From positions 1 through 64,000 of the forward strand of contig SZPG01000010.1 in assembly GCA_030263595.1 (NCBI GenBank): DNA of 64,000 bases. The letters run 5' to 3'. The notes under the pieces are model-generated. The model was not told the origin of the DNA. It worked only from the letters and a program-made list of their open reading frames with translations, and did not search any database. Both the position numbers and the translations under genes were made by a program. The stretch comes from Chloroflexi bacterium CFX6 (GTDB taxonomy: Bacteria > Chloroflexota > Anaerolineae > Anaerolineales > Villigracilaceae). Shown here piece after piece: positions 1-64,000 of this stretch. Position 1 is the first letter of the stretch, and every line of letters starts with the position of its first letter.

Positions 1-571
1 CTCGTCCATCAACTGCGCGTCCAACTGCGACCGACCGGCTGTGTCCACGATCACGACTCCGTACCCGCCCTTTTCCGCCTTCTCGAATGCGCGCTTCACA
101 AGTTCCGGCGGCTTGAGATTCAAATCCGCCTCGACCGGAACGTCAATCCGCTCGCCGAGTTGCTGCAACTGGGTCACTGCGGCGGGACGATACGGGTCGC
201 CCGCGACGAGCATCACGCGCTCTCCTTTCGAGCGGAGCAGTTTCGCCAATTTTCCTGCGCCGGTTGTTTTACCTGAACCTTGCAATCCGACCATCATAAT
301 GACGCGCGGCTTGGGACCGGTTAGATTCAACGGGGCAGGTTCCCCCAACAATTGAATCAATTCTTCATTGACGATCTTGATGACCTGCTGACCCGGCGCC
401 AGCGCCTTCGAGACCTCCGCTCCGACGGCGCGTTCGCGCACGCGCGCAATGAAGGTTTTGACAACGCTGAAATGCACGTCCGCTTCGAGCAATGCGAGGC
501 GCACTTCGCGCATCGCTGCGTCCACATCCGCTTCGGACCTGGTTGAGTCGGGAGGTCAGATTTTCAAACAT
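1..571 (-). CDS. ffh: Signal recognition particle protein Ffh, 5' part with N-terminal frame break
   Basis: Ffh is the SRP GTPase that binds signal sequences and 4.5S RNA and targets ribosomes to the membrane. The minus strand encodes the end of the N domain (EVRLALLEADV), the G1 loop GLQGSGKTT, GDPYRPAA and the DTAGR motif near the window edge; the rest of the gene lies outside. The natural start MFENLTSRLNQ is readable from position 571, but it is in a different frame from the continuation EADVDAAMREV, which begins near 534. About 10-11 residues that join these two stretches in the family are missing, and the number of lost bases is not a multiple of three. Identity is certain. Whether the break is real or a sequencing/assembly deletion cannot be told from the sequence. 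Confidence 0.9.
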
Positions 572-621
572 AGGACAGGGATTGTAGTGGCGAAGCAGGT
601 TCAGGTCAAGAGAGAGGCGGA

Positions 622-707
622 TGTCATTGTGAGAGTGTGTTCTCCTCATCGAAGCAATCTCATCAGGGAGCGAGGGGATTGCTTCGCAACGTACGCTCGC
701 AATGACA
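622..707. repeat. Palindromic extragenic repeat, CATTGCGAG family
   Basis: The ends form an inverted pair, TGTCATTGTGAG at the left and CTCGCAATGACA at the right. The inner part also pairs (GAAGCAATCTC with GGGATTGCTTC). The same design recurs at 36856-36959, 40414-40537 and 41982-42087. It lies between the start of ffh and the tRNA cluster and codes for nothing recognisable. Confidence 0.75.
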
Positions 708-774
708 CGAACAACCTTGCTTGACAATCCCCATGTCACCAAGTAAAATCCCACACGCTTAACAACAGAATATC

Positions 775-847
775 GCCGAGATAGCTCAGTTGGTAGAGCA
801 CGCGACTGAAAATCGCGGTGTCCACAGTTCGATTCTGTGTCTCGGCA
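775..847 (+). tRNA. tRNA-Phe (GAA)
   Basis: The acceptor stem GCCGAGA pairs with TCTCGGC, the D arm is GCTCAGTTGGTAGAGC, the anticodon loop CTGAAAA contains GAA, and the T loop is TTCGATT. The discriminator is A and no CCA is encoded. It is the first of three closely spaced tRNAs on the plus strand. Confidence 0.97.
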
Positions 848-871
848 CTCTCGGTGGTTGGTTGACCGAAT

Positions 872-943
872 GCGGGCGTAGTACAGTGGTAGTACGTCTC
901 CTTGCCAAGGAGAAGGTCGTGGGTTCGAATCCCATCGCCCGCT
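872..943 (+). tRNA. tRNA-Gly (GCC)
   Basis: The acceptor GCGGGCG pairs with CGCCCGC. The anticodon arm CTCCTTGCCAAGGAG shows GCC, and the T arm is GTGGGTTCGAATCCCAT. No CCA is encoded. It lies 24 bases after tRNA-Phe. Confidence 0.97.
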
Positions 944-959
944 CAGTTCTTTTATAAAC

Positions 960-1031
960 GGCGTCGTGGCCAAGTGGTAAGGCAAGGGTCTGCAAAACCC
1001 TCATTCAGGGGTTCGAATCCCCTCGACGCCT
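960..1031 (+). tRNA. tRNA-Cys (GCA)
   Basis: The acceptor GGCGTCG pairs with CGACGCC. The anticodon arm GGGTCTGCAAAACCC shows GCA, and the T arm is GGGGTTCGAATCCCC. No CCA is encoded. It ends the three-gene tRNA cluster and is followed by a terminator. Confidence 0.97.
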
Positions 1032-1069
1032 CTTATCAATTTACGATTGACGGTTTGGAATTGACGATT

Positions 1070-1096
1070 AACGCCTCGCGGCGTTTTTTGTTTTTT
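1070..1096 (+). terminator. Rho-independent terminator of the tRNA cluster
   Basis: A short GC-rich stem (AACGCC with GGCGTT, loop TCGC) is followed by two T runs broken by one G. It lies 40 bases after tRNA-Cys. Confidence 0.75.
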
Positions 1097-1147
1097 CCGG
1101 GACGGTTCGTTCGGCGACTTCCCATTCGAGGTTGCGCGACTTTGTTA

Positions 1148-1153
1148 TATAAT
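1148..1153 (+). promoter_or_regulatory. -10 element of the sensor gene
   Basis: A perfect TATAAT lies 64 bases before the start at 1217. A weak -35 candidate, TTCGAG at 1125-1130, has 17-base spacing. The roughly 58-base leader contains no clear structure. Confidence 0.5.
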
Positions 1154-1216
1154 GTCCTCCTATGGCAACGCAGCATGGAGGAGATTCGTATTACCAACGT
1201 TAGGATTTGATCTGCA

Positions 1217-4200
1217 ATGAAAATTTTGTACGTTGAAGACGATGCAACCCACGTGGAACTGACACAGCGCACCCTTGAGGATAACCTCAAGGAGCGTTTT
1301 GTCCTGCTCCATTCCGATTCGTTTCGAGCCGCGCTGGAGGTCCTCGAGAAAGAGACGGACATTGACATTGTGCTGTCCGACCTGCGCCTGCCGGACGGTT
1401 CGGGCTTGGACCTTTTGAAGAGGATCCGCGAAAGACCGATGCCTCCCGCAGTCGTGCTTGTCACCGGGCAGGGGGACGAACAGGCGGCGGTCGCCGCGCT
1501 CAAGGCGGGCGCGGCGGATTATCTCGTCAAGCAAAGCGATTATCTGCACCGCCTCCCTTTTGTCGTCACGAACGCGGTGGCGCAGAACAACCTGGCGCGC
1601 GAACAGGCGGCAAAACTCGAAGCCCAAGCCGCCATCCAGGAAAGCGAGGAAAGATTCCGGCGCGTCTTTCACGCTTCACCCATCGCCACCTGCGTCGTAA
1701 CGCTCGAGGAGGGGCGTTTTATTGACGCCAACCTTGCGTTCCTGAACCTGACCGGCATGTCTCTTGGCGGGTTGATCGGGCATACGTCGCTGGAATTGGG
1801 GTTTTGGGACCAGAAGAGCGAGCGGGAAAATTTCGTCCGGCGTTTGAAGGAGCAGGGTTCGCTCAAAGAGGTCGAGATCCAATACAAGAACGTGCCGAAC
1901 GGACCCAGGGATACACTCGCCTATTACGAACGGGTCGAACTGGGCGGAACCGCCTGCGTGCTGGCAATGTTCTACGACGTGACCGAACAGAAGAACGCGC
2001 AAAAAGCGATACAGTCGCAGCGGGATTTTGCCCTGCAGATTCTCAACAACATGGGGCAGGGATTAACTGTCTCCGACCAAAACGGAAGGTTCGAATACGT
2101 CAACCCGGCGTACGCCGGGATGCTGGGGTACGCCGCAGAGGAAATGATCGGAAAGACCCCGCTTGATTTTACGGCGCCGGCGGATCGAGCCGCCCTGATG
2201 GAGGAACGCGCCAAGCGCGAGACTGGGATCTCATCCACCTACGAATCGAGGCTGATCCACAAGGACGGGCGGGAGGTTCCGGTCACGATCACAGCGGTTC
2301 CGCGCGCGCAGGATGGGAAGATCATCGGCACGATCGCGGTCATTACCGATCTCACCAACCGCAAGCGGACGGAGGAGGCGCTGGCGCGGCAGGTCAAGGA
2401 ATTGACCGTATTGCACGCCGTCTCCGTCGCGGGAACGGAAGGCGGCTCTGAAGACGAGGTCATCGCAAAGATCGTAAGGATTACTTCACAGATCTACCAC
2501 GAGGTCTGCGGCGTGCTTTTGCTCGAAGAGCGAGGCAGCACACTAAAACCGCATCCGTCCTATCTCGGCGCCAACGTTGGATACTGGAAGGATGGCGTCC
2601 CGATCGCGCAAGGCGTTACGGGGAAGTGTGTGTCGCTTGGAAGACCCCAGCGGCTTGGAGACGTCGGCAGGGAACCGGCCTACATGGAAATCGCCTCGGG
2701 CATCCGCTCCGAGTTGTGCGTACCGATATACGTCAACAAAAGGATCATCGGCGTTTTCAACGTCGAGAGCAGAAAAGCGGAGGCTTTCGACGAGGAGGAC
2801 GAACAGTTTCTCGTCACGGTGGCTGGCACGCTGGGAACGGCGCTGGAAAACGTGCGCCTGTATGAAACCGAACGCCTACGACGCGAAGAGGCGGAGACCC
2901 TGCGGGAGGCGACCGCGTCCCTGAGCGCCCACATCGAGATCGAATCCCTGCTCGAGCAGATTCTGGTCTCGCTTCGAAAGATCGTTCCCTACGACAGCGC
3001 CTCCATCTTCCTCGAGAAGAACGAAGGAGAAATGGAGATCGTCGCGGCAAAGGGCTTCCCCGAAGGGGAGAAGGTCGTCGGCAGGATCGTCAAAAATACT
3101 GCCAGATGGGCGGAATTAGTCGAGACGCGCCAGACGCTTATCATGCCGGACGCTCAGGCGGACCCCCGCTTCGAAAAATGGGGAGGCGCCGAAAAGATCC
3201 GCGGCTGGATGGGCGTCCCCATGATCACACAGGACAAGGTCGTCGGGTTCATCAACCTCGACAGCCACCGTGTCAACTTCTTTACCGAACGCGATGCAAC
3301 GCTGGTGCAGACCTTTGCTCATTCCGCCGCCGTTGCGATCCAGAACGCGATCCTGTTCGACGCGGAGAGGAAACAACGCAAGCGCGAAGAAACCATGCTC
3401 GAACTGATGCGCGTCACCACCTCCACGCTCGAACTGGACGCGGTCATGCAAACCATCCTCCAGCACATGATCAACCTGATCCCCAGCGATTCGGGGACCA
3501 TCCAATTGCTCGAAAACGGCAGGCTTCGCATCACAGCCACGCAGGGATTCAAATCGGACGTTCTGATGATGGGTCAAACGCTCCGGCTGGAGGATTCGCC
3601 CCTCAAACAACGGGCGTTGAACACCTTACAACCCGTCTGGGTCAACGATACGCACCAGGACCCCAATTACAGGTTTTTCGCGGGCGTGGAGGATATCAAT
3701 TCCTTCATGGCAATCCCCCTGGTTTACAAAGGGGATGCCATCGGGCTGGCTACGTTGGACAGCCGCCAACGCGGCCGTTACAGCCGGGAGGACGCCGAAT
3801 TTGCCTTCACCATCGCGAACCAGGCAGCCATCGCCATCGGAAACGCGAGACTCTACCAGGAAGCCCTGAGAGCCTCGGAACGCCGCGCCGTCCTGCACCG
3901 CATCAGCCAGGATATCGTCCGCTTCACCCAGGACCCGGAGCAGATCTACCGATCCATACATGAAGCCGCCGAAAAACTCATGCCCTGCAACGTGTTCACG
4001 GTGGCGCTGAAGAACGAAGCCGCCGACGAAAACGTTTTCGTGTACGTGATGGAAAACGGGGTGAGATACCATCCCGAAAACAGGCCCGCCCGCGAGGGGC
4101 TATCCGGCGCGGTCGTCACCGAGGGCCGGAGCGTCATCCTGAGAAATGAACAGGAGATCGAGGCGGCGGGCTTCCCTCATTTCGGCTCGACGATGCGCGT

Positions 4201-6991
4201 GAATTCTGTGGCGGCTGTTCCCATGCGGGTCGGGGACAAGACCATCGGCATGATCTCGGCGCAATCCTACGAGCCCAATTCGTATCAGGGCGAAGAGCAG
4301 CGCCTGCTCGAAATGCTCGCCACCCATGCCGCGACGGCCATCGCGAATGCGCGCCTCTTTCAGGAGGAAAGGCGCCGCACACAGATCATCGAAACGCTCG
4401 TGGACATCGCCAACGAGATCGCCACGACACAGGACATCATACCCGTCCTCGACAAGATCACCCAGCGCACCCTCGAACTCCTCCATGCAAACCACGTCGC
4501 GATCTACCTGCTCCACGACGACAACCACACGCTCAAGGTCATCACAGCCCAGGGAATACACAGGCAGGAACTGCTCGCCCAAACCCTGAAGGTCGGCGAA
4601 GGCATCACCGGCAGCGTGGTTGCCACAGGCAAGCCCGAAATCATAGAACTCGTCGCCAGCGACCGGAGGAGGAAACGCGTCCTCGGCACGCCGGAAAGCG
4701 ACGCCGAACGCGAAACCATGATGTCCTCCCCGTTGATCCTGCGCGGGCGGCGCATCGGCGCGATCAACGCCTGGAGATTGCGGACCAACGGCGTGTTCAC
4801 CGGCGTGGAATTGAGCTTTTTGACCAGCATCGCGAACCAGGTATCGGTTGCGATCGAGTCGTCGAACCTGTTCAAGGAGACCGTCCGCCGCGCCCAGGAA
4901 TCCGCCGCCATTGCGGAGGTCGGGCGGGATATTTCCGCCACGCTCCAATTGGACGTCGTTCTCAACAGGATCGCAACCTACGCCATGGAACTGTTGAACG
5001 GCGAAAGCAGCGCCGTCTATCTGCTCGACCCGGCGCGTTCCCTCCTCAGGGCGATTGCGGCGCAGGGAAAGGACGCCGCGGAGATCATGAACGATCCGCT
5101 CGAGATGGGAAGGGGCATTCTCGGAAACATTGCGTCGAACAAGGCGGGCGAGATCGTCAACGACGCTTTCAACGACCCGCGCTCCGTCATCATCAAAGGA
5201 ACGGAGGTGGCTCCCCACGAACACCTTATGAGCGTGCCGGTCCTCGAAAAGGATCAATTGACGGGATTGGTGGTCGTGTGGCGCAGCGGCGTCGAAAATG
5301 AATTCAAACCCTCCGACCTCGATTTTCTGAACAGCCTCGCCCAGCAAGCCGCAACCGCCATCAAGAATGCCCGCCTTTACGACGAAGCGCAGCGCCGCCT
5401 CAGGGAGGTGGAAACCATCAACCGCCTGTCCTCTTCCCTGCGCGAGACCCAATCGCAGACGGACATGTGCAACATCCTCCTCGACGAAACGCTCGACCTG
5501 CTCGACGCCGATCACGGATCGGTCTGGATCCTGGACACCTCCATCAACATGATCGTCCAGCGCGCGGCGAGAGGCGTCGCCAAAAAGGTCAGGAACCCGC
5601 GCCTCAAGTCGAACGAGGGGATCGTGGGACACGTTCTCAACACGGGCAGGCATCACATTTCCGCCGACATGAAGAACGACCCTCTCCTTTACAAAGGCAA
5701 CCGGGACGTGATCCTGGATGGATACGGCGGCGCGGGCATTCCCATCAAATCCACCGATGGGACCTTGGGGGTGCTGATCGTGCAAATCGAATCGAGCCGG
5801 CGCGTGGAGGATCACATCAGCCTCCTGGAAACGCTTGCCGAGATCGCGGGCAACGCGATCCATCGCGCGGACCTTTTCGACCAAAGCCAGGAACAGGTTC
5901 GCAAATTGACCACCCTGCGCGACATCGACTCCGCCATCGCTTCATCCACCGACCTGCGCGTGACTCTCAACATCCTGATGGATCATACGCTGAGACATCT
6001 CAAAGTGGACGCGGTGGACATTTTGCTTTATCACCCGGAGCTCCAAAGCCTGACGTACCTGTGCAGCGCCGGTTTCCGTTCCGCCTCCCCCACCCGCCCA
6101 ATGATGAGGATCGGCGAGGGGCTGGCTGGGCAGGTCGTCCTGAAGGGAAGAACCGGGCAGGTCCCCGATCTGCAAAAGTCGAGCGAGGTGGCGCGCGATC
6201 CGTTGCTGGCGCGCGAGGGTTTCGTCTCCTACATTGGCGTTCCGTTGATCGTAAAAGGTCAGATCAAGGGCGTGTTCGAGATTTTCACCCGCTCCCCGCT
6301 CTCGACCAACGACGAATGGATGCAGTTCATGCAAACGCTGACGGGACAAGCCGCCATTGCGATTGACAACACGCAGTTGTTCGATAACCTGCAGCGTTCC
6401 AACCAGGAGATCAGGCAGGCATACGATACCACGCTGGAAGGCTGGGCGCGCGCGCTCGAAATACGCGACCGCGAAACCGAGGGCCACACCCGCCGCGTGA
6501 CCCAACTGACGATGCAACTTGCGCGCTACATGAACGTCAGCGACGACGAAATGGTCAACATCTATCGCGGCGTGCTGCTGCACGACATCGGCAAGATGGG
6601 CGTGCCGGATCATATCTTGAGGAAGACGGGTCCTCTCACCGAACAGGAATGGGTCGAGATGCGCAAACATCCGCAATACGCCTTCGACCTGCTCTCCCCC
6701 ATCCCCTACCTGCGCCCGGCGCTCGATATCCCCTATTGCCATCACGAGCATTGGGATGGGAGCGGTTATCCGCGCGGCTTGAAGGGCGAGCAGATCCCGC
6801 TTGCGGCGCGCATCTTTTCCGTGGTGGATATTTGGGACGCCCTGCTCTCGGACCGTCCCTACCGGAAAGCGTGGCGCGAGGACAAGGTGATCGCATACCT
6901 AAAGGAGATCTCAGGCGTTATTCTCGATCCGAAAATCGTCAACGCTTTTATGAGGATGCTCGAGGAAAACGAAATAATCAAAAAGGGATAG
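1217..6991 (+). CDS. Giant multi-GAF response regulator with HD-GYP phosphodiesterase output
   Basis: A 1924-residue protein predicted to be cytosolic, with no membrane segment. Order: receiver domain (1-130; acidic pocket ED at 7-8, phospho-acceptor Asp55 in SDLRLPDG, Lys near 106 in YLVKQ), PAS (about 145-260), second PAS (about 265-390), eight consecutive GAF domains (about 390-1740), each closing in a signature like AIAIxNARLYxE, then HD-GYP (about 1750-1924; LLHDIGK, HHEHWDGSGYP). HD-GYP domains hydrolyse cyclic di-GMP, and the metal-binding His/Asp residues are intact. It has no histidine kinase or GGDEF domain, so it probably receives phosphate from an unlinked kinase and ligand signals through the GAFs. 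GAF repeats with coiled linkers suggest growth by tandem duplication. The start ATG follows a TATAAT promoter. The domain calls are firm; the ligands are unknown. Confidence 0.9.
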   Translation: MKILYVEDDATHVELTQRTLEDNLKERFVLLHSDSFRAALEVLEKETDIDIVLSDLRLPDGSGLDLLKRIRERPMPPAVVLVTGQGDEQAAVAALKAGAADYLVKQSDYLHRLPFVVTNAVAQNNLAREQAAKLEAQAAIQESEERFRRVFHASPIATCVVTLEEGRFIDANLAFLNLTGMSLGGLIGHTSLELGFWDQKSERENFVRRLKEQGSLKEVEIQYKNVPNGPRDTLAYYERVELGGTACVLAMFYDVTEQKNAQKAIQSQRDFALQILNNMGQGLTVSDQNGRFEYVNPAYAGMLGYAAEEMIGKTPLDFTAPADRAALMEERAKRETGISSTYESRLIHKDGREVPVTITAVPRAQDGKIIGTIAVITDLTNRKRTEEALARQVKELTVLHAVSVAGTEGGSEDEVIAKIVRITSQIYHEVCGVLLLEERGSTLKPHPSYLGANVGYWKDGVPIAQGVTGKCVSLGRPQRLGDVGREPAYMEIASGIRSELCVPIYVNKRIIGVFNVESRKAEAFDEEDEQFLVTVAGTLGTALENVRLYETERLRREEAETLREATASLSAHIEIESLLEQILVSLRKIVPYDSASIFLEKNEGEMEIVAAKGFPEGEKVVGRIVKNTARWAELVETRQTLIMPDAQADPRFEKWGGAEKIRGWMGVPMITQDKVVGFINLDSHRVNFFTERDATLVQTFAHSAAVAIQNAILFDAERKQRKREETMLELMRVTTSTLELDAVMQTILQHMINLIPSDSGTIQLLENGRLRITATQGFKSDVLMMGQTLRLEDSPLKQRALNTLQPVWVNDTHQDPNYRFFAGVEDINSFMAIPLVYKGDAIGLATLDSRQRGRYSREDAEFAFTIANQAAIAIGNARLYQEALRASERRAVLHRISQDIVRFTQDPEQIYRSIHEAAEKLMPCNVFTVALKNEAADENVFVYVMENGVRYHPENRPAREGLSGAVVTEGRSVILRNEQEIEAAGFPHFGSTMRVNSVAAVPMRVGDKTIGMISAQSYEPNSYQGEEQRLLEMLATHAATAIANARLFQEERRRTQIIETLVDIANEIATTQDIIPVLDKITQRTLELLHANHVAIYLLHDDNHTLKVITAQGIHRQELLAQTLKVGEGITGSVVATGKPEIIELVASDRRRKRVLGTPESDAERETMMSSPLILRGRRIGAINAWRLRTNGVFTGVELSFLTSIANQVSVAIESSNLFKETVRRAQESAAIAEVGRDISATLQLDVVLNRIATYAMELLNGESSAVYLLDPARSLLRAIAAQGKDAAEIMNDPLEMGRGILGNIASNKAGEIVNDAFNDPRSVIIKGTEVAPHEHLMSVPVLEKDQLTGLVVVWRSGVENEFKPSDLDFLNSLAQQAATAIKNARLYDEAQRRLREVETINRLSSSLRETQSQTDMCNILLDETLDLLDADHGSVWILDTSINMIVQRAARGVAKKVRNPRLKSNEGIVGHVLNTGRHHISADMKNDPLLYKGNRDVILDGYGGAGIPIKSTDGTLGVLIVQIESSRRVEDHISLLETLAEIAGNAIHRADLFDQSQEQVRKLTTLRDIDSAIASSTDLRVTLNILMDHTLRHLKVDAVDILLYHPELQSLTYLCSAGFRSASPTRPMMRIGEGLAGQVVLKGRTGQVPDLQKSSEVARDPLLAREGFVSYIGVPLIVKGQIKGVFEIFTRSPLSTNDEWMQFMQTLTGQAAIAIDNTQLFDNLQRSNQEIRQAYDTTLEGWARALEIRDRETEGHTRRVTQLTMQLARYMNVSDDEMVNIYRGVLLHDIGKMGVPDHILRKTGPLTEQEWVEMRKHPQYAFDLLSPIPYLRPALDIPYCHHEHWDGSGYPRGLKGEQIPLAARIFSVVDIWDALLSDRPYRKAWREDKVIAYLKEISGVILDPKIVNAFMRMLEENEIIKKG

Positions 6992-7059
6992 CGGCATCCC
7001 GCGCCGCCATCCCAAAAGAACGTCCCCGGATTTACAGTACCACAAGATTTATCCCGCCT

Positions 7060-7093
7060 CGTACTGCAACACACCCTGCGGTGTTGCAGTACG
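7060..7093. terminator. Inverted repeat between convergent genes
   Basis: A perfect 13-bp stem (CGTACTGCAACAC with GTGTTGCAGTACG, loop of 8) lies between the sensor gene and the tyrS stop codon. It has no long T run, but its position suggests it acts as a bidirectional terminator or 3' stabiliser. Confidence 0.6.
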
Positions 7094-7111
7094 GGAAAAC
7101 CGCAAGGTGGG

Positions 7112-8323
7112 TTATTTGACCCTCAGGAACTTCCGCTTGCCAACCTGCAACACGCCCGGATGCGGGAAAGGGACATCCCCGCGTTCCAGCGCTTCGCCGT
7201 CGAGCCGCACGCCCTTCTGGTCTATGAGGCGGCGCGCTTCGCTCCTGCTCGAAGCCATTCTGGAAGCAAGGATCACGTCCAGCACGGTTTCTCCCTTTTT
7301 CAGGGCATGTTCGGGCATTTCCATGGGCGCTTCCCGTTCCTGGAAGACGCGTTTGAAATGTTCCTCGGCTTTGACCGCGTTGGCTTCTCCGTGAAAGATG
7401 CTGACGATTTCACGCGCCAACTCCATCTTTACATCACGCGGGTGACGCGTTTGATTTGCCAGCGCGTTCTCCACAGATCTAACCTGCTCCGGCGTGTAAC
7501 GCGTAACCAGCTTGAAGTAAATGGGCATGACATGGTCGGGCAGGCTCATAACCTTGCCGTACATATCTTCCGGGGCAGCCAGTATCGGAATATGATTGCC
7601 CAGCGACTTGGACATGCGAATGACGCCATCCGTGCCGGGCAAAATGGCAAGCAAAATGCCGACCTGCGGACGCTGACCGAACATTTCCTGCAACTTGCGC
7701 CCGGCGGTTAGGATGTTGAATAACTGATCGCTGCCGCCCACCTGCACATCTGCGTTCAATGCGACCGCGTCATATCCCTGCATGAGCGCGTAAAAAGTTT
7801 CGTGCAGGTAAACCGGCTCGCCCTTGTCCCACCGCAATTTGAAGTTTTCGCGCGCGACAAATTGCTGGATGGTAAATCCCGAACCAAGTTTAATAAGATC
7901 AGCCAGTTTCAGATCGAGCAGCCATTCGTGATTGAAGCGAACCTTTGTTTTTTGACGGTCGAGAACGTGATAAGCCTGTTCGGCGTAAGTCCGCGCATTA
8001 TGCTCGGTCTGTTCCTTGGTCAACACAGCCCGAAGCCGATCCTGGTCGGATGGGTCCCCGACCATGCTTGTTCCTGTTCCAATGAGGAAGGTCACATCAT
8101 GACCCAAATCCTGGAACTGGCGCAGTTTGCGCATCGTGATCGTGTGACCCAGGTGCAGGTCGGAAGTCCGAGGGTCGTACCCGCAATACACGCGCAGGTG
8201 CCTGCCCTCCTTTTCGGCGTCCATCAGGCGTTGGCGCAGTTCGTTCGTCATCGCCTTTTTCAATTCCTCGTCGCCGTATTCGGTGCCTTGCATCAATAGT
8301 TCGACTTGTTCTTCGATATTCAC
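7112..8323 (-). CDS. tyrS: Tyrosyl-tRNA synthetase
   Basis: Charges tRNA-Tyr with tyrosine in the cytosol. The 403 residues match the class I TyrRS length. The HIGH motif appears as HLGH (about residue 58), followed by TGTSMVGDPSDQDR. The tyrosine-site GSDQLFN and the KMSKS motif RMSKSLGNH are intact, and a C-terminal S4 RNA-binding domain (about 340-403, SRSEARRLIDQKGV) is present. The architecture resembles the TyrZ-type branch. It is a single gene facing the sensor, with its own promoter and an unusually long leader (see 8324-8538). Confidence 0.96.
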   Translation of the reverse strand: MNIEEQVELLMQGTEYGDEELKKAMTNELRQRLMDAEKEGRHLRVYCGYDPRTSDLHLGHTITMRKLRQFQDLGHDVTFLIGTGTSMVGDPSDQDRLRAVLTKEQTEHNARTYAEQAYHVLDRQKTKVRFNHEWLLDLKLADLIKLGSGFTIQQFVARENFKLRWDKGEPVYLHETFYALMQGYDAVALNADVQVGGSDQLFNILTAGRKLQEMFGQRPQVGILLAILPGTDGVIRMSKSLGNHIPILAAPEDMYGKVMSLPDHVMPIYFKLVTRYTPEQVRSVENALANQTRHPRDVKMELAREIVSIFHGEANAVKAEEHFKRVFQEREAPMEMPEHALKKGETVLDVILASRMASSRSEARRLIDQKGVRLDGEALERGDVPFPHPGVLQVGKRKFLRVK

Positions 8324-8538
8324 TTATGCCTCCAGTTAACGCGAGATTTATCTCGCTGCTCGCGATATCTTTGCCAAGCCAGCGGGCGACACGAACCCTC
8401 TTCGGGGACTTTGTGTCGCATTACGACTCCACAAACAAAAACGCGCCCGCGATCTGTGGGCGCGTCATCACACACATCGCAATCTCTCACGGATGGGCGT
8501 AATAATAATATTCGTTCGCAGTTTTGAAAATCCACATG
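8324..8538 (-). promoter_or_regulatory. Long 5' leader of tyrS with a terminator-like hairpin
   Basis: Transcription from the promoter at 8544-8573 would give a leader of about 215 bases. It contains a GC-rich hairpin at 8441-8465 (minus strand ACGCGCCC pairing with GGGCGCGT) followed at once by TTTTTG, so it can act as an attenuator. Two further hairpins lie nearer the gene (GACAC/GTGTC and GCGAGAT/ATCTCGC). The T-box hallmark TGGNACCGCG is not visible, so the mechanism is open. Confidence 0.5.
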
Positions 8539-8543
8539 CGCCC

Positions 8544-8573
8544 ATTATACACGCGAAGCGGTCCTGCGGACAA
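8544..8573 (-). promoter_or_regulatory. Promoter of tyrS
   Basis: On the minus strand, TTGTCC (8568-8573), 18 bases, then a perfect TATAAT (8544-8549). It lies between the lipoprotein stop and the tyrS leader. Confidence 0.7.
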
Positions 8574-8610
8574 CAACATCGGCAACCGTAGGACAAATTG
8601 CCGATTTGCC

Positions 8611-9273
8611 CTACTGACCCAGATTGACGACGAAAGACCACGGACCTTTGACCGTGTAGAACTCGTCGCTGTAGACGATCTGTTCCGCCTCCTCCTGGGA
8701 CATTGTGTCTGGTTTGCTCACGATCTGCATGACCTGCACCCCGCCCGAATCCACACAAGCCAGTTGGATGGCGATTCCGCGCTCATTGAGCGCCTGTTGG
8801 ATCTTTGGCATGTAGATCGAGCAATATTCCTCGGCGCGCGGCGGCGCGGCGATGGCGTCAATCGTGATGACGGCGTTGGACAGGTCCGCGTCGGGCGGGA
8901 TGTTGAAGAACGACAGGTCGTCGCACCTCAAGCCCGATTGACCTTCCGCCGCCTCCTGCAAACTCAGCATGGTCGAACCGAAATCAACCGCCGCTCCGCC
9001 CGCATATTGCAGGCTGGCGCTCCACACGGACCAGTCGGACGTATCCAGGAGGGTGTAACACACTTCGACGTGAACTTCCTTGCCGTCGCGCCAGGCGCGG
9101 TTCACGCGCGCCTCGATCCCGTTGGCGGCTTGAACCGCGGAGGCGGGGGCGGCTTCGACGGTGGGATAGGATGGGTCAATGTACGCGGTGGGCAGCGCCG
9201 GTTCCACATTTGGCGCGGACGGCAGGTTGCACGCGGAAAGAATAAGAACAAACAGGACGAATATCTTTTTCAT
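8611..9273 (-). CDS. Lipoprotein of unknown function
   Basis: Not recognised beyond being a lipoprotein. The start at 9273 gives 220 residues with a typical type II signal (MKKIFVLFVLILSAC; lipobox LSAC) and has AGGAG six bases before it. A longer reading to 9312 lacks these features. The mature part begins with a Pro/Thr/Ala-rich tether (about 20-45). A secreted globular part follows with four scattered cysteines that could form disulfides. No catalytic motif was seen. The next gene upstream on this strand is the epimerase at 9314, 40 bases away, so they may be co-transcribed. Confidence 0.8.
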   Translation of the reverse strand: MKKIFVLFVLILSACNLPSAPNVEPALPTAYIDPSYPTVEAAPASAVQAANGIEARVNRAWRDGKEVHVEVCYTLLDTSDWSVWSASLQYAGGAAVDFGSTMLSLQEAAEGQSGLRCDDLSFFNIPPDADLSNAVITIDAIAAPPRAEEYCSIYMPKIQQALNERGIAIQLACVDSGGVQVMQIVSKPDTMSQEEAEQIVYSDEFYTVKGPWSFVVNLGQ

Positions 9274-9313
9274 GGGTCTCCTAAAAGCCGCCAGATTGCC
9301 GGCGGATTCCATA

Positions 9314-10204
9314 TCATTCGAATATCTCTCTTGCCGCCTCTTCGATGGTTGGAAACTGGAACTTGTACCCGAGCTCGAGCAGGCGTTTGGGCTGGGAGTA
9401 ATTGCCTTCGGTGAGCAGGACGCTCATTTCGCCGAGAGGCATCCTCAACAGGAATGCGGGAAGATGGAACCAATAGGGTCGTTTCGATTCCCGCGCCAGG
9501 GTTCGCATTAAATCGGCGTTGGAAGTGGGGCTGGGCGCGATCAGGTTGAAGGGACCGCGCGCGTTTTCGTTTTCGAGCAGGAAGCGCATCGCGCCGATGT
9601 AATCGGAAATGTGGATCCAGGGCATGGCTTGTTCCCCATCGCCGAACCTGCCCCCGAAGAACAATCGCACGGGCAGCGCCATGAGCGGGAACAATCCGCC
9701 GCGCTTCGCAATCACAACCGCATTGCGCGTGACGACGCGCCGCACGCCAAGGTCTTCGATGGATTTCGTCGCGTCCTCCCACGTCACGGTGAGTTGGGCG
9801 AGGAAGTCGTTCGCGGGGGGCGCGGATTCGTCCGCAATGATCTGGTTTCGCAAGCCGTAACGGTTGATGCCGGAGGTTTGCAGGAAAACGCGCGGGCGGC
9901 GCGCAGAGTCCTTTATGGCGGAGGCAAGCGCAAGTCCGGGCAGGACGCGGGAGTCGAGGAATTTCCGCTTCTGTCGTTTCGTCCAGGGCCAGTGTTCGAG
10001 TCCGTGTCCCGTCAGGTTGACGACCGCGTCCATTTCAGCGACGCGGCTGCCCCATCCGTTTGTCGTCCTGCCGTCCCATTGAATGTGATTGGGCGTTGCC
10101 GGTTTTCGGCGGGTCAGGATGAAAACAGTGTGTCCGTCCCGTTCGAGGGAGTTCGTGAGGGCGGAACCGAGAAAACCGGAGCCGCCCGCGATCAAAACGT
10201 TCAT
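9314..10204 (-). CDS. TIGR01777-type NAD(P)-dependent epimerase/SDR protein
   Basis: A 296-residue extended short-chain dehydrogenase. The Rossmann fingerprint GGSGFLG lies at residues 7-13. The stretch MDAVVNLTGHGLEHWPW and the C-terminal DUF1731-like region (PYWFHLPAFLLRMPLG, then YKFQFPTIEEA) are typical of the family that includes E. coli YfcH. The substrate is unknown for the family. The usual YxxxK catalytic pair is replaced here by the family's own pattern around residues 115-125. It is divergent from the HNH gene, with 94 bases between the start codons. Confidence 0.88.
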   Translation of the reverse strand: MNVLIAGGSGFLGSALTNSLERDGHTVFILTRRKPATPNHIQWDGRTTNGWGSRVAEMDAVVNLTGHGLEHWPWTKRQKRKFLDSRVLPGLALASAIKDSARRPRVFLQTSGINRYGLRNQIIADESAPPANDFLAQLTVTWEDATKSIEDLGVRRVVTRNAVVIAKRGGLFPLMALPVRLFFGGRFGDGEQAMPWIHISDYIGAMRFLLENENARGPFNLIAPSPTSNADLMRTLARESKRPYWFHLPAFLLRMPLGEMSVLLTEGNYSQPKRLLELGYKFQFPTIEEAAREIFE

Positions 10205-10248
10205 CGTTCACTCCGAGTGACAGGTTCGCAGCGTTCCCAAAAGTGGGT

Positions 10249-10277
10249 TTTACGAAATATGTTAACTGGCATATAAT
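10249..10277 (+). promoter_or_regulatory. Promoter of the HNH gene
   Basis: TTTACG (10249-10254), 17 bases, then perfect TATAAT (10272-10277). The start codon at 10299 follows after a short leader with GAGG as ribosome binding site. Confidence 0.7.
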
Positions 10278-10298
10278 CGTGCCTGTTGCAGAGGCAGA

Positions 10299-10802
10299 AT
10301 GCACGAACCAGTGCTGGTGCTTAACGCCAATTTCGAACCGATCAATATCTGTACCACGCGCCGTGCGGTTGGACTGCTGCTGGCGGGCAAAGCCGACATG
10401 GTGATGAACGGACGCGGTCACATCAAAACCGTATCGCAATTGATCCCGCGCCCCTCGATCATCCGGCTGGAGATGCAGGTTCACCGCCCGAGACCCCGCG
10501 TCAAGTTGACGCGGCGCGAGGTGTTTCGCCGCGACAATTATACCTGCCAGTATTGCGGAAAGCGCGACGGGGGCATGACGGTGGATCACGTGATCCCGCG
10601 TCACATGGGGGGCATGCACGTATGGACGAACGTGGTGACTGCCTGCCCGTTCTGCAACCACCGCAAGGGAGGGCGCAAGGTGGAGGAGTCGCACATGCGC
10701 CTGTTGCATCCGCCGAAGGAGCCGCCCGCCAGCGCCATGTATATTTTCGGCAGGCATTTGAACGAATGCCGGGAATGGGAACCGTACATTTCCGGCTGGT
10801 GA
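10299..10802 (+). CDS. HNH endonuclease family protein
   Basis: A 167-residue protein. The C-terminal half is an HNH zinc-finger nuclease fold: CQYCG (about 85), DHVIPRHMGG (HNH first His, about 102), TNVVTACPFCNHRKGG with the second CxxC. The N-terminal half (LVLNANFEPINICTTRRAV) is characteristic of a widespread stand-alone HNH family in Chloroflexota, cyanobacteria and Deinococcus. Its role is undetermined; a DNA repair or nicking activity is plausible. It is a single gene with its own promoter and a strong terminator, and shows no link to a mobile element. Confidence 0.88.
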   Translation: MHEPVLVLNANFEPINICTTRRAVGLLLAGKADMVMNGRGHIKTVSQLIPRPSIIRLEMQVHRPRPRVKLTRREVFRRDNYTCQYCGKRDGGMTVDHVIPRHMGGMHVWTNVVTACPFCNHRKGGRKVEESHMRLLHPPKEPPASAMYIFGRHLNECREWEPYISGW

Positions 10803-10810
10803 TCCCGATC

Positions 10811-10851
10811 ATAAAAGCGACAGTCACCTTCGAGGTGACTGTCGCTTTTAT
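10811..10851. terminator. Bidirectional terminator
   Basis: A perfect 19-bp stem begins ATAAAAGCGACAGTCACCT and has a three-base loop, giving T-rich 3' arms on both strands. It ends the HNH gene on the plus strand. On the minus strand the stop codon of the hydrolase at 10848 lies inside the arm. Confidence 0.9.
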
Positions 10852-11603
10852 ATGTCTATGGTCATAAAATCCCTTGCGAGGATGATTTCGCCCTGGAACG
10901 CCTTTCCGGCTTCGGCGACTAGGTCGCCTTTTGCAAAACGCCCCGTCGGATAGTGGATGAGATAAAGCGTCGCCACCTCCGCCCTGGCTGCGATCTCGCC
11001 CGCCTGTTCCGCGGAGGAATGTCCGTACGTCGCGCCGCCCGCTTCGTGGATGAGGATGTCCGCCCCATCCGCCAGGCGGACGGTCTGTTCGCACGGTTCC
11101 GTATCGCAGGAATAGGCAAGCACTTTTTGGGTTTGTTTGACCTCGACGCGGATGCCGATGGTGGGGACCATGTGATGGACGGGAGAGGAGGATATTTTGA
11201 ACTCGTCGTCGTCCAACACAAACGCCATCTCCGCTTCCGGCAAGCGGTAAAAGGCGACGGGAAAAAAATTGGGCCACTCCGCCCAACCGTAGAAGCCCAT
11301 CAGGTCTTCGAGACGATCCATGGTGAAGTGAAGCCCATAGATATTGATCGGCTTGGTCCTGCCCATCAGCCACATGCCCATGAGAAGAAGCGGGACGCCG
11401 GAAACGTGATCGGGATGGAAATGTGTGATGATGATGTCGGTCAGTTCGTTGAAATCCACTCCCGCTTCCTCCAGGCGGACGACCGGGTTGCTGACGCAAT
11501 CCACGAGGATGGAACGTTTCTCGCCAATGATCGCCAGGTGTGTGTTCTCGTGATCACGGGTTGGCACTGCGTTGGACGACCCGAGGATGATGACCTTTGC
11601 CAA
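10848..11603 (-). CDS. Metallo-beta-lactamase fold hydrolase (RNase Z-like)
   Basis: A 251-residue protein with the zinc-ligand motif THFHPDHVSG (about residue 60), later metal ligands (SCDTEP, about 166; HEAGGATYGHSS, about 190) and a terminal His in LIHY. The order matches the RNase Z/arylsulfatase-like branch. No exosite of true RNase Z was identified, so the substrate stays open. It begins 15 bases after the stop of the exporter gene and is probably the last cistron of that transcript. Confidence 0.85.
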   Translation of the reverse strand: MAKVIILGSSNAVPTRDHENTHLAIIGEKRSILVDCVSNPVVRLEEAGVDFNELTDIIITHFHPDHVSGVPLLLMGMWLMGRTKPINIYGLHFTMDRLEDLMGFYGWAEWPNFFPVAFYRLPEAEMAFVLDDDEFKISSSPVHHMVPTIGIRVEVKQTQKVLAYSCDTEPCEQTVRLADGADILIHEAGGATYGHSSAEQAGEIAARAEVATLYLIHYPTGRFAKGDLVAEAGKAFQGEIILARDFMTIDI

Positions 11604-11618
11604 GACGGTATCCCTCCA

Positions 11619-13055
11619 TCATAGAAATGGGAACGCCATTTTGATCAGCACGGGGGTAAGATAGATCTCGATCACCGCCGCGACCGCCAGCAATGGAACG
11701 ACCAGGCCGATAAAGACCCGGAACCAGTCGGCAATCGAAAGAAGAAGCGTCTCGCCGATGCTTTTATCGGTATTGGGCGAGACCAGCACAGCGCCCACTC
11801 GCAACATTGACGCAGTGGCAAGGACGACCGCCGTCAATTCGAACAATCCGTGCGGCAATATCCCCACCAGGAAGGTAAGGAGCGGAGAAAAACCGATCAG
11901 TTGCGCCGCGCCCAAAACCCCGCCTACCAGCGCAAAGTTGAACAAATACAACGCCAGACCGAGCGTGCCGAAGGAGATCAGCCCCATTAACAGGAAGACG
12001 ACCGTCGTCCGCGCGTTGTAGAAGAACAGCAGCGGCGCGGGCAGCTGGCTCCCCAATTGATCGAGATTGACCAGGTTGTTCTCCACGAAGGATTTGAAGT
12101 CCTCCGCGCGCTCCGGCGAAAACTCGATGTAGGCTGGCACGTTGACGACCACCCAGGCGTAGGCGAAGAAGATGGCGACCACGCCCAAAACGACCACGAT
12201 CACGAGGGGCAGTTTCAATTGCCGCAGGGTGAGGGGGATCTCCACGCGATACCAATCGGCGAACGATTTTGCCCCGCCCACAAAACGGTCGCGGAAGACG
12301 CGGTAAACGTTCCTGATATTCAGGGTGTCAATCTCGCGCCCCAGCAGGTACTCGCGTTTGAAATGGGCAAGCCCGAGGCGCACCAATAGACCCGAGAGCA
12401 GCGTCACGGCGACGATCGCGAACCACAACACGTCCTCGTTGCCCCAGAAGATCAGGATGGTCTCGCCCTGCAGGAGGAACGCCACAGGGACGACGACGAA
12501 CGAAGCCATCAGGTTCGCGGAACGGATCGTCGTCGCCTGCACCGAGATCACGATCGCCGAACTGACCATCAGAACCGCGTGGGCAAAGGTCAGCAAAAAG
12601 ATCAATGTCAGCATGTAGAGGCTTGGAAACTGCACGTCCCGCCGCGAGACCAGGATCAGGTAGATGCCCATGGACAGGTAACTGAACACCAGCGGCGTGG
12701 CGATCCCCACGAGCAGTTTGCCGAGATACAATTGTTTGTCATCCAAAGGGGAGGAAAGCAGCGGTTCGATGGTGCCGCGTTCCTTTTCCCCCACGAACGC
12801 CTCCAGCGCGACCACCAGCGTGAACGACAGCGGAAAGAATCCGATCACCAGGATCGCAAACGGGATCAAATTATCCAGGATCAAGTCCCCGCCGAAACGG
12901 TTCATAAAATTGACCGCCTGCCGCGTGGTGTCGTCCGCGATGAACGGAAACACCGAAACCAGCAAAGCCATCGGGACGACAATGCGCCAGTCTCGAAACT
13001 GATCCGTGAATTCGCGCCGCGCCACCAGCCAGATCGCATCCCAATTACGACGCAT
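11619..13055 (-). CDS. ABC-2 permease fused to a SpoIIM-like membrane domain
   Basis: A 478-residue integral membrane protein. The N-terminal half (about 1-225) is an ABC-2/NosY-type exporter subunit: a cytosolic start ARREFTDQFRDWR, a first membrane segment, a conserved GEKERGTIEPLLSSP amphipathic region, then about five membrane helices. The C-terminal half (about 255-478) resembles stage II sporulation protein M/DUF95: an extracellular FVENNLVNL stretch, then LGILPHGLFELTAV-like membrane motif and several helices. The pair with the ATPase (stop/start overlap of 11 bases) makes a complete exporter. The substrate is unknown. SpoIIM homologues in non-sporulating bacteria are common, but the fusion is notable. 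Confidence 0.82.
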   Translation of the reverse strand: MRRNWDAIWLVARREFTDQFRDWRIVVPMALLVSVFPFIADDTTRQAVNFMNRFGGDLILDNLIPFAILVIGFFPLSFTLVVALEAFVGEKERGTIEPLLSSPLDDKQLYLGKLLVGIATPLVFSYLSMGIYLILVSRRDVQFPSLYMLTLIFLLTFAHAVLMVSSAIVISVQATTIRSANLMASFVVVPVAFLLQGETILIFWGNEDVLWFAIVAVTLLSGLLVRLGLAHFKREYLLGREIDTLNIRNVYRVFRDRFVGGAKSFADWYRVEIPLTLRQLKLPLVIVVVLGVVAIFFAYAWVVVNVPAYIEFSPERAEDFKSFVENNLVNLDQLGSQLPAPLLFFYNARTTVVFLLMGLISFGTLGLALYLFNFALVGGVLGAAQLIGFSPLLTFLVGILPHGLFELTAVVLATASMLRVGAVLVSPNTDKSIGETLLLSIADWFRVFIGLVVPLLAVAAVIEIYLTPVLIKMAFPFL

Positions 13056-13983
13056 ACGCCACCCCCTGCGCTTCCGCCATGGTCTTCAGATACACCTGTT
13101 CCAATTTTCTCGAAACTTCCTGGAAGGAAACGAGCGGCGCGTTGCGGGAGGTCAACGCGCGCACGATCTTCGGGTTGACGACCTGCGGCGCTTCGACCCT
13201 GAACCGTAAACTGGTCCCGCTTCGATAAGCCAGTTCCACACCCTCGGGCAGGTCCAACTCACCCGCGTCGAAGGGCTCGGAGAACTTCGCCTCATATTCC
13301 ACGGGACCCAACACCCTTCGCTTCAATTCCTCCAGCGACCCGTTCAACAGGATCCGGCCGCGATAGATGACCGCGATGGTATCCGCCAGCGCCTCCGCCT
13401 CGGCAAGGTTGTGCGTGCATATAATGATCGTCCGCTGGGAGGAACGCAGCCGCGCGATCTCGCTTCGCACCAACTGGGCGGATTCCGGATCCATCGCCGA
13501 GGTCGGCTCATCGAGCAGCAACACGGACGGGTCGTGGATCAGGGCGCGCGCCAGCGCCAGTTTTTGTTTCATGCCCTTCGAGTATTCGCCGGAACGCCGG
13601 CGCGCCGCTTCTGCCAGTCCGAAGTATTCGAGCAGGTATTGAGTGCGTTTTCTGCGTTTACCGGGATCCAAGCCGTACACCTTGCCGAAAAACTCGAGAT
13701 ATTCCTCGCCGGTCATACGCACGTACAGACCGTGCTGTTCCGTCAACACGCCGACGTTGGCGCGCGTTTCATGCGAGTTCTTCATCACGTCATATCCAGC
13801 GACTCTCGCCCAGCCGCGCGTCGGGCTGAGGAGCGCGGTCAACATGCGGACAGTCGTCGTCTTACCGGCGCCGTTCTGTCCCAGTAAAGTCAGAATTTGT
13901 CCGGGGCGGACCGTCAACGACACTCCCTCCACAGCCCAAAAATCCCCGTTGTATTTCTTGCTCAGGTCTTCACATTCGATCAT
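13045..13983 (-). CDS. ABC exporter ATP-binding protein
   Basis: A 312-residue ATPase energising the adjacent ABC-2/SpoIIM permease. Walker A GQNGAGKTT lies near residue 35, the signature appears as YSKGMKQK (a common exporter variant of LSGGQ), Walker B is VLLLDEPTSAMDP, and the switch His is in CTHN. A C-terminal extension of about 80 residues follows the nucleotide-binding fold, as in CcmA/NatA-like exporters. It overlaps the next gene by 11 bases. A 90-base gap separates it from lgt upstream. Confidence 0.93.
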   Translation of the reverse strand: MIECEDLSKKYNGDFWAVEGVSLTVRPGQILTLLGQNGAGKTTTVRMLTALLSPTRGWARVAGYDVMKNSHETRANVGVLTEQHGLYVRMTGEEYLEFFGKVYGLDPGKRRKRTQYLLEYFGLAEAARRRSGEYSKGMKQKLALARALIHDPSVLLLDEPTSAMDPESAQLVRSEIARLRSSQRTIIICTHNLAEAEALADTIAVIYRGRILLNGSLEELKRRVLGPVEYEAKFSEPFDAGELDLPEGVELAYRSGTSLRFRVEAPQVVNPKIVRALTSRNAPLVSFQEVSRKLEQVYLKTMAEAQGVAYAS

Positions 13984-14073
13984 TTTAACTCTCTCGTTTC
14001 GAGCATAGCATAGACAGATTCATGGTCAATAAGACAAGGGTCATCCCACGCATCTTATCATTAACCAGGGAAT

Positions 14074-14856
14074 TTAAGCCTTACGATGACGCAAATACAA
14101 CGTCGCCCCCGCGCATAACGCGACGACAGCCATGACGGTCTGATTGATGTTGATTCCCCCGACGAGCGAAGCGTCGAGACGCAAAAAGTCCAAAAGGAAG
14201 CGTCCGAGCGGGTAGACGACCAGGTAGGCGAGGAAGATGTCGCCGTTTTTCAAGGACCCGGCAAATCGGCGGGAAATCCACAGCAGCAGGAACAGATTCA
14301 TCAGGTTCCACAGGGATTCGTACAGGAACAGCGGATGATAGTATTCCACGTTCTGGTAATTCGCGAGACGATGGGCGGGGTCAATGTAAATTTTCCACGG
14401 GAGGTTCGTGGGCGCGCCGTAGAGTTCCTGGTTGACAAAGTTCCCCCAACGGCCGATCGCCTGCCCCAGCGCAAGGCTCGGCGAAGCGATGTCGGTCCAC
14501 TCGGCAAAGTTGACGCCGGTCCTGCGGGAATAGAAATACAACGCGATCAATCCGCCGATGACCGCGCCGGGGATTCCCAGCCCGCCCTTCCAGACCGCCA
14601 GCGCGTCGAGCGGATGCGAAAGATACCAACTCGTTGTGACGCCACTCGAAGGCGAGGGGGTCAGGATGTGCCATATCCGCGCGCCGACGATGCCGCCGAT
14701 CAACAAATAGATGAACAGATCCCAAACGATTTCGGGATCGTAGCCGCGCCGCTTCGCCTCCCTGGTTGCCAGGAACGCGCCCGCCACCGCGCCGCCCATC
14801 AGGATAATTCCGTAAAAACGTACAAAGAAAGGACCAACGCTAAAGCCTTCGGGCAT
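14074..14856 (-). CDS. lgt: Prolipoprotein diacylglyceryl transferase
   Basis: Transfers diacylglycerol from phosphatidylglycerol to the lipobox cysteine of prolipoproteins in the plasma membrane; it is the first step before LspA (29306-29854). It has 260 residues and about seven membrane helices, with the family signature GRWGNFVNQELYG near residue 135, an early YGIILMGG motif and the late arginine-containing YPLGRFLLDFLR. It follows the CDP-alcohol transferase by 8 bases at the end of the punA-ftsK gene string. Confidence 0.96.
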   Translation of the reverse strand: MPEGFSVGPFFVRFYGIILMGGAVAGAFLATREAKRRGYDPEIVWDLFIYLLIGGIVGARIWHILTPSPSSGVTTSWYLSHPLDALAVWKGGLGIPGAVIGGLIALYFYSRRTGVNFAEWTDIASPSLALGQAIGRWGNFVNQELYGAPTNLPWKIYIDPAHRLANYQNVEYYHPLFLYESLWNLMNLFLLLWISRRFAGSLKNGDIFLAYLVVYPLGRFLLDFLRLDASLVGGININQTVMAVVALCAGATLYLRHRKA

Positions 14857-14864
14857 GTTTACCT

Positions 14865-15497
14865 CTATTTTTGTTTTTTCATTTTCGCGCGCGCGAGTTT
14901 ACGCACGTGCCTGATCCGCTGTAACGCGGTGACGTTGGCAAAGACCGCAAGGATTCCAAGACCAGGATAAACCAGGTTGAAGACCAGAGCCGGGGCAAGC
15001 ACGAGATACCGCTCGGCGCGCGTGAGCAGACCCACCCTCGCTTCATACCCCAGACCTTCCGCCCGCGCCTTGACGTACGAGACCAGCACCGACCCCGCCG
15101 CCGCGCCGAAGGTGAGCATGCCGCCCGTCACGTCTCCAACGGTCAGGAAGTGATACAACAAGCCGCCGTAGATGATCAACTCTGAATAACGATCCGAAAC
15201 CGAATCAACGTACGCGCCCCAGGCGCTCGCCTCCCCGCGCAGGCGCGCCATTGTGCCATCCAGCGCGTCAATCGGGGTCATCACCGCGATCAGGATGCCG
15301 CCGGTCAGCAATTCGCCGCGCGCCAGGAAGTAGGCGCCCACCGTATTGCCCGCCAAACCGAGCATGGTGACCATGTTGGGCGTAAGCCCAAGCCGCAGGA
15401 ACAATCGTCCCAGCGGGTCCAGCACCCACTTGAACCACAACCGCAGGTAATCGGTGAGCGTCTTTCTCGATGATGTCGCGCCGGCGGATTTTTCCAT
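14865..15497 (-). CDS. CDP-alcohol phosphatidyltransferase
   Basis: A membrane enzyme that joins a CDP-diacylglycerol (or related) lipid with an alcohol to make phospholipid. The complete family motif D-x2-DG-x2-AR-x8-G-x3-D-x3-D is readable: DALDGTMAR, eight residues, then GAYVDSVSD (about residues 82-108). It has 210 residues and about six membrane helices. The ATG at 15497, with GGAG upstream and four bases after the ftsK stop, is preferred over a GTG at 15515. The acceptor (glycerol phosphate or inositol phosphate) cannot be decided from the motif. Confidence 0.9.
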   Translation of the reverse strand: MEKSAGATSSRKTLTDYLRLWFKWVLDPLGRLFLRLGLTPNMVTMLGLAGNTVGAYFLARGELLTGGILIAVMTPIDALDGTMARLRGEASAWGAYVDSVSDRYSELIIYGGLLYHFLTVGDVTGGMLTFGAAAGSVLVSYVKARAEGLGYEARVGLLTRAERYLVLAPALVFNLVYPGLGILAVFANVTALQRIRHVRKLARAKMKKQK

Positions 15498-15501
15498 AGC
15501 C

Positions 15502-17691
15502 TCACTCCGTTTCACCTTCTACCTCTTCATCCAGCGGACCCAACAGCACGTCGCGTTCCTTCCCGCCTCCCTGCGAGGGACCCACGACCTCCATCTCCTC
15601 CAATTGATCCAGCAAACGCGCCGCGCGCGGATAGCCGATCCGCAGCCGTCTCTGCAGCAAGGAAGCCGAAGCGCGCTGGCTCTGCCGGACGATGGATACC
15701 GCCTTCTCGATCAACCCTTCGTCCTCGTTCTCGTCCGGTTCGGTCAGCAGTTTCTCCCACGGAGGCGCCGCCGCGTCGCTTTCGCCAACGGTCTTCTGCC
15801 AATGCGAGATGACGCGCTCGATCTCCATGTCGGTGACGAACACGCCCTGCGCGCGGACCGGGCTTCCCACTTCCGGGTTGAGGAAGAGCATGTCGCCGCG
15901 TCCGAGCAGGTTTTCCGCGCCGGTCGTATCCAGGATCACGCGGCTATCCACGCCCGAAGCGACGGCGAACGCCAGCCGCGCCGGGAAGTTCGCCTTGATC
16001 AAACCGGTCACCACGTCCGTCGAAGGGCGCTGCGTGGCGACGATCAAATGGATTCCGGTCGCGCGCGCCATTTGCGCGAGCCGCACGAGGTTATGCTCCG
16101 TCTGGTCCGGCGCGGACATCATCAGGTCCGCCAGTTCGTCAATCAACACCACGATGCGCGGGAGAGGGGTTCCCTCCTTTTTGCGCGCGAGTTTGCGATT
16201 GTAATTTTCAAGATCGCGCGCGTGCGCGGCTTCGAGCAGGCGATAGCGATGCTCCATCTCGACGACCACCCAGCGCAGCACGCCGAGGATGCGCTCCACG
16301 TTCGTCTCCACCTTGCCGTACAAATGCGGCAGTCCGTTGAAGCGCAGCAACTCGACCATCTTGGAGTCGATCATCACCATCCGCAGGTCTTCCGGCGCGT
16401 TGTTCATCGCAAGGCAAACCGCCAGCGACGTGATACAGATGGATTTGCCCGACCCCGTCGCGCCGGCGATCAACAGGTGAGGCATGCGCGCCAGGTCCGC
16501 AACCACAGGCTGACCCGAAACGTCGCGTCCCAACGCCAGAGCCAGCGGCGCGCCGACCTTGTGAAACGATTCGGTCTCCAGCAGCGGGCGCAGGCGCACG
16601 TTCGATTGATGCGTGTTCGGCACCTCGATACCCACGTAAGGCTTGCCCGGCACCGGCGCTTCGATGCGCAAACGTTCCGCGGAAAGCGCAAGCGCAAGGT
16701 CTTTTTGCAACGAAGCGATCTGCGCCACGCGGACCTTGATCTGCCTTTCCTCCTCTTCGTTCGCGCCCGCCCGCTTCATAAAGCCGGGCTGCACGGCGAA
16801 CTGCGTCACGGTCGGTCCCACGCGGAAACCGATCACTGTTGCGGAGATGCCGAACTCGGCGAGCGTCTTTTCGATCATGCCGGCCGTCTGATTGATCGTG
16901 CGTTCGTCCGGGCGCGCGGCTTGATCCGCCAAAAGGATGTTCAGCGAGGGCAGCCGCTCATCGCGATAACGCGGTTCGACCTTCTTATCCTTCTGCTCGG
17001 AGACCTTCAGGGATTTGCGGAACTCAGGAGGCAGCGCGGGGGATTTCTTCCTCGATTCGCGCGGTTTCTTTTCCTCGGCAGCCGCTTCTTTCTGCGCCTC
17101 GGGCTGGGTCGCCGTTTCGAGAGGCGGTGTCTCCTCTGCGACCTTTACCAGCCACTTTTCGACCAGCGACCAGACGTTGAATCCGCTCATCACGGCAAGC
17201 AGCCACAACACGAACAACAACAACGTCCCCCACAATTCGTCCACGCGCCAGAACAACTCCGTGATGCCCCACCCGATGCGCCCGCCGAATTTGCCGGCTT
17301 CCGCGTCGAGGACGGAATTGCCTCCGATAGCCGCGAACAAGCCCAGGGTCAGGAAAGAGGCGAGTTCGAGGGCGAAGAGTTGAGTCCACGTGAGGAAACC
17401 TCCGCCGTGTCTCAGCAGGGAGAATCCAAAATATCCGATCCACAAAACGACGAGGTACGCCCCCCACCCGGTCCACAATGAAAGCAGACCCACCCAGGGC
17501 ACCAGCAGCGCCCCCTGGGTATAACCGCGCAGCGCAAGGAAGGTCATCAGCGCGAACGCGATCAAAACGATCCCGAAGATGTCGCGGACGAAACGCCCAA
17601 AGTGACGGTTGAAGATCACGAGGCGATCCAGCCAGCCGTCGCGCGATTCGGATTCGTATTCGCGATCCGCCGCTTGCGAACGTCTCGTCAT
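15502..17691 (-). CDS. ftsK: DNA translocase FtsK/SpoIIIE
   Basis: A 729-residue septal DNA pump that moves chromosome ends into daughter cells. Four membrane helices occupy about 25-180. A charged Glu/Lys-rich linker follows, then the FtsK motor: Walker A GATGSGKS (about 405), Walker B VVLIDELADLMM (about 510), the ATQRPSTDVVTG segment, and a C-terminal winged-helix gamma domain (about 660-715, ASLLQRRLRIGYPRAA) for recognising polar DNA repeats. The ATG at 17691 overlaps the stop of the S1-domain gene (ATGA), which fixes the start. Longer readings run into the S1 gene and do not resemble the family. Confidence 0.96.
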   Translation of the reverse strand: MTRRSQAADREYESESRDGWLDRLVIFNRHFGRFVRDIFGIVLIAFALMTFLALRGYTQGALLVPWVGLLSLWTGWGAYLVVLWIGYFGFSLLRHGGGFLTWTQLFALELASFLTLGLFAAIGGNSVLDAEAGKFGGRIGWGITELFWRVDELWGTLLLFVLWLLAVMSGFNVWSLVEKWLVKVAEETPPLETATQPEAQKEAAAEEKKPRESRKKSPALPPEFRKSLKVSEQKDKKVEPRYRDERLPSLNILLADQAARPDERTINQTAGMIEKTLAEFGISATVIGFRVGPTVTQFAVQPGFMKRAGANEEEERQIKVRVAQIASLQKDLALALSAERLRIEAPVPGKPYVGIEVPNTHQSNVRLRPLLETESFHKVGAPLALALGRDVSGQPVVADLARMPHLLIAGATGSGKSICITSLAVCLAMNNAPEDLRMVMIDSKMVELLRFNGLPHLYGKVETNVERILGVLRWVVVEMEHRYRLLEAAHARDLENYNRKLARKKEGTPLPRIVVLIDELADLMMSAPDQTEHNLVRLAQMARATGIHLIVATQRPSTDVVTGLIKANFPARLAFAVASGVDSRVILDTTGAENLLGRGDMLFLNPEVGSPVRAQGVFVTDMEIERVISHWQKTVGESDAAAPPWEKLLTEPDENEDEGLIEKAVSIVRQSQRASASLLQRRLRIGYPRAARLLDQLEEMEVVGPSQGGGKERDVLLGPLDEEVEGETE

Positions 17692-18659
17692 TCGCGATCC
17701 AGATTCATGCTGAACCCGAGGCGTTGTCTGCCTGCGTCCACGTGCAGGACGCGCAATTGAAGGGTCTGCCCAACGGAGAGAATTTCGCGCGGCGTTTGCT
17801 CGGACGCAAGCGGCATTTCGGTGGCGTGGATGAGTCCCTCGACGCCCACCACAAGACTGGCGAACGCTCCGTAGGACAGCACGTTCGTAACCGTCCCGGT
17901 CACGATGCTCCCAACGGGAAATTCCTCCTCCGCCTTTTCCCACGGATTGGGGAGCAGGCGCTTGCGGCTCAAAGCCACCCGGCAGCGCTCCGCGGAAATG
18001 TCCAGCACCTGCACGGCAATTTCCTGCCCAAGTTCGACGAGTTGTTTCGGATGCGAAACGCGTCCCCACGAAAGTTCGGAAATGTGGATCAAGCCCTCGA
18101 CCCCGCCCAAGTCCACGAACACGCCGAAATCGGTGATGTTCGTAACGATCCCGCTGACCTGCATCCCGACCGCGAGGTTATGGAACAATTCCACGCGCTT
18201 GCCCGGCTCTGAAAGCGCGGCGCGCTCCGAAAAGATGACGCGCTCCTCCTCCGGCGCGCATTCGATGACCTTGACCTTCATCGTCCGCCCGTTGTACTCC
18301 GCCAGGGATTGGTCGCGGTCAACGGCGGCTTCCCTGCCCGCCAGTTCGATCAAGTGCGAAAGCGGGACAAAACCGGACAAGCCCTCGCCTTCGACGAGCA
18401 AGCCGCCGCGGTTATGCCCGGTAACCTTTACCTCGACGATGCGGTCGGTGTTGTAAAACTGCCTGACGGTATCCCAATCCACCGAAACGACGCCGGTCTC
18501 GTGGCTTTCCTCAGCCCGCTCGTCAGTGTTCGTAGCGGCCGCCTTTGGATGTGGAGGCGTGTATTTCTGTTCCTCCGCAAGGACGGATTCCCACCAGCCT
18601 TCGTCCACCATCGGCATCTCGTTCTGGTATTTTTTTCTGTTATCTCTTTGAACGTTCAT
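17688..18659 (-). CDS. Three-repeat S1 RNA-binding protein
   Basis: A 323-residue protein with three S1 OB-fold repeats: about 70-140 (VTGHNRGGLLVEGEGLSGFVP), 160-225 (GIVTNITDFGVFVDLGGVEGLIH) and 245-310 (GTVTNVLSYGAFASL). It resembles short ribosomal protein S1 homologues. The full-size rpsA is elsewhere in the window (45366-46685), so this is a second S1-type protein. It may be a regulatory or mRNA-binding factor. The start at 18659 has AGGGAG upstream and overlaps the preceding gene by 20 bases. The stop overlaps the ftsK start, so translation is likely coupled. Confidence 0.87.
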   Translation of the reverse strand: MNVQRDNRKKYQNEMPMVDEGWWESVLAEEQKYTPPHPKAAATNTDERAEESHETGVVSVDWDTVRQFYNTDRIVEVKVTGHNRGGLLVEGEGLSGFVPLSHLIELAGREAAVDRDQSLAEYNGRTMKVKVIECAPEEERVIFSERAALSEPGKRVELFHNLAVGMQVSGIVTNITDFGVFVDLGGVEGLIHISELSWGRVSHPKQLVELGQEIAVQVLDISAERCRVALSRKRLLPNPWEKAEEEFPVGSIVTGTVTNVLSYGAFASLVVGVEGLIHATEMPLASEQTPREILSVGQTLQLRVLHVDAGRQRLGFSMNLDRE

Positions 18660-20592
18660 CCTGCGCTCCCTGTCCAGCCTTTTCGTTATGTTCCATCTCA
18701 AGAATGGCGCGCGCCACCGTTTCGACAGCCACGCGTTGTTTACGGTACAAATCCGCCTCGGACATGGCGAGTCGACTCGCCACGTCGCGCACCTTGCGCC
18801 CCTCGATGAATTTCATCTCGAGGATGTTGTAAAGGATCCACTCGCTCGTGAATTTGCGGTCTCCCTCAGGCTTGACCTGGTCCACCGCCTGGCGGAGCAG
18901 GGCGCGCAGGGCGTTCGAGGCGTTTCCATCGTAATGCTCCATGAAATTCCGCACGACCTTCAGCCTCATCAACGGGCTGTTCGTCAATTTGGGTCCGCCC
19001 CAGTAATGCGTAAGGGCGTCCTTGACCCAGTCCGCCATGTCCGATTCTTCGAAGATCGGTTCGGTCAGTAGGTTGGTCGTGGTGTCGTACCTGCCTGCGG
19101 CGCGGATGCGCTGCAACATGTCCATTTGCGGTTGCAGGTCTTCGAGCGAACGGAAGACGCGTTGCTGCAACCGGCGGTCCTCCAGCGCGAGAGCCACGCG
19201 GTTTGCCAGCAGCCAGAGCGCGTCACGCTGGTCGCGATCCAGGGAACGGTCCGATCTGCGCGCAATGCCAAGCAAACCCAAAAGGGGCGGCTCCTCGTCG
19301 CGGTCGCCGTTGAACCTGCGCTGATGCAGCGGCAAAATCCAGAATTCGCCCCAGGTGAATTCGTGCCGCCCGCCGTTGCCGTTGCCGTATTGCATGACCT
19401 GAAGGGCGTCGTTCAGGTTCTTTTCTTCCAACAGGGAGCGGTTCCCGGCAACCAGGTTCAATGAGAGTTCCTCTCCGTCCAACGCGGCGACGAAAGCGCA
19501 CGGCGATTGAAGATGATCGCGCACCGCCGCCAGCACGTTTTCCAGGAACTGGCGCAGGTCGCCCTGGGTCAACAACCGCTCCTCGATGTTTTGCAGGAGT
19601 TGGATCTCTTCGCGGTCGCGCCCGAAGAACAGCACGCGCTCCCACAAGGGAAACAGCAACGTAATGGCATGTTCGAACAAAAGGACGGTCACGACCATGA
19701 CCAGCGGGACAAAGCCGGTATACGGCTCGCCGCCGAACACCTCCCCCGCGCGGCGGACGATGGTCATAAGACCCAGCGCGAGCGAGGCGGTCACAGGACC
19801 GCGCAGCAGCCATTTGAACAGGCGGCTCTTGACCACCCGGTCGGGCCACGAGACCCCGAAGAACGCGACGGCGTAAGCCATGACGACGACCAGCACAGCC
19901 ACGAGGACGTTGATAACGATGACGATGGACCAAAAGAACAGCGGGAATTGAGCCGCAAAACTGGAACCGTACAACAGGTACGGGTATGAACCGAGCGCCG
20001 GCGCGGTCGCGCCCGCCATCAGATACAACATCCGGCGCTGACCGGACCGCGTCAACATGCGGCGGTAGGCGCGGATAAAGTTATATCCCGCCCACGCAAT
20101 GATCCCGATGTAATAGAGCGTAAAGACCTCGGTCCAAAGCGTGCGCTGCAAATGCGGCGCGGGCTTGCCGTTCACCACCAACCCGCCGACGAGCATGTCC
20201 AGAACCAGCAGGATCAAAAAGAAGAAAGAGACAACGTACATGAAGCGGACCGCAAGCCGCCTGCGGCCCCGCGAAGGACGCCCGGCGGTCACAAGCAGGG
20301 CGTCGGAAAGGTGCAGGTAGGCGGGGGGCAAAAAGATGATGCCGATCCATTGCGCGCGCAATAGAAACTCGACCCCCCAGTCCGGCGTTGACGTATTTTG
20401 CAGGGATTCGGCGGTGAAGACCACCACAACGCAAAGCAAAATGATGGCAAACGAGCGGGCGACGCGGTCGCGCAAATTGAAGGACAGGGCGTACAGGAAC
20501 AGCGAAAAGGCGGTAATCGCAATTCCTGCCGTCAGGATGCTATTGAGTACCTGAAGCCCCGCCAGTAAGCCATCATACCAACCGTTAAACAT
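18640..20592 (-). CDS. 7TM-GAF membrane protein with C-terminal helix-turn-helix-like region
   Basis: A 650-residue protein of unknown function. Residues 1-320 hold about eight hydrophobic helices resembling the 7TM sensor found at the N terminus of some histidine kinases. A GAF-like domain follows (about 345-500: LLQNIEERLLTQGDLRQFLENVL, later DALWLLANRVALALEDRRL). The C-terminal 100 residues have no kinase motifs but include a helical VRDVASRLAMSEADLYRKQ segment that looks like a helix-turn-helix of the sigma-region-4/RNA-polymerase-adaptor type. This suggests a membrane-tethered sensor/regulator, but that is inference. It lies 16 bases after the GNAT gene and overlaps the S1 gene. Confidence 0.7.
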   Translation of the reverse strand: MFNGWYDGLLAGLQVLNSILTAGIAITAFSLFLYALSFNLRDRVARSFAIILLCVVVVFTAESLQNTSTPDWGVEFLLRAQWIGIIFLPPAYLHLSDALLVTAGRPSRGRRRLAVRFMYVVSFFFLILLVLDMLVGGLVVNGKPAPHLQRTLWTEVFTLYYIGIIAWAGYNFIRAYRRMLTRSGQRRMLYLMAGATAPALGSYPYLLYGSSFAAQFPLFFWSIVIVINVLVAVLVVVMAYAVAFFGVSWPDRVVKSRLFKWLLRGPVTASLALGLMTIVRRAGEVFGGEPYTGFVPLVMVVTVLLFEHAITLLFPLWERVLFFGRDREEIQLLQNIEERLLTQGDLRQFLENVLAAVRDHLQSPCAFVAALDGEELSLNLVAGNRSLLEEKNLNDALQVMQYGNGNGGRHEFTWGEFWILPLHQRRFNGDRDEEPPLLGLLGIARRSDRSLDRDQRDALWLLANRVALALEDRRLQQRVFRSLEDLQPQMDMLQRIRAAGRYDTTTNLLTEPIFEESDMADWVKDALTHYWGGPKLTNSPLMRLKVVRNFMEHYDGNASNALRALLRQAVDQVKPEGDRKFTSEWILYNILEMKFIEGRKVRDVASRLAMSEADLYRKQRVAVETVARAILEMEHNEKAGQGAQDERSKR

Positions 20593-20608
20593 TCGATCCT
20601 TCCAAACC

Positions 20609-21148
20609 TTATTTTATTGCTCTCCCAAAGAACAATGCGACATCCTGAGTTGGATAATACTTGTCATTATACCCGCAGAATTCATAACCGAACTTTTGCG
20701 CCAGGCGGATGCAGGGATAATTCTTGGACTGCATCTCGATGAGGATGCGCCGCACGCCTCTTTCCAACGCCCAAGCCTGGATCGCGCTCAAAAGGGCGGA
20801 CGCGGCGCCCTGGCGTCTCGCTTCCGGCGCCACGACCAGGTCCGTCACCCTGGCAATTGCCGAGACGCGGTCCTCCTCCGCGCTCACGTATCCAACGACT
20901 TTCCCGCCCTTTTCGGCGACCAGCAAAACGCCGCGTTTCATCCATTCCTCCGCCAGGGCAAGCGGGTCGCGCGGATACGTTACCGTCACCGAGCGCGGCA
21001 GGCGCACCTCGTGGAACGCGGCTGTCACGCGCTTTGTTTCGTTTCGCAACTCCAACTGCCAGACGTAGTCGCTCGAACAGGAATGATCCATTCCTGTCAG
21101 GCGCGGCAGGTCGCTCGAGGCGGCGGGTCTGATCTCAAAAGAAGCCAT
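20609..21148 (-). CDS. GNAT family N-acetyltransferase
   Basis: A 179-residue acetyl-CoA-dependent acyltransferase. The acetyl-CoA loop reads VVAPEARRQGAASALL (about residue 105), preceded by the beta-strand VVGYVSAEE. The C-terminal LAQKFGYEFCGYNDKYYP is typical of peptide/small-molecule acetyltransferases such as RimI. The substrate is unknown. The start at 21148 (MASFEIRP) fits the fold; a longer reading adds 47 residues from the upstream gene region. It is 10 bases from the preceding cistron. Confidence 0.87.
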   Translation of the reverse strand: MASFEIRPAASSDLPRLTGMDHSCSSDYVWQLELRNETKRVTAAFHEVRLPRSVTVTYPRDPLALAEEWMKRGVLLVAEKGGKVVGYVSAEEDRVSAIARVTDLVVAPEARRQGAASALLSAIQAWALERGVRRILIEMQSKNYPCIRLAQKFGYEFCGYNDKYYPTQDVALFFGRAIK

Positions 21149-21158
21149 TCGTTCTCCG

Positions 21159-21827
21159 TCACTGGTTTGCCACACGCACGGCGATGACACAGGGTTCCAG
21201 CGTCCGACCAACGTTGTCAATGATGACCAGTTGCAGAAAATAATCGCCGTTGGTAAGCGCGGCGGTATCCCATTTTCCGAGTTCGCCATCCCTCACCGGC
21301 TGCGCCCCCGCGGAGATGGTCACGAAGGCGCCGGTTCCCACCGGGGCGATCTCGTACTTGTAAAACCCAAAATTGGGAATGCTGGCTGTGCCGCTCAGGG
21401 TCACGGTTCCGCTGACCTCTTCGCCGGGCTGCGGCGCGGTGAGCATGATCTGATCCTCCACGCATCCGCTCATGCCGGTCTGGACGGATGGGGCGCCGGG
21501 CGACGCCGCTCCGTTTGCCGGGGCTGTTTCGATGGGGGTGGCAAGAAGGTCGAGGGTGGGAGTGGTCATCACGTCGGGCGCGGGCAGGGATGGAACGATG
21601 AACACGCTGATATAGAATTCGCCGAAGAACAGCAAAAGCACGAGCAATCCGAACGCGGTCGCCTGTCCCAGCCTGCGTAACGCAAATTCGCGTTCGAGGG
21701 AATACACGGCGTCGCGCCATTCCCGCCACGAACGCCACATCCGCCGAAAGGCATATAACGCCATGATCGCCAGGAGGATGTAGATCAGGGGTCCGTACGC
21801 GGCAAGGGAACGATAGATCGCGCCCAT
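21159..21827 (-). CDS. Membrane-anchored protein with extracytoplasmic Ig-like domain
   Basis: Unrecognised 222-residue protein. Two membrane helices lie at about 10-30 and 58-80, separated by a basic/aromatic cytosolic loop (FRRMWRSWREWRD). A Pro/Thr/Ala linker (about 85-120) leads to a beta-rich domain (TAPQPGEEVSGTVTLSGTASIPNFGFYKYE) like bacterial Ig-like/big repeats. It lies in the punA gene string, 13 bases after punA. Confidence 0.75.
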   Translation of the reverse strand: MGAIYRSLAAYGPLIYILLAIMALYAFRRMWRSWREWRDAVYSLEREFALRRLGQATAFGLLVLLLFFGEFYISVFIVPSLPAPDVMTTPTLDLLATPIETAPANGAASPGAPSVQTGMSGCVEDQIMLTAPQPGEEVSGTVTLSGTASIPNFGFYKYEIAPVGTGAFVTISAGAQPVRDGELGKWDTAALTNGDYFLQLVIIDNVGRTLEPCVIAVRVANQ

Positions 21828-21840
21828 GAGAAGGGACCGG

Positions 21841-22677
21841 TCAGAGCGAGCGCAGCACGCCGCGCAGGATGGTTTCGAGTTTGGGGGTGATGACCCTGCC
21901 AGCCTCGATGACCTCGTCGTGCGTCGTGATCGTCGAACCGTCGAGATTGGCTTTGTTGCTGATGCCGGAAAAACCGAGCGCCCGCAAACCGCCGTGCCGC
22001 GCCACGATCACCTCCGGCACCGTGGACATTCCGACCGCATCCGCGCCCGCCAGGCGCAGGAAACGCAGGTCGGCGGGACTCTCGAAGGAGGGACCGCTCA
22101 GCCCGCAATACACGCCCTCGCGCAATGCGATCCCGTTTTCCGCGGCGACATTTCGAGCGATGCCCATTAGTTCAGGGTCATAGGCGCGGCTCATATCCGG
22201 GAAGCGGGGACCCAATTCGTCAATGTTCGGTCCCATGAGCGGGTTGGCGCCAGCCATGCCGACCAGGTTCAGGTTGTCCGTAATCAGCATCACGTCGCCG
22301 GGGGAGAAATCCGGGTTGATGCCGCCCGCCGCGTTGGTGACGAACATCATCTCGATGCCGAGCCGGATCATCACGCGCACCGGCAGCGTCACCTGCGACA
22401 TGCTGTACCCCTCGTAGAAATGGACGCGTCCCTGCATGACAAAGACGGACTGTCCTTCCAGTTCGCCGATGACCAGCCGCCCGGCATGTCCGTGGACGGT
22501 CGAACGGGGCCAGTGGGGCAGGTCGGCGTAGGGGATGAAGTCGGCTTCTCGGACGGAATCAGCCAGGGCGTTGAGCCCCGAGCCGAGGATGAGTCCAATG
22601 CGCGGTTTGTAGGACGAGCGTGAACGCACCGCGTGCGCGGCTTCGTCAATTTGTTGCAGGGTCACATAAGGTTTCAT
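21841..22677 (-). CDS. punA: Purine nucleoside phosphorylase
   Basis: Cleaves purine nucleosides with phosphate, giving base and (deoxy)ribose-1-phosphate. The 278 residues match the trimeric PNP type: LILGSGL (phosphate loop, about 27-34), HGHAGRLVIG, TNAAGGINPDFSPGDVMLI (about 105-125), GPSFESPAD, and GMSTVPEVIVARHGG (about 205) with the purine-site SNKANLDG. The start at 22677 follows GAAGAA-type purines; an earlier start at 22722 adds unrelated residues. It is the first gene of a minus-strand string extending to lgt. Confidence 0.95.
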   Translation of the reverse strand: MKPYVTLQQIDEAAHAVRSRSSYKPRIGLILGSGLNALADSVREADFIPYADLPHWPRSTVHGHAGRLVIGELEGQSVFVMQGRVHFYEGYSMSQVTLPVRVMIRLGIEMMFVTNAAGGINPDFSPGDVMLITDNLNLVGMAGANPLMGPNIDELGPRFPDMSRAYDPELMGIARNVAAENGIALREGVYCGLSGPSFESPADLRFLRLAGADAVGMSTVPEVIVARHGGLRALGFSGISNKANLDGSTITTHDEVIEAGRVITPKLETILRGVLRSL

Positions 22678-22740
22678 AACGGGTTCTTCTTTTCGGCAAG
22701 GATAAGGATCACTGCCCCCCAATGCAGTCGTTCGCGAAAA

Positions 22741-22746
22741 ATTATA
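22741..22746 (-). promoter_or_regulatory. -10 element upstream of punA
   Basis: TATAAT on the minus strand about 65 bases before the punA start. The -35 region (GGTTTG at 17-base spacing) is poor. It is probably the main promoter of the punA-to-lgt string. Confidence 0.5.
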
Positions 22747-22782
22747 TCAGATTTGCCACCGCACAAACCTCTCGTGAAAACC

Positions 22783-22904
22783 CTAAGGGTCAGTAAATTA
22801 TTAACTTCCCTCATGTCGTTGCGAGTCTTCGAGAAGCAATCTCCTGTTGCCATAGATTTTCCTGCAAAGTGGGGATTGCTTCTTATTTTTTTACGAACCC
22901 TAAA
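22783..22904. repeat. MITE-like repeat, copy 1
   Basis: Begins CTAAGGGTCAGTAAATTATT and ends TTATTTTTTTACGAACCCTAA; the ends are imperfect inverted repeats of each other. The same ends flank a different core at 33507-33596. The core here carries CATTGCGAG-family sequence (GCGAG, GAAGCAATCTCC, GGGATTGCTTC). Confidence 0.7.
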
Positions 22905-22954
22905 GGTCTTTCCTGTAGATTGGGGTTTTGCGAGGGGTAAGGAGACCTTTAGGG
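22898..22954 (+). terminator. Hairpin upstream of the HD-GYP gene promoter
   Basis: CCCTAAAGGTCT (22898-22909) pairs perfectly with AGACCTTTAGGG (22943-22954), 12 bp with a 33-base loop. It shares its first arm with the end of the MITE-like repeat. The role is unclear; it may insulate the two divergent transcripts. Confidence 0.45.
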
Positions 22955-23012
22955 TTTCCAGTACGGGAGAGAAATATCGGATAACAACTTGCAACGTTGT
23001 AAGTAACCGAGT

Positions 23013-23041
23013 TTGAACCGGGCGGTCATGCAGGTTAGAAT
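23013..23041 (+). promoter_or_regulatory. Promoter of the HD-GYP/GGDEF pair
   Basis: TTGAAC (23013-23018), 17 bases, TAGAAT (23036-23041). This placement means the upstream TTG and ATG codons at 23013 and 23028 lie in the promoter, and it supports ATG 23058 as the start. Confidence 0.65.
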
Positions 23042-23057
23042 ATATCGCCGTGACGAT

Positions 23058-25601
23058 ATGCCAACTCTAAAACCGAACCGGTCTCATAAAGCCCAGTTGA
23101 TCGCCGCCGGGGCGCTATCCATCGTTGCCCAGGGTCTGTTGATCCTGCCCGCCAGCCTGATCCCCCGAATGAGCCTGCCCGATTGGGGAAGCGTCACCAT
23201 TGGCGTGACGCTTTTTGCAATCGCCACCATTTGGATTCTCTCCACCATCCGTTCGCTCGACGTGGGATGGCGCGGCAACGCGCATTTCATCCTGAACCAG
23301 GCGATCATCGTCATCGGCTTTTTCCTTCTCTTGACGTCCTCCGATTCATTCGCACACCTGAGCGGGTTCCTCCTCACGAGCCTGATCACCGTCCTGACAG
23401 TGTACGGCATCATTGCGAACACGGCGTCGCCATCTCTTACCGGCGTGGTCATGGAGCAGGAAAGGGAAAAGGAAGCCTCCCTCCCCGCCGACCTTTCTCA
23501 AAGCGCGGAAACCCTGAAGGAACTGGCGGAAATCGCAAACCAGAAATTGAACGCGGAAAAGCAACGCGCCGCGCAACTCGCCCACCTGGTCGAGTTGTGC
23601 CAGCAACTCCACGATGAACTCGACCCTCCCGTTGCCGCGCAACTCGTGGTCAACACCCTGGAACGCGCCGTGAAATGCACGGTTGTTTCCCTGATGACCT
23701 ACGAAGCGGATAAAAGGGAATTTGTCATGCTGGCATCGAGCGGACCCCTGACCCACCTCGTTCCGCCCGGACAGTTGCTCGGCGCGAGCAGGGGCTTGCA
23801 CGAGCGCGTCGTCCGTTCGAAGAAGACCGTCATCGTGAACGACGCCGCGCTCGATTCGGATTTCACCCCGATCAACAACGATAACACCCGTTCGCTGGTC
23901 ATCGTCCCATTGATGTCGCACGGATCCGTCAAGGGCGCGCTGGAGGCGCGCTCCGACAAGACCTACGCCTTCAACAATACAGACGTTGCCAGCATCGAGG
24001 GAGCGGCGTCCGAATTGACGCGCGCCTGGGAACGCGCCAACTACAACCAGCGGTTGACCGAACTCATCCAGTCCGGCATTTCGCTCACCACGCTGCTCGA
24101 TCCACAGGCCGCGGTGCAGGAGATCGCCCTCCTCGCCCGCAAGACATTCGGGGCGCGTTTTGTCTTTGTCACCCTGCTCGACCAGCAGGGGTCTTTTTCC
24201 CGCGTCGCCCATGCCGGTGAGGCGCCGCGCTTGTTGAAGTCCCTGAGTGACAACCCGGCCGGGGAGCCGCTTTTGCAAGCCGCGCTGAACGCGGCAAAGT
24301 CGTTCCGCGTGCGCGACCTGAGGAAATACTCGCATGGCAATAACCTGGATATTGACAGTTCCAGCCTGCGGAGCGTGCTGGCGATACCGATCCGATTGCA
24401 CCGCCTGAGCATTGGAACGATCCTGGCGTTCGGCAAACAGGACGGCATCTTCTTTTCCGAACGGGACGAGTCGCTGGCGGACCTGCTCGGGTCGCAGGCG
24501 GCGGCTTCCGTGGAAAGTTCGTGGTTGTACCAGGAATTGCGGGATACGCTCAACATCACGTCCATGCTTTTGCAGTTGAGCAAGGACGTGCTGATGGCCG
24601 AGGAGGACAGAAAGGCGGCGGAGACGATCCTGCGCGCCGCGCACAGAGCCGCGAGCGCAACCGAATCGGGGATCATTCTCATGGCGCCCAACGGCGATAT
24701 CCAGGTGGAGGTCGAACTGGACGGCAGCGGTTTTCATACGCGCCGCCGCCATCCCATGGAAACGATCCGCCAGGCAATCGAGATGGGGCAGAGCGTGTTC
24801 GTTTCCAAGAACGAGGGCGTGCTGGTCTGTTATCCGCTGATGATGCGGTCGCGGGGGCTGGGCGCGTTGTGGATGGAGATCCCGGAAAGCCGCGGCAAGA
24901 ATTTCTCGAACATCCAGTTGCTGGTGAATCAGGCGGCGGTGTCCCTCGAACGCGTGAACCTGCTCGCCGAATCCCGCCGGCAGGCGAGGGAGATAGAAGC
25001 CGCGTACGAGGAATTGGAGGCGACCTACGATCAGACCCTCAAGGCTTTGATGTCCGCGCTGGACGCGCGCGATCGCGAGACGGAAGGTCACAGTATGCGC
25101 GTCAGCCGCCTGGCTTGTTTGCTGGGGGAAAGGATCGGGTTGAGCGGCGAGCAACTCAAAGCGTTGGAAAGAGGCGCCTTGCTCCATGATATCGGCAAGA
25201 TCGGCATCAGCGATACCATCCTGCATAAACCTGGCAGACTGACCGACGACGAATGGAAGATCATGCGCCTGCATCCCGAGATCGGCGCGCGGATCGTGGA
25301 GCGCATCCCGTTCCTCGAGGAAAGCATGTCGGTGGTGCGTTATCACCACGAACGCTGGGACGGGAGCGGTTATCCGCTCGGCATAAAAGGGGAGGAGATT
25401 CCCATCCACGCGCGCATCTTCGCCGTGGTGGACGTGTTCGACGCGCTGACCAGCAATCGCAGTTACAGAAAGCGGGCGACGCCGGAAGAGGCGTTGAAGT
25501 ATTTACGGGAACAATCCGAGGTCTTGTTCGACAGCGGGATCGTGGAAGCCCTGTCACAACTTCCCTATCGGGATTTCGTCGAAGGGGGCAGGTATTCATG
25601 A
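23058..25601 (+). CDS. Membrane-bound three-GAF HD-GYP cyclic di-GMP phosphodiesterase
   Basis: An 847-residue protein. About four membrane helices (10-130) are followed by a coiled coil (about 150-185), three GAF domains (about 185-335, 345-505, 520-660), a short coiled coil (EIEAAYEELEATYDQ) and an HD-GYP domain (about 670-840) with LLHDIGKIG, HHERWDGSGYP and VVDVFDAL, so the metal-binding residues are intact. It should degrade cyclic di-GMP in response to ligands bound by the GAFs. Its stop codon overlaps the start of the GGDEF gene (ATGA), so synthesis and degradation activities are translationally coupled. Its HD-GYP is clearly related to that of the giant regulator at 1217-6991. Confidence 0.92.
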   Translation: MPTLKPNRSHKAQLIAAGALSIVAQGLLILPASLIPRMSLPDWGSVTIGVTLFAIATIWILSTIRSLDVGWRGNAHFILNQAIIVIGFFLLLTSSDSFAHLSGFLLTSLITVLTVYGIIANTASPSLTGVVMEQEREKEASLPADLSQSAETLKELAEIANQKLNAEKQRAAQLAHLVELCQQLHDELDPPVAAQLVVNTLERAVKCTVVSLMTYEADKREFVMLASSGPLTHLVPPGQLLGASRGLHERVVRSKKTVIVNDAALDSDFTPINNDNTRSLVIVPLMSHGSVKGALEARSDKTYAFNNTDVASIEGAASELTRAWERANYNQRLTELIQSGISLTTLLDPQAAVQEIALLARKTFGARFVFVTLLDQQGSFSRVAHAGEAPRLLKSLSDNPAGEPLLQAALNAAKSFRVRDLRKYSHGNNLDIDSSSLRSVLAIPIRLHRLSIGTILAFGKQDGIFFSERDESLADLLGSQAAASVESSWLYQELRDTLNITSMLLQLSKDVLMAEEDRKAAETILRAAHRAASATESGIILMAPNGDIQVEVELDGSGFHTRRRHPMETIRQAIEMGQSVFVSKNEGVLVCYPLMMRSRGLGALWMEIPESRGKNFSNIQLLVNQAAVSLERVNLLAESRRQAREIEAAYEELEATYDQTLKALMSALDARDRETEGHSMRVSRLACLLGERIGLSGEQLKALERGALLHDIGKIGISDTILHKPGRLTDDEWKIMRLHPEIGARIVERIPFLEESMSVVRYHHERWDGSGYPLGIKGEEIPIHARIFAVVDVFDALTSNRSYRKRATPEEALKYLREQSEVLFDSGIVEALSQLPYRDFVEGGRYS

Positions 25602-27136
25602 AAGCCAGCAAGCCGGCCGCGACGTTCGCTCCGCAAGAGGTCAGGCGTTTCATTTCACCGCTCACGATTGCCTCGCTCGTCATCCTGACGGGCATGATCA
25701 TGGAAGCCGTTTCGAGACGACCGGCGCCGAACCTCCCGCTGGCGTTCTACGGAGGGCTGGGGATCGCCTACATTGCCACCGTCCACATCCTGCTCCTCCG
25801 CTCCGCGTTCAGGCATGGGACGTATCGGGTCATCAACTCGGTTCTGGCGGGCATTGGGATCGGCATCCTGACCTATCTGCTCTCCGAGCGCCTGAACGAG
25901 ATCACGCACATCCTGGTCGTCTTCAGCGTGGTAGTGACGACGATGATCTCGGGACGGATGTACGCTTATCTGACGTTGCTCTTGATCATGGCGGTCAGCC
26001 TGCCTGCGGAATTTTCCCAACTCAGGTCGGCGGAAGCGATTCTCGAATACGCGACGCCGTTCTTCGTCTCCGTGATCGTCGCGGAAGTCATCGTGCGGAT
26101 CAAGCATACCGCCCACCAGCACATTCACCGGCTGGAGATCATCAACCAGGTCAGCCGCGAGATCATGCAAACCCTCGACACAAAGCAGACCTTCGCGCTC
26201 CTGGACAAGACCATCCAGGATACGCTCGAAGCCGACACCTATTTCATCGGCATCGTCGAAAACGGGAAGATCCAACTCGAACTATTCTTCGACGACGGGG
26301 AGTATTTCAACGGGATGCGCGTCCCCTTCGAGGGGACGCTTTCCGGCTGGGTGATCCGAAATCAAAAGGTATTGTTCCTGCCGGACTTGAGGGAGGAGGT
26401 GGAGTTGGACGGCGTCGAACGTTTCATCATCGGAAGGGATCGGACGAGTCTTTCCTGGATCGGGGTGCCGCTCAAAGCCGAAAACGTGACCGGCGTCCTC
26501 GCGCTGGCGTCCTACGACGCCAATGCGTTCGACCGCGCCGACCTCGAACTGCTCATCAGCCTCGGTCAGCACGTCACCCTGGCGTTGGACAATTCCATCC
26601 GCCACGCGCAAGTCGAAAGGCAGGCGCGGCTCGACAGCATGACCGGCGTCTATAACCACGGATATTTCCTCAAGTTGCTTGCGGAACAGGCGGAGGAGGC
26701 ATCGAGAACGCACACGCCCCTCAGCCTGATCATGCTCGACATTGATTACTTCAAGCAATACAACGACACGTATGGGCATCTGGTGGGAGACCTCATTTTG
26801 AATTCGCTTTGTTCGGCGATCCAGCACAACATCAAACAGGCGGATGCCGTCGGCAGGTGGGGCGGCGAGGAGTTCATCATTTCCCTGCCCGGAGCGACCG
26901 GCAGGCAGGCATATCAGGTCGCCCGGCGCATCGGCGAGACCATGAGAAGCCTGCGCGTGGAGGACCGCGATAGCCGCACCGTTCCCATTCCAACCGTCAG
27001 CCAGGGGATCGCCGTGTATCCGGGCGAGGCGAACGAAATCTACCGCCTGATTGACGTTGCCGACAAACGGCTATACGTTGCAAAAGGACGAGGCAGGAAC
27101 CAGGTCGAGCCGGGGGAGGAATTCTTTCAGGAATAG
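25598..27136 (+). CDS. Membrane diguanylate cyclase (6TM-GAF-GGDEF)
   Basis: A 512-residue protein. Six membrane helices (about 20-165), a GAF domain (about 185-330), and a GGDEF domain (about 345-505) with the active loop RWGGEEF. The stretch SRQDSMTGVYN-like (DSMTGVYNHGYF) and DIDYFKQYNDTYGH are intact, so it should make cyclic di-GMP from two GTP. The usual inhibitory I-site RxxD just before the active loop reads KQAD, so product feedback through that site may be absent. Start ATG 25598 overlaps the previous stop. A longer same-frame reading from 25253 lies inside the HD-GYP gene and is not real. Confidence 0.93.
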   Translation: MKASKPAATFAPQEVRRFISPLTIASLVILTGMIMEAVSRRPAPNLPLAFYGGLGIAYIATVHILLLRSAFRHGTYRVINSVLAGIGIGILTYLLSERLNEITHILVVFSVVVTTMISGRMYAYLTLLLIMAVSLPAEFSQLRSAEAILEYATPFFVSVIVAEVIVRIKHTAHQHIHRLEIINQVSREIMQTLDTKQTFALLDKTIQDTLEADTYFIGIVENGKIQLELFFDDGEYFNGMRVPFEGTLSGWVIRNQKVLFLPDLREEVELDGVERFIIGRDRTSLSWIGVPLKAENVTGVLALASYDANAFDRADLELLISLGQHVTLALDNSIRHAQVERQARLDSMTGVYNHGYFLKLLAEQAEEASRTHTPLSLIMLDIDYFKQYNDTYGHLVGDLILNSLCSAIQHNIKQADAVGRWGGEEFIISLPGATGRQAYQVARRIGETMRSLRVEDRDSRTVPIPTVSQGIAVYPGEANEIYRLIDVADKRLYVAKGRGRNQVEPGEEFFQE

Positions 27137-27137
27137 A

Positions 27138-27277
27138 TGTCATTTCGAGCGCATTGTCATTTCGAGCGAAGCGAGAAATCTTTACCCAGCCGAAACAAGA
27201 GTTCTCCTCGCGACTCCCTCGCTGCGCGCGGTAAGGTCTCTCACATTCGGTTCGAGAGCGCGCTCGTCGAAACGACG
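27138..27277. repeat. Extragenic repeat, GTCATTTCGA family
   Basis: Two copies of TGTCATTTCGAGCG at the left and TCGTCGAAACGAC at the right form imperfect inverted ends in the interval between two convergent genes. A related unit lies at 33620-33710. Confidence 0.65.
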
Positions 27278-27306
27278 ATCTCCGGGGTTTTCAGACGCTC
27301 CCTTAC

Positions 27307-28344
27307 CTAGCGCAGCGCCTTCCTGAATGCCGCAACGCTCTTTTCCACCGCTTCATCGTCAATCCAGTAATGCGTCACGAGGCGAAGTCGTCGCGGATGA
27401 TCCGCGTCCACCAACACGCCGTCCTGCATCATCCTTTCGGCGATCTGGCGCATCGTAAGCGAAACATCGTCCGCGAGGTTCAAATAGACCATGTTCGTGT
27501 ATGGGGAATTTTCATCAACGATGATCCCGTCAATTCGGCGCAGTCCATCGGCAAGTTTCCTCGCGCGGTTGTGATCCTCGCCCAGGCGGGTCGTCATCTT
27601 CTCCAATGAAATGATCCCTGCCGCGGCGATCACGCCCGCCTGCCTCATTCCGCCTCCGAGCATCTTGCGCAAGTGACGCGTCCGCGCGATGAATTTCTCC
27701 GTCCCTGCGAGCATCGAACCGATGGGCGCAGCCAGTCCCTTGCTCAAACAGAACATCACTGAGTCGGCGGGCGCGACCAGTTCCTTCACGTCTGCGTTTT
27801 GAGCGACCGCCGCATTGAAGATGCGCGCGCCGTCAATATGCAAAGCGAGTCCATTCTTGTGTGCGATCTCTCCCACCTGCCGCGTGTATTCCGCGGTCAA
27901 CGGGACGCCGCCGCAGATGTTTTGCGTGTTCTCGAGGCAGATCAGACGCGTGATGGGGTGATGCACGTCCTCGGTGCGGATGGAGGCGAGGATGTCGTCC
28001 AGCGCGAGAGTCCCGTCTTTTTGATTCGGGATCGGGCAGGGCTGGACGCCGCCCAAAGCCGACATCCCTCCCGCCTCGTTCAAATAGACGTGGGATTGAT
28101 CCCCGACGATAGCCTCATCTCCCCTCTGACAATGGACGAGCAACGCGAGCAGGTTGCCCATCGTGCCGGAGGGGACGAAGATCGCGGCTTCCTTCCCCAC
28201 TCTTTCCGCCGCCATCGCCTCCAGCCTGTTGACGGTTGGATCGTCACAAAAAACATCGTCGCCCACCTCGGCTTCCGCCATCGCTGCGCGCATCTCCGGC
28301 GTGGGCTTGGTCACAGTATCGGAACGAAGGTCTATGAAGTCCAT
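27307..28344 (-). CDS. ltaE: Low-specificity L-threonine aldolase
   Basis: A PLP enzyme cleaving threonine/allo-threonine to glycine and acetaldehyde. The 345 residues start with [15 protein letters not shown], the classic N terminus. FVPSGTMGN binds the phosphate, [13 protein letters not shown] and [10 protein letters not shown] (Asp and Arg of the cofactor site) follow, and the PLP lysine is in [12 protein letters not shown] (about residue 200). It is the last gene of the alr-lspA-rluD-ltaE string, 42 bases after rluD. Confidence 0.95.
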
Positions 28345-28386
28345 TTGGGTTTCCTTTTTTACTTTTCACTTCTTCCCTTTCCCCTT

Positions 28387-29313
28387 TTACTTTTCACTTC
28401 GCAAATTTTCCAATACACTGTCCAATTCATCGGGCAAAGGCGCTTCGAAATGCCTTGCCTCTTTTTCGTTCGGCAAAACGACGTTCAAACGATACGCATG
28501 GAGGAAGTGCCGTCCAATTTCAACGCTTGGATTTTTCCTTCCGTACACCCGGTCTCCAACAATTGGGCACTTCAGGAACGCGCAGTGCAGGCGGATCTGG
28601 TGCGTTCGCCCGGTCAACGGATGGAATTCCAGCAGGGTATGTTTGTCGAATTCTTCGAGGGTCTTGTATTCCGAAATCGCTTCACGCCCCTTTTTCCCGG
28701 AGACGATTGCCATGCGTTTTCGGTCCTTCGGGTCGCGTCCGATGTGCGCTTCGACGCGACCTATTGGCGTGGGAGGCTTCCCGTCCACGAGGGCAAGATA
28801 GGTTTTGTCAACTTTTCGCAAACGGAATTGGTCCTGCAGCCAGCGGTGGGCGCGTTCGTTCTTCGCAAGCAGGATCAGGCCCGAGGTCTCTTTATCGAGG
28901 CGATGGACGACGCCGGGACGTTCCTCGCCTCCAATGCCTTCGAGGTCGGGATCGTATCCGAGAACCGCATTGACCAGCGTCCCGGAGGAATGACCCGCGG
29001 CCGGATGAACGACCATGCCCGCCGGTTTGTTGACCACGAGCAGGTCGTCGTTCTCGAAGAGGATATCGAGCGGGATGTTTTCGGGAGTCAAAGCCGTCGG
29101 CGCGGTTGGCGGAATCCGAACCGTCACCGTGGATCCGCTTTCGAGGGGCTGACCAGCCTTCCGCGCCGCGCGACCGTCCACATCCACAAACCCATCCGCG
29201 ATCAGTCCCTGTATCCGCGAGCGCGAAAACTCCTGCAACTGCCCGACCAGAAATTTGTCGAGCCGTTCAGGAGTCTTTTGATCGAAACGGAAATTCAGGA
29301 CGCGTTCATTCAC
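28387..29313 (-). CDS. rluD: RluD-family 23S rRNA pseudouridine synthase
   Basis: A 308-residue protein with an N-terminal S4 domain (about 15-75, [22 protein letters not shown]) and the catalytic domain. [16 protein letters not shown] (about 135) contains the catalytic Asp, and [13 protein letters not shown] and [13 protein letters not shown] are family hallmarks. It likely modifies U1911/1915/1917-type positions, although RluA/C/D subfamilies are not safely separated by eye. It overlaps lspA by 8 bases. Confidence 0.92.
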
Positions 29314-29854
29314 TGGTTATTTCGCTCGAAGATTCGTTCGGCGGGTTGTCCTGTTCCGCGCCTTGTCGTTTCTTCCTTTCGGCTCGTTCCATTATCCACA
29401 CCCCAAAAAGGAGCGCCCCCGCGCCGACGGTGATGCTCGCGTCCGCCACGTTGAACACGGGAAAGGAACCGACCGAAATGAAATCGGTCACGTGACCGAT
29501 CGTGACGCGATCAATCAGGTTGCCAGCCGCGCCGCCCAATTGCATGCTCATGGCGAGGCGCAACGACCAATCCGCCTTGTCCACCTGCGGGTAATAATAA
29601 AGGATCAACGCGATCACGACGAAGGCAAGCACGGTGAACACCATGCCGCCATCCTTGAACATGCCGAACGCCGCGCCCGTGTTGTACCAATGCACGATGC
29701 GCATGTATGGGCTGAGCCACGCCAGCGACTCGGGAAGCCAACTGCCGCCCAGCGGAATATTTTCGCGCACCAGCGTCTTCGTCCATTGATCCAGCGCGAC
29801 GATCGCAACGGCGATCAAAACGATCTGCCAGTACCTCTTAACCAAAATTCTCAC
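29306..29854 (-). CDS. lspA: Lipoprotein signal peptidase (signal peptidase II)
   Basis: A membrane aspartic protease that removes signal peptides after Lgt acts. The 182 residues have four membrane helices. The two catalytic aspartates are visible in GNLIDRV and FNVADASI, and the conserved N-terminal ALDQWTK and NTGAAFGMF are present. A hydrophilic Glu/Ser tail of about 25 residues is not in the core family. It sits 34 bases after alr and overlaps rluD. Confidence 0.96.
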   Translation of the reverse strand: MRILVKRYWQIVLIAVAIVALDQWTKTLVRENIPLGGSWLPESLAWLSPYMRIVHWYNTGAAFGMFKDGGMVFTVLAFVVIALILYYYPQVDKADWSLRLAMSMQLGGAAGNLIDRVTIGHVTDFISVGSFPVFNVADASITVGAGALLFGVWIMERAERKKRQGAEQDNPPNESSSEITSE

Positions 29855-29888
29855 ATTTCACCTCAATCGAAATCGCCCCATTCTACCA

Positions 29889-30998
29889 TCACTCGTTGAC
29901 GAACACGCGCGGCACGCGCGCGCTGACGTTCGTCAACACCTCGTATTCATTCGTGCCGGTCCACTCCGCAAGGTCTTCGGCGGCGATCCCCTCCCCCAGC
30001 AGGATCGCCTCGTCTCCCACATTGACCTCGTCGTCCCCAACGTTCACCATGAATTGATCCATGCAGATGCGCCCCACCTGCGGATATTTTTTCCCCCGGA
30101 TGACCACCTGCGCGCGGTTCGTCATGCGTCGGAAATACCCATCCGCGTACCCGCACGGGATGGTGACGATTCGCGTCTCCGCCTCAGCCTGCCACAACGA
30201 CCCGTAACTGACCACACGCCCCGGCCGCGTCCGCTTCGAATAAGCGACGCGCGCGCGCCAGGTGAGCGCGGGTTTCACGTCCACCACGCGAGCCGCCTCT
30301 TTGCCGGGATACACCCCGTAGAACATGATCCCCGGCCGCACCAGGTCGAAATGCGCTTCGGGCAGGTTCAACACGCCTCCCGAATTGCACACGTGCCGAA
30401 TGGGCGGGAGAGGAATATCCAGCCTCCCGTACAGATCGAGAACCGTTCGAAAACGTTCGAGTTGCAGCCGCGAAAAGGATCGGTCTGCCAATTCCGAATT
30501 GGCGAGATGCGTATAAATCCCCTCCACATCCAAATGCCCGCACGCCGCCGATTTTTGGATCAACGCCTCCGCCTCATATTCGTGGACGCCCACCCTTTCC
30601 ATGCCGGTATCAATCTTCAGGTGAGTCCTGATGCGCTTTCCGGTCGTTCGCGAGACCTCGTTGGCGACCTCCAGCAATTCAACGGACGAGCCGGTCAAAG
30701 TCAGGTCGTATTCCGCAAAATACGGGACCTGTTCCGGCAGCGTTCCTCCGGCAACGAGGATGGGTTTCGTGATCCCAATTTCCCGCAAATGGATTCCCTC
30801 CTCCAGGATCGCGACACCGAAATAATCCACGAACGGTTCGATGAACGGAGCGACGCCATCCACGCCGTGACCGTACGCATTGGCTTTGACCATCGGCATC
30901 ACCTTCGCGGGCGAAACGTGCGCGCGAATGGCTTCGATATTCCTTCGCAGCCGGGGAAGATTCACTTCAAGATGGACAGGACGCATCGAATTCGACAT
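29889..30998 (-). CDS. alr: Alanine racemase
   Basis: Interconverts L- and D-alanine for peptidoglycan. The 369 residues show the PLP lysine in MVKANAYGHG (about residue 38). HLKIDTGMERVG, CNSGGVLNLP and the C-terminal second catalytic tyrosine region (VVSYGSLW) with ICMDQFMVNVG are family features. It is the first gene of a probable four-gene operon with lspA, rluD and ltaE, linking cell-wall precursor supply to lipoprotein maturation. Confidence 0.95.
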   Translation of the reverse strand: MSNSMRPVHLEVNLPRLRRNIEAIRAHVSPAKVMPMVKANAYGHGVDGVAPFIEPFVDYFGVAILEEGIHLREIGITKPILVAGGTLPEQVPYFAEYDLTLTGSSVELLEVANEVSRTTGKRIRTHLKIDTGMERVGVHEYEAEALIQKSAACGHLDVEGIYTHLANSELADRSFSRLQLERFRTVLDLYGRLDIPLPPIRHVCNSGGVLNLPEAHFDLVRPGIMFYGVYPGKEAARVVDVKPALTWRARVAYSKRTRPGRVVSYGSLWQAEAETRIVTIPCGYADGYFRRMTNRAQVVIRGKKYPQVGRICMDQFMVNVGDDEVNVGDEAILLGEGIAAEDLAEWTGTNEYEVLTNVSARVPRVFVNE

Positions 30999-31055
30999 GA
31001 CTTAATTTACCCAACACGCAACATTACGAAGTATCCCGCAGGGACGCAGCACGCG

Positions 31056-31517
31056 CTACCCGTTTCTCCTCCAATGATATTCCACATCCGGCTCGTTCTC
31101 CGGCGGGTCGCTGAAACCGAACTTCTCCGCTACAAATCCATGCTTTTCGTAAAAGGCGCGCGCATTGACGTTGACCTGCAAAGTATACAGCCACAAATGC
31201 TCCGGGTATAACCCCCGCGCAAAATTCAGCAGGGTTTCCCCGATCCCATTTCGCCAGTGATCGGGATGGACATACAACTGGTCAATGAAATCGTTCTCCA
31301 TCGCCATGAACGCCACAGGCTGCCGCGCCCTTTCGACCACCCAGACCCTGTTCCTTATCAAGATCTTATTCTGAAAATACTCGCGATCCTCGTAAAAGAA
31401 ATGCCCTTTGTCCTTCTGGAACTCCGGCACAGATTTCTCCCGCGCCATGCGCCACAGAATGGTCGCCGGGTCGAAATCCTCGGGCTTGTAATCTCGAACG
31501 AGAAAACCGCCGGACAT
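31056..31517 (-). CDS. GNAT family N-acetyltransferase
   Basis: A 153-residue protein. The acetyl-CoA segment reads LYVHPDHWRNGIGETLL (about 80-97), preceded by VAFMAMEN and followed by NVNARAFYEKHGFVAEKFG, the typical GNAT C terminus. The substrate is unknown. The start at 31517 has GGAGG seven bases upstream; the longer reading to 31559 lacks one and runs into the terminator. It lies downstream of the RRM gene behind a terminator. Confidence 0.88.
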   Translation of the reverse strand: MSGGFLVRDYKPEDFDPATILWRMAREKSVPEFQKDKGHFFYEDREYFQNKILIRNRVWVVERARQPVAFMAMENDFIDQLYVHPDHWRNGIGETLLNFARGLYPEHLWLYTLQVNVNARAFYEKHGFVAEKFGFSDPPENEPDVEYHWRRNG

Positions 31518-31538
31518 ATCAACCTCCAAAAATAATAT

Positions 31539-31570
31539 GAGCCAAATGGTTGGCGCCACCCATTTGGCTC
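31539..31570 (-). terminator. Rho-independent terminator after the RRM gene
   Basis: GAGCCAAATGG pairs with CCATTTGGCTC (11 bp) and the centre TGGCGCCA is itself palindromic. On the minus strand it is followed by ATATTATTTTT. It separates the RRM gene from the acetyltransferase. Confidence 0.85.
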
Positions 31571-31595
31571 AATGCTTTGAGAGGAACAGAACGAT

Positions 31596-31919
31596 CTAGT
31601 AATCGCGTCTGTTTTCGCGGTCGCCGCCCTGCCTGCGGTCTCTGCCGCCGCGAAAACCGCCCGGACGTTCCTCGCGCGGACGGGCGAGATTCACGGTGAG
31701 GGCGCGTCCATTGTAGTCCTGCCCATTGAACCGGCTGATTGCGGCTTGGGCTTCCTCGGCGGTGGACATCTCGACAAAGCCGAAGCCCTTCGAGCGCCCG
31801 CTGGCGCGATCCTTGATCACCTGCGCAGATTTCACAGTGCCAGCCTGTGAAAACAGATTCTGCAAATCAGCGTCCACGGTGCTGTACGGCAGGTTTCCAA
31901 CATATAGTTTCGCTTCCAT
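31596..31919 (-). CDS. RRM-type RNA-binding protein
   Basis: A 107-residue single-domain RNA-binding protein. RNP2 LYVGNL (4-9) and RNP1 KGFGFVEM (about 42-49) are intact, and the tail (about 80-107) is Arg/Gly rich (GGFRGGRDRRQGG). Proteins of this type in cyanobacteria and Chloroflexota are often cold-induced RNA chaperones; that role here is inference. The start at 31919 (MEAKLYVGN) fits the family. A long leader upstream supports post-transcriptional control. Confidence 0.93.
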   Translation of the reverse strand: MEAKLYVGNLPYSTVDADLQNLFSQAGTVKSAQVIKDRASGRSKGFGFVEMSTAEEAQAAISRFNGQDYNGRALTVNLARPREERPGGFRGGRDRRQGGDRENRRDY

Positions 31920-32094
31920 GAAATACTCTTCTCCTAGGTGTATGCCGGGGCAGTGAAGCAACCGCCTGCGGCGAAACGGATGAACGATGCATGACTACGG
32001 GGATCACAGACACCCAGGCGCCAGGAAGTGAAACTCTCGTCCCCTTCTGATTGCCGAGACCGCCACACCTCATGCACTTACAAACCGATTCTAG
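31920..32094 (-). promoter_or_regulatory. Long 5' leader and extended -10 promoter of the RRM gene
   Basis: TAGAAT (32089-32094 on the minus strand), with TG one base upstream, looks like an extended -10. It gives a leader of about 165 bases, long for a small gene. Cold-shock-type RNA-binding genes often carry such leaders. No known riboswitch motif was seen. Confidence 0.45.
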
Positions 32095-32244
32095 CACAAG
32101 AGGCAATACACGACCAGAAATCCGCAAGCCCAAAGCGGATCAATTTTTTCGTTCCCGCGCAGGGACAACTGCCCCGGCGCTTCGAGCGCGCCCAACGCCC
32201 ATGCCTCGCCGCCGGGCGCGCTCGTAACGACCCGCAAACTCCGA

Positions 32245-32649
32245 TCATCCCATCGCTGCAATGATCGCGCCGAAGGCGATGAAGTTGACAAGGTGATTAC
32301 CCGCCTCGATCGCCCAGACCTTGAGCCCATGACCCGCGAAAAGTTTGTTCACCAGATTCGTCGGCGCGACGAACCCGAGCCAGATCATGAACCCTGCCTG
32401 GATGCCCGCGGCAACCGTATTGCTCCCCATCACCGAAAGAAGCAACGAAACGAACACCGCCTGGACCGCCGCGGCAACGAGGGTCAACACCCAGATCATG
32501 GGATTCGGGTTGCCCGGCTCACCGGACTTTCCGATCCCCGCCCACCAGGCGGGAAAGAACACCCTTCGGTGATACCAGACGAACCCGCTAACCATGCTGA
32601 ACACGACGCACGCCACGACGGCAATCCAATTGATAGAACCAATATCCAT
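32245..32649 (-). CDS. DUF1761 family membrane protein
   Basis: A 134-residue protein with four membrane helices. The N-terminal INWIAVVACVVFSMVSGFVWY and the central WVLTLVAAAVQAVF pattern match DUF1761, a family of unknown function. The start at 32649 has GGAGG six bases upstream, which decides it over the ATG four codons earlier. It is a lone gene. Confidence 0.8.
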   Translation of the reverse strand: MDIGSINWIAVVACVVFSMVSGFVWYHRRVFFPAWWAGIGKSGEPGNPNPMIWVLTLVAAAVQAVFVSLLLSVMGSNTVAAGIQAGFMIWLGFVAPTNLVNKLFAGHGLKVWAIEAGNHLVNFIAFGAIIAAMG

Positions 32650-32781
32650 TTCAGCCTCCATTGCTAAAGTGTGACCGGCGCGCGCCGGTCTCCGGTTATG
32701 ATAACCCGAATGTTTGTTCTAGGATACGCGGCGGAGGATTTTCAGCAATCCCAGGGATGGGTTTCCACGACCTCGACAGGA

Positions 32782-32787
32782 TATAAT
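32782..32787 (+). promoter_or_regulatory. -10 element of the gene at 32798
   Basis: A perfect TATAAT 11 bases before the start codon, so the transcript would be leaderless or nearly so. The -35 region is poor. Confidence 0.5.
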
Positions 32788-32797
32788 CGGCGCGGAT

Positions 32798-33451
32798 ATG
32801 TCCTTCATTGCCGCATTCGCGTCGCGCCTGCCTGCAAAACTGCGCCGGAAATTCAATCAACTGAACACCCCCTTCGCCATCCAGGAATATCTGGACAGCC
32901 TGACCTACAAGGGCGAGGAACGCGACCGTTCCCCCCTCAACGTCATGCTGGATGGACAGGCGCACTGCCTCGACGGTGGATTCCTCGCTGCGCTCTGCCT
33001 GTGGCGGATCGGCTTCGAACCGCTTCTCATTGACCTTTTGCCCGATCCCGGCGTGGACGACGACCACGTCCTCGCGCTGTATCGGATCGAAGGGCGCTGG
33101 GGCGCGCTGGCGAAATCCAACTACGTCAATCTCGGCTTCCGCGAGCCGGTTTACAAATCCCTGCGCGAACTGGCGATGACCTACTTCGAACATTACGTCA
33201 GCATCCGCCAACGCAAGGTCCTGACCGGCTACACGCGCCCCATTGACGCATCGCGTTACACACATCTCGATTGGGCGTGGGACGAAGACGGGGCGAACAT
33301 CCTGTACCACAAACATTTCTACGGGCGCAAAGCGATTCGCCTCATCACCTCGGGCATGGCGGCGCGCCTGAGCCCCGTCGCAGACAGAGCCTATCGCGCG
33401 GAGACGCTCTTCACCGACTTGAACGAGTCGTTTGGGAATCGGGGGCATTGA
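32798..33451 (+). CDS. Conserved protein with transglutaminase/papain-like Cys-His arrangement
   Basis: A 217-residue soluble protein that I cannot assign. The segment LDGQAHCLDGGFLAAL (Cys at about 57), then GFEPLLIDLLPD and DDDHVLALY (His at about 89), resembles the Cys-His order of transglutaminase-like cysteine proteases, where an alpha helix starts with the nucleophile. A third residue could be the Asn/Asp in KSNY. The function is unknown. It is a monocistronic gene with its own -10 element and is followed by repeat DNA. Confidence 0.7.
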   Translation: MSFIAAFASRLPAKLRRKFNQLNTPFAIQEYLDSLTYKGEERDRSPLNVMLDGQAHCLDGGFLAALCLWRIGFEPLLIDLLPDPGVDDDHVLALYRIEGRWGALAKSNYVNLGFREPVYKSLRELAMTYFEHYVSIRQRKVLTGYTRPIDASRYTHLDWAWDEDGANILYHKHFYGRKAIRLITSGMAARLSPVADRAYRAETLFTDLNESFGNRGH

Positions 33452-33506
33452 ACGATGACGTTACACGGGGCTTTCGTAATACAACGCGCTTCGCCACGCT
33501 GCCTTG

Positions 33507-33596
33507 CTAAGGGTCAGTAAATTATTAACTTCCCTCATGTGCAATGACATCCATTTCGTGGAAGGTGAGGGAGCTTATTTTTTTACGAACCCTAAG
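33507..33596. repeat. MITE-like repeat, copy 2
   Basis: Shares its ends with the unit at 22783-22904 (CTAAGGGTCAGTAAATTATT at the left, TTATTTTTTTACGAACCCTAA at the right) around a shorter, different core. Confidence 0.7.
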
Positions 33597-33619
33597 AGAG
33601 CACCTGAACCCTGCCATAG

Positions 33620-33710
33620 GTCATTTCGACGAGCCTGGTCTCGAACGAATGTGAGAGAGTAGCGAGGAGAAATCCTGCCTCGGCTGGGCAGTAGATTTCT
33701 CGAAATGACA
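33620..33710. repeat. Extragenic repeat, GTCATTTCGA family
   Basis: GTCATTTCGACGAG at the left and TCTCGAAATGAC at the right form inverted ends. The interior contains GAGAAATC and GATTTCTC, which pair. Related to 27138-27277. The gap 33452-33878 holds this unit, the MITE-like copy and the GntR promoter region, and no gene. Confidence 0.7.
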
Positions 33711-33836
33711 ATGCGGTGGAAATTCCGAATCTGCCGCCCGAAGACGTGAGTCAAATTGTGAGGCAGGGACCGAGAACTCGAAGCGCCGGGGAGGACATTG
33801 CATCGAGGATGACGCCTCCCAACTCCTGTACTAAAA

Positions 33837-33855
33837 ATTATATATAATTTATAAT
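33837..33855 (+). promoter_or_regulatory. AT-rich promoter/operator candidate of the GntR gene
   Basis: The 12-bp palindrome ATTATATATAAT (33837-33848) is followed by a second TATAAT (33850-33855), 24 bases before the start. GntR/FCD regulators often bind AT-rich palindromes at their own promoters, so autoregulation is possible but unproven. Confidence 0.4.
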
Positions 33856-33878
33856 GTCGTCAATTCCGCGAGGCGTTG

Positions 33879-34619
33879 ATGACCATTTACCCCACCCCCA
33901 CAGAAGAGACCGAACTCAATCAAAAAAGACCTCTCAAAGAGGACATCTTCGAAGCCCTGCTGGAGAAGATCATCTCGGGCAAATACAATCCCGGTGACTG
34001 GCTCAGGCAGGAGGATATCGCGTCACAGCTCGGCGTGAGCATGACGCCCGTCCGTGAGGCGTTGGATCTGCTCGCCGCGGCGGGAGTTGCAGAACGCGTC
34101 CCCTATCGCGGGGTGCGCGTCCCACAGCCTTCGCCTGAGGAGATCGCCGAGTCGTATGCCATGCGGCTGTTGCTGGAAAAAGCCGTCAACCGCGCCGCGG
34201 CTCTTAACCGGGAGCAGGCTCACGTCGAAGCGTTGAAGCGGATCGTCGGTCAATCCAAAAAATTGATCCGGCTGGATGACATGTCCGCCTCCCGCAAACT
34301 CAGCGGAGATTTCCACTCCACCGTGGCGGAGGCAACGAGGAACTTCACCTTGATCCGCGTGTATAAGGTGGCGGCAAATTCCTTCCCGGATTGGATGCTG
34401 TATCAGGCGATGTACGAGCATCCGGACGAGTTGGAGGCAAGTGTCAAGGAGGAATACCAGGAGCATCTCGCCATTGCGGAGGCAATCGAGTCTCGTAACC
34501 CGGAACTTGCCGAACAACGGGCGATGGAACACATCCGCGACATCGGCAGGCAGATCGTGTTGTATCTGGGGGTCTCGCAGGAATTATTGGATCAGAAGAT
34601 CAACCAACTGGGTTTGTAA
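33879..34619 (+). CDS. GntR/FCD-family transcriptional regulator
   Basis: A 246-residue regulator. The N-terminal winged helix (about 18-85: GDWLRQEDIASQLGVSMTPVREALDLL) is followed by an FCD effector domain (about 95-235) with the metal/ligand residues SGDFHSTV and EYQEHLAIAEAI. FCD regulators sense small organic acids or amines. The gene precedes the corrinoid protein by 21 bases on the same strand, so it probably controls the methyltransferase cluster. ATG 33879 is preferred over the TTG directly before it. Confidence 0.92.
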   Translation: MTIYPTPTEETELNQKRPLKEDIFEALLEKIISGKYNPGDWLRQEDIASQLGVSMTPVREALDLLAAAGVAERVPYRGVRVPQPSPEEIAESYAMRLLLEKAVNRAAALNREQAHVEALKRIVGQSKKLIRLDDMSASRKLSGDFHSTVAEATRNFTLIRVYKVAANSFPDWMLYQAMYEHPDELEASVKEEYQEHLAIAEAIESRNPELAEQRAMEHIRDIGRQIVLYLGVSQELLDQKINQLGL

Positions 34620-34640
34620 ATCTTTCACAGGAGCAAAGGT

Positions 34641-35291
34641 ATGTCTGAAGAACTCTACAAGCAAATGGCGCAGAGCATCATCGAAGGCGAAAAGGAGACC
34701 GCGGTCGAACTCGCCCAAAAATCCATCGAACTGAACATGCACCCGTTGGACACGATCACAAAGGGATTCGTGGTCGGCGTGAATTACATCGGCGACCAGT
34801 TCGGGAAGGGCGAAGCGTTCCTGCCGGAACTGGTGATGGCGGGCGAGGCGATGAAGGCTGCGGTGGCCGTGCTCGAACCGGAACTGCTGAAACTCGGCGA
34901 GGCGCGCGAGATGATGGGACGCGTGGTGCTTGCAACGGTCGAAGGCGACATCCACGAGATCGGCAAGACGCTGGTCGGCACGATGCTCAGCGCGTCCGGT
35001 TTTGAGGTCGTTGACCTGGGCGTGGACCAACCCGCCGAGAAGATCATCGGCAAGGCGCTCGAGATCGACGCGCAGCTCATTGGCATGAGCGCGCTGCTGA
35101 CCACGACGATGGTTCGTCAGCGCGAGGTCATCGAGGAATTGGACAAGGAAGGCTTGCGTCCGCGCATCAAGGTGATGGTCGGCGGCGCGCCGATCACAAA
35201 GGATTGGGCGGACAAGATCAAGGCGGACGGCACGTCGGAAGACGCCGTCGGCGCGGTGCAACTGGCGAAGAAACTGGTTGGAAAGGAATAA
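34641..35291 (+). CDS. Corrinoid (methyl-carrier) protein of the MtaC/MttC family
   Basis: A 216-residue B12-binding methyl-group carrier. The N-terminal helical cap (about 1-85, PELVMAGEAMKAAV) is followed by a Rossmann domain with the cobalt-ligand motif GDIHEIGKTLV (DxHxxG, about 103-109), VDLGVDQPAE, and a nucleotide-loop MVGGAPIT (about 180). It carries the methyl group from the MttB enzymes to a second methyltransferase, which is not in this window. It is the only corrinoid protein here beside three MttB paralogues. SD GGAG lies upstream. Confidence 0.94.
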   Translation: MSEELYKQMAQSIIEGEKETAVELAQKSIELNMHPLDTITKGFVVGVNYIGDQFGKGEAFLPELVMAGEAMKAAVAVLEPELLKLGEAREMMGRVVLATVEGDIHEIGKTLVGTMLSASGFEVVDLGVDQPAEKIIGKALEIDAQLIGMSALLTTTMVRQREVIEELDKEGLRPRIKVMVGGAPITKDWADKIKADGTSEDAVGAVQLAKKLVGKE

Positions 35292-35300
35292 ATTTTGGAC

Positions 35301-35350
35301 TCCAACGTCTCCTGACGTTGGATGAGAAGGTTCAAAGTCTGGAGACTTTG
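35301..35350 (+). promoter_or_regulatory. Tandem hairpins between the corrinoid and first mttB-like gene
   Basis: TCCAACGT pairs with ACGTTGGA (35301-35322) and CAAAGTC pairs with GACTTTG (35333-35350). No T run follows, so these are more likely RNA stability or processing elements than terminators. They could set a different level of the carrier protein and the methyltransferases. Confidence 0.5.
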
Positions 35351-35402
35351 GACTCCGTGACCAACAAAGAGAGAGTAGAGACAGAAGCCTCGGGAGGGCG
35401 CT

Positions 35403-36854
35403 ATGTCAAAAAACATCAAGTCAATCACCAATCCGAAGTTGAAGCTGGAAATCCTGTCAACGGAGGAAGTGCAGAAGATCCACGATGCCACATTATGGAT
35501 CATCGAAAACGTCGGCGTGCGGTTTCCATCCGAGCGGGCGTTGGAAATTTGGGAAGCCAACGGCGCAACGGTTGACCGCGAAAAGAAGATCGTGCGCGCC
35601 AAGCCGAAGGTCATAGAGGACGCGTTGAAGAAATGTCCGCCCGCGTACACGCTCGCGGCGCGCGATCCTCAGCAGGATTGTCCGCTGGATGGGAACCACG
35701 TCTTCCTCGGGACGGACGGCTGCGGCGTGGAAGTGATAGACATCGAAACCGGTCAAAAACGGACCTCGAGCCTGCGCGATGTCCGAGACATTGCCCGCGT
35801 CGCCGACGCCACGGAGGAGGTCGGCTTCCACTGGGTGCCGGTCTCCGCGCAGGACAAGCCCGCCGAGACGCGCGGCTTGCATGAGATCAAGACCATCTGG
35901 GAGAACTCCACCAAGCACGTCCAGACCGAATCGATCTACAGCATCCATGAGGCACATGCCGCGATGGAAATGGCGGCGCTGCTCGTCGGCGGCAAGGACG
36001 AGTTACGCAAGCGACCCGTCCTTTCGTTGATGCAATGCACCGCCTCCCCTCTCGGTCACGATGGCGGCAGTCTCGATGCGGCGCTGATCGCGGCGGAGCA
36101 TGGCATCCCGACCGGTTTCATGACCATGGCATCCTGCCTGACGACCGGTCCCGCAACGATGGCGGGCAACCTGGCGGTCGGCAACGCGGAGGTTATCGCG
36201 GGGACGGCGTTGCTGCAACTCGCATTCCCCGGCGCGCCGGTCTTTTATGCCGCCGCGCAAACTGCCGCGGACCTGCAATCCGGCGCCTACACCGGCGGCG
36301 GACCGGAGGACTTCCTCTTCGGCGCGGCGACCAACGTGCTGGCAGACTTTTACAACATTCCTCTTTCCATGGGCGCGTTTGCCACCGGCGCCAAGGAACC
36401 CAACTGGCAGGCGGGGCTGGAGGGCGCCATGTCCAGTTTCATGGCGGGCGTGGTCATGTCCGATATGCTGCTGGGCTGCGGGTTCCTGCACGGGAGCCGC
36501 ATCTGGTCCTATGCAGAGATGATGATGGACTGCGAGATCTTCTCCATCGTCCACAAGATGATGCAGGGCATCGAAGTCAACGAGGAGACGCTTGCATTGG
36601 AAACGATCGCAAAGGTCGGACCGGGAGGTCACTACCTCGCGCAGAAACATACGCGCAAACACGCCCGCGAACTCTTCCGCCCCGAATTCATGGACCGCCG
36701 TCCGTACACGGAGTGGGAAACGAAGAAGGACGACGCGCGCGATTGGGCGCTCGCCAAGGCGAGGCGGATTTTGCAGGAGCATCAACCCGATCCGCTCGAC
36801 CCGAAGATCAGCGCAGAGATGGCAAGGATCATCGAGGCGGTGGAGAAGGTCTAA
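35403..36854 (+). CDS. MttB-family (non-pyrrolysine) methylamine:corrinoid methyltransferase, paralogue 1
   Basis: A 483-residue TIM-barrel methyltransferase of the trimethylamine methyltransferase superfamily (COG5598-type). Marks are TLWIIENVGVRFPSERALE near the N terminus, SPLGHDGGSLDAAL and GLEGAMSSFMAGVVMSDMLLG in the barrel, and the C-terminal HLAQKHTRKHARELFRPE. The frame is continuous with no internal amber codon, so it lacks pyrrolysine. Non-Pyl relatives such as MtgB demethylate glycine betaine, and others act on proline betaine or carnitine; which applies here is unknown. It probably hands the methyl group to the carrier encoded just upstream. Confidence 0.9.
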   Translation: MSKNIKSITNPKLKLEILSTEEVQKIHDATLWIIENVGVRFPSERALEIWEANGATVDREKKIVRAKPKVIEDALKKCPPAYTLAARDPQQDCPLDGNHVFLGTDGCGVEVIDIETGQKRTSSLRDVRDIARVADATEEVGFHWVPVSAQDKPAETRGLHEIKTIWENSTKHVQTESIYSIHEAHAAMEMAALLVGGKDELRKRPVLSLMQCTASPLGHDGGSLDAALIAAEHGIPTGFMTMASCLTTGPATMAGNLAVGNAEVIAGTALLQLAFPGAPVFYAAAQTAADLQSGAYTGGGPEDFLFGAATNVLADFYNIPLSMGAFATGAKEPNWQAGLEGAMSSFMAGVVMSDMLLGCGFLHGSRIWSYAEMMMDCEIFSIVHKMMQGIEVNEETLALETIAKVGPGGHYLAQKHTRKHARELFRPEFMDRRPYTEWETKKDDARDWALAKARRILQEHQPDPLDPKISAEMARIIEAVEKV

Positions 36855-36855
36855 A

Positions 36856-36959
36856 TGTCATTGCGAGGAGCAGTTTTTGCGACGAAGCAATCTCAATGAG
36901 CAAATAAACGCTTCTACACAATATTGGAGATTGCTTCGCAACGAGCGCTCGCAATGACA
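36856..36959. repeat. Palindromic extragenic repeat, CATTGCGAG family
   Basis: TGTCATTGCGAGGAG at the left and CGCTCGCAATGACA at the right form inverted ends. The inner GAAGCAATCTC pairs with GAGATTGCTTC. It fills the gap between mttB paralogues 1 and 2. Confidence 0.85.
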
Positions 36960-36983
36960 TAATCGAAGAAAGGAATTAAAGGT

Positions 36984-38465
36984 ATGCAGCCCAAACTCAC
37001 ATTACTTTCCGACGAAGTCCTGCCCCGCATCGTGGACGAGGCATATCAACTCATGCTCAAGCCGGGTATCAAGGTGATGAACGCGGAGGCGCGTCAACTC
37101 CTCGCCGAGGCGGGCGCGCAGGTGGACGAAGAAACGTTCGTCGTCAAAATCCCGGAGCAGATCGTCAAGACCGCGCTGAGCACCGTCCCGCAAAAGTTCT
37201 ATCTTTACGATTACGACGGAAACCCCAAAGTGGAATACGGCGGCGACACGGTGCAGTTCGATCCGGGTTCTTCCGGCGTCACCATTCTCGACCCCGACAC
37301 CTTCGAGCACAAAACCACCGAAACGCATGACCTGATCAAACTCATCAAGATCGCGGAACAACTCCCGCAATACGACGCGCAATCCACAGCGGTTGTCTGC
37401 GACGACGTGCCCAAGGACATCCATGACCTGTATCGTTTGTACCTGGTGATGCTGTACTCGAAGAAACCGATTGTGACCGGCGCATTCACGAACACGACAG
37501 TCCACCACATGATCGAGATGCTCGCCATCTTTGCGGGCGGACACGACCAACTACGCGAGAAACCGCGCGCCATCTTCGACGTCTGTCCCTCGCCGCCGTT
37601 GATCTGGTCGAACTTCGGCGCGGGGAATCTCATTACCCTCGCACGCGCGGGCATCCCGGCAGAGATCGTTTCCATGCCTCTGGCAGGCGCGGCGGCGCCG
37701 GTCACATTGTTGGGCGCGGTCACGCAGCACGCGGCGGAATGTCTCTCCGGCATCACCATCCATCAACTCGCAAAACCCGGCTCCCCCATCGTGTGGGGCG
37801 GCGCGCCCGCCATCTTCGACATGCGCAAGGGCGGAACGCCGATGGGTTCAGTCGAAACCGCCATGATCGACTCCTCGTACGCGCAGGTCGGCAAATCGCT
37901 CGGTCTGCCCACACACGCCTACCTCGGTACGACCGAATCGAAAGTTCTCGACATGCAAGCCGGTCTCGAAAGCGGCATGGGCGCGTTGATCGGCGCGTTG
38001 AGCGGCATCAACATGATCTCCGGTTCGGGCATGTTGGATTCGCTCCTCTGTCAAAGCCCCGAAAAACTCGTCATTGATGCGGAGGGCATTGCCATGGCGA
38101 AGCGCATGTTGCAGGGGATGAAAATCCACACCGAGACGCTCGCCACAGGCTTCTACGACAACGACATCAACTTCAAGGGCGGCGATTTCCTCAAACAAAA
38201 GATCACGATGAAGTTGTTCCGCGAGGAGCAGCACATTCCGAGCAACGTCATTGACCGGGATTCGATCCGCGGCTGGAAGGCATCCGGCGGATTGGACACC
38301 CTCGGGCGCGCCAAACTCCGCGTCAAGGAACTGCTCGCTTCATACACCAAGCCGGAACTTGATCCTGTTAAAGTGGAGCGGCTCCACGCCTTTGTCCTTG
38401 ACCTCGCGCGCAAGGCGGGAATGGACGCGCTGCCATCGCACGAACTTGCGCCGGTTGTGGCATAG
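36984..38465 (+). CDS. MttB-family (non-pyrrolysine) methylamine:corrinoid methyltransferase, paralogue 2
   Basis: A 493-residue member of the same superfamily but clearly distinct in sequence from paralogues 1 and 3. MLKPGIKVMNAEARQLL opens the N-terminal region, SPPLIWSNFGAGNLITL and GAVTQHAAECLSGITIHQ lie in the barrel, and the tail is FKGGDFLKQKITMKLFREEQHIP. No in-frame amber codon. A ribosome site GAAAGGA lies upstream. Its own substrate is unknown, but the divergence from its neighbours suggests a different methylated compound or a different step. It ends before a 13-bp hairpin. Confidence 0.88.
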   Translation: MQPKLTLLSDEVLPRIVDEAYQLMLKPGIKVMNAEARQLLAEAGAQVDEETFVVKIPEQIVKTALSTVPQKFYLYDYDGNPKVEYGGDTVQFDPGSSGVTILDPDTFEHKTTETHDLIKLIKIAEQLPQYDAQSTAVVCDDVPKDIHDLYRLYLVMLYSKKPIVTGAFTNTTVHHMIEMLAIFAGGHDQLREKPRAIFDVCPSPPLIWSNFGAGNLITLARAGIPAEIVSMPLAGAAAPVTLLGAVTQHAAECLSGITIHQLAKPGSPIVWGGAPAIFDMRKGGTPMGSVETAMIDSSYAQVGKSLGLPTHAYLGTTESKVLDMQAGLESGMGALIGALSGINMISGSGMLDSLLCQSPEKLVIDAEGIAMAKRMLQGMKIHTETLATGFYDNDINFKGGDFLKQKITMKLFREEQHIPSNVIDRDSIRGWKASGGLDTLGRAKLRVKELLASYTKPELDPVKVERLHAFVLDLARKAGMDALPSHELAPVVA

Positions 38466-38470
38466 AAGGC

Positions 38471-38514
38471 ACACAAGTAGACAGGTACACAGGTAAATAC
38501 GTGTCTACTTGTGT
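38471..38514 (+). terminator. Hairpin after paralogue 2
   Basis: ACACAAGTAGACA (38471-38483) pairs with TGTCTACTTGTGT (38502-38514), 13 bp. The T content after it is modest, so it may be a weak terminator or a processing site. Confidence 0.5.
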
Positions 38515-38677
38515 ACTTGTTTACTTGTGCACTTTACTTCCTCCCCATGCTCGATCTCATCCAACTCCTCCGCGTCCCTTGCGTGGACCCTCACTTCGAC
38601 ATTTCCCCGGACACCTCCAAACTCGCCTTTGCGTGGAACAAAACCGGCGAATGGCAGATTTATGAGGTGGAGTTATC

Positions 38678-38714
38678 CCCCTCTCCCCATGGGAGAGGGG
38701 TTAGGGGTGAGGGC
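38678..38714. repeat. Repeat unit inserted in frame in the S9 peptidase
   Basis: The run CCCCTCTCCCCATGGGAGAG and its continuation TTAGGGGTGAGGG is a widespread extragenic repeat type. Here it encodes SPSPHGRGVRGEGA between the propeller strands, where the family has no such sequence. Confidence 0.7.
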
Positions 38715-39137
38715 GCGATCCGACTCACTTCCGGTCCCGGCGGAAAGTTCAACCCGCGCTACTCCCCCGATGGCTCGCGCCTCGCGTATGTTTTAGATGC
38801 GGACGGAAGCGAAAGTTATCACCTCATCGTCTACGATTTCACCTCACAACAACACACTGATTTAACTCATAATATCTCTCACGCTTTGCAATCCAACTTC
38901 TGCTGGTCGCCGGATGGAAGTCAACTCGCGTTTCTCAGCGATGAAAAGGGACATTTCAGCGCGTATGTCATCCCGTCAAATGGCGGCGAACCGCAACTCG
39001 CGCTGGACACCGGTCACCCCGCCTGGCAGGTGGAGTGGTCGCCGGACGGGAGGCATCTGGCGGTCTGTTGTGAAATGCGCGGGCAGGATTATGGCGTATT
39101 TATTGTCAATCTTGAAAACAAAGAAGTCACCATGTTG

Positions 39138-39240
39138 TGTCACCCTGAGCGACAGCGACACTTGCACCGTACGCAAGTGCAGGTGAGGGTCTCTGACAAC
39201 AGCGAGGAGATTCTTCTCCCCTACGGGGCTCAGAATGACA
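39138..39240. repeat. Second repeat unit inserted in frame in the S9 peptidase
   Basis: Begins TGTCACCCTGAGCG and ends GGGGCTCAGAATGACA, the inverted-end pattern of extragenic repeats. The interior has the hairpin CACTTGC/GCAAGTG. The codons it adds (HPERQRHLHRTQVQVRV onward) look foreign to the family. Confidence 0.75.
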
Positions 39241-40413
39241 TGATAAATGCCCACGAACCGAAATGGTCACTTGATGGAAAGAGACTTGCATTCCATTCCG
39301 ATTTGCACGGGTGGTTCGACATTGGTGTCTATGATTTAGTCGCGAAAGAAATGGAGTGGGTCACAAAGGGCAAGGGTGATTCACAAGCGCCGATTTTTTT
39401 GGAAACCAACAGCAAGCTGTTGGATTTCCAGAAGCAAAATTCTGGATTTCATACCCAAATTGCCTATACGCAGAGCAAGGGAACAATGAATTGGATTGAG
39501 GCGTTTCGACTACGCCCCGCTCCGCTCAACGCGAGAAGGTATCAGATTGGACAAGGCATCCACAGCGGGATCAGGCTCACGTCCGATTTGAAGCGGATGG
39601 TGACTGCATTCAGCAGTCCAAGCAAGCCGCCCGATCTTTGGATGATTGATCTCGAGTCGGGCAAGTCCATCCAGTTGACGAACTCACTGCCGGAAGAATT
39701 GATGGACGTACCGCCCAAAGCAAGTTCCCGCGCCTGCGGTGGTGATGATCCACGGCGGACCGAACTGGCATTACTCGGCGGAGTGGAACCCGGTCATGGC
39801 GCATTTGGCGAGTAGAGGATTTGTTGTTTTGTGCCCCAACTATCGCGGCTCGACAGGGTATGGGAGGAACTGGCAATACGCGGCGCGCTTCGATCTGGGC
39901 GGTGTGGATACACGCGATGTTGCGGCAGGAGCGCAGTATCTTTTGCGTGAGGGGATCGCAAACAAAGTGGCAGTGACAGGCAGAAGTCATGGCGGTTATT
40001 TGACGATGACTTGCCTGACTCAATTCCCGGAGTTATGGTGCGCGGGCTCGGCGGTCGTGCCGTTCACCAACTGGTTCAAGTCGCACGAGGATTCGCGCGA
40101 AGACCTGCAGCATTGGAACATCGAGAACATGGGTGACCCAAAGGAAAATCATGAGCGGTGGTATGAGGCATCGCCGTATTTCTTTTTGGATAAAATTCAA
40201 GCGTCTGTGCAGATGATCTGCGGAGGCAACGATCCGCGCTGCCCGGCGAGCGATTCCATTGAGACGCGTGATAAACTTCTGTCACTTGGCAAAAACGTGG
40301 ATTTTCTTTTGTATGAGGATGAGGGGCATGCCTTTCTGAAGATCGGGAACATCGTCAACTCGGAAACAAGACGGGTTGAGTTTTTGGCGAGATCGTTGGA
40401 AAAATAATCATTC

Positions 40414-40537
40414 CGTCATTGCGAGCGAAGCGAAGCAACCCCCAACATAACAAAGGGATTGCTTCGTCGGGCTTGGTCTCGATACGTGCGGGAAAAGCAC
40501 TCGCTCCACTCGACCACCAACCCTCCTCGCAACGACA
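40414..40537. repeat. Palindromic extragenic repeat, CATTGCGAG family
   Basis: CGTCATTGCGAGCGAAGCG at the left and CCTCGCAACGACA at the right, with GGGATTGCTTCGTCGG inside. It fills the gap between the S9 gene and mttB paralogue 3. Confidence 0.75.
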
Positions 40538-40555
40538 TAAATCAGAGGAGCAATC

Positions 40556-41974
40556 ATGCCGCCATTGAAGTTCCTATCCGACGACGATATCCAAGCGATG
40601 CACGAAGCCACGCTTCGGGTCCTGCAGGAGGCGGGCGTCTTTTGGACGCACAAGCCCAGCCTCGAAATCCTGCAAGACGCGGGATGCACCATCAAAGGCA
40701 ACCGCGTCTTCTTCCCTCCCGACCTTGTGATTGATTCGATTGCGAAGGCGGACAAGCGTCCCGTCATCCGCGGACGCAACGGACAGGTCAACGAGTTGGG
40801 AGGCGGGAACTTATACTTCCACAACCTCGGCGGTGCGAGAGACGTGTTCGATACGAAAACCGGCACACGCCACGTGGCAACCGTACAGGATTCGAAGGAT
40901 GCGGTGCGCCTGCTCGATGCGCTTCCCAATTGTCATACCGTCACCCCATTCTTTACGCCGCCCGACGTATCCAATGAAATGCTTTCGCTGCACATGTATC
41001 GCAGCGCGCTCTCGTACACGACCAAACCCGTGCAGGGACCCGGCATCCAGTTCGGGCATGAGGTACGCTACGCGGTGGAAATGGCGGCAGTGGTCGGCAC
41101 ACCCGCGCATGAACTCACGTTGTCGCTTTCACCGGTCAGCCCGCTCACCATGCACGACATCGCCGCCGAAGCGATCATGGAGATGGCAAAGCACGGCGTG
41201 ATCCAATCCAACCTGCCCTGCCCAACCGGTGGCGCCACCTCACCGATGACCATTACGGGCAGCGTCGTGCAGCAAAGCGCTGAGACGCTCGCTCCGCTGG
41301 TACTGGCGCAGCTCATCAATCCGGGATGCGGCGTGGTGTATTGCGGGAGACTGGGGATGCTGGAGCCGCGCACCGGCTTGATCTGGGGAGGCGCGGAACT
41401 GGGCTTATCCTCCGCCGCCACGGTTCAACTCGGACATTATTACGGATTCAGCGTCAACGTATATGGGTTTTCAACGAACGCCCATACGCTCGACGCCCAG
41501 AACGCCTTCGAGCGCGGACTCAACGCCGCCATCCCTGCCCTGGCTGGCGCGGATGAACTCTCCGGCATCGGTGAAATGGAGGCGGGCGTGATGGGCTCCT
41601 TCGCGCAAATGGTTCTGGATAACGAACTTGCTGGAAGCGTGTTGCGATTACGCAAAGGACTCTCGGCGGACGCCGAACACCTCGCAGTGGACATCATCCT
41701 TGACGTCATGAACGGGACGCGCAATTTCCTCGGCCAGAAGCATACGATGAAACATCTGCGCGGCGGGGAAATGGCGCTGACAAAACTTGCCGAACGCAAT
41801 TCCTGGGATACCTGGGACGAAAAACTCGAACGCAAACAAATGGCGGATCATGCCATCGCCGAAGCGGAGAGGATTCTGCGCGAACACGAGGTCCCGCCGC
41901 TTTCGCCTGAGCAGGAAAGAGAACTTGATAAAATACTGGCGGCGGCTGAAGCGGAAACGGCGAAGAAGAAATAA
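40556..41974 (+). CDS. MttB-family (non-pyrrolysine) methylamine:corrinoid methyltransferase, paralogue 3
   Basis: A 472-residue paralogue. MHEATLRVLQEAGVFWTHKPS opens it; SPVSPLTMHDIAAEAIMEMAK and PCPTGGATSPMTITGSVVQQSAETLAP are barrel motifs, and FLGQKHTMKHLRGGEM ends it. No amber codon interrupts the frame. It is the third distinct member in 6.5 kb. Ribosome site AGAGGAG lies seven bases before the start. Substrate unknown; see the cluster finding. Confidence 0.9.
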   Translation: MPPLKFLSDDDIQAMHEATLRVLQEAGVFWTHKPSLEILQDAGCTIKGNRVFFPPDLVIDSIAKADKRPVIRGRNGQVNELGGGNLYFHNLGGARDVFDTKTGTRHVATVQDSKDAVRLLDALPNCHTVTPFFTPPDVSNEMLSLHMYRSALSYTTKPVQGPGIQFGHEVRYAVEMAAVVGTPAHELTLSLSPVSPLTMHDIAAEAIMEMAKHGVIQSNLPCPTGGATSPMTITGSVVQQSAETLAPLVLAQLINPGCGVVYCGRLGMLEPRTGLIWGGAELGLSSAATVQLGHYYGFSVNVYGFSTNAHTLDAQNAFERGLNAAIPALAGADELSGIGEMEAGVMGSFAQMVLDNELAGSVLRLRKGLSADAEHLAVDIILDVMNGTRNFLGQKHTMKHLRGGEMALTKLAERNSWDTWDEKLERKQMADHAIAEAERILREHEVPPLSPEQERELDKILAAAEAETAKKK

Positions 41975-41981
41975 AACAACC

Positions 41982-42087
41982 TTCATTGCGAGTCCCTGAA
42001 AAGAGCGAAGCAATCTCCCATAAAATGACTGTGCAAGGGATTGCTTCGGGATTTCGACGCTAACGCGTCTCAACCCTCGCAATGACA
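41982..42087. repeat. Palindromic extragenic repeat, CATTGCGAG family
   Basis: TTCATTGCGAGTCC at the left and CCTCGCAATGACA at the right, with GAAGCAATCTCCC and GGGATTGCTTC pairing inside. It fills the gap between mttB paralogue 3 and the M20 gene. Confidence 0.8.
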
Positions 42088-42098
42088 TAGGAGATAAC

Positions 42099-43259
42099 AT
42101 GCTCAAACAATCCCACGCAATCTCGGAAGAACTGATCGAATGGCGGCGCGATTTCCATCAGCATCCGGAGATCGGTTTCGACCTGCACCGCACGTCGAAG
42201 ATCGTGGCGGAGGAGTTGGAAAAGATGGGGTACAGAGTCAGGCGCGGGGTCGGGAAGACCGGGGTCGTCGCAGAGATCGGGGAGGGCGGCAAGGTGGTCG
42301 CCATCCGCGCGGACATGGACGCGCTGCCCATCCTCGAACAGAACGAATACGAGTACGCATCCAGAACGCCCGGCGCGATGCACGCCTGCGGGCACGACGC
42401 ACATACCGCCATGGCGCTCGGCGCGGCTTTATTGTTATCGAAGGAAAAACTGCCGGGGCGCGTGAGATTTTTATTCCAACCCTGCGAAGAAACCACGGAT
42501 GAGGAAAACAAAAGCGGCGCGCAGCGCATGGCGGCGGAAGGCGCAATGGAGGGCGTGGATTTCGTCATCGCGCAACACGTGGATCCGGCGCAGCCCGTCG
42601 GCACGATCGGCATCAACGCCGGTCCGTGTTCGGGCGGCGTGGATAATTGGTACGGCGTGATCACAGGCAAGGGCGGGCATGGAGCGCATCCCGACCAGAC
42701 GGTTGACCCGTTCCATTTGCTGGCGCACGTGATTTTGGGATTGAACGGGATCGTCTCGCGCAGGCTCGATCCATTCGAACCGGCGGTCGTCAGTATCGGC
42801 ATGGTCAACGGGGGACTCACTGAAAACGTAATCCCCGACGTGGTGAAATTGAGCGGGACGCTCCGCTATGCGAATCCCGATATTCACGAACGATTGCGCG
42901 AGGAGATCGGGCGGGCGTTCGATATTGCAAAGGCGATGGGAGGCGATTACGAACTGCGCTTCGAGTACGGCGGTCCGCCGATGGTCAACGACAAAACGGT
43001 CTCGGATGAGATCGAAGCGACCGCCAGGGAAATGCTCGGCAGTGAGAAGGTGCATGAAATCGGAAAAACGCTCGGCGCGGAGGATTTCGGCGTGTTCCTC
43101 GACCTTGCGCCCGGCGCGATGTTCACCCTCGGCACACAGAAAAAGGGGCACGAGGAATACAAACTCCATCACCCCAAATTCGACCTCGACGAACGCGCCC
43201 TGCCCATCGGCGCGGCGATGCTCGCGGAGACGGCAAAACGCTTTCTCGGTCGGGAATAG
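42099..43259 (+). CDS. M20-family amidohydrolase (hippurate/aminoacylase-like)
   Basis: A 386-residue zinc metallopeptidase/amidohydrolase. RRDFHQHPEIGFDLHRT opens it; AIRADMDALPILEQ, HACGHDAHTAMALGAA (metal-binding His/Asp), EPCEETTDEEN-like (FQPCEETTDEEN) and the dimerisation domain start KGGHGAHPDQTVDP are visible, and a late GAEDFGVFL supplies metal ligands. The family cleaves N-acyl amino acids and related amides. Its place behind the three methyltransferase genes suggests it opens or trims the same substrates, which is inference. Confidence 0.93.
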   Translation: MLKQSHAISEELIEWRRDFHQHPEIGFDLHRTSKIVAEELEKMGYRVRRGVGKTGVVAEIGEGGKVVAIRADMDALPILEQNEYEYASRTPGAMHACGHDAHTAMALGAALLLSKEKLPGRVRFLFQPCEETTDEENKSGAQRMAAEGAMEGVDFVIAQHVDPAQPVGTIGINAGPCSGGVDNWYGVITGKGGHGAHPDQTVDPFHLLAHVILGLNGIVSRRLDPFEPAVVSIGMVNGGLTENVIPDVVKLSGTLRYANPDIHERLREEIGRAFDIAKAMGGDYELRFEYGGPPMVNDKTVSDEIEATAREMLGSEKVHEIGKTLGAEDFGVFLDLAPGAMFTLGTQKKGHEEYKLHHPKFDLDERALPIGAAMLAETAKRFLGRE

Positions 43260-43301
43260 AACCGTGATCCCGCGTCGTGCCGGGCGCGGGACATTTGTTG
43301 C

Positions 43302-43331
43302 TTGCAGACAAAATATGGAATTTGCTATAAA
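43302..43331 (+). promoter_or_regulatory. Promoter of the small membrane protein gene
   Basis: TTGCAG (43302-43307), 18 bases, TATAAA (43326-43331). The start at 43358 follows 27 bases later. Confidence 0.5.
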
Positions 43332-43357
43332 ATAAACGCAGGGAAACTTTCCGGGGT

Positions 43358-43741
43358 ATGCTGATCGCTAACGAAGGCGCTTGCTTTGTCGGTTACCTCC
43401 TGATCTCACTGGTCATTTATTTGTGCGCAGGATATGTGTACCGCGTCAATGCCAGACGAAAGGCTGACGACCCCGAAAAAAGGGACTACCACCCCGCGGC
43501 TGTGCCGCTGTCTCTTGGGTGGCCCCTTCTGGTCCCGTTGATGGTCATTTTATTCGTCCTTCGGGCATTGGCGTACGGCGTATTCCTGATCCTTTTCACT
43601 GTGGGGCTCGTCGTCATCCGAAAACCCTTCCTGCTGGTCTGGCTGATGAAGGCAGCGACAAAGATCGGAACCATGCTCCTGAATGCAAACACCTTCCTGA
43701 TTCGTAGATTCTTTCCCGAGTCCAAACCCGCGCCCGCGTAA
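43358..43741 (+). CDS. Small membrane protein of unknown function
   Basis: A 127-residue protein that I do not recognise. Hydrophobic segments lie at about 8-25, 50-75 and 75-95. The first loop is rich in charged residues (ARRKADDPEKRDYHP) and the C terminus is basic. No signal peptide cleavage site is evident. It has its own promoter and is followed by a strong bidirectional terminator. Confidence 0.6.
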   Translation: MLIANEGACFVGYLLISLVIYLCAGYVYRVNARRKADDPEKRDYHPAAVPLSLGWPLLVPLMVILFVLRALAYGVFLILFTVGLVVIRKPFLLVWLMKAATKIGTMLLNANTFLIRRFFPESKPAPA

Positions 43742-43776
43742 ATAAAGATCCCGCCTGTCTGCGGGATCTTTATTTA
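43739..43776. terminator. Bidirectional terminator
   Basis: AAATAAAGATCCCGC pairs with GCGGGATCTTTATTT (15 bp, loop CTGTCT). The A/T-rich flanks give a T run on either strand. It ends the membrane protein gene and, from the other side, the gene starting at 44237. Confidence 0.9.
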
Positions 43777-44237
43777 TCGTGAATATTACGAACCCTGGGG
43801 AAATATAAATGATAGGGAATCATCATCAGGAAACCGATGGCGATCACGATCTGTCCCGCCAGCACGCCGCCGGATTGCCACGGACCGAAATACGGCACCA
43901 TCGGCAACAGGTGCGAGCCCAAGCCGAACACGTCCGCCATGCCGGTGAAGACCGAGACAACGTACCCCGTGCCGACCAGGCGCATCCCAATATCGGCGAC
44001 GATGCTGCGCGGCTCCCTTCCCCACAACGCCACCAGACCGACGTAACCGCCGATGCAGATCAACCCCAATCCGATCAGGAACACGGCGATCTGGATGAAC
44101 CCGACCACCGGGCTGCGATCCCAGCCGAACCAGCCGGGCTTGGCGCCAACAGTGAAGACAAACAAGCCGAACAACACCGCGATCAGGCTGAAGCGGATAC
44201 GCAGGTATGAGATGCGAATATCGGGTCCGCCGTTCAT
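43770..44237 (-). CDS. Four-helix membrane protein of unknown function
   Basis: A 155-residue protein with about four membrane helices (FSLIAVLFGLFVFTVGA, FIQIAVFLIGLGLICIGGY, IGMRLVGTGYVVSVFTGMA, GGVLAGQIVIAIGFLMMIPYHL). Not recognised. The ATG at 44237 overlaps the stop of the dipeptidase gene (ATGA), so it is translationally coupled to it. Confidence 0.75.
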   Translation of the reverse strand: MNGGPDIRISYLRIRFSLIAVLFGLFVFTVGAKPGWFGWDRSPVVGFIQIAVFLIGLGLICIGGYVGLVALWGREPRSIVADIGMRLVGTGYVVSVFTGMADVFGLGSHLLPMVPYFGPWQSGGVLAGQIVIAIGFLMMIPYHLYFPRVRNIHDK

Positions 44238-45325
44238 GCCGGAAAATTTCTCCTCAGGAAGCGCAGCCAATTCCCGCCCATGACGTTCGCCGCGTCGGTT
44301 TCGCTGTATCCTCGCTCGATCAGTTTCGCCGCGATGAGCGGCAGGTCGGCGACCGAATCGAGTTCGGGAGGAATGGACTGCAAACCGAATCCCCCGTCGA
44401 AGTCCGAGCCGATGGCGGCGTGGAGGGAATCTCCCGCCAACTGGCAGACGTGGTCAATGTGCGCGATCAACGCCTCCAGCGGGACCTCTTCGCGGCGGCT
44501 GCCGTTACTGCGCAGCCATCCCGCCTTGAGGAACGCATTGTACGGCATCAACCCGATGACGCCTTCGCGTTCGAGGACGCCGCGGATCACGCCGTCCGAT
44601 AGATGACGATTCGTCTCTGCGCCGCGCAGGAGCGCCGCGCAATTGGCATGGGACGCCATGACCGGTCCTTCGTAACGTTCGAGCGATTCGTACGCGGCGG
44701 GTTCGTCCATGTGGCTGAGGTCGAGGATGAAGTTGAAGTCCGCCATCGTTTTCAGAAGTTGACGACCTTCGTTCGTCAATGGTCCCGGCTCGTCGGTGCC
44801 GCCGCAGTAGCGCGTGCCCGCCCAGGCAAGACCGATCATGCGCAGACCCAGGTCCCACCACTCGGAGAGTTCGCGCGGGGAGCGGATCGCGTCCGCGCCT
44901 TCCATGAGGAGGATCAAGCCGACGGGATGCCCGCTGGAATCGTGATCAGGGTTGGACCAATGCCCGACGACGGAATCCAGTTCCGGGGTCGAGGTAATGA
45001 GGCGGAATTTGTCGGGGTGGGAATCGGTAAATTTGCGGTAGACATCCACCTGCTCGCGATGGAGGCGATACGCGGAGTCGGAATCGGTATACAGGAGGGT
45101 TTCGCCCGGTTCCTTTTTTCTGAGGGGCGCCGCGAATAACGTCGCAAAGGCAAGCGCCACTCCGCCCTGCTGGTACTCGGGCCAACCCAGGAGACAATCG
45201 CCGTTGCGTTCGGGAATTTCCGTGCCAGCCTCGAGGCGACGGGTCTCTTTTACGGAGCGCGTGTAATCGCGGCCAAAGGTAAGGATGTTCCAGGCAATAT
45301 CCTGATGCGCGTCTATGATCAGCAT
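44234..45325 (-). CDS. Renal-dipeptidase-like (M19) membrane dipeptidase
   Basis: A 363-residue zinc dipeptidase. First metal ligands IIDAHQDIAW (His and Asp, about 5-9), bridging Glu in LLMEGADAI (about 145), then LDLSHMDEPAA, MASHANC (His about 235), and the C-terminal IGSDFDGGFG (about 300). M19 enzymes hydrolyse dipeptides including D-amino-acid forms. It is the first cistron of a two-gene unit with the membrane protein at 43770. Confidence 0.92.
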   Translation of the reverse strand: MLIIDAHQDIAWNILTFGRDYTRSVKETRRLEAGTEIPERNGDCLLGWPEYQQGGVALAFATLFAAPLRKKEPGETLLYTDSDSAYRLHREQVDVYRKFTDSHPDKFRLITSTPELDSVVGHWSNPDHDSSGHPVGLILLMEGADAIRSPRELSEWWDLGLRMIGLAWAGTRYCGGTDEPGPLTNEGRQLLKTMADFNFILDLSHMDEPAAYESLERYEGPVMASHANCAALLRGAETNRHLSDGVIRGVLEREGVIGLMPYNAFLKAGWLRSNGSRREEVPLEALIAHIDHVCQLAGDSLHAAIGSDFDGGFGLQSIPPELDSVADLPLIAAKLIERGYSETDAANVMGGNWLRFLRRNFPA

Positions 45326-45328
45326 TTC

Positions 45329-45358
45329 ACAAAAGAACGTCCCGCTCAGGCGGGACGC
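45329..45358 (-). terminator. Terminator of rpsA
   Basis: On the minus strand GCGTCCCGC pairs with GCGGGACG (8 bp, loop of 4), followed by TTCTTTTG. It lies directly after the rpsA stop codon. Confidence 0.8.
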
Positions 45359-45365
45359 TCTCGCT

Positions 45366-46685
45366 CTACCCGGTTTCGGAGGTTTCTTCGGTCGTTCCCC
45401 CTGTGGAAGCGTCGGGAGCGTCCTGTCCCTCGGCGGGTTTCGATTCGTCGCTGGCAGTTTCTTCGTGTTCCATCGAGTCGAGTTCGGCGGTCATCAATTT
45501 GAAGTCCTTGTCGGCGAAGGCGGCGGAATCCACCTTGCGCAGGCTCAAACCGATGCGGTGCTGTTCCGGGTCAATGCGGATGACGCGCAGGCTTTTGACG
45601 TCGCCCTCTTTGAGGACTTCCTTGGGATGTTCGATGCGGCTCTCGGAGATCTCGGAGATGTGGATGAGTCCTTCGATGTCGCCTTCGAGGCGGGCGAACG
45701 CGCCGAATTTGGTCAGGCGGGTGATGACGCCCTCGACCAACTGCCCGACGCTGTATTTTTCCAGGCGTTCCTTCCAGGGATCGTTCAACAGGGCGCGGAT
45801 GGAGAGACCGATGCGCTTCTTTTCGCGGTCAATGTTGATGACCTTGACCCTGACCTCCTGCCCCACTTCGAGCGCCTCGCGCGGATGTTCGATGTGATCC
45901 CAGGAAATTTCGGAAAGGTGCACGAGGCCGTCGGCGCCGTTGACGTTGATGAACGCCCCGAAGGTGGCAAGACTGGTGACGCGCCCGGTGTACACCTCGC
46001 CCTCCTGCAATTCCTCCAGCACGCGTTCCTTGATGGATTGGCGCGTCTCCGCGGTGGCGGCTTTTTCGGAGAGAATGAGGCGGCGGCGTTCGCGATCCAC
46101 CTCGATCACGCGCACAGAGATGGGCTGTCCGACCATTTTTTGCCAGCGTTGTTCGGGGGTGTCGCCGATGGATTGCGTGCGGCGGAGCGCGCTGATCTGC
46201 GAGGACGGCACAAACCCGCGCAGTCCCTCCACCGAAACGATCAACCCGCCCTTGTTGAAGCCGATGATCTTGCTTTCGATCACATTGCTCTCTTCGAGCA
46301 TTTTTTCGACGTTATCCCAGGAGATCTGCTCCTGCGCGCGTTTGAGGGAGAGAACGACGTTGCCGTTGGCGTCCTCCGGGCTGATCACATACACGTAAAC
46401 TTCCTGCCCGACTTCCAACGCTTCGCGCTCCTTAGCCGACAACTGCTCCAATTCCTTGCCCGACACCAACCCCTCGGACTTCGCGCCGATGCTGACGAGG
46501 ATCTGCGATGGGGTGACGCTCGCAATATGCCCCTTGCGGATCTCGCCCGCCTGGGGCAGATCAATGTTAAGTTCCTGCTCCTTGAGCAGGGATTCCATCG
46601 TTAGATTGTTGCTGTTGCTGGATTGCTCTCCCTGCGGTTTGGGATCGCTCCCCTGAGCGGGCAGGGTCTGATTAGGTTCTGTCAC
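45366..46685 (-). CDS. rpsA: 30S ribosomal protein S1
   Basis: A 439-residue mRNA-binding ribosomal protein with four S1 repeats (about 45-115, 130-205, 220-290 and 305-375), e.g. GRVTSLATFGAFINVNGADGLVHLSE and GVITRLTKFGAFARLEGDIEGLIHISE. N-terminal Gln/Ser-rich and C-terminal Glu/Thr-rich tails flank them. The length fits the four-domain forms of non-proteobacteria. It is a single gene with promoter and terminator, separate from the short S1 protein at 17688. Confidence 0.95.
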   Translation of the reverse strand: MTEPNQTLPAQGSDPKPQGEQSSNSNNLTMESLLKEQELNIDLPQAGEIRKGHIASVTPSQILVSIGAKSEGLVSGKELEQLSAKEREALEVGQEVYVYVISPEDANGNVVLSLKRAQEQISWDNVEKMLEESNVIESKIIGFNKGGLIVSVEGLRGFVPSSQISALRRTQSIGDTPEQRWQKMVGQPISVRVIEVDRERRRLILSEKAATAETRQSIKERVLEELQEGEVYTGRVTSLATFGAFINVNGADGLVHLSEISWDHIEHPREALEVGQEVRVKVINIDREKKRIGLSIRALLNDPWKERLEKYSVGQLVEGVITRLTKFGAFARLEGDIEGLIHISEISESRIEHPKEVLKEGDVKSLRVIRIDPEQHRIGLSLRKVDSAAFADKDFKLMTAELDSMEHEETASDESKPAEGQDAPDASTGGTTEETSETG

Positions 46686-46717
46686 TTGAAACTCCGGTTA
46701 CGAAAAATGTAAGTGGC

Positions 46718-46746
46718 ATTATACAAGCGAAACAGGAAGTTTGCAA
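46718..46746 (-). promoter_or_regulatory. Promoter of rpsA
   Basis: Minus strand TTGCAA (46741-46746), 17 bases, perfect TATAAT (46718-46723). It is one of the clearest promoters in the window. Confidence 0.85.
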
Positions 46747-46967
46747 CCCTGATGCGTCACACAACGGCTTCCTCGAAGTCAAGGCTCAAGGCTTATCGGC
46801 GCACGGATTATTCGCCTTTCACGGATTTTTTCCGTTCTTCGAGAAACGTAAAAGGGTCGGCGCAAATGGGCGGATTCTCATTCGACTTTTCGAAAGCCCT
46901 GCATTTGCAAAAAGAACGCGCATCGAACGGAAAGCGACAGGCTTCGTCAGGATTTTGATTCACGCGT
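46747..46967. other. Intergenic stretch without recognised content
   Basis: The interval between the rpsA and chelatase promoters shows no repeat, conserved motif or plausible gene to me. The short frames in it do not look like proteins. Confidence 0.4.
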
Positions 46968-46973
46968 TATAAT
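46968..46973 (+). promoter_or_regulatory. -10 element of the chelatase gene
   Basis: TATAAT 23 bases before the start of the chelatase gene. The -35 match is weak (TTCGTC, 19-base spacing). Confidence 0.55.
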
Positions 46974-46995
46974 CGCAATTCGGAGTTGATACCTG

Positions 46996-48096
46996 ATGCC
47001 ACCCATTTTTCCCTTTACAGCCATCGTAGGACAGGAGCGCATGAAACGCGCGCTCATTTTGAATGCCGTTGACACGCGCATCGGCGGCGTGTTGATCCGC
47101 GGCGAACGCGGCACTGCCAAATCCACTGCGGCGCGCGCGCTTGCAGCCCTGCTGCCCAAGGTCAGGGTCGTGGATGATTGCCGCTTCGGCTGCGATCCCG
47201 ACAAGCCAAACAGTTGGTGCACCGAGTGCAAGGAGCGGTTCGAGGGAAAACAGGAAGTCCCGTTCCACGTCCGCACTACGTCCTTTGTGAACCTGCCCGT
47301 CTCAGCCACGGAAGATCGCGTGGTCGGCACGCTCGACATCGAGCAGGCGATCCAGAAGGGCGAGCGTCACTTCGAACCCGGCGTCCTGGCGGGCGCAAAT
47401 CGCGGGCTTCTCTACATTGACGAAGTGAACCTGCTCGACGATCACGTGGTGGACGTCCTGCTGGACTCCGCGGCGATGGGCGTGAACGTGGTCGAACGCG
47501 AAGGCATTTCCTTCTCCCATCCCGCCCGCTTCATCCTCGTCGGGACGATGAATCCCGAAGAGGGGGAACTCCGCCCCCAATTGCTGGATCGCTTCGCCCT
47601 CTCCGTGGACATCGTGGGCATTCGCGAGGCGCGTGAACGCGTGATGATCATGGAGCGCAACATCGCCTTCGAACAGGATTCGGAAGCCTTCCGTCAACAG
47701 TGGATGCCGAGGGAACAGGAACTCTCGCGCCAGATCGAGCGCGGGCGCGAACTTATCGGGCAGGTCACACACACCAGCCGCGACCTGCTCTCCATCGCCG
47801 CGCTGACCGCTTCGTTGAACGTTGACGGTCACCGCGCGGACCTGGTCATCCTCAAAGCCGCGCGCGCCCAGGCGGCCTTCGAGGGCCGCACCAAGATCAA
47901 CGATCACGACATCGCGCTTGCGGCGGAACTGGCTCTCCCTCATCGCATCAAGCGGACTCCCTTCCAGCAGGCGGAGATGACAACCGAGCAGTTGCAGGAA
48001 CGCATCGAACAGCTGGCAGGCCAGTCGGTCCCGAATGAAGCGGAAGCGGACGAGTCCGAATCCCAGCAAAGCAAGTCCGAGGAAAAAAAAACTTAA
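46996..48096 (+). CDS. Magnesium/cobalt chelatase ATPase (ChlI-like) part of a ChlD-type gene
   Basis: A 366-residue AAA+ ATPase. It starts FPFTAIVGQERMKRALILNAV; the P-loop reads RGERGTAKSTAA (about 35-45), a cysteine-bearing insert CRFGCDPDKPNSWCTECKERF is typical of BchI/ChlI, Walker B is LLYIDEVNLLDD (about 140), and MNPEEGELRPQLLDRF follows. The frame stops at a TAA just after a run of nine A's. Reading through in the -1 frame joins it to the VWA protein at 48147. The family inserts Mg or Co into tetrapyrroles. With B12-dependent methyltransferases in the window, a role in cobalt insertion is likelier than chlorophyll synthesis, but the large subunit is not here. Confidence 0.92.
   Translation: MPPIFPFTAIVGQERMKRALILNAVDTRIGGVLIRGERGTAKSTAARALAALLPKVRVVDDCRFGCDPDKPNSWCTECKERFEGKQEVPFHVRTTSFVNLPVSATEDRVVGTLDIEQAIQKGERHFEPGVLAGANRGLLYIDEVNLLDDHVVDVLLDSAAMGVNVVEREGISFSHPARFILVGTMNPEEGELRPQLLDRFALSVDIVGIREARERVMIMERNIAFEQDSEAFRQQWMPREQELSRQIERGRELIGQVTHTSRDLLSIAALTASLNVDGHRADLVILKAARAQAAFEGRTKINDHDIALAAELALPHRIKRTPFQQAEMTTEQLQERIEQLAGQSVPNEAEADESESQQSKSEEKKT
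48083..48092 (+). promoter_or_regulatory. Putative programmed -1 frameshift site
   Basis: Nine A's then C. In the ATPase frame this is AAA AAA ACT TAA; slipping one base back gives AAA AAA AAC TTA and leads into the VWA frame without a stop. A AAA AAA is a well-known efficient slippery heptamer. GAGG lies just upstream and a GGGC/GCCC hairpin candidate lies about 40 bases downstream. Confidence 0.7.
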
Positions 48097-48146
48097 AACT
48101 CGAGGATGAACGCGAGGAGGGTCCGCAGGAGGGCAAGCCCGAACCG

Positions 48147-49055
48147 ATGAAACAGGACGTGTTTGCGAACACATCCGCCAATTGGTGGGAGGGCGGACAG
48201 AAGGTCAAACCTGGCGAAAAGTTCCAGCCGCGCAAGTTGAACACCCCGCTCGATAAATTAGCCCGCAAACACGCGGGCAGGCGTTCATTGACGAAGACCG
48301 AACGCAAACACGGACGTTACATCAAGGCGCGTCCCGCCGGTAAACGGAAGGACGACATCGCCTTCGACGCGACTTTCCGCGCCGCCGCGCCTTATCAAAA
48401 GAAGCGCACCGAAAAAAGAAAACGTCTTGCCTTTGCAATCGAATCGTCCGATTTGCAGCGCAAGGTGCGAGTCAAACGCGTGGCGAATTTGGTTTTGTTC
48501 TTGGTGGACGCCTCGTGGTCCATGGCGGTTGCGGAGCGGATGAACGCGACCAAGGGCGCGATCCTGTCCCTGTTGACGGATGCGTATCAACGCCGCGACC
48601 GGGTCGGGCTGATCGTCTTCCAAAAGGACCGCGCCACGCTCGTGTTGCCCCCGACCAACTCCGTGCAGCTCGCGCAACGCGCGCTGATGGATATTCCCGT
48701 CGGCGGGAAAACCCCGCTTTCCGCCGGGCTGCTCCTCGCCGCGGACGTGCTGCACCAGGAAAAAATTCATCATCCCGACATCGAGCCGCTGCTGATCGTA
48801 TTGACCGACGGCGCGGGGAACGTGTCCATCGGCGCGCTGCCCCCGCAGGAAGAGTCCTATCGTTTCGCGGAAATGATCGTGCACGAAAAGGTCAAAAGCG
48901 TGGTCATCAACATGGAGCACGCCGCCTTCGACCAGGGCCTCGCCCAACAACTGGCGAACCATCTCAAAGCGCCGTGTTACGCGTTGAGCGAATTGAAAGC
49001 CGAGAACCTGTATCACGCCGTGAAGGATGAGATGACGAGACCGATGAAGAAGTGA
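48147..49055 (+). CDS. VWA-domain part of a ChlD-type chelatase subunit
   Basis: A 302-residue VWA protein. It starts with an acidic/basic linker and has the MIDAS metal site LFLVDASWSMAVAER (about 110-125) with TDGAG near 220. It closes with the family's LAQQLANHLKAPCYALSELKAEN. It is equivalent to the C-terminal half of ChlD/BchD. The ATG at 48147 has no visible ribosome site, and the frame is open upstream to the nine-A run, so translation more likely continues from the ATPase by frameshifting, giving a fused ~680-residue subunit alongside the short ATPase. Confidence 0.88.
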   Translation: MKQDVFANTSANWWEGGQKVKPGEKFQPRKLNTPLDKLARKHAGRRSLTKTERKHGRYIKARPAGKRKDDIAFDATFRAAAPYQKKRTEKRKRLAFAIESSDLQRKVRVKRVANLVLFLVDASWSMAVAERMNATKGAILSLLTDAYQRRDRVGLIVFQKDRATLVLPPTNSVQLAQRALMDIPVGGKTPLSAGLLLAADVLHQEKIHHPDIEPLLIVLTDGAGNVSIGALPPQEESYRFAEMIVHEKVKSVVINMEHAAFDQGLAQQLANHLKAPCYALSELKAENLYHAVKDEMTRPMKK

Positions 49056-49070
49056 GCGAGAAAAACCTTC

Positions 49071-49634
49071 TCACCTCGGCGCTTCCGCCGCGAGCAGGGC
49101 TAGGATTTCCTCGGTCTTCATCACCCTTCCATAGGACTTCAACGCGGCGAGAAACGACTTATGCGCCAGTTCCGCAGGGATGACCGTCCCGCCGTAGTTC
49201 AGGTCGCGCGTCGCGCAGGCGTCCTCCGCGACCAGGATTTGAAACCCCAGGTCCGACGCGGCGCGGGCGGTCGCATCCACGCATAGATGCGTCATCATCC
49301 CGCAGACGACGACGCGCTCGATCCCCCACTCGTTCAACATTTCCAGCAGGTTCGTCCCACGGAAGGCGTTGGGATAATGCTTGTAGATGATCGGCTCCCC
49401 CTCGAAGTGCGCGACCGAATCGTGAATATCCGAACCGCTGTCCCCCTTGATGAAAAAAGCCGCTGCGGGATCCAGTGAAATGTGCTGAATGTGGACGTGA
49501 TGCCCGCCGTGTTCGCGGAAACATTGAAGCAATTGATACGCGTTCCGCGCGGCTTCCAGCGGGTTGACGAGCGGAAACTTCCCACCGGGAAAATAGTCGT
49601 TCTGGATGTCAATGACGAGGAGGGCGGTCTTCAT
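49071..49634 (-). CDS. Cysteine hydrolase, isochorismatase-like family
   Basis: A 187-residue hydrolase. LLVIDIQNDYFPGG (catalytic Asp about 9) and CGMMTHLCVDATARAA (nucleophilic Cys about 117) are the family hallmarks, with a Lys in the KHYPNAF segment completing the triad. Substrates in this family include nicotinamide, isochorismate and N-carbamoyl amines; none can be chosen here. It is convergent with the chelatase gene. Confidence 0.9.
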   Translation of the reverse strand: MKTALLVIDIQNDYFPGGKFPLVNPLEAARNAYQLLQCFREHGGHHVHIQHISLDPAAAFFIKGDSGSDIHDSVAHFEGEPIIYKHYPNAFRGTNLLEMLNEWGIERVVVCGMMTHLCVDATARAASDLGFQILVAEDACATRDLNYGGTVIPAELAHKSFLAALKSYGRVMKTEEILALLAAEAPR

Positions 49635-49779
49635 AAGGATCCTCTTTCAACGTCCAAGTATACACGCGGACGGGCGCGCCCGCCCAACACAGCATCCATT
49701 TTTCAGGTAGAATTGTCTCCACGCGTCAGGTGGAACAAACATTCATCCGCGCGTGTCTAATGGAAACAAGGAAAACCCC

Positions 49780-50970
49780 ATGCTGAATCGAACACCACCC
49801 AACAGACCCCCCAGCACGTCGAACGTGATCAAATCCTATCGCAAGAGGCGAATGCAAAGGGGTCCGCTTCTGGTCTATGGAGCCATTGCGCTGGTCGTCG
49901 TCGGCGTGATCCTGCTCGTCGTCTGGCTGATGGGACCGGGACAGCCGCTCGGCGCGATGTTCGCCACCGATACCCCCACCGTCACCGTGACCTCCACGCC
50001 CACCAACACAACCACACCCACGGCAACAGCGACCATCACAGAAACACCCACAGTCACATTCACGCCCACACCTTCCGAACCATTCCCATATACGATCCAG
50101 GAAGGCGATACGCTTCCCGCCCTCGCCGAAAGATTCAATCTCGGCGATGATGGCGTGCTTCTCATCCTCGATTACAACCCGGTCATTCTCGAAAACGACG
50201 GCATCTACTTCGTGGGACAGACGATCATCATCCCGCCTCCGGGAACCCAGCGCGCGACAGCGACCCCCATCCCAGCCAATCTCCCGCGCGGCACGCGGAT
50301 CGAATACAGCGTCCTGCCCGGCGACACACTCGCAGGCATCGCCGCCAAATTCAACAGCCGCGTGGACGACATCATCGCGGCGAACGACCTCGAGGACGCC
50401 AACGCCCTTCTGGTCGGACAAGTCCTGCAAATCCCCGCCAATCTCGTGACCGCGACCGCGACGCTTCCTCCCACATCCACGCCTGTCACTCCCACCGTGG
50501 CTGGACAGCCAACCCAAGCCGCCACCGCTTCGACCGGCGCCTCCACAACCTGCCCGGTCACGGAGAACGCCGCCTTCGTCACCGAATTGCAGACGCTCAT
50601 CAACAACGCCCGAACCAGCAATAACCTGTCCGCGTTGAACGTCAACCAGCGGCTCGCCGCTGCCGCGCAGGCACATGCGGTTGACATGCTCTGCAACAAC
50701 TACCTCAGCCACGTCGGTCTGGACGGTTCCACGCCGCAATCGCGCGTCGCCGCGCAGGGATACGCCGCCACCCTCGCGCTGGAGGACATCTACGCCCTGC
50801 ATCCCGCCTACGGCATCAACGCGCAAGCCGCCTTCAACTGGTGGATGAACGATCCCGCCCACCGCGCGGACATCCTCAACGCGGAAACGACGGAATTCGG
50901 CATCGCATACGTCGAAAACGAGGACAGCCTGCTCGGCGCCTACTTCGTCCTCGTATCCGCCAAACCGTAG
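49780..50970 (+). CDS. Membrane-anchored LysM-CAP domain protein
   Basis: A 396-residue envelope protein. A short basic cytosolic stretch and one membrane helix (about 30-53) lead to a Thr/Pro-rich tether, then two LysM modules (YTIQEGDTLPALAERFN and YSVLPGDTLAGIAAKFN) that bind peptidoglycan, a second Thr/Ala linker, and a CAP/SCP domain (about 270-395; NNARTSNNLSALNVNQ, HAVDMLCNNYLSHVG, WWMNDPAHRADILN). CAP domains in bacteria are wall-associated and of unclear enzymatic role. AGGA lies upstream of ATG 49780, which is preferred over the GTG at 49753. Confidence 0.9.
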   Translation: MLNRTPPNRPPSTSNVIKSYRKRRMQRGPLLVYGAIALVVVGVILLVVWLMGPGQPLGAMFATDTPTVTVTSTPTNTTTPTATATITETPTVTFTPTPSEPFPYTIQEGDTLPALAERFNLGDDGVLLILDYNPVILENDGIYFVGQTIIIPPPGTQRATATPIPANLPRGTRIEYSVLPGDTLAGIAAKFNSRVDDIIAANDLEDANALLVGQVLQIPANLVTATATLPPTSTPVTPTVAGQPTQAATASTGASTTCPVTENAAFVTELQTLINNARTSNNLSALNVNQRLAAAAQAHAVDMLCNNYLSHVGLDGSTPQSRVAAQGYAATLALEDIYALHPAYGINAQAAFNWWMNDPAHRADILNAETTEFGIAYVENEDSLLGAYFVLVSAKP

Positions 50971-51132
50971 GTTCCTGGTCATTCCCCACATCCCGCGCGT
51001 ATGGCGCATTATGGGAAATCACCGATGGGTTTTTCTGGACAAATCGAGGAGCCTCATGTAAAATAACGCTCCTGTGGCGGAAAAGACGACCGCCGCTTCA
51101 TTTTGAAAAGCAGGAATTTTCGGAGGAAGACC

Positions 51133-51399
51133 TTGGCAAACATCAACTCTCAGATCAAACGGAACAGGCAGAACGAAAAACGCCGCCTGCGCAATCGCAT
51201 CGCGCGCGGCTCCGCCCGCACTGCCGTCAACAAAGCGCGCGCCGCATTCGAGGCGAATTCACCCGAAACCCGGGAAGAAGTAATGAAGGCGATCAGCGCG
51301 CTCGATAAAGCCGCCGAACAGGGCGTGATCCACAAGAACAACGCCGCGCGCCGCAAAAGCCGCCTGATGAAGAAACTCGCATCGCTCAAGACGGAATAG
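51133..51399 (+). CDS. rpsT: 30S ribosomal protein S20
   Basis: Binds 16S rRNA early in 30S assembly. 88 residues from a TTG start at 51133 (ANINSQIKRNRQNEKRRLRNR), with GGAGG seven bases upstream. The internal SARTAVNKAR and IHKNNAARRKSRL are conserved in S20. A longer ATG reading from 51103 adds ten non-conserved residues. It is followed by a strong terminator. Confidence 0.95.
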   Translation: MANINSQIKRNRQNEKRRLRNRIARGSARTAVNKARAAFEANSPETREEVMKAISALDKAAEQGVIHKNNAARRKSRLMKKLASLKTE

Positions 51400-51423
51400 G
51401 CGGTTACCCTGGCGTACGAGATC

Positions 51424-51453
51424 GCGGGAGTCTTTCGACTCCCGCTTTTGTTT
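51424..51453 (+). terminator. Terminator of rpsT
   Basis: GCGGGAGTC pairs with GACTCCCGC (loop TTTC), followed by TTTTGTTT. Confidence 0.92.
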
Positions 51454-51513
51454 AACGCGCTGCGGTTGTGGCATAATCAACGCATAGCACAGACCCATGA
51501 GGATTTTCTCTCC

Positions 51514-52458
51514 ATGAAAAAAATAACCGCCACCTTGCTCGTTCTTCTCGCCCTGCTCTCTGCGTGCGCGCCCGCCGCGTCGCAGGAAACAATCACGTTG
51601 AAGATCGCCGTCCTGCCGATCATTGACACGCTTCCCATGTACGTCGCGCAACAGGAGGGACTATTCGCCAGGCACAACGTCAACGTCGAGTTCGTCCCCG
51701 TCGCTTCCGCGCCCGAACGCGATCAATTGCTCGCCGCAGGCCAGGCGGACGGCGCGGTCAACGAAACGCTCGCCGTGATGCTCTTCAACAGGGAAACCAT
51801 CCAAATGCAGGCGGTGCGCTACGCGCTTCGTCCCGCGCCGGGCTACGGACATTTCTTCATTATCGCTTCGGGTCAGAGCGGCATTACCTCTGTTGACGGG
51901 TTGAAGGGCGTCGAGATCGGCGTCTCGCAAGGGACGGTGATCGAATACGTCACCGAGCGCCTCCTGCAAGCCGAAGGCTTCACCGCCGACGAGATCAAAA
52001 CCATCGCCGTGCCGAAGATCCCCGACCGCATGTCCCTGCTGGCTTCGGGCGAGTTGCAGGCGGGCGTCATGCCCGATCCGCTCGCGTCGCTGGTCGTGGC
52101 GCAGGGCGGTGTGATCGTGGCGGACGATTCGACTCATCCCGAATACGGCTTCAGCGTCATCTCCTTCCGCAAGGCTGTGATTGATGAAAATCTCGAAGCG
52201 GTCAAAGGTTTCCTTGCCGCCATCGAAGAAGCGACGTCCGCGCTCAACGCCGACCCCGCGAAATACAAAAATGTTCTGAGCGAACAGAACCTCGTTCCGC
52301 CGCCTCTACTGGAAACCTATCAGACGCCGCCCTTCCCCTCGGCTGGCGTGCCAACCGTCGAGGAATGGAACGACGCGTTGAACTGGTTGAAGGAAAAAGG
52401 GATATTGACCGTTGACGTCTCCTACGCGGACTCGGTCAACGCCTCGCTTCTTCCTTAA
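51514..52458 (+). CDS. NMT1/SsuA-like ABC substrate-binding lipoprotein
   Basis: A 314-residue solute-binding lipoprotein (start MKKITATLLVLLALLSAC, lipobox LSAC). LKIAVLPIIDTLPMYVAQQEGLF and the later GVSQGTVIEYVTERLL match the NMT1/THI5-like group that binds pyrimidine, sulfonate or riboflavin-type ligands. It is the first gene of a complete ABC importer with the ATPase and permease that follow. The ligand is not identifiable by eye. Confidence 0.9.
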   Translation: MKKITATLLVLLALLSACAPAASQETITLKIAVLPIIDTLPMYVAQQEGLFARHNVNVEFVPVASAPERDQLLAAGQADGAVNETLAVMLFNRETIQMQAVRYALRPAPGYGHFFIIASGQSGITSVDGLKGVEIGVSQGTVIEYVTERLLQAEGFTADEIKTIAVPKIPDRMSLLASGELQAGVMPDPLASLVVAQGGVIVADDSTHPEYGFSVISFRKAVIDENLEAVKGFLAAIEEATSALNADPAKYKNVLSEQNLVPPPLLETYQTPPFPSAGVPTVEEWNDALNWLKEKGILTVDVSYADSVNASLLP

Positions 52459-52551
52459 CTGGAAGTTGATCCCGCCACCCATCCCGCATCGTACCGTGAG
52501 GTTTATCTCGCAAGGGGGCGACATGAATGTCGCGGTACGATTCGCCCCGAT

Positions 52552-53319
52552 ATGATTCGAGTTCGTTCGCTTACCTTTGGTTATCCACAACAACCGCCCA
52601 TCTTCCAAGCCTTCGATTGGACAGTGGAGCGCGGCGAGACATGGGCGGTCATCGGATCATCGGGTTGCGGGAAGACCAGCCTGCTTTATCTGCTGGCAGG
52701 CTTGCTGAAACCAACCAGCGGGGAAATTTTGATCGAAGGCGAAGCCATCTCCCGTCCGCGTCCCGGTACGGGCTTGATCTTGCAGGAGTACGGTTTGCTT
52801 CCGTGGTCAACCGTCAGACAGAATGCGGAATTGGGATTGCGCGTCCGCAATTTCTACGGACCCGATGGAATGCACGCGCCGCAGAGTCATCAAAGGACAC
52901 AAAACGTCATGCCGTGGCTGGAACGATTGGGCATCGCGCATCTCGCCGACAAATATCCGTCCCAAATTTCAGGCGGGGAACGCCAGCGCACTGCCATCGC
53001 CCGAACCCTCGCCTTGCGCCCCGACATCCTGCTCATGGACGAACCTTTCTCCTCGCTCGACGCGGTCATACGCGAAGACCTGCAATCGCTGACGTTGGAA
53101 CTGTGCGAAGAACAGGGCATCACCCTGATCATGGTCACGCACGCCATCGAGGAGGCGGCGGTCCTGGGGAGGAAGATTCTGATGCTGGGTCAACCGCCGA
53201 ATACGAAGCCGGGCATCTTCGAGAATCAAAACGCGGGGAACGCCGAATATCGGGGGACAAAAGAATATCTTGAGATGTGCAAGACCCTGCGGAGGGAACT
53301 GAACGATGAAACGCCGTGA
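52552..53319 (+). CDS. SsuB/TauB-like ABC importer ATPase
   Basis: A 255-residue ATPase. Walker A GSSGCGKTS (about 37-45), signature SQISGGERQR (about 140), Walker B ILLMDEPFSSLDA and switch His in VTHAIEEA. The order matches nitrate/sulfonate/taurine-type importers. It overlaps the permease gene by 14 bases and follows the binding protein by 93 bases. Confidence 0.94.
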   Translation: MIRVRSLTFGYPQQPPIFQAFDWTVERGETWAVIGSSGCGKTSLLYLLAGLLKPTSGEILIEGEAISRPRPGTGLILQEYGLLPWSTVRQNAELGLRVRNFYGPDGMHAPQSHQRTQNVMPWLERLGIAHLADKYPSQISGGERQRTAIARTLALRPDILLMDEPFSSLDAVIREDLQSLTLELCEEQGITLIMVTHAIEEAAVLGRKILMLGQPPNTKPGIFENQNAGNAEYRGTKEYLEMCKTLRRELNDETP

Positions 53320-54046
53320 CGTCCTGCTGGCTGCATTGGGGCTGTTCATACTCTGGCAGATCATCGCCATGCTGGTGAATCGTCCCATCTTGCCGACGCC
53401 CATCGTCGTGACCCGGGTCTTTTTCAGCGAATTGACGCGCGGACTCGCCGATCACGCTCTTGCCAGCCTGTGGCGCGTGGTGGCGGGGACGATGCTCTCG
53501 GTGTTGACGGCGGTCCCTGCGGGGCTGGGGATCGGCGGGTCCGCGCGGCTGAACCGTTTCGTCTCTCCGGTCATATATTTGTTGTATCCGATTCCCAAAG
53601 TCGTCTTTGTGCCGGTCATCCTGTTGTTTTTGGGGATCGGCGACGCGGCGAAGATCACGATCATCTTTTTGATCTTGTTCTTCCAGATCGTCGTCCTGGT
53701 CAGGGACCAGGCTGCCGCGCTGCCGCCGCAATTGTTCCAGAGCCTGCGCAGTCTGGGAGCGGGACGGCGCGCCTTGTTTCGTTTTGTGTATCTGCCCGCG
53801 AGTCTGCCCGCCATATTGACCGCGCTGCGCCAGTCGGTTGGGACGGCGGTCGCCGTGTTATATATCGCCGAGTTGTTCGCCACCACGCGCGGACTTGGTT
53901 ATTACATTTATTACAACGGAAGCACGCTCTTGAATTATCCCGCCATGTACGCGGGCGTGATCGCCATGTCCTTGTTGGGGCTGGGTTTGTATTTCACCGT
54001 GGATTGGATGGAGCGCATATTATGTCCGTGGAAGTTTGTTGGTTAG
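53306..54046 (+). CDS. SsuC/TauC-like ABC importer permease
   Basis: A 246-residue membrane protein with about six helices. The cytoplasmic EAA loop reads RSLGAGRRALFRFVYLPASLPAI (about 145-170), coupling it to the ATPase. The family takes up small organic ligands from the binding protein at 51514. Its stop lies at the edge of a tandem repeat. Confidence 0.93.
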   Translation: MKRRDVLLAALGLFILWQIIAMLVNRPILPTPIVVTRVFFSELTRGLADHALASLWRVVAGTMLSVLTAVPAGLGIGGSARLNRFVSPVIYLLYPIPKVVFVPVILLFLGIGDAAKITIIFLILFFQIVVLVRDQAAALPPQLFQSLRSLGAGRRALFRFVYLPASLPAILTALRQSVGTAVAVLYIAELFATTRGLGYYIYYNGSTLLNYPAMYAGVIAMSLLGLGLYFTVDWMERILCPWKFVG

Positions 54047-54141
54047 TCGGAGAGTCTGATAGTCGAAGAGTCGAAGAGTCGGATAGTCGGATAGTCGGAG
54101 AGTCTGATAGTCGAAGAGTCTGATAGTCGGATGGTCTGATA
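54046..54141 (+). repeat. Degenerate 8-bp tandem repeat
   Basis: Twelve adjacent copies of an 8-base unit (GTCGGAGA, GTCTGATA, GTCGAAGA, GTCGGATA and similar) begin at the stop codon of the permease gene. Unit order is irregular, so copies have diverged after duplication. They carry no open frame of note. Confidence 0.9.
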
Positions 54142-54153
54142 GTCAATGGTCTT

Positions 54154-54234
54154 GGCTCATCTATGAAAAGTGTGCAAAAACATTCGCGTGTAGCGGACGT
54201 TCTCTAACGTCTGCACACGAATCACACATGAGCC
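54154..54234. terminator. Large bipartite hairpin between convergent genes
   Basis: Outer stem GGCTCAT (54154-54160) with ATGAGCC (54228-54234); inner stem ATTCG-CGTGT with ACACGAAT; apex GACGTT with AACGTC and loop CTCT. The whole folds as one long arm on either strand and lies between the importer genes and menA. Confidence 0.65.
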
Positions 54235-54265
54235 GTGGTCTTTTCCTGAATTTCCGACTATGAGG

Positions 54266-55174
54266 CTACGAGAACAATAACCCCACCCAAAACAACAGGC
54301 TGAACGCCAGCGCGGTTCGACCCGTGCCAGCCAGCGCGACATTCAACGGGCGTCCTTTTTGCGTCAACGTCACGCGCGCGGCTCGATAGGCGATCGGTAA
54401 CGACAGCCACGACAGCATGGTCGTCCACGGCACGATTCCCTTCCATGCCGCGAGCGGGAGAATAAGATAGGCTATCGTCATGCAAAGCACATATTGAATT
54501 TTGGTTCTGCGTTCACCCAACAAAACCGCCAGCGTATGCTTGCCCGCCTGGCGGTCGTTTTCCAAATCGCGCAAATTGTTCACCACCAGAATCGCAGTGA
54601 CGATCAACCCCGGTGGGATCGCCATCCACCACGCGGCGGATGAAATGAAACCCGCCTGCACGTAATAGGTCCCTGCCACGGATGCAAGCCCGAAAAAGAT
54701 GAATACAAAAAAATCGCCAAGCCCGTAATACCCAAGCGGGAACGGTCCGCCCGTGTAAGCGATCGCCGAAAGGATCGCGGCAATGCCGATCACGATGATG
54801 GGCAGCCCGCCGAGCCATGTCAGATACAAACCGAACAACGCCGCCAAGCCGAATACGGCTGCCATGCCAAACTTCACCTGTGATGGCGTAAGCAGTCCTG
54901 CTTGCGTGACGCGTGTAGGTCCCAAGCGTTCGGGCGTATCGGCGCCGCGTTCGAAATCGAACACGTCGTTGGCGAGGTTGCTCCCGATCTGCAACAACAG
55001 CGCGGCGGACAGACATGCCAGCATCGCGTCGAGCCGCAAGAATCCATCATGCCAGGCAAGCGCGCCGCCCATCACCACGCCGGATGCGGCGGCAGGCAGG
55101 GTGCGCGGGCGGATCGCCAATATCCAGGTCTTCCAGTTTATTCTTCGTTCACTAAAGTTGTTTTCCGAATTCAT
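54266..55174 (-). CDS. menA: 1,4-dihydroxy-2-naphthoate polyprenyltransferase
   Basis: Prenylates DHNA in the membrane during menaquinone synthesis. The 302 residues have about eight helices. The first Asp-rich motif reads NDVFDFERGAD (about 65-75), preceded by RPRTLPAA; the second lies in NNLRDLENDRQAGKHTLA (about 185-205). The start at 55174 (MNSENNF) fits; a longer reading to 55264 runs into the ubiE gene. It is divergent from ubiE, so the last two steps of the quinone pathway share a control region. Confidence 0.95.
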   Translation of the reverse strand: MNSENNFSERRINWKTWILAIRPRTLPAAASGVVMGGALAWHDGFLRLDAMLACLSAALLLQIGSNLANDVFDFERGADTPERLGPTRVTQAGLLTPSQVKFGMAAVFGLAALFGLYLTWLGGLPIIVIGIAAILSAIAYTGGPFPLGYYGLGDFFVFIFFGLASVAGTYYVQAGFISSAAWWMAIPPGLIVTAILVVNNLRDLENDRQAGKHTLAVLLGERRTKIQYVLCMTIAYLILPLAAWKGIVPWTTMLSWLSLPIAYRAARVTLTQKGRPLNVALAGTGRTALAFSLLFWVGLLFS

Positions 55175-55181
55175 GCGGGGC

Positions 55182-55196
55182 AGTATAACGTATAAT
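55182..55196. promoter_or_regulatory. Overlapping divergent -10 elements of menA and ubiE
   Basis: Plus strand TATAAT (55191-55196) and minus strand TATACT (55182-55187) lie side by side with 3 bases between. Both genes can be co-regulated or compete for polymerase. Confidence 0.6.
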
Positions 55197-55222
55197 GGCG
55201 CAAATTCGATGCAGGAGACCCC

Positions 55223-55915
55223 ATGACCCAATTGACAGGCGGCGAACGCGCGGCTTACGTGCAAGACATGTTCACGCGCATCGCCAGACGCTACGACTTG
55301 ATGAATAGGCTGATGACCGGCGGACAGGACGTCCGCTGGAGGAAACGCGTCATCGAACTGGCGCGGCTGGACGACAACGCCTCTCTTCTGGACCTTGGGA
55401 CCGGCACCGGCGATTTGGCGCGGGAGGCGCTGTCAGCGTTTCCCCAAGCCCGGGTCGTTGGAGCAGACTTCACTTTGGAAATGATGCGGGTGGGTCAGGA
55501 AGCGGGCAGGCTCGATTTCTCCGCCGCGGACGCGCTTCGTCTGCCCTTCGATGAATCAACTTTCGAGGCGGTCGTCTCCGGCTTCCTGATGCGCAACGTC
55601 ATTGACCTGAACAACGCACTGGAGGAACAATACCGCGTCCTCAAAAGCGGCGGTCGCATCGTCATCCTCGATACCACGCGCCCGAAGAGAAACATCCTTT
55701 CTCCGTTCATCTGGATTCACCTGCACTTCGTCATTCCCACGCTCGGCAAACTGGTGACGGGAGTCGGCGAGGCGTATCGTTACCTGCCCGAAACCACCGA
55801 GGGCTTCGTCACCGCCGAGGACATGGTCGCGCGCATGGCTTCGGTCGGATTCAAAAATATCGGCTTTCGGCGCTTCATGTTTGGGACCATCGCCATCCAT
55901 TGGGGGGTGAAGTAA
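55223..55915 (+). CDS. ubiE: Demethylmenaquinone methyltransferase UbiE/MenG
   Basis: An S-adenosylmethionine enzyme for the last step of menaquinone synthesis. The 230 residues show the SAM loop LDLGTGTGDLA (about 58-68), VVGADFTLEMM (about 80-91) and the family markers RYDLMNRLMTGGQDVRWRK (N terminus), FLMRNVID and RYLPETTEGFV. Ribosome site GGAG lies upstream. It pairs with menA on the other strand. Confidence 0.95.
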   Translation: MTQLTGGERAAYVQDMFTRIARRYDLMNRLMTGGQDVRWRKRVIELARLDDNASLLDLGTGTGDLAREALSAFPQARVVGADFTLEMMRVGQEAGRLDFSAADALRLPFDESTFEAVVSGFLMRNVIDLNNALEEQYRVLKSGGRIVILDTTRPKRNILSPFIWIHLHFVIPTLGKLVTGVGEAYRYLPETTEGFVTAEDMVARMASVGFKNIGFRRFMFGTIAIHWGVK

Positions 55916-56068
55916 TGCGGGTTGATCCTTCGATGGTAAATACCGCCGTGATCTCCTTTCGACGAACGTCCTGGGCTTTGATGAGAAAATGGAGATGCGC
56001 AAGATCGGCGAACGACAATCCGAGATCGAAGGTCGGCAAAGAACATTGCCGATCATGGAGATGACTTT

Positions 56069-56617
56069 ATGACCGCCTACTGCGATTACGTCAACGCTCA
56101 CCCCGAAGATACGTTCAACAAGGAATATCACGATACGCAATATGGATTTCCCATCCGCGACGACAACCTGCTTTTCGAGCGTCTCATCCTCGAGATCAAC
56201 CAGGCGGGGCTTTCGTGGATCACCATCCTGAAAAAAGCGGAGAACTTTCGCAAAGCCTATCGCGGGTTCGATATTGAGGAGGTGGCGAAGTTCACCGAAA
56301 AGGACCGCGCCCGTTTGCTGGCGGATGCGGGCATCATTCGCAATCGTCTCAAGGTCAACGCCGCGATCGAAAACGCCAAACGGATTCAGGCATTACGAAA
56401 AGAGTTTGGTTCCTTCAAAGGCTGGCTGGACGCGCATCACCCGCGTACAAAAGATGAGTGGACGAAACTCTTCCGAAAGACATTCGTCTTTACAGGCGGG
56501 GAGATCGTGAACGAGTTTCTTCTGTCAACGGGATATTTGCCCGGCGCGCACGACAGGAATTGCCCGATTTACAAAAGGGTGGCGTCGCTGCGCCCTGCGT
56601 GGATGCGCCGCAGATAG
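56069..56617 (+). CDS. tag: DNA-3-methyladenine glycosylase I
   Basis: Removes alkylated adenine from DNA. The 182 residues carry the Zn/active-site pattern of Tag: an early Cys5 and YHDTQYGFP, INQAGLSWITILKK (substrate helix), and the C-terminal GAHDRNC His/Cys pair. It is the first gene of a string with an esterase (15-base gap), MFS transporter and hydrolase. The 150 bases before it show no gene. Confidence 0.94.
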   Translation: MTAYCDYVNAHPEDTFNKEYHDTQYGFPIRDDNLLFERLILEINQAGLSWITILKKAENFRKAYRGFDIEEVAKFTEKDRARLLADAGIIRNRLKVNAAIENAKRIQALRKEFGSFKGWLDAHHPRTKDEWTKLFRKTFVFTGGEIVNEFLLSTGYLPGAHDRNCPIYKRVASLRPAWMRRR

Positions 56618-56632
56618 TCTATAATTCAACAC

Positions 56633-57421
56633 ATGTCACAGATCATCGCCACCGCGGAGCCTTTCTTCCTTTTGGGCGACCGCTCGAAACCCGCCTGCCT
56701 GCTCATTCACGGATTCACCGGCACGCCCAAGGAAATGCGTTCGCTGGGGGAATACCTCAACCAAAACGGATATACCTGCCTCGGGATTCGACTCGCCGGT
56801 CACGCCACCGGCCCCGAAGACATGATCCGTTCGAACTGGACCGATTGGGTTGCCTCCGTCGAAGACGGCTTTTCCCTCCTCCGGGATTCGACCGATGCGG
56901 TCTTCCTCGTCGGGCTTTCGATGGGAGGAGTATTGTCCCTGCTCATGTCCACGAGGTTCGATTCCCAAAGGATCAGGGGCGCGGTCGCCATGTCCACGCC
57001 GTATAAACTGCCCGACGACCCGCGCCTGCGTCACATTGACTGGATCGCCAGGATGATCCCGTACATGCCGAAGAGCAACGAAGAACCGGGGGCGAGTTGG
57101 TTCGATAAAGAGGCGTGGAAGGATCATATTTCGTACCCGCAGAACCCCGTCCGCTCGATCGGGCAGTTGAACAAGTTGCTGGGAGAAATGCGCGCCGCGC
57201 TGCCGAAGATCCGCGTGCCGGTGTTGTTGATGCACTCGAAGGATGACAGGTATGTATCCCCCGAAAACATGGAACTTATCTTCGCGGATCTGGGGAACGC
57301 GTCGGACAAGACGAAGGTTTATTTAACGGGGTCCAGCCACGTCGTCACGCGCGATGCGGCTCGTCATCAGGTGTTCGAAGCCGTGCGTCAATTCATCGGT
57401 CGGGTCGGAGGTCGTGCTTGA
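56633..57421 (+). CDS. Alpha/beta-hydrolase, Est30-like carboxylesterase
   Basis: A 262-residue serine hydrolase. The oxyanion-site LIHGFTGTPKEMRSL, nucleophile elbow VGLSMGGVL (about residue 104), Asp in MHSKDDRYVSP and His in GSSHVVTRD form the triad. It resembles carboxylesterases/lipases with small substrates. Its stop overlaps the TTG start of the MFS gene. Confidence 0.91.
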   Translation: MSQIIATAEPFFLLGDRSKPACLLIHGFTGTPKEMRSLGEYLNQNGYTCLGIRLAGHATGPEDMIRSNWTDWVASVEDGFSLLRDSTDAVFLVGLSMGGVLSLLMSTRFDSQRIRGAVAMSTPYKLPDDPRLRHIDWIARMIPYMPKSNEEPGASWFDKEAWKDHISYPQNPVRSIGQLNKLLGEMRAALPKIRVPVLLMHSKDDRYVSPENMELIFADLGNASDKTKVYLTGSSHVVTRDAARHQVFEAVRQFIGRVGGRA

Positions 57422-58539
57422 ATCGCAATCTCGTGTTTGTCGCCGCCGCCCTGCTCACGTGGGGATTCGGCGAGGGCTTGTTCTTCAATTTCCAACCCAT
57501 TTATCTGAAATCGCTGGGGAGCGACGAACAACAGATCGGTTTGATCCTGGGGGCGTTCGGCGCGGCGATGGCGATCACGCACATCCCCGCCGGGCGGCTG
57601 GCGGACCGCATCGGGCGCAGACCGTTGTTGTTCGCGGCGTGGATCATGGGTCTGATCGCGGCGATCGTCATGGCGATTGCGAACTCCCTGCCGGTGTTCG
57701 TAACCGGCATGTTGCTTTACGGCTTGACCGCCTTCGTCGCCTCGCCGTTGAGCAGTTACGTGACCGCGGCGCGCGGCAAGTGGTCGGTCGGCACCGCGCT
57801 TTCGCTCACGACCGCCACGTTCAGCGGGGGCATGGTGCTGGGTCCCATCACCGGCGGATGGCTCGCCGACCGTTTCGGATTACGGACGATCTATTTCGTG
57901 GCGGCGGGATTCTTCGTGGTTTCCACGCTCTGCATCCTTTTCATTCAAAAGCAACCGATTGATCGTCACGATCTCGAAACGCCCCCGCCGGGTTTGTTCG
58001 GCAACGCCCGCCTGCTGGGTTTCGTCGGCGTCGTGGCGTTCGCCGTGTTCGCGATGTACCTTCCCCAGCCGCTCACGCCGAACTTTCTCGAAGACGCGCA
58101 CGGTCTTTCGCTCGGCAGGATCGGAATCGTTTTCACGATGGGCGCGCTGGGGAACGCAGCGCTCGCCGTCTTTTTGAGCCGCGTGAATCCCTATTACGGT
58201 TTTCTTGTGGCGCAGTCCATGGTCGGCGCGTTTGCCTTCCTCATCTGGCGCGGCGCAAACCTGCCCATCCTTGCCCTCGGGTATTTCCTTCTCGGCGGGT
58301 TTCGCGCCGCGCGTCCGCTGGCGTTGGCGCAGGCGCGCGCGCTCGTCCACGATTCGCAAATGGGATTTACCTACGGTTTGATGGAGACGGTCAACTCCGT
58401 GATCTTCATCCTGACTCCGCCCCTGGTTGGATTCCTCTACAAAACGGATCCCGCCGCGATCTACCCGCTCGCTCTCGGACTGATCGCTGTTTCCGTTCTA
58501 ATCAGCCTTATCTTCCCGAGGAGGCTTCTCCATGCTTGA
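57418..58539 (+). CDS. Major facilitator superfamily transporter
   Basis: A 373-residue transporter with about 12 helices. The loop 2-3 motif reads GRLADRIGRRPLLF (about 60-73), diagnostic for MFS drug/metabolite antiporters. The TTG start at 57418 overlaps the preceding stop (TTGA). The substrate is unknown. It overlaps the next gene by 8 bases, so the three genes are coupled. Confidence 0.9.
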   Translation: MNRNLVFVAAALLTWGFGEGLFFNFQPIYLKSLGSDEQQIGLILGAFGAAMAITHIPAGRLADRIGRRPLLFAAWIMGLIAAIVMAIANSLPVFVTGMLLYGLTAFVASPLSSYVTAARGKWSVGTALSLTTATFSGGMVLGPITGGWLADRFGLRTIYFVAAGFFVVSTLCILFIQKQPIDRHDLETPPPGLFGNARLLGFVGVVAFAVFAMYLPQPLTPNFLEDAHGLSLGRIGIVFTMGALGNAALAVFLSRVNPYYGFLVAQSMVGAFAFLIWRGANLPILALGYFLLGGFRAARPLALAQARALVHDSQMGFTYGLMETVNSVIFILTPPLVGFLYKTDPAAIYPLALGLIAVSVLISLIFPRRLLHA

Positions 58540-59167
58540 GATCGTTTCCTTTACACTCGGTCCCGCGCAGACCAACGCGTATCTCGTCGCCGACCCTGAC
58601 ACAAAGGAAGCCGCGGTCATTGACCCGGCCTGGGATGGACTCATTATTTTGAATGCCGCGCAAAAACGCGGCTGGCGCATCGGTCATTTGTGGTACACGC
58701 ACGCGCACTTCGATCACATCGGCGGCGCGGCGGCGATTGCGGATGCGTCGAATCCATTGCCTCTCGTCGCCTTGCATCCGAACGATCACGTGCTGTGGCG
58801 CGCGGGCGGAGGCGGCGCGCTCTTCGGCTTCGACATTGATCCCGGTCCCGAGCCGACCATTGATTTCGTCCACGGCATGAAGATGAAACTTGGCTCGAGC
58901 GAATTCGAAATCCGCTTCACGCCGGGACACACGCCCGGTCATTGCATTTTGTACGTGGCTTCGGCTGGAATTTGTTTCTGCGGCGATTTGATCTTCGCCG
59001 GCGGCGTCGGTCGCACCGACTTCCCCGGCGGGAGTCGGGAGCAATTGGAGCAAAGCATTCGAACGCAGGTATTTACCCTTCCTGACGATACGCGCCTGCT
59101 ATCCGGTCACGGACCGGAGACGACGGTGGGGGAGGAGAAGAGGGAAAATCCGTTTGTGAGGGGATGA
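58532..59167 (+). CDS. Metallo-beta-lactamase fold hydrolase (glyoxalase II-like)
   Basis: A 211-residue zinc hydrolase. The full ligand motif THAHFDHIGG (about 53-62) is intact, with later FTPGHTPGHCILYV (His about 135), FCGDLIFAGGVGRTDFPGG (Asp about 155) and SGHGPETTVGEE (His about 190). It is the last gene of the tag-esterase-MFS string. The substrate may be a thioester or lactone. Confidence 0.9.
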   Translation: MLEIVSFTLGPAQTNAYLVADPDTKEAAVIDPAWDGLIILNAAQKRGWRIGHLWYTHAHFDHIGGAAAIADASNPLPLVALHPNDHVLWRAGGGGALFGFDIDPGPEPTIDFVHGMKMKLGSSEFEIRFTPGHTPGHCILYVASAGICFCGDLIFAGGVGRTDFPGGSREQLEQSIRTQVFTLPDDTRLLSGHGPETTVGEEKRENPFVRG

Positions 59168-59172
59168 TTCTC

Positions 59173-59232
59173 GTTTCGTAGTGCGTACTGCGTATTCCGT
59201 ATCAATGGGTTACGCAGTACGCACTACGAAAC
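59173..59232. terminator. Large perfect inverted repeat between convergent genes
   Basis: The left arm begins GTTTCGTAGTGCGTACTGCG and runs 22 bases; it pairs with the right arm at 59211-59232 (loop of 16). It lies between the hydrolase and rny stop codons. It can act as terminator for both transcripts. Confidence 0.75.
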
Positions 59233-59248
59233 ATGCAACACTCAATAT

Positions 59249-60775
59249 CTACTTCGCAAATTCCGTTGACCGCGTCTCGCGGATCACCGTCACCTTGATC
59301 TGACCGGGGTATTGCATGGTCTCTTCGATCTTCTTGGCGATGTCGCGCGCCAGGCGGGCGGAGGTGAGATCGTCAATCTTTTCAGGCTTCACAATCACGC
59401 GCACTTCGCGTCCCGCCTGGATGGCAAAGGCTTGTTCCACGCCCTCGAACGAAGTGGACAGTTCCTCGAGCGTGCGGATGCGTTTGATGTACGCTTCGAG
59501 GTCCTCGCGGCGGGCGCCGGGACGCGCGCCGGAGATGGCGTCCGCAGCCTCGGCGATGATGGCTTCGATGGATTCCTGTTCCACTTCGTGGTGATGCGAA
59601 GCGATGGCATTTACGACCCTGGGGTTCACGCCGTAGCGTTTGCAGAACTCCGCGCCGAGCATGGCGTGCGTGCCTTCCTGGTTGTGATCCATGGCTTTGC
59701 CGATGTCATGCAGGAAACCGCCCTGCTTGGAAAGTTCCACGTTCGCGCCGATCTCCGCGGCCAGGATGCCAGCCAGTTTGGCGACCTCGACCGCGTGGGC
59801 GAGTTGGTTCTGCCCGTAGGACGTGCGGAATTTGAGCCGCCCCATCATACGGAGGACTTCGGGATGCAAGCCTGAGATGTTGGCGTCGAACGCGGCTTGT
59901 TCGCCCGCCTCGTTGATGATCTTCTCGACCGCCTTCGTTTCATCCTGCACGACCTTCTCGATGTGCGCGGGATGGATGCGCCCGTCGAGGATCAATCGTT
60001 CGAGGGCGCGGCGACCGATCTCGCGGCGAACCGAATCGAAGCAGGAGATGGTCACAGAATCGGGGGTATCGTCCACGATCACGTCCACGCCCGCGGCTTG
60101 CTCGAAGGCTTTGATGTTGCGTCCGTTGCGCCCCACGATGCGACCTTTCATCTCCTCGCTGGGAAGAGTCACAACCGCGCGCGTGACCTCCGCCACGTGT
60201 TCGGATGCGACGCGCTGGATGGCGTCGGCGATCAGTTTGCGGGCGCGCTTTTCGCCTTCCTCGCGCGCCTCGGCTTCGATCTGGCGCATGATGCGCGCCA
60301 TGTCGCTGCGCGCCTCCTTCTCCACCGCCGCAAACAGTTCCTTCCTTGCGTCCTCCTGGGTCATCTGCGCGATCTGCTCGAGTCTTTTGACCTGCTCCTC
60401 GTACAATTTGTCAATTTCGTTGCCGCGCCGGTCCACCTGCGACTGGCGTTTGTTGATCGTCTGTTCGCGTTGTTCGAGACGGTCGGCGCGGCTGTCGAGT
60501 TCGGAGCGGCGTTTATCGAGACGGTCCGATTCCTTGTTGAGTTCGATGCGGCGTTCCTTGATCTCCGCCTCCGCCGCCTGGATGATCTTGACGGCGTTCT
60601 CGCGCGCCTGGCTTTCGATCAGGCGCGCCTGTTCGTTGGCGCCCTTCAGGATGGTATCCGCCTTGTCCTGCTGCTGTTTCGCCCTTTGCTCCGTCTGATA
60701 CCTGTGTAAGAAGTACCCGGCGATCACACCCACGAACAGGACGATCACATCTACAAAAATCAATATCGGGTTCAT
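59249..60775 (-). CDS. rny: Ribonuclease Y
   Basis: A membrane-anchored endoribonuclease that starts mRNA decay. The 508 residues have an N-terminal helix (4-24), a long coiled coil (about 30-195) with LEQREQTINKRQSQVDRR, a KH domain (about 205-265, GRIVGRNGRNIKAFEQ), and an HD domain (about 325-420, HAVEVAKLAGILAAEIG and GGFLHDIGKAMDH). It overlaps the recX stop by the four bases ATGA. Confidence 0.97.
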   Translation of the reverse strand: MNPILIFVDVIVLFVGVIAGYFLHRYQTEQRAKQQQDKADTILKGANEQARLIESQARENAVKIIQAAEAEIKERRIELNKESDRLDKRRSELDSRADRLEQREQTINKRQSQVDRRGNEIDKLYEEQVKRLEQIAQMTQEDARKELFAAVEKEARSDMARIMRQIEAEAREEGEKRARKLIADAIQRVASEHVAEVTRAVVTLPSEEMKGRIVGRNGRNIKAFEQAAGVDVIVDDTPDSVTISCFDSVRREIGRRALERLILDGRIHPAHIEKVVQDETKAVEKIINEAGEQAAFDANISGLHPEVLRMMGRLKFRTSYGQNQLAHAVEVAKLAGILAAEIGANVELSKQGGFLHDIGKAMDHNQEGTHAMLGAEFCKRYGVNPRVVNAIASHHHEVEQESIEAIIAEAADAISGARPGARREDLEAYIKRIRTLEELSTSFEGVEQAFAIQAGREVRVIVKPEKIDDLTSARLARDIAKKIEETMQYPGQIKVTVIRETRSTEFAK

Positions 60776-61425
60776 GTTGTGTCCTCTTCTTCAAAATGTC
60801 GTTCCTCGGTGTGCGATTCGTTCCACACCCGGCTGACCGCGCTTGCGATCACCGAATAGGAAAAACCGCGTCGGGCGAGGAACCCGGAAAGTTTCGTTCT
60901 GAACTCGCTCCACTCCAGACCTTTGAGTCGGGTCGCCCGCTTTCGAGCGGCTTCGTAGGCGAGCGCTTCGTCGTCCACACCTTCGAGCGCGGACTTCGCC
61001 GCCTCGTCTTCGAGTCCCTTCTGGCGGAGTTCCAACGCCATCAGGCGGCGGCTGCGCGGGCGGAACGCGCTCCTGTTTTCGACCCAGGCGCGGGCGAACT
61101 GGTCGTCGTTCGCAAGCCCGTCCCTGCGCAGGCGTTCGAGGGTCTCCCCGATCACGTCTTCGGGAATCTCGTGTTTTTGGAGATTCCTGCGGATCTCGGA
61201 TTCGGAGCGGGCGCGGTAACTCAAAAAGAGCAGCGCCTGCTGGAGCGCCCGTTCACGCGCGTCCTCAGCCTGCAACTGTCCGATCTTCTTTTCGTCCAAT
61301 TCCTGGCCCACTCTCAGCCAGGCGGCGGTGATGCGTTCCAGCCCGAAGGCGAATTCCCCATCGAGGTAGACGTTCACCCGATTGGAGTTCCTTTTTTGCG
61401 CTTCGATGGCGGTGATCTTTTTCAT
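60772..61425 (-). CDS. recX: Recombination regulator RecX
   Basis: A 217-residue RecA modulator. Repeated three-helix modules are visible (ALQQALLFLSYRARSESEIRRNL, RLRRDGLANDDQFARAWVENR, FLARRGFSYSVIASAVSRV). The typical N-terminal extension MKKITAIEAQKRNSNRVNVYLDGEF is present. It shares the transcript with rny by overlap. Its upstream region begins with the 76-bp tandem repeat only 14 bases away. Confidence 0.92.
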   Translation of the reverse strand: MKKITAIEAQKRNSNRVNVYLDGEFAFGLERITAAWLRVGQELDEKKIGQLQAEDARERALQQALLFLSYRARSESEIRRNLQKHEIPEDVIGETLERLRRDGLANDDQFARAWVENRSAFRPRSRRLMALELRQKGLEDEAAKSALEGVDDEALAYEAARKRATRLKGLEWSEFRTKLSGFLARRGFSYSVIASAVSRVWNESHTEERHFEEEDTT

Positions 61426-61438
61426 GGTCGTTTGTGCA

Positions 61439-61666
61439 GCAGGCGTTCTCCAACACTGTTTTCGGCAGTCATCGCAAGAGAGCGATGACTACGCCGAGGC
61501 ATTAACCGCGCACAGCAGGCGTTCTCCAATGCCGTTTTTGGCAGTCATCGCAAGAGAGCGATGACTACGCCGAGGCATTAACCGCGCACAGCAGGCGTTC
61601 TCCAACGCCGTTTTCGGCAATCATCGCAAGAGAGCGATGACTACGCCGGGGCATTAAACGCGCACA
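61439..61666. repeat. Three tandem copies of a 76-bp hairpin unit
   Basis: Copies start at 61439, 61515 and 61591, each beginning GCAGGCGTTCTCCAA. Each contains the stem AGTCATCGC/GCGATGACT (loop AAGAGA) and ends ATTAACCGCGCACA. Differences are few, so the copies are recent. They lie just upstream of recX. Confidence 0.93.
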
Positions 61667-62010
61667 GCCGAAGAACCGTCCAACGGTTCCTCGGCTGTCG
61701 AAAGCTGCCGCACAGCGACGTGCGTCAGAGGTGGGAAATGTCTGGGTAGGTTGAGCAGGCCCCAGGTCACGCGTGAAGCGTGTTCGGGTGCGAATCAAAT
61801 CACAAGGCAGACGACCGAGTCGCGCCTTGTGAGCAGGTTAAGGGGGGTGGAAGTCCGATGCCGTTTCAAAATGTTCCTAACTCGACTTCACAAATTAACT
61901 CCCAAACCGGGGGAGATTCTTGCTCTCGTATCCAGAATCCAGTACAGCCAGGACCGCGGGGGCGGTGGAGGTAAGCGGGTTCGTATCCTTTCGGATTTTC
62001 CTGATTATAC
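61665..62010. ncRNA. Candidate structured RNA region of unknown type
   Basis: No gene here. Hairpins readable by eye: CAGCCGA-GAACCGT/ACGGTTC-TCGGCTG at 61665-61697; CACAAGGC/GCCTTGTG with inner CGAC/GTCG at 61801-61831; ACGC/GCGT at 61769-61782. On the minus strand a perfect TATAAT lies at 62004-62009, so a minus-strand RNA of about 330 bases could start near 61997 and run toward the first hairpin. I cannot match it to RNase P, tmRNA, SRP, 6S or known riboswitch consensus. The rest of the interval to 62153 holds the maeB promoter region. Confidence 0.35.
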
Positions 62011-62073
62011 ATGTATTTTAAGATTTGGAACCTGAAATTTTCGTAGCATTTTTTGGCGGGCGGGTTATATACA

Positions 62074-62079
62074 TAGAAT
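62074..62079 (+). promoter_or_regulatory. -10 candidate of maeB
   Basis: TAGAAT about 75 bases before the start codon, with a weak TTGGCG at 15-base spacing. Confidence 0.35.
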
Positions 62080-62153
62080 CGTGACAAATGGAACTGGGTG
62101 AAACCCCGAAGTCGTGGAATAATGCAAGGGATTTTTACACCAATGGAGGCAGT

Positions 62154-64000
62154 ATGGCAAAGTTTACGCGTGAAGACGCACTCGAATATCATCGTTTGAA
62201 GGGCAAACCGGGCAAGGTGGCGATCGTGCCGACCAAGCCCATGGACACCCAGCGCGACCTGAGCCTGGCATATTCGCCGGGCGTGGCGGAGCCGGTTTTG
62301 GAGATCGAGAAGAACCCGCAGGACGCGTATGAGTACACGTCGAAGGGCAATCTCGTGGGCGTGGTCTCGAACGGGACGGCGATCCTGGGACTCGGCAACC
62401 GCGGCGCGCTGGCAAGCAAGCCCGTGATGGAGGGTAAGGGGGTGCTGTTCAAGAAGTTTGCGGATATTGACGTGTTCGACATCGAGGTCAATTCGCACGA
62501 CCCGGACGAGATCATCAGGGTGGTGGCGGCGATCTCGCCGACCTTTGGCGGGATCAACCTCGAGGACATCAAAGCCCCCGAATGTTTTTACATCGAGGAG
62601 GAATTGAAGAAGATGCTGGACATCCCCGTCTTCCACGACGACCAGCATGGGACGGCGATCATCTCGTCCGCCGGACTGGCGAACGCGCTGGAGATCGTGG
62701 GGAAGAAGCACGAGGATATCCGCCTCGTCATCTCGGGCGCGGGCGCGTCGGCGATTTCGTGCGCGGAACTGGCGATCCGTTGGGGCGTGAAGCGCGAGAA
62801 CATCATGCTCGTGGATACGAAGGGCGTGGTGTACAAGGGACGCCAGGAGGGCATGAACAAGTACAAGGAAATGCTTGCCGTGGAGGACAAGGGGCATCGC
62901 ACGCTGGCGGACGCGGTAAAAGGCGCGGACGTGTTCTACGGTCTCTCCGTGGCGAACGTGCTGACGCCCGAAATGGTCAAGAGCATGGCGGACGACCCGA
63001 TCATCTTCGCAATGGCAAACCCCGACCCGGAGATCAAGCCCGAACTGGCGCGGGAGGCGCGCAAGGACGTCATCATCGCGACGGGGCGTTCGGATTACGT
63101 GAACCAGGTCAACAACGTGCTGGGATTTCCGTTCATCTTCCGCGGCGCGCTGGACGTGCGCGCGAGGCAGATCAACGAGGAGATGAAGTTCGCGGCTTCC
63201 AAGGCGCTGGCGGCGCTGGCAAAGGAGGACGTGCCGGATTCGGTCATCCGCGCTTATGGCGGCGAGCCGATCAAATTCGGGCGCGAGTACATCATCCCCA
63301 AGCCGCTCGATCCGCGCGTACTGTTATGGGAGGCGCCCGCCGTCGCCGAGACGGGGATGAAGACCGGCGCGGCGCGCAGGACGATTGACATCGCCGAATA
63401 CAAGGAGCAACTTGCCTATCGCCAGGGAGCGGGCGAGCGCATCCGTTACTTCTTCCAGAACAAGGCGCGCACCTCAGGAGGAAAGAAGCGCGTGGCTTTT
63501 GCCGAGGGCGAGGAGCAAAAGATCATTCGCGCCGCGTATCAGGCCAGGGAGGAGGGCATCGCCACTCCCATTTTGCTCGGACGCCCGCAGGTGATCCAGA
63601 AACACATCGAGGATCTGGGACTTTCCTGGAGTCCGACGGTGCTCGACCCTTACGATTTCGAAAAACACGAGACATACGCTCAAGCCTATTTCGAACTGCG
63701 CGGGCGCAAGGGAGTGACGCTTGCCGTCGCGCGCAAGCGCGTGCGGCAAGCCAACATTCTCGGTTCGATGATGGTCAAGATGGGCGACGCCGACGCCTTC
63801 GTCTCGGGGCTGACCTACGATTATCCCGATGTCATCCGCCCCGCGCTGCGGATCCACCACACCGCGCCAGGCGCGGCGCGCGCCGCAGGCGTGTACATCA
63901 TGATCGTGGACGACCGGGTGTACCTGTTCACCGATGCGACCGTGAACATTGACCCGACCGCGGAAGACCTGGCGGATATCGCCTGCCTCGCCGCGGACTA
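62154..64000 (+). CDS. maeB: NADP-dependent malic enzyme with phosphotransacetylase-like domain, 5' part
   Basis: Oxidatively decarboxylates malate to pyruvate. At least 615 residues before the window ends, with no stop. The malic domain (1-160: [37 protein letters not shown]) is followed by the NAD-binding domain (about 160-385, [15 protein letters not shown]), then the start of a phosphate acetyl/butyryltransferase-like domain (about 430 on: [42 protein letters not shown]), as in MaeB. ATG 62154 has GGAGG upstream. The last domain is usually regulatory in such fusions. Confidence 0.95.

Follow-up and report, generated by a model that had tools for sequence, protein, structure and literature searches.

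The chelatase gene at positions 46996 to 49055 of the window, the 64,000-nucleotide stretch of Chloroflexi bacterium CFX6 DNA that was analyzed, probably encodes two proteins by way of a ribosomal −1 frameshift in a chlD-type gene, namely a ChlI-like protein of 366 aa and a ChlD-like protein of 686 aa. The window is part of contig C85 in a draft genome of 141 contigs that is 91% complete. An earlier note on this DNA had described a gene split between its ATPase and VWA parts at nine A's, with the VWA part in the −1 frame; this observation is confirmed by the sequence and by an uninterrupted profile match across the junction, and its interpretation is partly supported. The frame at the run (48083-48091) reads GAA AAA AAA ACT TAA, and the following features were assigned:

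46996-48096, plus strand: ATPase (ChlI-like) half, which alone is the 366-aa short product (open reading frame, profile match, closest structures ChlI/BchI)
48083-48091, plus strand: nine-A run with the in-phase slippery heptamer A_AAA_AAA at 48084-48090 (sequence and relatives)
48090-49055, plus strand: −1 frame with the acidic linker and the VWA half (profile, structures, codon-position differences)
48094-48096, plus strand: 0-frame stop TAA, end of the short product (sequence)
48096-48146, plus strand: stretch ahead of the first −1-frame ATG, evolving as −1-frame coding sequence (46/27/172 differences, 25 relatives)
48147-48149, plus strand: first −1-frame ATG, not conserved and unlikely to be a needed start (sequence and relatives)

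Read from 48090, the −1 frame encodes NLKLEDEREEGPQEGKPEP and its stop codon ends at 49055; the frame is already open upstream of the A run and remains so up to 49055. The long product joins the first 365 residues of the ATPase frame to 321 residues of the −1 frame, and its 686 aa agree with the 679-688 aa of five relatives that keep the run and have the gene in one frame. Profile TIGR02442 (NCBIfam 'putative cobaltochelatase') matched with its positions 1-352 before the junction and 353-640 after it without a gap, which implies that no part is absent or duplicated there. In the PDB, the ATPase half came closest to ChlI 8osf (E 1.5e-99) and the −1-frame half to the VWA domain of BchD, 2x31 (E 1.3e-17). 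Scored as two separate halves, the gene gave 509 and 269 versus a cut-off of 779 for TIGR02442, 421.5 versus the curated 467 for TIGR02030 (ChlI equivalog), and 257 and 191 versus 500 for TIGR02031 (BchD-ChlD equivalog). The nine-A run is the only one on either strand of the window; however, 0.60 such runs are expected by chance and at least one occurred in 37 of 100 shuffles, hence the evidence lies in the conservation of the run and not in its rarity.

This conservation extends over the whole order. Both halves could be read in 168 distinct loci, that of the window among them; 160 of these show the −1 arrangement, six are in frame and two were scored +1. These rows derive from 184 loci, after removal of nine duplicates and of seven loci whose fetched stretch contains no VWA half and stops at most 275 bases from the ATPase match; left out beforehand were L059 (a ChlI-like gene standing by itself, with no VWA half), L153 (a duplicate), L163 (a placeholder) and the divergent chelatase genes L062-L064, which have 51-53% identity and whose junction is not shared. 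In the −1 class the run is A9 in 97 loci, A10 in 33, A7 in 26, A8 in three and A6 in one, with A7 enriched by later sampling aimed at A7-run groups (previously 11 of 152). An A_AAA_AAR heptamer lies in phase before the 0-frame stop in all 160 loci, being A_AAA_AAA in 159 and A_AAA_AAG in one according to the printed codons, the latter in the sole A6 case, L200. Since an in-phase heptamer is automatic for runs of at least nine, the telling cases are A7 (26/26) and A8 (3/3), many of which are related to one another. In 143 of 143 −1-class loci measured, the distance from the run to the start of the 0-frame stop is 1-53 nt, with a median of 3, a count that omits two loci with an upstream stop. 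A run of A9 or A10 with the −1 arrangement was also present in 79 of 80 named records (74 A9, 5 A10), the last ending at a contig edge; these records overlap the surveyed genomes and the two sets are not independent.

The gene itself is similarly widespread. Of the 61 near genomes, counting the own one, 60 match the ATPase half at E ≤ 1e-30, a cut-off loose enough to let in a distant paralogue, and 56 match it at E 9.1e-144 or better. At E ≤ 1e-120 the gene was found in 262 of the 301 genomes sampled from the order and in 165 of the 175 good-quality ones; this search listed at least 150 places, of which 130 were read, and among the 150 matches listed are the five one-frame genes that keep the run, four of them chosen for their long frames. 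Judged by sequence comparison, such wide conservation among order-level relatives is a matter of recoding and not of sequencing error. Recoding in chlD-type genes is already known, whereas the order-wide retention, the few relatives in frame or in +1 and the difference in hairpins between A7 and A9 genes are new. That such frameshifting had been reported before, as the earlier note stated, was borne out by measurements in E. coli (PMC3711429, available part) and by Anaerolineaceae genes (PMC9227772). The fs-chlD genes share with the window gene the two halves of one chlD-type protein in overlapping frames, with ATPase half, stop, poly-A slippery site and VWA half in −1, as described in the available text of PMC3711429 and in PMC9227772; the window gene and an order-wide survey do not appear in those accounts, as far as the available text goes. 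Our literature search returned nothing on slippage or frameshifting in this order, within the limited collection and wording searched. The fs-chlD genes have reportedly also been studied by Antonov in 2020.

With respect to mechanism, a fraction of the ribosomes would terminate at 48096 and release the ChlI-like AAA+ ATPase of 366 aa, and the remaining ribosomes would slip by −1 on A_AAA_AAA at 48084-48090 and continue through the linker and the VWA domain, giving the ChlD-like protein of 686 aa. ChlI/ChlD and CobS/CobT assemble as mixed AAA+ rings; the two products predicted here, identical in their ATPase part, would probably form a mixed ring as well. For CFX6 we infer the slippage, its site on the ribosome, the ratio of the products and the ring from these comparisons. 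In E. coli, chlD cassettes of other organisms shifted at 63% with 11 A's, 40% with nine and 10% with seven (PMC3711429, available part), from which a sizeable share of long product may be expected for the window gene. Similarly, dnaX of E. coli and Thermus thermophilus has an A_AAA_AAR or A9 site and two products with a common N-terminal part, but it belongs to a different family, and the shift there leads to the short product, whereas here it is needed for the long one; the reverse dnaX arrangement has been reported in a few bacteria (PMC5009743, available part). A downstream RNA structure is described as usual for fs-chlD (PMC9227772), although it is not universal; the window gene differs in this respect, as no stimulatory hairpin beyond chance was found downstream of its A run (z between 0.09 and 0.95 over four stretches, and −4.1 kcal/mol for the strongest single hairpin compared to −4.2 in its own control). 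The dnaX-type label given in the earlier note suits the heptamer, and of the conserved run, stop and downstream structure for which it had pointed to related genomes, the run and the stop were recovered, along with a strong hairpin in nearly all A7 genes.

The −1 outcome could also arise during transcription, with RNA polymerase varying the number of A's and mRNAs with one extra A being translated into the long protein. We regard this as improbable, yet retain it because nine A's are known for slippage of RNA polymerase: A9 is a published length for transcriptional slippage and is used by Thermus dnaX (available parts of PMC1088944 and PMC5009743). Moreover, the window lacks a hairpin, A9 genes have weaker ones than their controls (−3.2 versus −5.1 kcal/mol), and variants that keep the run in frame or in +1 would function just as well under transcriptional slippage. 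On the other hand, the exact phase of the heptamer in 26 of 26 A7 genes, mostly with a hairpin (22/26), fits ribosomal slippage in those relatives, and the bias of 160 of 168 loci to −1 would not be expected if A's were gained and lost alike, although common descent explains it too. The ribosomal −1 reading, which we prefer, is in turn opposed by the missing hairpin in the window, by the one-frame loci that keep the run, by a second copy without run and by one real +1 case.

The length of the run and the structure following it differ between relatives. The strongest hairpin starting 2-14 nt past the run averaged −11.9 kcal/mol in A7 genes compared to −7.0 in the own-gene controls, −3.2 compared to −5.1 in A9 genes, where hairpins were weaker than the own controls (Wilcoxon p 5e-8), and −5.9 compared to −5.3 in A10 genes. 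A hairpin reaching −8 kcal/mol was present in 25 of 26 A7 genes, 10 of 97 A9 genes (the window not among them) and 10 of 33 A10 genes, while two of three A8 genes lack a strong one; in 22 of the 26 A7 genes the hairpin is located 6-8 nt downstream of the run. The difference between A7-A8 and A9-A10 was significant (Mann-Whitney p 2e-12) and a linear model including GC gave a run-length effect of −4.8 kcal/mol (s.e. 0.7), with a weak difference between short and long runs in the control windows too (p 0.04). However, the A7 loci sit in two families of the order, 16 with hairpins of −11.1 versus −4.9 kcal/mol in the controls and 10 with −13.1 versus −10.4, and a FastTree phylogeny yielded three independent pairs on supported branches (seven on all branches), in which the hairpin changed in the same direction in 0.9 on average, never in the opposite one and not at all in 2.1. 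Given so few independent pairs and the strong controls in one family, the link may owe to ancestry or base composition, although a short run with a hairpin looks like compensation, in line with the published effect of run length. In L206, L208, L210, L215, L216, L231, L238 and others, a CGCCGG-loop-CCGGCG hairpin with varying loop begins 6 nt past the A7 run. It is conceivable, if rather doubtful, that lineages of the order differ in the device by which this gene makes its two products, A7 plus hairpin acting on the ribosome in some and bare A9-A10, possibly acting on RNA polymerase, in others including CFX6, and that the resulting AAA+/VWA pair has a client other than CobN/ChlH and no role as tetrapyrrole chelatase. 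In any case, the contrast between run length and hairpin offers natural constructs for locating the boundary between ribosomal and transcriptional slippage.

Two separate proteins could instead result if translation began internally, or resumed, at ATG 48147. The earlier note had seen no ribosome site there; in fact GGAGGG is present at 48128-48133, but its spacing of 13 nt to the ATG is long for such a site and the ATG is not conserved, several relatives having T, Q, S, A or N in place of its Met, which makes a needed start unlikely. Furthermore, no ATG, GTG or TTG occurs between the slip site and a conserved WW motif in 73 of 155 genes. The 51 bases ahead of the ATG (48096-48146) evolve as −1-frame coding sequence: in 25 relatives whose ATPase half is 84% or more identical and whose linker has the same length, differences from the window numbered 46/27/172 at −1-frame codon positions 1/2/3, and 143 codons differed synonymously compared to 62 nonsynonymously. 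The unconserved ATG and this coding constraint upstream of it rule out an internal start as the main route, and separate initiation is altogether very improbable. Taken together with the conservation in 160 of 168 loci, the codon-position signature bears out the claim that the gene is recoded to the −1 frame and so yields two products.

A homopolymer error hiding a single frame, which the earlier note had offered as the alternative and which a draft genome, error-prone homopolymers and possible errors in certain odd relatives might suggest, is scarcely credible, since 160 of 168 loci are −1, A9 or A10 recurs in 79 of 80 named records and the same A9 and stop are found in many separate assemblies, including the single-contig genomes G011 and G025 (loci L014 and L026). 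Conservation refutes sequencing error for the family; reads of CFX6 itself would bear on the exact A count here alone.

A few relatives depart from the common arrangement. Continuous genes lacking the run, which the earlier note would have counted against recoding, are not the pattern in the order: besides the 160 loci in −1 there are a single continuous run-less second copy and five continuous genes with the run kept at A8-A10 (L039, L148, L149, L150 and L151). In L152, of the same genus as L039, the VWA half is in +1, which −1 ribosomal slippage does not account for; this locus and the six continuous ones count against a uniform picture. L034 was also scored +1 by the script; its actual junction is −1, with a second frame break further along. 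Some of the odd-frame relatives may be assembly errors. A selected −1 stop in the one-frame relatives, which would be a reversed arrangement resembling that of dnaX, was considered and gained no evidence: a −1 stop lies within 33 nt in five of the five one-frame loci that keep the run and likewise in 121 of 142 control genes. The run-less copy, L277 (G318:C2:94330-95397), occurs in genome G318 together with the frameshifting L272 (G318:C13), as though two products were shared out between them. The divergent genes L062, L063 and L064 (51-53% identity) belong to G058, G046 and G045, respectively; L063 is continuous, and L062 and L064 are broken in the direction opposite to the window gene.

The role suggested in the earlier note, small and medium cobaltochelatase subunits, did not find support. 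The CobN/ChlH large subunit (PF02514) was not found in any of 61 near genomes, own included, and the genome-wide look for cobN proposed in the earlier note gave no match; as the own genome is 91% complete, absence there alone is weak. In the order, PF02514 was detected in two of 301 genomes, one by a partial match, and in none of the 175 good-quality ones (control search positive in 5 of 14 genomes). CbiC/CobH (PF02570) of corrin-ring synthesis was not found in the own genome, and among the 61 near genomes two have it, G038 and G045 (control search positive in 7 of 14), and CbiX was found in nine of 61, the own genome not among these. With CobN/ChlH and CbiC not found, a role as cobaltochelatase subunits is unsupported. 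The gene shares AAA+ and VWA parts with magnesium chelatase ChlI/ChlD and cobaltochelatase CobS/CobT, but differs from both in that CobN/ChlH was not found in its 91% complete genome. We infer an AAA+/VWA machine acting on a client other than CobN/ChlH or together with an unrecognised large subunit. fs-chlD without large subunit has been described in Brevefilum fermentans, and in four Anaerolineaceae species together with a chlI gene (PMC9227772). The question raised there about ChlI/ChlD pairs without ChlH or CobN becomes testable in a well-defined lineage, for which breadth is the useful part: the gene is near order-wide and the large subunit almost missing from a sample of the same size. 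The only near full-length CobN/ChlH match in the 301 genomes, G204:C15:49068-52274, is in a genome that has the frameshifting gene too (L202).

No separate chlI gene is present in the window, as the earlier note stated; elsewhere in the genome, however, a distant ChlI-like paralogue without evident VWA partner lies on contig C96 (G000:C96:39404-40411; L278:5336-6550, minus strand), with 37% identity, a 426-aa frame and 272 bits versus the ChlI cut-off of 467. Within a few kb of it are genes for a B12-binding protein (PF02310) and a URO-D-family protein; in seven loci compared, own included, the paralogue was present in seven, a URO-D-family relative in five and the B12-binding gene in fewer than three. 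Around the frameshifting gene, surveyed in flanks of at most 6 kb that were frequently ended by contig edges, the commonest neighbours in 80 named loci plus the window were a divergent S1-domain gene (54) and a peptidase M19 gene (51), followed by a short protein (43 loci) and another that was not seen near the window gene (23). No tetrapyrrole-synthesis neighbour was recognised over these loci, with family scans run on the S1 and M19 genes and three other genes of the window. A trimethylamine methyltransferase gene of the MttB family (PF06253) is located at 40556-41974, about 5 kb upstream of the chelatase gene, and clustered with the neighbours in six loci including the window, a count that may be too low given flanks of no more than 6 kb.
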